From assembly GCA_019136395.1 (NCBI GenBank), contig JAGVUH010000484.1:1-14194 (forward strand): a stretch of 14,194 bases of DNA, in the 5' to 3' direction. This stretch comes from Gammaproteobacteria bacterium (GTDB lineage: Bacteria > Pseudomonadota > Gammaproteobacteria > Chromatiales > Chromatiaceae). The notes beneath the pieces were generated by a model, which was given only the letters and a program-made list of their open reading frames with translations, was not told the DNA's origin and searched no databases. Shown piece after piece: positions 1 through 14,194 of this stretch. Position 1 is the stretch's first letter, and each line of letters begins with the position of its first letter. Both the position numbers and the translations under genes were made by a program.

Positions 1-1
1 C

Positions 2-1159
2 ACCCGGCTGGACCCGGGCAAGATCAAGCACGCCATGATGCTCCAGCCCCTGTTCGAGTTCTCCGGGGCCTGCGTCGGCTGCGGTGAGACGCCCTACATC
101 AAGCTGGCGACCCAGCTCTTCGGCGACCGCATGCTGGTGGCCAACGCCACCGGCTGTTCATCGATCTACGGCGGCAACCTGCCCACCACCCCCTACGCCG
201 TCAACCCCGAGGGCCGGGGGCCGAGTTGGAACAATTCCCTGTTCGAGGATAACGCCGAGTTCGGCCTGGGCCTGCGCCTGGCGGTGGATAAGCAGACCGA
301 TCAGGCCCGGGAGCTGGTGCGACGCCTGGCCGGTCAGATCGGTGGCGAGCTGGCCGCCGGGCTGCTGGGCGCCGACCAGTCCAGCGAGGCCGGCATCTTC
401 GCCCAGCGGGAGCGCATCGCCGCCCTCAAGGAGCGGCTGGCGACCCTTGACCTCCCCGAGGCCCGGGTCCTCGCCGGTCTGTGCGAGAACCTGGCGCGGC
501 GCAGCGTCTGGATCATCGGCGGTGACGGCTGGGCCTACGACATCGGCTATGGTGGCGTCGACCACGTCCTGGCTTCGGGCCGGGACGTCAACCTGCTGGT
601 GCTCGACACCGAGGTCTATTCCAACACCGGCGGTCAGACTTCCAAGGCCACGCCCCTGGGGGCCGTCGCCAAGTTCTCCGCTGGTGGCAAGCCGACCTTC
701 AAGAAGGACCTGGCGATGATGGCCATGGCCTACGAGAACGTCTACGTCGCCCAGGTCGCCTTCGGCGCCAAGGATATCCAGACGATCCGCGCCTTCCTTG
801 AGGCCGAGTCCTACCCCGGGCCCTCGCTGATCATCGCCTACTCGCCCTGTATCGCCCACGGTGTGGACCTGTCCCACAACCTGCGGCAGCAGGACCTGGC
901 GGTGGATTCCGGCCACTGGCCCCTGTTCCGCTATGACCCGCGCAAGACCGCCGCCGGCGAGAACCCCCTGCACCTGGACTCCAAGCCGCCGAGCCTGCCC
1001 TATCGGGACTTCATTGGCACCGAGACGCGCTTCAGCGTCCTCGCCAAGACCCACCCGGAGGACGCGGAGCGGTTCCTGCGCCTGGCCCAGAAGCACGTCG
1101 AGACCCGTTTCCGCCTCTACGAACAACTGGCCCATCTGGCGGCGGCCAAGCAGGAGTGA
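2..1159 (+). CDS. nifJ: Pyruvate:flavodoxin/ferredoxin oxidoreductase, C-terminal third (5' end outside window)
   Basis: The frame is open from the window edge and ends in TGA, giving 385 C-terminal residues of a family that is usually about 1,170-1,200 residues. The enzyme interconverts pyruvate + CoA and acetyl-CoA + CO2 with a low-potential ferredoxin or flavodoxin in the cytoplasm. Visible signatures are FEFSGACVGCGETPY (Cys24 and Cys27 of the fragment), NATGCSS (Cys52) and SPCIAHG (Cys283), which match the four ligands of the proximal 4Fe-4S cluster. The thiamine-diphosphate/Mg site is GDGWAYDIGYGG from about residue 174, followed by LDTEVYSNTGGQ. The first ATG inside the window (position 35) is internal, because the conserved LDPGKIKHAMM sequence runs in from upstream. 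A DHOD-like gene follows 152 nt downstream on the same strand, an association I recall for this family. In an autotroph it could serve dark fermentation, nitrogenase electron supply or pyruvate synthesis; the sequence does not decide. Confidence 0.96.
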   Translation, partial: TRLDPGKIKHAMMLQPLFEFSGACVGCGETPYIKLATQLFGDRMLVANATGCSSIYGGNLPTTPYAVNPEGRGPSWNNSLFEDNAEFGLGLRLAVDKQTDQARELVRRLAGQIGGELAAGLLGADQSSEAGIFAQRERIAALKERLATLDLPEARVLAGLCENLARRSVWIIGGDGWAYDIGYGGVDHVLASGRDVNLLVLDTEVYSNTGGQTSKATPLGAVAKFSAGGKPTFKKDLAMMAMAYENVYVAQVAFGAKDIQTIRAFLEAESYPGPSLIIAYSPCIAHGVDLSHNLRQQDLAVDSGHWPLFRYDPRKTAAGENPLHLDSKPPSLPYRDFIGTETRFSVLAKTHPEDAERFLRLAQKHVETRFRLYEQLAHLAAAKQE

Positions 1160-1311
1160 CGGACGCCCGTCGGGCCTGGATACGACACAGGCCCCCTCCA
1201 CCTGGCGGTGGCCAGACCGGCGTGATGACGGCAGCCTGGGTCCGACCGCCAGCCGATCACGCCCCAGCACGCCACCCTTGCCCGCCATCCCTTGATTGAG
1301 AGAGCGTTCCC

Positions 1312-2322
1312 ATGGATCTGTGCACCCAGTATCTCGGCCTCGACCTGACCAGTCCCCTGGTCCCGTCCGCCTCGCCCCTGAGCCGCAGCCTGGATAGCTG
1401 CCGGCGACTGGAGGACGAGGGCGCCGGGGCGCTCATCCTCTGGTCCCTGTTCGAGGAGGCCCTGACCGCCGAGACCGAGACCAGCGCCCGCTTCCTCAGC
1501 GAGCAATTCACCGGCTTCGCCGAGGCCGACAGCTTCCTCCCCGACCACCGGGATTTCACCCCGGAGCTGGACCTCTACCTGGAGCACCTCGCCAAGCTCA
1601 AGGTCACCTTGGGCATCCCGGTCATCGCCAGCCTCAACGGCGTCACCCCCGGCGGCTGGGTCAGCCATGCCCGGGCCCTGGAAGAGGCCGGCGCCGACGC
1701 CTTGGAGCTGAACGTCTATTACGTCGCCGCCAATCCGGACGAGGACGGGGCCGCGGTGGAGGAACGCTACCTGGCCCTGCTGAGCGCCCTGCGCCACCAG
1801 GTCCGCCTGCCCATCAACATGAAGCTCTCCCCCGCCTTCAGTTCCGTCGCCAACATGGTCCAGCGCCTGGAGGCGGCGGGGGCCAATGGCGTCGCCCTCT
1901 TCAACCGCTTTTACCAGCCGGACATCAATCTCGACAGCCTGCGCCTGCGCCCCGTCCTTCACCCCTCCACCTCCGCCGAGTCCCTGCTGGCGATGCGCTG
2001 GATCGCCCTGCTGTACGGCCGGGTCGGTCTCTCCCTGGGGGCCACCGGCGGGGTGCATGGTGCCGAGGACGCCCTCAAGCTGCTGCTAGCCGGGGCCGAC
2101 GTGGTTCACCTGTGCAGCCTGCTACTCCGGGAGGGCCCCCGTGCCCTGGGGCGGGTGCAAGCCGGCATCATGGCGTGGATGGAGGCCCAGGGCTTCGAGA
2201 CCCTGGCCGACTTCCGGGGTCGCATGAGCGCCCTGGCGGTGCCCAACCCGGCGGAGTTCGAGCGTGGCAACTACGTCCAGGTCCTGGACAGCTTCAAGTC
2301 CGCCCCCGGGGTCCGGGTCTGA
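1312..2322 (+). CDS. Dihydroorotate dehydrogenase-like FMN protein
   Basis: 336 residues with a dihydroorotate-dehydrogenase-type TIM barrel. The N-terminus MDLCTQYLGLDLTSPLVPSA carries the usual opening strand. IPVIASLNG and ALELNVYY follow in the middle, MKLSP (about residue 170) carries the FMN-proximal lysine, and ATGGVHGAEDALKLLLAGAD near residue 245 is the FMN phosphate-binding segment. The CPN signature that contacts orotate in true PyrD enzymes is absent (the equivalent reads LELNVYYVAANPD). It is therefore better called DHOD-like than a pyrimidine enzyme, and its substrate is unknown. The start at 1312 fits the family N-terminus; a weak GAGAGAG-type ribosome-binding sequence precedes it. 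It lies 152 nt after nifJ on the same strand, suggesting co-transcription and a redox role linked to the oxidoreductase (inference). The last eight residues (KSAPGVRV) run past the usual end and abut a yhbY fragment. Confidence 0.9.
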   Translation: MDLCTQYLGLDLTSPLVPSASPLSRSLDSCRRLEDEGAGALILWSLFEEALTAETETSARFLSEQFTGFAEADSFLPDHRDFTPELDLYLEHLAKLKVTLGIPVIASLNGVTPGGWVSHARALEEAGADALELNVYYVAANPDEDGAAVEERYLALLSALRHQVRLPINMKLSPAFSSVANMVQRLEAAGANGVALFNRFYQPDINLDSLRLRPVLHPSTSAESLLAMRWIALLYGRVGLSLGATGGVHGAEDALKLLLAGADVVHLCSLLLREGPRALGRVQAGIMAWMEAQGFETLADFRGRMSALAVPNPAEFERGNYVQVLDSFKSAPGVRV

Positions 2323-2327
2323 CCTGG

Positions 2328-2594
2328 CACCCGGTCCACCACCTCAAACCCGTCGTCAGCCTTGGCCAGGCTGGGCTCACCGAGCCCGTCCTGGCCGAGA
2401 TCGAACTGGCCCTGGATCATCATGAACTGATCAAGGTCAAGATCGCCGCCGGCGATCGCGACCTGCGCGACGAATTCATCGCCGCCATCGCCAGCCGCAC
2501 CCAGGCGGATCTCATCGACCGCGTGGGCAACATGGCCGCCTTCTTTCGCGCCAATCCGCGCAAAAAGAACCCGCTGACCCTGCCCGGAAACTGA
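2328..2594 (+). pseudogene. yhbY: 5'-truncated yhbY (CRM-domain ribosome-assembly RNA-binding protein)
   Basis: Directly after the DHOD-like stop (TGA 2320-2322), in another frame, the DNA encodes LKPVVSLGQAGLTEPVLAEI, then ELALDHHELIKVKIA and a complete tail ending PRKKNPLTLPGN. This closely matches YhbY, a CRS1/CRM-fold protein of about 97 residues that binds pre-50S ribosomal RNA, including the GxxGLTE loop and the HELIKVK strand. The N-terminal 15 or so residues (the MNLSxxQKxxLxxLAH part) are missing, and no ATG, GTG or TTG in this frame lies between the DHOD-like gene and the homology. A CTG at 2319 overlaps the upstream stop but is an unlikely start. Either it is dead, or it is expressed only by coupling or frameshifting from the gene before it. 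The usual neighbours (rlmE/ftsH, greA) are absent, consistent with a rearrangement here. Confidence 0.8.
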
Positions 2595-2624
2595 GCGGCT
2601 ATCGCTCTCAGGATCGCCAAGATC

Positions 2625-2800
2625 TCCAGCGTGAAAGTCACGGCAAAGTCTTTAGCGTAATAGTCACGGGAATGTCTTTCATTATCAAGGTCGTGGCGCG
2701 CCGCCTCATGACCGATAGCGTGAACGTCTCGCAAAGTCTGTTAATTTTCAGTTGGGTGGCCTGCCGCATCATGCCAGTTAGAATTTTGCCCTCGCTGACC
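2625..2800 (+). repeat. 63-nt repeat array A (one partial and two full units, plus a residue)
   Basis: Boxes related to GTTAGCGTGAAAGTCACGG begin at 2625 (partial unit, 26 nt), 2651, 2714 and 2777; the last three are exactly 63 nt apart. The block before the next unit is GCGCGCCGCCTCATGACC in the first full unit and GGCCTGCCGCATCATGCCA in the second. The same blocks occur on the minus strand at about 10584-10792 and 11403-11529. The array starts about 30 nt after the yhbY remnant and runs into the signal-peptide region of the glycosidase gene. Reading each unit in the shared frame gives SVIVTGMSFIIKVVARRLMT and DSVNVSQSLLIFSWVACRIMP, which resemble translations of the other copies. The box at 2777 (GTTAGAATTTTG) is largely eroded. 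Confidence 0.88.
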
Positions 2801-4504
2801 TTGGCCCTAAGCTACCTCCCGATGGCGGGCCAGGCCAACGACCTTCCCTATCGTGACCCACGCTTACCGGTGGAGGAGCGGGTCGCCGATCTCCTGGGAC
2901 GCATGAGCCTCGCGGACAAGCTCGGCCAAATGGTAATGGGGGGCCGCGACTGGGTCACGCCGGACCAGGTCACGGAATGGCGGCTGGGCTCCCTGCTCTC
3001 CGGGGGCGACAGCCCGCCGGCGACACCCAACACCCTCGGGGGTTGGGCGTCCATGGTTCAGGGCTACCAGGCGGCGGCCCTCAGCACCCCGCTGGGCATC
3101 CCCCTACTGTACGGCATCGACGCCGTCCACGGTTTCGGTGCCCTGCCCGGCGCCACCCTCTTTCCCCACCAGGTGGGACTGGCCGCGGCGGATGATCCCG
3201 ACCTGATGCGCCGCATCGGCCAAGCCACGGCCCGGGAACTGGCTGCCGTCGGCATCTACTGGAACTTCGCCCCCATGGTGGCGGTGGTGGACGACATCCG
3301 CTGGGGACGCGCCTACGAGGCCCTGGGCGCGAATACCGAGCGCGTCAGCCGGCTCGCCGCCGCCTATACCCTTGGCTTCCGGCAGGGCCTGGAGGCGCTG
3401 GATCCGGGTCTGCCCCGGCCCCTGGCGACCGCCAAGCATTACCTGGGTGACGGCGGGGTCCAGTACGGCAGTTCCCACTTCCAGATCAAGGGCGCCTGGT
3501 CGCGCCTGGATCGCGGCGACACCCGGGGCGAGGAGACCAACCTCCTGGCCCGGCACCTGCCACCTTTCCAGGCCCAGGTCGCCGCCGGGGTTGAGGCGGT
3601 CATGGTCTCCTACAGCAGTTGGAACGGCGTGCGCATGCACGGCCATGCCGACCTGCTCCAGGGGGTCCTGCGTCGCCAACTCGGTTTCACGGGACTGGTG
3701 GTCTCGGACTGGGAGGCCCTGCAATTCCTCCCCGCCACCGGCTTCGACCAACAAGTGGCCCTGGCCGTCAACGCCGGCGTGGATGTCCTCATGGAACCCG
3801 CTCGCACGGCGGAGGTGCTCGGCATCCTCCATGACCTGGCCAGCCGCGGCCAAATCTCCCCGGCCCGCATCGACGAGGCCGTCGGCCGGGTCCTGCGGAT
3901 TAAATTCGCCATGGGTCTGTTTGAACACCCAGGCCCGGTGGCCGCGGCAAGCAAGCTGGTGGGCAACAACGACCACCGCGCCCTGGCCCGGGAGGCGGTG
4001 CGCAAATCCCAGGTGTTGCTCAAGAACCAAGAGGCCCTCCCCTTGCGGCGGGGCCAACGCCTCCTCGTCGCCGGTACCCATGCCGATGATCTGGGACTGC
4101 AAAGCGGCGGCTGGACCCTGGTCTGGAGTGGTTTCCAGGGCGACAATAGTCGGCTGCCTGGCGCCACGACCCTCCTTGCCGGCCTGCGTCAGGTCGGTGG
4201 TGACGCCACCCCCATCGAATATTCCCCGACCGGCGATTTCAGCGGCCCCCAGGCCGACGCCGCCATCATTCTGGTCGGTGAGCCGCCCTACAGCGAATGG
4301 CTGGGAGACCGGGATGCCGATGGCCTGCGGCTCACGGTGGAGGACCAGGCCCTGATCGCCCGGCTGAGGCCCCAGGCCCGCAAGCTGATCCTGGTACTGG
4401 TCACGGGACGGCCGCTGATCCTGGATCAGGCATGGGCGGCCAGCGACGCGATCGTCGTCGCCTGGCTCGGGCCTCATGTTTCCAGAGGGGTATCGCCTGG
4501 GTGA
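2771..4504 (+). CDS. Secreted glycoside hydrolase family 3 (beta-glucosidase type), 3'-truncated
   Basis: 577 residues from ATG 2771. That start gives a signal peptide, MPVRILPSLTLALSYLPMAGQA, with an AxA-like site before NDLPYRD. Upstream in-frame ATGs (2672, 2708) lie in repeat DNA and would add a poor leader. The protein then shows the GH3 barrel: VEERVADLLGRMSLADKLGQM, a YGIDAVHG loop, the AKHYLGDGG Lys-His motif, MVSYSSWNG, and the nucleophile motif LVVSDWEA (Asp313). The second domain includes VGEPPYSEWLGD, the region that carries the acid/base Glu in barley ExoI-type enzymes. The family hydrolyses terminal beta-glucosides, here presumably in the periplasm. The reading frame ends at SDAIVVAWLGPHVSRGVSPG. 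The expected continuation (EGxGVADVLFG, then TGKLPFSWP and a GYGL tail, roughly 55-65 residues) is not found in any frame downstream, so the gene is probably broken. It sits alone behind a repeat array. Confidence 0.85.
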   Translation: MPVRILPSLTLALSYLPMAGQANDLPYRDPRLPVEERVADLLGRMSLADKLGQMVMGGRDWVTPDQVTEWRLGSLLSGGDSPPATPNTLGGWASMVQGYQAAALSTPLGIPLLYGIDAVHGFGALPGATLFPHQVGLAAADDPDLMRRIGQATARELAAVGIYWNFAPMVAVVDDIRWGRAYEALGANTERVSRLAAAYTLGFRQGLEALDPGLPRPLATAKHYLGDGGVQYGSSHFQIKGAWSRLDRGDTRGEETNLLARHLPPFQAQVAAGVEAVMVSYSSWNGVRMHGHADLLQGVLRRQLGFTGLVVSDWEALQFLPATGFDQQVALAVNAGVDVLMEPARTAEVLGILHDLASRGQISPARIDEAVGRVLRIKFAMGLFEHPGPVAAASKLVGNNDHRALAREAVRKSQVLLKNQEALPLRRGQRLLVAGTHADDLGLQSGGWTLVWSGFQGDNSRLPGATTLLAGLRQVGGDATPIEYSPTGDFSGPQADAAIILVGEPPYSEWLGDRDADGLRLTVEDQALIARLRPQARKLILVLVTGRPLILDQAWAASDAIVVAWLGPHVSRGVSPG

Positions 4505-4591
4505 CTGAGCGCCCGCCCAAGATAGCGCCCAACACCCCAATGCGTCAGACGGGACCGCGCTGGCATCGGCTCCCTCCCTGGACCTTGAGCG

Positions 4592-4609
4592 GTTGTCAAT
4601 GTTGACACC
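4592..4609. repeat. Perfect 6-bp inverted repeat TGTCAA-tg-TTGACA
   Basis: A short palindrome (arms 4594-4599 and 4602-4607) lies about 90 nt after the truncated end of the glycosidase gene. The stretch 4505-4655 otherwise holds no coding sequence that I can support. The palindrome could be an operator or the scar of an excised or degraded mobile element. No transposase or matching second end is visible nearby. Confidence 0.3.
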
Positions 4610-4655
4610 CCCCAATGGCTTAGGCCGTCTTGGGTAGCACAAGCCACCGATGCCC

Positions 4656-4700
4656 TTACTCCCTCCTCCCTGGTGGGGGAGGGTTGGGCTGAGGGGGCTG
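4656..4700. repeat. CCCTC/GAGGG-type intergenic inverted repeat
   Basis: The stretch around CCCTCCTCCC (4661-4670) and GGGGGAGGG (4675-4683), followed by TTGGGCTGAGGG, has the form of the C-rich/G-rich imperfect palindromes (CCCTCTCCC...GGGAGAGGG...GTGAGGG) that are scattered in many proteobacterial intergenic regions. It lies between the convergent ends of the glycosidase gene (plus) and the 90-residue gene (minus), where a bidirectional transcription stop or a neutral repeat would be expected. Confidence 0.55.
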
Positions 4701-4733
4701 AACGCCTACGAGCGGTGTTATCTCTGGGGGATA

Positions 4734-5006
4734 TCAGAGGGGCGGCCAGAAGCTGATGTCGGAGGCAAACACCGTCCCCTCTTCATCGCTACGCATCACC
4801 ATGCCCTTGATGGACTTGGTGGTGGCATCCTGCTGGGCGATCTGCACCTCCACGAAGTGATGGCAGCGCAGGGGGGCGGGGGTCTCGATGGACATGCGAC
4901 CCGTGCCGTAGCGCCTGATCCGGCAGGGTTGTGGCAGGTTCTTACCGGGGACCAGTAACCAGGCCGCCTGGTCGGCTTTGGTCTCGCTGCAGCAGGTTGC
5001 GTTCAT
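4734..5006 (-). CDS. Small protein of unknown function, possibly PilZ-like fold
   Basis: 90 residues from MNATCCSETKADQ, chosen because a good ribosome-binding sequence (GAGGAG, 7-8 nt upstream) precedes this ATG. A longer in-frame version starting at 5084 has no such signal. There is no signal peptide or membrane segment. After an N-terminal part with three cysteines (C5, C6, C28), the sequence has an alternating beta pattern, RYGTGRMSIETPAPLRCHHFVEVQI, then IKGMVMRSDEEGTVFASDISF. This resembles the strand order of PilZ-type barrels (an xETPxPLxxxxxVEVQ strand, then a KGxVxxS strand), but the c-di-GMP-binding RxxxR and DxSxxG motifs are not recognisable, so binding is doubtful. It is the gene immediately downstream of phosphoribulokinase on the same strand, separated by 192 nt and a hairpin. 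I do not recognise the family with confidence. Confidence 0.7.
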   Translation of the reverse strand: MNATCCSETKADQAAWLLVPGKNLPQPCRIRRYGTGRMSIETPAPLRCHHFVEVQIAQQDATTKSIKGMVMRSDEEGTVFASDISFWPPL

Positions 5007-5153
5007 GGGGTTCTCCTCGTCTTTCTCAATGATTGTTATGGGATTCAGGGTCTGAGGCCCTGTTTTCCTTGGTTTTCGCCCCATCCCTGAGGCGGCGGGT
5101 TGGGTTTGCCCTCCGGCTAATTACCAAGGGCATCCTCCCCGCCTGAAATCGTG

Positions 5154-5185
5154 GGCCAGGTCGCCGGCCAGCCGGGTGCCTGGCC
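5154..5185 (-). terminator. Nested GC hairpin just after phosphoribulokinase
   Basis: Arms GGCCAGG (5154-5160) and CCTGGCC (5179-5185) enclose a second stem, CCGGC-ca-GCCGG (5164-5175). The hairpin begins 13 nt beyond the stop codon of the minus-strand kinase gene. No clear U-tract follows on the minus strand, so it may stabilise the 3' end of the mRNA or act as a weak terminator rather than a classical intrinsic one. Confidence 0.5.
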
Positions 5186-5198
5186 ACCTAGCCGGGGG

Positions 5199-6086
5199 TC
5201 AGTCGACCCGATCGAGATGACCCCGGCGATGCATCAGTTCCATGATGCGCTCCGTCAGGATCAGCTCCATGGCATACATCATCTTGCCGCCAGGAATCAC
5301 CAGGGTATTGAAACCGGTGATCTGCGCGCCCTCGATCAGCCCCTTGAGGTTGATTTTGTACTCTACGCTGGGCTTGTCCTTGAGGAAATGGATCAGCACC
5401 AGGCTCTGATCCGCTGTGGGAATGTTCTCGATACAGAAGGGGTTGGAGGTATCGGTCAGCGGGATGCGCTGAAAGTTGATGTGGGTCATGGAAAACTGGG
5501 GCAGGATGTAATGCATGTAGTCGTACATGCGCCGATGGATGGTGTCCATCACGTCCGCGGTCTGATAGCCCCGCTCCGCTTTATCACGATTGATCTTCTG
5601 CACCCATTCCAGGTTGATGGTGGGGCACACGCCGATGAGCAAGTCGACCTCGGCGGAGAGGTCGATATCCCCGGCCACCACCCCACCATGGAGCCCCTCG
5701 TAAAAAAGCAGATCGGTATCCGGCGGGATCGGCTCCCAGTCGGTGAAGGTCCCCGGAGGGGAGCCATAAAGGGCGGCCTCCTCCTCGTCGTGGACATAGT
5801 GGCGGCGTTCCCCCATTCCCGACTGGCCGTAGGAGCGAAAGAGTTCCAACTGCTTGTCGAAGAGATTGCCCTCGGGTCCGAAGTGGCTCAGATTGCGGCC
5901 CTCTTTTAAGGCCTTCTTCACTTCCCGCCGCATCTCCTGACGGTCATAGCGATGAAAACTATCCCCCTCGATAAAGGCCGCTCGGGCCCCTACCCGCTTA
6001 AAAATATGCTGCAGGGCATTCTTAACCGTGCTGGTGCCCGCGCCGGAGGAACCGGTCACGGCAACGATGGGGTGCTTTCTCGACAT
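5199..6086 (-). CDS. cbbP: Phosphoribulokinase, proteobacterial (class I) type
   Basis: 295 residues, the normal length for the bacterial enzyme. It phosphorylates ribulose 5-phosphate with ATP to ribulose 1,5-bisphosphate, the Rubisco substrate, in the cytoplasm. The P-loop is GSSGAGTST at 12-20. IEGDSFHRYDR carries Asp42, His45 and Arg49, which match the catalytic/substrate residues numbered identically in the Rhodobacter sphaeroides enzyme. FYEGLHGG carries the Walker-B-like acidic residue Glu130, followed by NRDKAERGYQTADVMD. The N-terminal pair of regulatory cysteines of plant/cyanobacterial enzymes is absent, as expected for the NADH-activated octameric class. It is a stand-alone gene here with no Rubisco or other cbb gene within the window. 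The ATG at 6086 fits the family N-terminus, although the Shine-Dalgarno sequence is weak. It is preceded by a 383-nt spacer with a palindrome that could hold its promoter. Confidence 0.97.
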   Translation of the reverse strand: MSRKHPIVAVTGSSGAGTSTVKNALQHIFKRVGARAAFIEGDSFHRYDRQEMRREVKKALKEGRNLSHFGPEGNLFDKQLELFRSYGQSGMGERRHYVHDEEEAALYGSPPGTFTDWEPIPPDTDLLFYEGLHGGVVAGDIDLSAEVDLLIGVCPTINLEWVQKINRDKAERGYQTADVMDTIHRRMYDYMHYILPQFSMTHINFQRIPLTDTSNPFCIENIPTADQSLVLIHFLKDKPSVEYKINLKGLIEGAQITGFNTLVIPGGKMMYAMELILTERIMELMHRRGHLDRVD

Positions 6087-6469
6087 TCTGCTGGCCTCAT
6101 ACTGCGGATGCGCTTTCCCTCCCTGGCTGAATGACCACCACTCTTACTGGTTGTCGCCACCTCCCCTGGTCCATCCGGAGAGTTTCATGTCCAGACAACC
6201 CGGTCGGGTTGGCCGCCGTCCGCTAAAGAGTGCTTAACACACCAGGCCGGGCGGTAGCGTGAAATCAAGCGCCCGTCATCACGGTATCTTTAGAGGCCAC
6301 CGACCAGGCAGAGGGAAGACTATCTGCCCAATTTCTTATGTTGCACAGCAACATACAGACCAGTTCCTGACTGATGGCGTAAGATCGTAACAGGATCGTC
6401 ACCCAATGGAAATAATTTCCTTGGCCTCGGCTTCGCCGACCAGCGACGTAGATAGAGGGCGCCGGACCT
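6087..6469. other. 383-nt non-coding spacer between DNA ligase and phosphoribulokinase genes
   Basis: No open frame here resembles a protein and no tRNA or known RNA is visible. Base composition is more A/T-rich around 6320-6420 than in the flanking genes. It contains the 19-nt palindrome at 6337-6355, a small hairpin (CGGC-tt-cGCCG, about 6428-6440) and the ligase 3' hairpin. As the leader of phosphoribulokinase it is the likely site of its promoter, but I see no -35/-10 pair good enough to name. A segment at about 6252-6265 (GGTAGCGTGAAATCA) resembles the 63-nt repeat box but lacks the rest of the unit. Confidence 0.6.
6337..6355. promoter_or_regulatory. Operator-like perfect palindrome TATGTTGC-ACA-GCAACATA
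   Basis: Two 8-nt arms are perfectly complementary around a 3-nt centre. The site lies 251-269 nt upstream of the phosphoribulokinase start and about 115 nt beyond the ligase stop codon. Perfect dyads of this size often bind dimeric regulators. The spacing is not a clean LysR-type T-N11-A centred on the dyad, so an assignment to CbbR is not supported. In RNA it would form a hairpin with a 3-nt loop. Confidence 0.45.
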
Positions 6470-6478
6470 TCAGTCCGG
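6462..6478 (-). terminator. Hairpin overlapping the ligase stop codon
   Basis: CCGGAC (6462-6467) and GTCCGG (6473-6478) form a perfect 6-bp GC stem with a 5-nt loop. The ligase TGA stop (6470-6472) lies inside the loop. No U-tract follows on the minus strand (CGCCCTC), so termination is possible but not typical. Confidence 0.4.
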
Positions 6479-7372
6479 ATGTTTGCGACGCAGAAAAGTC
6501 GGGAAACGGGGCAGGCCCCGGGCCGTGCGGCCGTGGTATTTGAAGGTCACCAGGCTTCCAATCGGTGGTGGAGACCGTCTCTGGGCATCGGTAAAACCTG
6601 TGCCCAGGCGGAAGCGCAACCCGTTGCCCTCCTCCACCAGCAGGGCGCCAAGCATACCCTGCAGGCGGCCCTTGCCAGGCAGGTGGGCGATCACCCGCGC
6701 CTCGGCATCCAGGTAGGGTTTGACCTTGAGCAGATCATCTGAGCGGCCAGCGCGGTAAAGGGAATCCTCGCGGTGCAGCATGAGGCCCTCGCCCCCCTCG
6801 CTGACGATGGCCGCGAGGTGCTCCATCAGGGCGTCATGGTCAATGACCCGAAACTGGTCGATCAGGGCCAGGTAGGGGCTGGGCGGGGGCAGGAGCAGTG
6901 CCCGTAACTCACTTAGCCGTTGGCCAAAGGGGGCGGGCGAGGCCGGCAAGTCGAAGACCATGAATCTAACTTGCCTCCAGACGTCGGGGTCAGGCACCTC
7001 CTGACGCGCGGCGGCGGACATGCGATCGAAAGTGCCGCGTCCCATCCAGAGTTCACCATCCAGCGGCTGACGAGGAAATCGCGCCGTAAACCATGCCGGG
7101 GGGAGGATCGGCCTGCCGCCGCGGCTGGTCAGGCTTTCACCGTCCCAATAGGCACGGACACCATCGAGTTTTTCACTGACCCAGTACCGGCTCAGATCGA
7201 CGCCAGCCTGGTAGGTGTTCGCCAGAATGAGTTTGGGGGCATCGCCAGTGCCTGCTTGAGGGTCACCAGCCAGAACGGGCAGGTGGGGAAAAGCCACCAG
7301 ATAGAGCCACAACAGCCACCGCGGGCGAATCAGCCACCGAATCCAAGGAATCAGCGACGAGACATTGGGCAT
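6470..7372 (-). CDS. ATP-dependent DNA ligase with N-terminal export signal (LigE-like)
   Basis: 300 residues. The ATP-dependent ligase nucleotidyltransferase core is clear: motif I EKLDGVRAYWDG with the adenylated lysine at Lys68, TSRGG downstream, motif III FMVFDLP, motif IV EGLMLHRE and motif V LLKVKPY. A short OB-fold (GMLGALLVEEGNGLRFRLGTGF) completes a minimal ligase with no extra domains, as in the small bacterial LigE/Haemophilus type. The N-terminus has charged residues, a hydrophobic run (WLLWLYLVAFPHLPV) and a possible cleavage after VLA, so export to the periplasm is likely, as proposed for this group. Such enzymes seal nicks and have been linked to DNA uptake. The ribosome-binding site is poor. 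It is the last gene before a hairpin. The Met-Gly gene upstream on the same strand has its own terminator-like hairpin, so the two may be separate units. Confidence 0.92.
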   Translation of the reverse strand: MPNVSSLIPWIRWLIRPRWLLWLYLVAFPHLPVLAGDPQAGTGDAPKLILANTYQAGVDLSRYWVSEKLDGVRAYWDGESLTSRGGRPILPPAWFTARFPRQPLDGELWMGRGTFDRMSAAARQEVPDPDVWRQVRFMVFDLPASPAPFGQRLSELRALLLPPPSPYLALIDQFRVIDHDALMEHLAAIVSEGGEGLMLHREDSLYRAGRSDDLLKVKPYLDAEARVIAHLPGKGRLQGMLGALLVEEGNGLRFRLGTGFTDAQRRSPPPIGSLVTFKYHGRTARGLPRFPTFLRRKHPD

Positions 7373-7387
7373 GCAGGCGCGGGGGTG

Positions 7388-7434
7388 CTTGCTGGCCTAT
7401 CCAGCCCACAGACGGGGGATAGGCCAGTGGCAAG
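7388..7434 (-). terminator. Strong 11-bp hairpin after the Met-Gly repeat gene
   Basis: CTGGCCTATCC (7392-7402) pairs perfectly with GGATAGGCCAG (7417-7427) across a 14-nt loop. CTTG/CAAG (7388-7391 and 7431-7434) can extend the stem after a 3-nt bulge. It begins 6 nt beyond the TAA stop of the minus-strand Met-Gly gene. There is no U-tract, but position and stability argue for a 3'-end structure of that mRNA. Confidence 0.65.
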
Positions 7435-7440
7435 CGGGAA

Positions 7441-8067
7441 TTACTTCCAGAACTGCCACCAAGACTTATCCCCGCCCATACCGGACATGCCACCCATACC
7501 GCCCATGCCGGACATTCCGCTCATGCCGCCCATGCCGGACATGCCGCCCATGCCCGACATACCGGACATGCCACCCATGCCGGACATGCCGCCCATGCCG
7601 CTCATCCCGGACATGCCGCCCATGCCCGACATACCGGACATGCCGCCCATGCCAGACATGCCGCCCATGCCGCCCATGCCAGACATACCGGACATGCCGC
7701 CCATGCCTGACATACCACCCATGCCGCCCATGCCAGACATACCGGACATGCCGCCCATGCCTGACATACCACCCATGCCGCCCATGCCAGACATACCGGA
7801 CATGCCGCCCATGCCGCCCATGCCAGACATGCCGCCCATGCCCGACATACCGGACATACCGCCCATGCCTGACATGCCGCTCATACCACCCATGCCAGAC
7901 ATCCCGGACATGCCGCCCATGCCAGACATACCGCCCATGCCCGACATACCGCCCATGCCAGACATGCCGCTCATACCACCCATGCCAGACATGGACGCAT
8001 GAACCACGGAGGCACCGGCAAACGCGCAAGCCATGGCCATCGCCAGACGCAGCTTATTAGAAACCAT
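7441..8067 (-). CDS. Secreted Met-Gly repeat protein (58 Met-X-Gly triplets)
   Basis: 208 residues from ATG 8067. This start has a strong ribosome-binding site (AGAGGAG) and opens a classical signal peptide, MVSNKLRLAMAMACAFAGAS-VVHA, cut before SMSGMGG. A longer in-frame reading to 8241 lacks both. The mature protein is almost wholly 58 consecutive triplets M-(S/G)-G (residues 26-199), arranged as MSGMGG, MSGMSGMGG and MSGMSGMGGMGG blocks, then a lysine/tryptophan tail DKSWWQFWK. There are 58 methionines and no cysteine in the mature part. I do not recognise the family. Methionine-rich motifs in exported proteins can bind Cu(I)/Ag(I), and glycine-rich secreted repeats form envelopes such as those of sulfur globules. 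Either idea is inference. Strong hairpins on both sides suggest an independent, well-expressed unit. Confidence 0.88.
   Translation of the reverse strand: MVSNKLRLAMAMACAFAGASVVHASMSGMGGMSGMSGMGGMSGMGGMSGMGGMSGMSGMGGMSGMSGMGGMSGMSGMGGMSGMGGMGGMSGMSGMGGMGGMSGMGGMSGMSGMGGMGGMSGMGGMSGMSGMGGMGGMSGMGGMSGMSGMGGMSGMSGMGGMSGMGGMSGMSGMGGMSGMGGMSGMSGMGGMGGMSGMGGDKSWWQFWK
7471..7992 (-). repeat. 9-nt-period tandem repeat encoding Met-X-Gly triplets
   Basis: 522 nt made of 58 nine-base units of the type ATG-(TCN/GGN)-GGN read on the minus strand. Codon third positions vary, but a 54-nt block (six units) is duplicated perfectly at 7683-7736 and 7737-7790, and a third copy begins at 7791. This points to recent expansion by slippage or unequal recombination. 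Length variation between strains would be expected. Confidence 0.95.
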
Positions 8068-8218
8068 ACTCGATTCTCCTCTGTTGGAATTGGTAATTGG
8101 CGGGGTAAAACACCCACGGGGACACCACGACAGCCAGCATACCGGCCCGGAAGGGGCAGGCAGAAAGCAGGAATGCCCGCCGTGGTTGACCAAAGGAATC
8201 CTAGTACAGGCCCCAAGC

Positions 8219-8265
8219 CTTTTACCCTGCCAGAATGTCACCTCAAAGTCTCTGGAGGGTAAAAG
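8219..8265. terminator. 15-bp stem-loop between minE and the Met-Gly gene
   Basis: CTTTTACCCT (8219-8228) pairs with AGGGTAAAAG (8256-8265). After a single bulged base, CCAGA (8230-8234) pairs with TCTGG (8251-8255), leaving a 16-nt loop. It starts 8 nt beyond the minE stop. The A/T-rich outer stem makes it a candidate terminator for the minCDE transcript; it lies about 150 nt upstream of the Met-Gly start and could also form part of that gene's leader. Confidence 0.65.
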
Positions 8266-8273
8266 AGGCGTCT

Positions 8274-8546
8274 TCAGCCTCCTTTGGCGGGTGCGGCTTC
8301 CGGCAAAACAATATTGAGTTCAAGGACCTCCCGGGTATCGTCCTGTTCGTAATTGACGGACACGGCATTCATGTCGACATCCACGTATTTGCGGATGACT
8401 TCCAGGATTTCCTGTTGCAACTGTGGCAGATAGGAAGGCTGATTGCGGGTGGCGCGATCGTGGGCGACCAGGATCTGTAGCCGTTCCTTGGCGATCGCCG
8501 CCGTGCCGCGCTGGCGGTGGGAGCGGAATAAATCGAGCAGACCCAT
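8274..8546 (-). CDS. minE: Cell division topological specificity factor MinE
   Basis: 90 residues, normal for MinE. The N-terminal part MGLLDLFRSHRQRGTAAIAKERLQILVAHDR contains the membrane-targeting first residues and the MinD-binding helix (the IAKERLQ-LVAHDR segment conserved in the family). The rest, with YLPQLQQEILEVIRKYVDVD and a terminal beta strand LELNIVLPE, is the dimerisation/topology domain. MinE stimulates MinD ATPase at the membrane and drives pole-to-pole oscillation, so that MinC blocks FtsZ rings away from mid-cell. It starts 3 nt after the minD stop codon, indicating translational coupling. It is the last gene of the minCDE cluster and is followed by a strong stem-loop. Confidence 0.97.
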   Translation of the reverse strand: MGLLDLFRSHRQRGTAAIAKERLQILVAHDRATRNQPSYLPQLQQEILEVIRKYVDVDMNAVSVNYEQDDTREVLELNIVLPEAAPAKGG

Positions 8547-8549
8547 GCG

Positions 8550-9359
8550 TTAACCCCCCATCAGGCGGCTGAAGAAGCCCTTCTTCTTGATCTCCAGGAA
8601 GCGGTGCGGCAGATCCTCCCCCAGGTAGCGGCCAACGGCATCGTGGTAGGCCTGGCCCGCGTCACTCTCGGTGTCCAGGATGACGGGCACGCCGGAATTG
8701 GAGGCGTTGAGGACGGCCTTGGACTCGGGGATGACCCCCAGCAGGTCCAGGGACAGGATCTCCCGCACGTCGTTGACGCTGAGCATCTCGCCCTTGGCCA
8801 CCCGCTCCGGGGAATAGCGGGTGAGCAGGAGATATTCGCGGATCGGCGCCTCGTTGCGCTCCGCGCGCCGGGACTTGCTGGACAGGATGCCGAGCATGCG
8901 GTCCGAGTCACGCACCGATGATACCTCGGGGTTGGTGACCACCACCGCGTCGTCGGCGTAGTACATGGCCATGTAGGCGCCATGCTCGATACCCGCCGGC
9001 GAGTCACAGACGATGTAGTCGAAGGTCTTGGCCAGTTCCTCCAGGACCCGACCAACGCCATCCTTGGTCAAGGCGTCCTTGTCGCGGGTCTGGGAGGCGG
9101 GGAGCACGTAGAGGGCGTCGCAACGCTTGTCGCGGATCAGGGCCTGGTTGATATTGGCCTCGCCATTGATGACGTTGACGAAGTCATAGACCACCCGCCG
9201 CTCGCAGCCCATGATCAGGTCGAGGTTGCGCAGGCCGACATCAAAGTCGATGACCGCGGTGCGATGCCCCCGTTGGGCCAGCCCCATGGCCAGCGCCGCG
9301 CTGGTGGTGGTCTTGCCCACCCCGCCCTTGCCAGATGTAATAACGATTGTTCTCGCCAA
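8550..9359 (-). CDS. minD: Septum site-determining ATPase MinD
   Basis: 269 residues, the standard size. The deviant Walker A motif is SGKGGVGKTT at residues 9-18 (both Lys11 and Lys16 present). DFDVGLRNLDLIMG is switch I/A', DYIVCDSPAGIEHGA is switch II/Walker B, and the C-terminus ends LEIKKKGFFSRLMGG, the amphipathic membrane-targeting helix. ATP-bound MinD dimerises on the inner membrane, recruits MinC to inhibit FtsZ polymerisation and is released by MinE. It lies 45 nt downstream of minC and 3 nt upstream of minE, so one minCDE transcript is very likely. No missing key residue is seen. Confidence 0.98.
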   Translation of the reverse strand: MARTIVITSGKGGVGKTTTSAALAMGLAQRGHRTAVIDFDVGLRNLDLIMGCERRVVYDFVNVINGEANINQALIRDKRCDALYVLPASQTRDKDALTKDGVGRVLEELAKTFDYIVCDSPAGIEHGAYMAMYYADDAVVVTNPEVSSVRDSDRMLGILSSKSRRAERNEAPIREYLLLTRYSPERVAKGEMLSVNDVREILSLDLLGVIPESKAVLNASNSGVPVILDTESDAGQAYHDAVGRYLGEDLPHRFLEIKKKGFFSRLMGG

Positions 9360-9404
9360 TTTATCGCCCTCCCTCAGGCGCCCGGAGATCCCGGTTGAAT
9401 TCGG

Positions 9405-10175
9405 TCAGATTTTTTCGACGCGGAGCACGTCACCGTCGAGGAAGATCTGGACGGGAACGCCCTTCACCTCGTCCGGGATGTTTTCGCTGATACGGTAATG
9501 GCCCGCCACCGACAGCAGTTCGGCCTGGAGGTCCTGGCAAAAGATCCGCGCGCTGGTATCGCCCTTCATGCCCGCCATGGCGCGACCCCGCAGGGGTCCG
9601 TAGACGTGAATGTTGCCGTCGGCCATCAGTTCCGCGCCATGGCTGACGGGCGCGATGACCGACAGGTCACCGCCAGGGGCATAAACCCGCTGGCCGGAGC
9701 GCACCGGCCGGGTGACCAGGCGCTGACTGGCGCTGGCCGGTTCCTCGGCCGGGGTCTGGGCTGGCGTCACGGGCCGTGGGGTCGGTCGCGGCTCCGGCTG
9801 ATTTGATGTCTCCCGGGGCGGGGTCCGCCGGACGAAGGCATCACCGAGGATCGCCAGTTCCATGGCTTCGGCGGCCTGATGCTGCTCCTCGGTACCGCCG
9901 CGAATGCCAACCGGGATCATGCCGAAGCCGCGCATCAATCCCACCAGCAAGGGAAACTCGATCTGCCCCGCGCCCGGCGGCAGACCGGAGAGGTCGATCA
10001 CCACCGGCGTGTTGCGAAAGAAGTCCGGGGCCTGCTCGACCTTGATCCCCAACTGGTCGGCGACGCCATCCATGTCGACGCCCAGCAGGCGGATGACGGG
10101 CAGGGTGAAGGTGGCGGCCTTGAGTTCGAAGGCCGGTTTTGGGCTGTCAGCCCCAGGGTGTGGATAAGAGGCCAT
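9405..10175 (-). CDS. minC: Septum site-determining protein MinC
   Basis: 256 residues. The N-terminal FtsZ-inhibiting domain spans about 15-115 (FELKAATFTLPVIRLLG ... PVVIDLSGLP ... GMIPVGIRGG). A Pro/Thr/Glu-rich linker at about 125-155 (PRETSNQPEPRPTPRPVTPAQTP) is longer than in the E. coli protein. The C-terminal beta-helix, which dimerises and binds MinD, starts at RPVRSGQRVYAPGGDLSVI and includes ADGNIHVYGPLRGRAMAG and ARIFCQDLQAELLSVAG. The ATG at 10175 fits the family start, but no clear Shine-Dalgarno sequence precedes it. hinT ends 63 nt upstream on the same strand, so minCDE may be read through from the recR-hinT side as well as from its own promoter (not identified). Confidence 0.96.
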   Translation of the reverse strand: MASYPHPGADSPKPAFELKAATFTLPVIRLLGVDMDGVADQLGIKVEQAPDFFRNTPVVIDLSGLPPGAGQIEFPLLVGLMRGFGMIPVGIRGGTEEQHQAAEAMELAILGDAFVRRTPPRETSNQPEPRPTPRPVTPAQTPAEEPASASQRLVTRPVRSGQRVYAPGGDLSVIAPVSHGAELMADGNIHVYGPLRGRAMAGMKGDTSARIFCQDLQAELLSVAGHYRISENIPDEVKGVPVQIFLDGDVLRVEKI

Positions 10176-10238
10176 CTGGTCGAGATAATCCTGAAACTCC
10201 GAAATCAGCCTTGAAGACCCGGAATCAAGCGTGGCGCG

Positions 10239-10583
10239 TCAACCCGGCGGCCAGCGCATGGGTCGGCCGCCCAGCAGATGCAGGTGCAGGTGGAAGACCG
10301 TCTGTCCCGCGGCGGCATTGCAATTGATCACGGCGCGGTAACCGGCCGCGGCGATCCCCTCCTGCTCCGCGACCTTACGGGCGGCGAGGAAGAGTTTGCC
10401 GACGAGTTCCGCGTCCTCCGCCTCCAACGCGTTGAGCGAAGGGATGGGTTTACGCGGGATCAGCAGGATGTGGGTTGGGGCCTGGGGATTGAGGTCCCGG
10501 AAGGCCACCACCTCCTCGTCCTGATAGACGATATCCGCCGGAATCTCACCGCGGCTGATTTTACCGAAAATAGTGTCTGACAT
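10239..10583 (-). CDS. hinT: HIT-family purine nucleoside phosphoramidase
   Basis: 114 residues starting MSDTIFGKISRGEIPADIVYQDE, the usual HinT opening. The start was chosen at 10583 because AAGGAG lies 7 nt upstream and the family begins here; a longer in-frame version only adds translated repeat DNA. The core contains VVAFRDLNPQAPTHILLIPRKPI and the histidine triad FHLHLHLLGGRPM near the C-terminus. The family hydrolyses AMP-lysine, AMP-NH2 and aminoacyl-adenylates; the physiological role in bacteria is poorly defined. The gene follows recR on the same strand, but the 204-nt gap is filled by 63-nt repeat units. The ribosome-binding site falls inside the start box of the last unit (GTTAGCCTGCAAGGAG). 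minC follows 63 nt downstream. Confidence 0.96.
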   Translation of the reverse strand: MSDTIFGKISRGEIPADIVYQDEEVVAFRDLNPQAPTHILLIPRKPIPSLNALEAEDAELVGKLFLAARKVAEQEGIAAAGYRAVINCNAAAGQTVFHLHLHLLGGRPMRWPPG

Positions 10584-10792
10584 GATGTCTCCTTGCAGGC
10601 TAACGATCAGCGAGGGTCTCGCCGCACCCACTTGATGACGAGGGCTCCGGGCTCTCTCACGCGGACTGGCATAAGGCAGCAAGCCAACCCAATGATAATG
10701 TTGGGTTTTCCCGTGACTTTCACGCTAACATTCATGGGGTGCCAGCCACACCCCAGACGATGAAAGTCTCCACTGGAGTGTTTCACGCTAAA
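10584..10792 (-). repeat. 63-nt repeat array B (three units plus a residual box)
   Basis: Read on the minus strand, units begin at 10792, 10729, 10666 and 10604 (steps of 63, 63 and 62 nt). The second is the best preserved: GTTAGCGTGAAAGTCACGGG, then a perfect hairpin AACCCAA-(8 nt)-TTGGGTT at 10686-10707, then GGCTTGCTGCCTTATGCCA. The first is diverged and has its own fold (CTCC-agt-GGAG). The third is heavily eroded (GTCCGCGTGAGAGAGC). The fourth keeps GTTAGCCTGCAAGG and ends at the hinT ATG. The array spans the recR-hinT spacer from end to end and starts within the last codons of recR: the recR stop TAG is the TAG of TTTTAGCGTGAAA. Confidence 0.9.
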
Positions 10793-11384
10793 AGCCATGC
10801 CGCCCGGCGAAGGCATGGGCCAGGGTGCCGCCATCGACGTACTCCAGTTCGCCCCCCAAGGGGACGCCATGGGCGATGCGCGTGGTTCGCACCCCCCGCT
10901 CGGCGGCGATGGCGGCGATGTACTGGCTGGTGGCGCTGCCCTCGACCGTGGGGCTGACGGCCAGGATCAGCTCCCTGAGTTGGCCTTCCGCCAACCGCGC
11001 CTCCAGGAGGTCCAAACCCAGTTCCTTGGGTCCGATCCCATCCAGGGGCGAGAGACGACCGCCAAGGACGAAATAGAGCCCCCGGTAATCCGTCGCCTGC
11101 TCGACGGCGACCATGGCCGAGGGATGCTCGATGACGCACAGCAAGCCGGGGTCCCGCTGGGGATTGGCGCACAGTCCGCACAGGACCTCCTCGCTGAGGG
11201 TGCGACAGCGCTGGCAGTGGCGGACCCGTTCCATCGCCGCCGCCAGAACCCGGGCCAGATGCCGCCCACCCTCCCGATCCCGCTCCAGCAGGTGAAAGGC
11301 CATGCGCTGGGATGACTTGGGCCCCACCCCGGGCAGGCAGCGCAGGGCGTCAATCAATTGATTCACCAGGGGTCGATCAGCCAT
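10788..11384 (-). CDS. recR: Recombination mediator RecR
   Basis: 198 residues (E. coli 201). The N-terminal helix-hairpin-helix is [24 protein letters not shown]. The zinc finger has Cys57, Cys60, Cys69 and Cys72 ([16 protein letters not shown]). The Toprim domain runs from [16 protein letters not shown] through [15 protein letters not shown], and [14 protein letters not shown] and [23 protein letters not shown] close the protein. With RecO and RecF it loads RecA on SSB-coated gaps. GGGAGG, 6-7 nt before ATG 11384, is a good ribosome-binding site and lies in a residual repeat unit. The end is odd: after AGRH only GF remains, and the stop codon belongs to a 63-nt repeat unit, so the native last residues may have been replaced. 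It follows ybaB on the same strand, the usual order dnaX-ybaB-recR. Confidence 0.97.
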
Positions 11385-11402
11385 GAGGCCTCCCGCGACA
11401 AA

Positions 11403-11529
11403 CTGGCTTGAGGGTGCGCGCCAAGACCATGTTAATGTTAGACTTTACCGTGAATTTCACGCTAACTGGCATGAGGCGGCAGGCCAGACCCCTGATAAAA
11501 AACCACATTCCCGTGACTTTCACGCTAAC
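11403..11529 (-). repeat. 63-nt repeat array C (two full units plus a residual box)
   Basis: Read on the minus strand, units begin at 11529, 11466 and 11403, exactly 63 nt apart. Unit 1: GTTAGCGTGAAAGTCACGGG, an A/T-rich centre (GGTTTTTTATCAGGGG), then TGGCCTGCCGCCTCATGCCA. Unit 2: GTTAGCGTGAAATTCACGG, then TAAAGTCTAACATTAACATG, then TTGGCGCGCACCCTCAAGCCA. In unit 2 the box changes from CGTGA-aag-TCACG to CGTGAA-a-TTCACG, keeping its inverted symmetry. The residue at 11403 (GTTTGTCGCGGGAGG) carries the recR ribosome-binding site. Unit 1 begins 14 nt after the ybaB stop, so the ybaB-recR spacer consists almost entirely of the repeat. Confidence 0.92.
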
Positions 11530-11543
11530 CGGACGTCCGCGCC

Positions 11544-11876
11544 TTAAAAAGGCAGCTTGAAGCCCGGCGGCAGGGGGAGATTGCTGAGCCCGCCGGCGAT
11601 GCTGGCCATGCCCTCCTGGGTCTTTTCCGCGACCTTCTGCACCGTGGCGTTCACCGCCGCCGCCACCAGATCCTCCAGCATCTCCTTGTCGTCGCTCAGC
11701 AGGGAGGGATCGATCTCGACCCGCCGCACCTCGTGCCGGCCGTTCATCGTCACCTTGACCATGCCGCCGCCGGACTCGCCGGTGACCTCCTCCCGCGCCA
11801 ACCGTTCCTGGGTCTTCTGCATGTCCTCCTGCATCTTCTGGGCTTGTTTTAGGATATTGCCTAATCCAGCTTTCAC
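11544..11876 (-). CDS. ybaB: YbaB/EbfC nucleoid-associated DNA-binding protein
   Basis: 110 residues from GTG 11876 ([20 protein letters not shown]), which matches the 109-residue E. coli protein in length and N-terminus and has AGAGGT upstream. An alternative TTG at 11900 would add eight residues. The first 35 residues form a heptad-rich helix. [31 protein letters not shown] is the conserved beta region, [21 protein letters not shown] the second helix, and LPPGFKLPF the signature tail. The family forms dimers that bind DNA and associate with the nucleoid. It lies 51 nt downstream of dnaX and upstream of recR, the conserved gammaproteobacterial operon. Only the array C repeats separate it from recR. 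Confidence 0.95.
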
Positions 11877-11927
11877 GCTTGTGTTACCTCTGTCTGTCAA
11901 TCGAAATAGATCTGCTCACCGGGCACC

Positions 11928-13919
11928 TCAGGGTGCTGGCTTCACGGTGCCCGGGATGAGGCGGGCACCGAGTTGTTCGTTAAGGGCCCGGGTCACCGGG
12001 TCCGCCGCCAAGGCCTCCTCCGCCGCGCGCTGACGTTCGCGTGCCTCGCGGGTGCGCCGCTGGGACGGGGTCTCCCCCTCCGGGTGCGCCACCTGGATTT
12101 CCAGCCGCAGCTCGTCGCCCAAAACCGCGGCCAGGGCGGTCCGCAGACGCTGCTCGCTGGCGGCTACCCGCAGGCGACGGGAGGCCTGGTCCAGGGTCAG
12201 CCGCAGGCATTGGCCATCCCAAGCCACCAACTCGCAATTATGGGCCAGTTCACTGGCCACCCCACCCAGGTCAAGCCGTGCCACCAAGGCATGCCAATCC
12301 TCCCGGTTTGCCAGCGGCGGGGCCGTGGATGCCGCCATGGGAGTGGCGGTGGAAGAGGAGGTAGGCGCGGGTGTGGGCACGGACGTGGGTGCGGACGTAG
12401 GCGCGGGCGCCTGACCCACAGCCAGGCTGTCCTCGTGGGCGCTGGGGGAGGCGTAGGAGCCGGTCCTGGCGCCGGTCGTCGCGGGGACCGCCGATGGAGG
12501 CTGGGGCTGGGGCTGCGGATGACCCGGCTTGACGGCGGCGCCGGCAGGCTTGTGGGTGGTGGCGGCTGGCTTGGCGGTGGTGGTAGCCGGCTTGGCGGCG
12601 GCGGTGGCCAGCTTGGCCGCCGCTAGGGCGGCGCTTGCCGGATGGTCACGACTGGGGATGGAGGGGGGGACATCCGGGGCGTCTGATGAAAACGGCGCGC
12701 CCGGGGGACGAGGGGAGCCAGACCTATCCGGCGGCCCCGATATATTTGACGCATACCCCGCGCCGGCCGGTCCCGGACCCGAACCCGAACCCGGACCCGG
12801 AACAGGGGTTCGCGGGGGGGAAGACTGCTCGCCTTCCCCCGGGCGGAAGGCCAGCATGCGCAGCAGGACCATCTCCATGCCGGTCCGCGGATCCGGTGCC
12901 AGGGGGAGGTCCGCCTGACCGAGGAGGGCGATCTGGTAATAGAGTTGGACATCCTCCGGTGTCAGGTCCCGTCCCAGTGCCACCAGCGGCTCGCGCTCAG
13001 GATCATCGGCGGCCAGAGTCGCGGGCACCTGCTGGAAGAGCGCGATGCGGTGCAGCAAGCCCAACACTTCCTGTAGCACGCCGCCAAAATCAGGGGCCAG
13101 TTCATGGATTCGTGCCACCTCGGCCAGCAGGGCGGCGCCATCCCGCGCGGCCAGGGCCTGGAGCAGGCGCAGGCTCATGTCCCGGCCCACGGTGCCCAGC
13201 ATGGCCCGGATGTCCTCGGCCCCCACCCGCCCACCACCGAAGGCGATGGCCTGATCGAGCAGGCTCAGCCCGTCACGCATGCTGCCATCCGCCGCCCGGG
13301 CCAGCAGGGCCAGGGCCGAGGCCTCGAAGGGCACCTCCTCGACGGTGAGGATATGGGCCAACTGGGTGGCGATCTCCTCCGGCACCAGGCGCTTGAGGTT
13401 GAACTGGAGGCAGCGGGACAGGACGGTCACCGGCACCTTCTGCGGGTCGGTGGTGGCGAGCAGAAACTTGACGTGCGGTGGCGGTTCCTCCAGCGTCTTC
13501 AGCAAGGCATTGAAGCTGCTGGTGGAGAACATGTGTACCTCGTCGATGAGGTACACCTTGAAGCGGCCCTTGACCGGGGCGAAGGGGACATTGTCCAGCA
13601 ATTCCCGCGTCTGATCGACCCGGGTTCGGGAGGCGGCGTCCACCTCCAACAGGTCGACGAACCGGCCCTCGTCGATCTCCCGACAGGAGGGACATTGGCA
13701 ACAGGGGGCGGAACTGACGCCCGCCTCGCAGTTCAGGGCCTTGGCGAGGATACGCGCCAGGGTGGTCTTACCGACGCCCCGGGTGCCCGTGAAGAGGTAG
13801 GCGTGATGGAGGCGGTCCTGATCGAGGGCATTGCTCAGCGCCCGCACCACATGGGCCTGACCGACCATGTCCGCGAAGGAGCGGGGTCGCCACTTGCGGG
13901 CCAGTACCTGGTAGGACAT
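11928..13919 (-). CDS. dnaX: DNA polymerase III subunits tau/gamma
   Basis: 663 residues (E. coli tau 643). The clamp-loader AAA+ core has Walker A GTRGVGKT at 45-52, zinc ligands Cys64, Cys73, Cys76 and Cys79 in the same positions as E. coli, Walker B LIDEVHMFS (Asp126, Glu127) and the SRC motif in VLSRCLQF. A lid and collar domain run to about residue 360. A 150-residue low-complexity linker rich in Pro, Ala, Gly, Lys and Thr follows (PGPGSGSGPG, then AKPATTTAKPAATTHKPAG). The C-terminal tau domain begins near NREDWHALVARLDLGG and would contact DnaB helicase and the polymerase alpha subunit. At residues 367-369 the codons TCC CCC CCG form the heptamer C-CCC-CCG; a -1 shift there would end after 29 more codons, giving a gamma-sized product of about 398 residues (speculative). 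It lies between ffs and ybaB. Confidence 0.97.
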   Translation of the reverse strand: MSYQVLARKWRPRSFADMVGQAHVVRALSNALDQDRLHHAYLFTGTRGVGKTTLARILAKALNCEAGVSSAPCCQCPSCREIDEGRFVDLLEVDAASRTRVDQTRELLDNVPFAPVKGRFKVYLIDEVHMFSTSSFNALLKTLEEPPPHVKFLLATTDPQKVPVTVLSRCLQFNLKRLVPEEIATQLAHILTVEEVPFEASALALLARAADGSMRDGLSLLDQAIAFGGGRVGAEDIRAMLGTVGRDMSLRLLQALAARDGAALLAEVARIHELAPDFGGVLQEVLGLLHRIALFQQVPATLAADDPEREPLVALGRDLTPEDVQLYYQIALLGQADLPLAPDPRTGMEMVLLRMLAFRPGEGEQSSPPRTPVPGPGSGSGPGPAGAGYASNISGPPDRSGSPRPPGAPFSSDAPDVPPSIPSRDHPASAALAAAKLATAAAKPATTTAKPAATTHKPAGAAVKPGHPQPQPQPPSAVPATTGARTGSYASPSAHEDSLAVGQAPAPTSAPTSVPTPAPTSSSTATPMAASTAPPLANREDWHALVARLDLGGVASELAHNCELVAWDGQCLRLTLDQASRRLRVAASEQRLRTALAAVLGDELRLEIQVAHPEGETPSQRRTREARERQRAAEEALAADPVTRALNEQLGARLIPGTVKPAP

Positions 13920-13968
13920 GCCGTGCTAGAGAGAAGCCTGGGGTTGAGGAATGTGGGGAACGGCAGAC

Positions 13969-13974
13969 ATTGTA
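13969..13974 (-). promoter_or_regulatory. Possible -10 element upstream of dnaX
   Basis: On the minus strand TACAAT lies 50-55 nt before the dnaX ATG, in the 147-nt gap between ffs and dnaX. No good -35 hexamer sits at 16-18 nt, so this is weak. A hairpin GTGGG-(7 nt)-CCCAC at 14033-14049 lies between ffs and this site and may end the ffs transcript. Confidence 0.25.
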
Positions 13975-14066
13975 CCCAGGCTCAAAGGCTATCACCCGGG
14001 CCACGGACCCAGGCAGGCCGGGAGACCGTACGGTGGGAATGAAGCCCACTGAGGCGGGTTGAGGGC

Positions 14067-14177
14067 GGCGGGCCCCGCCAGCCACACCCCGGCGCCCACA
14101 TCCACCGCTGCGGCTGCTCCCTTCCGGGCCTGACCGGGTTCACGGCTTCGCGTCGCGAGGGGACCGACGGGTCCGCC
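14067..14177 (-). ncRNA. ffs: 4.5S signal recognition particle RNA
   Basis: On the minus strand the apical domain reads GGTCAGGCCCGGAAGGGAGC followed by AGCC. It aligns with the E. coli 4.5S core (GGTCAGGTCCGGAAGGAAGC, then AGCC), including the GGAA tetraloop and the A-rich asymmetric loop that bind the Ffh M domain. The closing strands are GGCGGACCC at the 5' end and GGGCCCGCC at the 3' end, complementary except for one A-C mismatch. This gives a molecule of about 111 nt, the usual size of the small bacterial form (ends approximate). It lies upstream of dnaX on the same strand, a common gammaproteobacterial arrangement. Its promoter would be at or beyond the window edge. Confidence 0.93.
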
Positions 14178-14194
14178 ATCGATATCCGACCTGG

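Follow-up and report, generated by a model that had tools for sequence, protein, structure and literature searches.

A 63-nt repeat family dispersed in one genus of Chromatiaceae-like bacteria and its likely origin as a mobile DNA element inserting 3′ of NTTAG

Repeat arrays around recR and the anatomy of the unit

The window, the whole 14,194-nt stretch of contig JAGVUH010000484.1 (GCA_019136395.1) that was analysed, contains seven hits of a 63-nt unit profile, spread over three arrays whose flanking genes were identified with Pfam as HIT, recR, ybaB and glycoside hydrolase 3. Array 1 occupies the HIT–recR spacer (10585..10791, minus strand) and is composed of two unit hits and a diverged third unit. 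Its first unit (10725–10791, minus) has a box of the subfamily B type, and the TTTAG of this unit includes the TAG stop codon of recR; the second unit (10664–10729, minus) belongs to subfamily A, and the third, read by eye on the same strand, extends down to about 10585 and ends in GTTAG. The recR gene, which carries the Pfam RecR domains, lies between arrays 1 and 2 (10788..11384, minus). Array 2 occupies the recR–ybaB spacer (11400..11529, minus) and consists of two subfamily A units (11462–11529 and 11400–11466). Array 3 (2625..2781, plus strand), comprising a truncated unit (2625–2653) and two full units (2652–2717 and 2716–2781), lies upstream of the glycoside hydrolase 3 gene (2795–4467) and extends into the gene start; its unit end, CATGCCAGTTAG, covers a possible ATG at 2771. 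The first-pass annotation had described units with this period in both recR spacers and a third array near 2625–2800, and all were located where it had placed them.

Three further features of the window were recorded. A second dispersed repeat, with a CCTCCTCCCTGGTGGGGGAGGGTTGGG core, is located at 4637–4704 between the glycoside hydrolase and the next gene, and BLAST matches to it at about 77–94% identity are found on many contigs of G001, the nearest genome compared, which has 20% of sampled 31-letter words in common with the window. An open frame on the minus strand (7441–8241) has a possible leader, followed mostly by repeats of the Met-Gly-Gly-Met-Ser type, and a bacterial small SRP RNA (14079–14169, minus) is the only Rfam match at gathering score.

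The element is 63 nt long and reads approximately CGTGAAAGTCACGGSAAAGTCTTTCATTWTCAGGGGTGTGGCGCGCCSCCTCATGACAGTTAG. The ends of the consensus are not inverted; hence, there are no terminal inverted repeats. Of 222 units of the genus, 172 belong to subfamily A, in which a 5-bp palindrome immediately follows TTAG; this box palindrome is absent from subfamily B. Profiles built separately for subfamilies B and C drifted to subfamily A and were dropped; units were typed by box sequence instead, which leaves 28 of the 222 unclassified. The step between chained units is 63 nt in 39 of 64 cases and ranges from 59 to 75, under a chaining rule that permits steps of only about 51–75.

Distribution of the family

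Units matching the profile (R1) were found in four genomes of the genus: at least 144 in G001, 53 in G002, 2 in G003 and at least 132 in G004, the counts for G001 and G004 being probably lower bounds, with up to 150 candidates scored per genome. On 1.14 Mb of G001, made up of long contigs already known for boxes or orthologous spacers, the profile gave 40 matches at E<0.01, against zero when that DNA was scanned in reversed letter order. Allowing up to two mismatches, the box itself was located 45 times in G001, whereas its reversed form gave no match; allowing up to one, it was present in four genomes among 55 relatives, and these four belong to a single genus. A search of 210 genomes of the order with a box shorter by one base gave matches in seven, namely the same four and three others with a single box each, in which the profile detected no unit; the reversed control of this shorter box gave one match in each of 2 of the 210 genomes. 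The family is thus dispersed in one genus of Chromatiaceae-like bacteria. The view of the first-pass annotation that the repeats form an unrecognised dispersed family therefore stands, since the profile search that it had proposed, run on relatives, finds copies genome-wide and not in the window only.

The exact 19-mer box is also present in three soda-lake metagenome-assembled genomes (MAGs) titled Thioalkalivibrio, in which the profile gave 4, 0 and 1 weak matches. In one of these, loci L074 and L091 contain units of a sister family, in which other repeats lie between the box and a related closing block; the middle holds a repeat of a different kind, with a GTAGGGCGG...CCGCCCTAC-like palindrome, and the arrangement looks like the insertion of one repeat family into another. 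In another soda-lake MAG, the closing block was not seen in most of the loci read. A two-unit query gave no match in phage and plasmid collections, viral contigs contained no match to the exact box, and no description of the present repeat was found in the accessible part of the literature, which is not searchable by sequence.

Empty orthologous sites

The sites of arrays 1 and 2 are free of units in G001, G004 and G002, and the site of array 2 is also empty in G003, with looser junctions. The first-pass annotation had allowed that orthologous spacers of close relatives might show the same sequence as ordinary non-repeated DNA; instead, the recR spacers of three relatives simply lack the units. 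Across 149 arrays, 28 usable orthologous comparisons were obtained, of which 8 are occupied and 20 have no unit hit. Among these 20, #90 contains a truncated unit and #109 a decayed one, and the junctions of #14, #97, #100, #111, #113, #127 and #128 are poorly aligned; clean empty sites are present at six loci (#17, #83, #84, #103, #104 and #112). An exact NTTAG is found in the relative for #17 (GTTAG in G004), #83 (ATTAG in G002) and #84 (TTTAG in G001), and the empty site of #103 reads CTCAG in G001, one base off NTTAG; for #104 and #112, two of the six clean sites, the relative has no TTAG. Other relatives differ, with GCTAG and AATCG at #83 and TTTAA and a TGA stop codon at #84.

Two further loci were recorded. 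At L115 of G004 (1509–1576, reverse strand), a unit lies in frame inside a gene, presumably pucC-like, that is uninterrupted in G001; the insertion of 63 nt keeps the frame, yet the G004 frame ends soon after, and this locus is thus weak evidence. The glycoside hydrolase 3 gene is located on contig C156 in G001, its window neighbours are adjacent on C78, and a half unit adjoins the gene in G001 too (C156:136821–136853).

The insertion boundary

Ends were well defined in 117 of 138 arrays, and the end analysis was performed on these. The first base of the left pentamer is G in 58, C in 27, A in 17 and T in 15 of these arrays, whereas that of the right pentamer is G in 108, so that the right end is GTTAG. 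The left pentamer ends in TTAG in 73 of the 117. In arrays with TTAG at both ends, the left base is G in 29, C in 13, T in 5 and A in 4, in contrast to G in 50 and A in 1 on the right; some arrays were found via a G-initial box, an effect that could only inflate the left G. Among 52 internal junctions examined, 37 read TTAG, and the first base is G in 36 of these. The end-base counts and the internal junctions together indicate that the left base belongs to the target and the right base to the element, TTAG being common to both. As the two first bases differ in origin, there is no target duplication.

The start of 19 arrays falls exactly on the TAG stop codon of a gene in the same orientation, and 13 arrays have their end exactly at the TAA stop codon of an opposing gene. 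Such sites account for 32 of 141 non-coding arrays from all genomes, whereas in 2.29 Mb of G001 they make up 177 of the 1,436 TTAG sites outside coding sequence (p=0.0004); for G001 alone, the array count is 18 of 78 (p=0.006). Gene calls were made with our own hexamer scorer, in which gene starts are rough. Beyond TTAG, information in the 20 bases of upstream flank does not exceed 0.31 bit per base. This scarcity of information counts against the rather improbable alternative that the units are moved by a double-strand site-specific recombinase of the tyrosine or serine type, acting through a 63-bp circle with crossover within the common TTAG, although crossover anywhere within TTAG would yield the same end bases and the stacking of whole units would be natural. 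Integron attC cassettes have GTT at the boundary, a similar unit length and serial insertion, as found here; the present arrays differ from them in frequently having a base other than G at the left boundary, and the unit shows no inverted core.

Growth of the arrays

Neighbouring full units, compared in 54 pairs, have a mean identity of 0.702, and units paired at random across arrays one of 0.704. In no neighbouring pair was the adjacent unit the nearest relative, and the best match at another place had an average identity of 0.846. Mixed box types, with unclassified boxes counted, occur in 22 of 56 multi-unit arrays. Because neighbours are no more alike than random units, the arrays are attributed to serial insertions in the same orientation and not to slippage. 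Replication slippage would produce head-to-tail arrays with a steady period, which these are, but neighbours in slippage-type tandem repeats are the most alike, most loci here (102 of 158) hold a single unit, and relatives have empty sites; ordinary tandem repetition of this kind has next to no probability, and as the main source of the arrays it is refuted by the unrelated neighbours. Mobilisation as dimers was likewise rejected, with only two pair-to-pair matches in which both units reach at least 0.85 among 54 ordered neighbour pairs, one array taking part in both. The suggestion of the first-pass annotation that the element spreads in tandem is thus retained as to a mobile element but not as to tandem duplication, given that each unit behaves as a separate insertion.

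Stacked units in G001 number 26; in 5,000 simulations with uniform use of TTAG, the mean was 8.7 and the highest value 20. This excess suggests that recognition is wider than TTAG and may include, for example, the adjoining box.

Orientation and RNA structure

The first-pass annotation proposed that the box keeps its dyad symmetry through compensating change, under selection on an RNA or DNA structure, and that shared gene-sense orientation at three loci argues for action in the transcript. The covariance analysis of the box arms that it recommended was performed on 177 units and revealed no covariation: for the box stem and two longer possible hairpins, each tested pair lies within 6 cells of the expectation from independent columns, three pairs of the second hairpin being about 5 above it, and the stem pairs occur at roughly the frequency expected if columns vary independently. 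The strongest column couplings (20–34, 48–49 and 20–53) correspond to no base pair, and those linking columns 20, 34 and 53 mark two sequence lineages. Gene-sense orientation is confirmed for all three window arrays but not across the genus, where 42 arrays have same/same and 56 opposite/opposite orientation to the neighbouring genes, without sense bias.

A structured RNA or transcript-acting element under selection is consequently very improbable. The arrays are mostly intergenic (141 of 149 are non-coding by our own gene calls) and hairpins can be drawn, but in addition to the absence of covariation and sense bias, fold and hairpin energies are ordinary for the sequences folded, the spacers have no Rfam 15 match at gathering score, and the one Rfam match within recR is at chance level. 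Once inserted, the units seem to degenerate without acting as RNA.

Comparison with known elements and the candidate enzyme

For IS200/IS605 elements, insertion takes place 3′ of a fixed target of four or five nucleotides, with neither terminal inverted repeats nor target duplication, according to the accessible text of the source (PMC7290912). The present units resemble this group and its ends-only, PATE-like derivatives in inserting 3′ of a fixed tetranucleotide without target duplication (with the two of six clean empty sites that have no TTAG) and, judging from the consensus, in having no terminal inverted repeats. They differ in that each element carries its own target at the 3′ end and stacks, and in that the search revealed no parent element sharing their ends: the Y1 loci identified by Pfam in the four genomes carry no unit. 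The hairpin near each end of PATE-like elements can be drawn here but does not covary. MITEs and, as far as the available sources describe them, enterobacterial RU repeats are likewise small non-coding mobile units in spacers; the present units differ in sequence and size and have neither the terminal inverted repeats nor the target duplication that characterise MITEs.

REP sequences are described, in the accessible parts of the sources, as 20–40 bp long (PMC3733652), with a tag directly 5′ of a small palindrome (PMC8266576; PMC3733652). Like GTAG REPs with their RAYT (TnpA-REP), the present elements occur in intergenic copies on the scale of hundreds, subfamily A (172 of 222 units) has a small palindrome directly after the short tag, and the genomes rich in them carry a single Y1 gene. 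In contrast to GTAG REPs, the tag in most of the 117 arrays is (N)TTAG, the unit is 63 nt long, the copies are arranged in head-to-tail register, and the palindrome is missing in subfamily B. A RAYT gene is flanked by copies of its family, whereas the present Y1 gene has no adjoining copies: no convincing unit hit was obtained in loci L052–L056 (best E 0.43), nor is there a nearby box. Just upstream of the Y1 gene of G001, locus L054 contains several short TTAGCGACGCGATGA-like repeats, which have TTAGCG, but not the palindrome, in common with the box and were not seen in G002 or G004.

One Y1 transposase gene is present in each element-rich genome (G001, G002 and G004), and the element-poor G003 (two units) has no match to it. 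This pattern, together with the palindrome of subfamily A directly after TTAG, reminiscent of group 3 REPs after GTAG in the sources available, would fit unusual REPs that depend for their movement on the RAYT-like Y1 transposase of the genus, a single-copy gene. Such a reading is doubtful, however: besides the differing tag and the lack of adjoining units, the Y1 gene scores under the NCBIfam REP-transposase cut-off, and G003, with which the contrast is drawn, has a completeness of only 88% and carries two fragments from other Y1 genes. The Y1 gene has relatives in 30 of 55 genomes. Of these, 27 lie outside the genus and gave no box, and in seven other genera without a detected box the relatives reach 60–66% identity; the gene was rejected as the specific driver on the basis of this wide occurrence. 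Among the soda-lake MAGs, one has a 49% relative, one only distant relatives and one none. In a weak test on 33 arrays, no clear GC-skew strand bias was detected.

Proposed mechanism and significance

We consider that the 63-nt unit is probably a non-autonomous mobile DNA element that inserts 3′ of NTTAG and that the arrays arise from later insertions in the same orientation. As the element ends in its own GTTAG, an insertion would retain the old target at the 5′ side and add a fresh target at the 3′ side, next to which later elements from other loci could insert in the same orientation, generating head-to-tail arrays in 63-nt register. TAG and TAA stop codons would serve as common, harmless TTAG targets. 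The geometry of insertion is like that of single-strand transposition by IS200/IS605 or REP elements, and a single-strand mechanism is most likely. The enzyme would act in trans on single-stranded DNA, most likely as a HUH (Y1; IS200/IS605- or REP-type) transposase, and this putative transposase may recognise the TTAG tag and a terminal hairpin. A 63-nt circular form, single- or double-stranded, would carry a GTTAG-CGTGAAAG junction. Several observations count against this explanation: units are missing beside the Y1 gene, Y1 relatives occur in box-free genera, subfamily B has no palindrome, hairpin energies are ordinary, two of the six clean empty sites have no TTAG, and the weak GC-skew test gave no orientation bias.

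In its behaviour the element is close to REPs and to ends-only IS200/IS605 elements, although defining features of both were looked for and not found. It may therefore represent, as we tentatively suggest at somewhat short of even chances, a new class of minimal mobile element, characterized by a self-carried end target, target regeneration, in-register stacking at about three times the TTAG expectation, a probably single-stranded mechanism and a putative enzyme supplied in trans. Tandem intergenic repeats are usually taken as products of slippage; here, with unrelated copies as neighbours, the array would document one insertion after another at a target that the element itself regenerates. 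Since empty sites, target tag and end polarity are readable in the sequence, the insertion rule of REP-like elements becomes directly testable, and the family offers a compact system for finding the enzyme. If the proposal is true, bacterial “tandem repeats” can arise without duplication.
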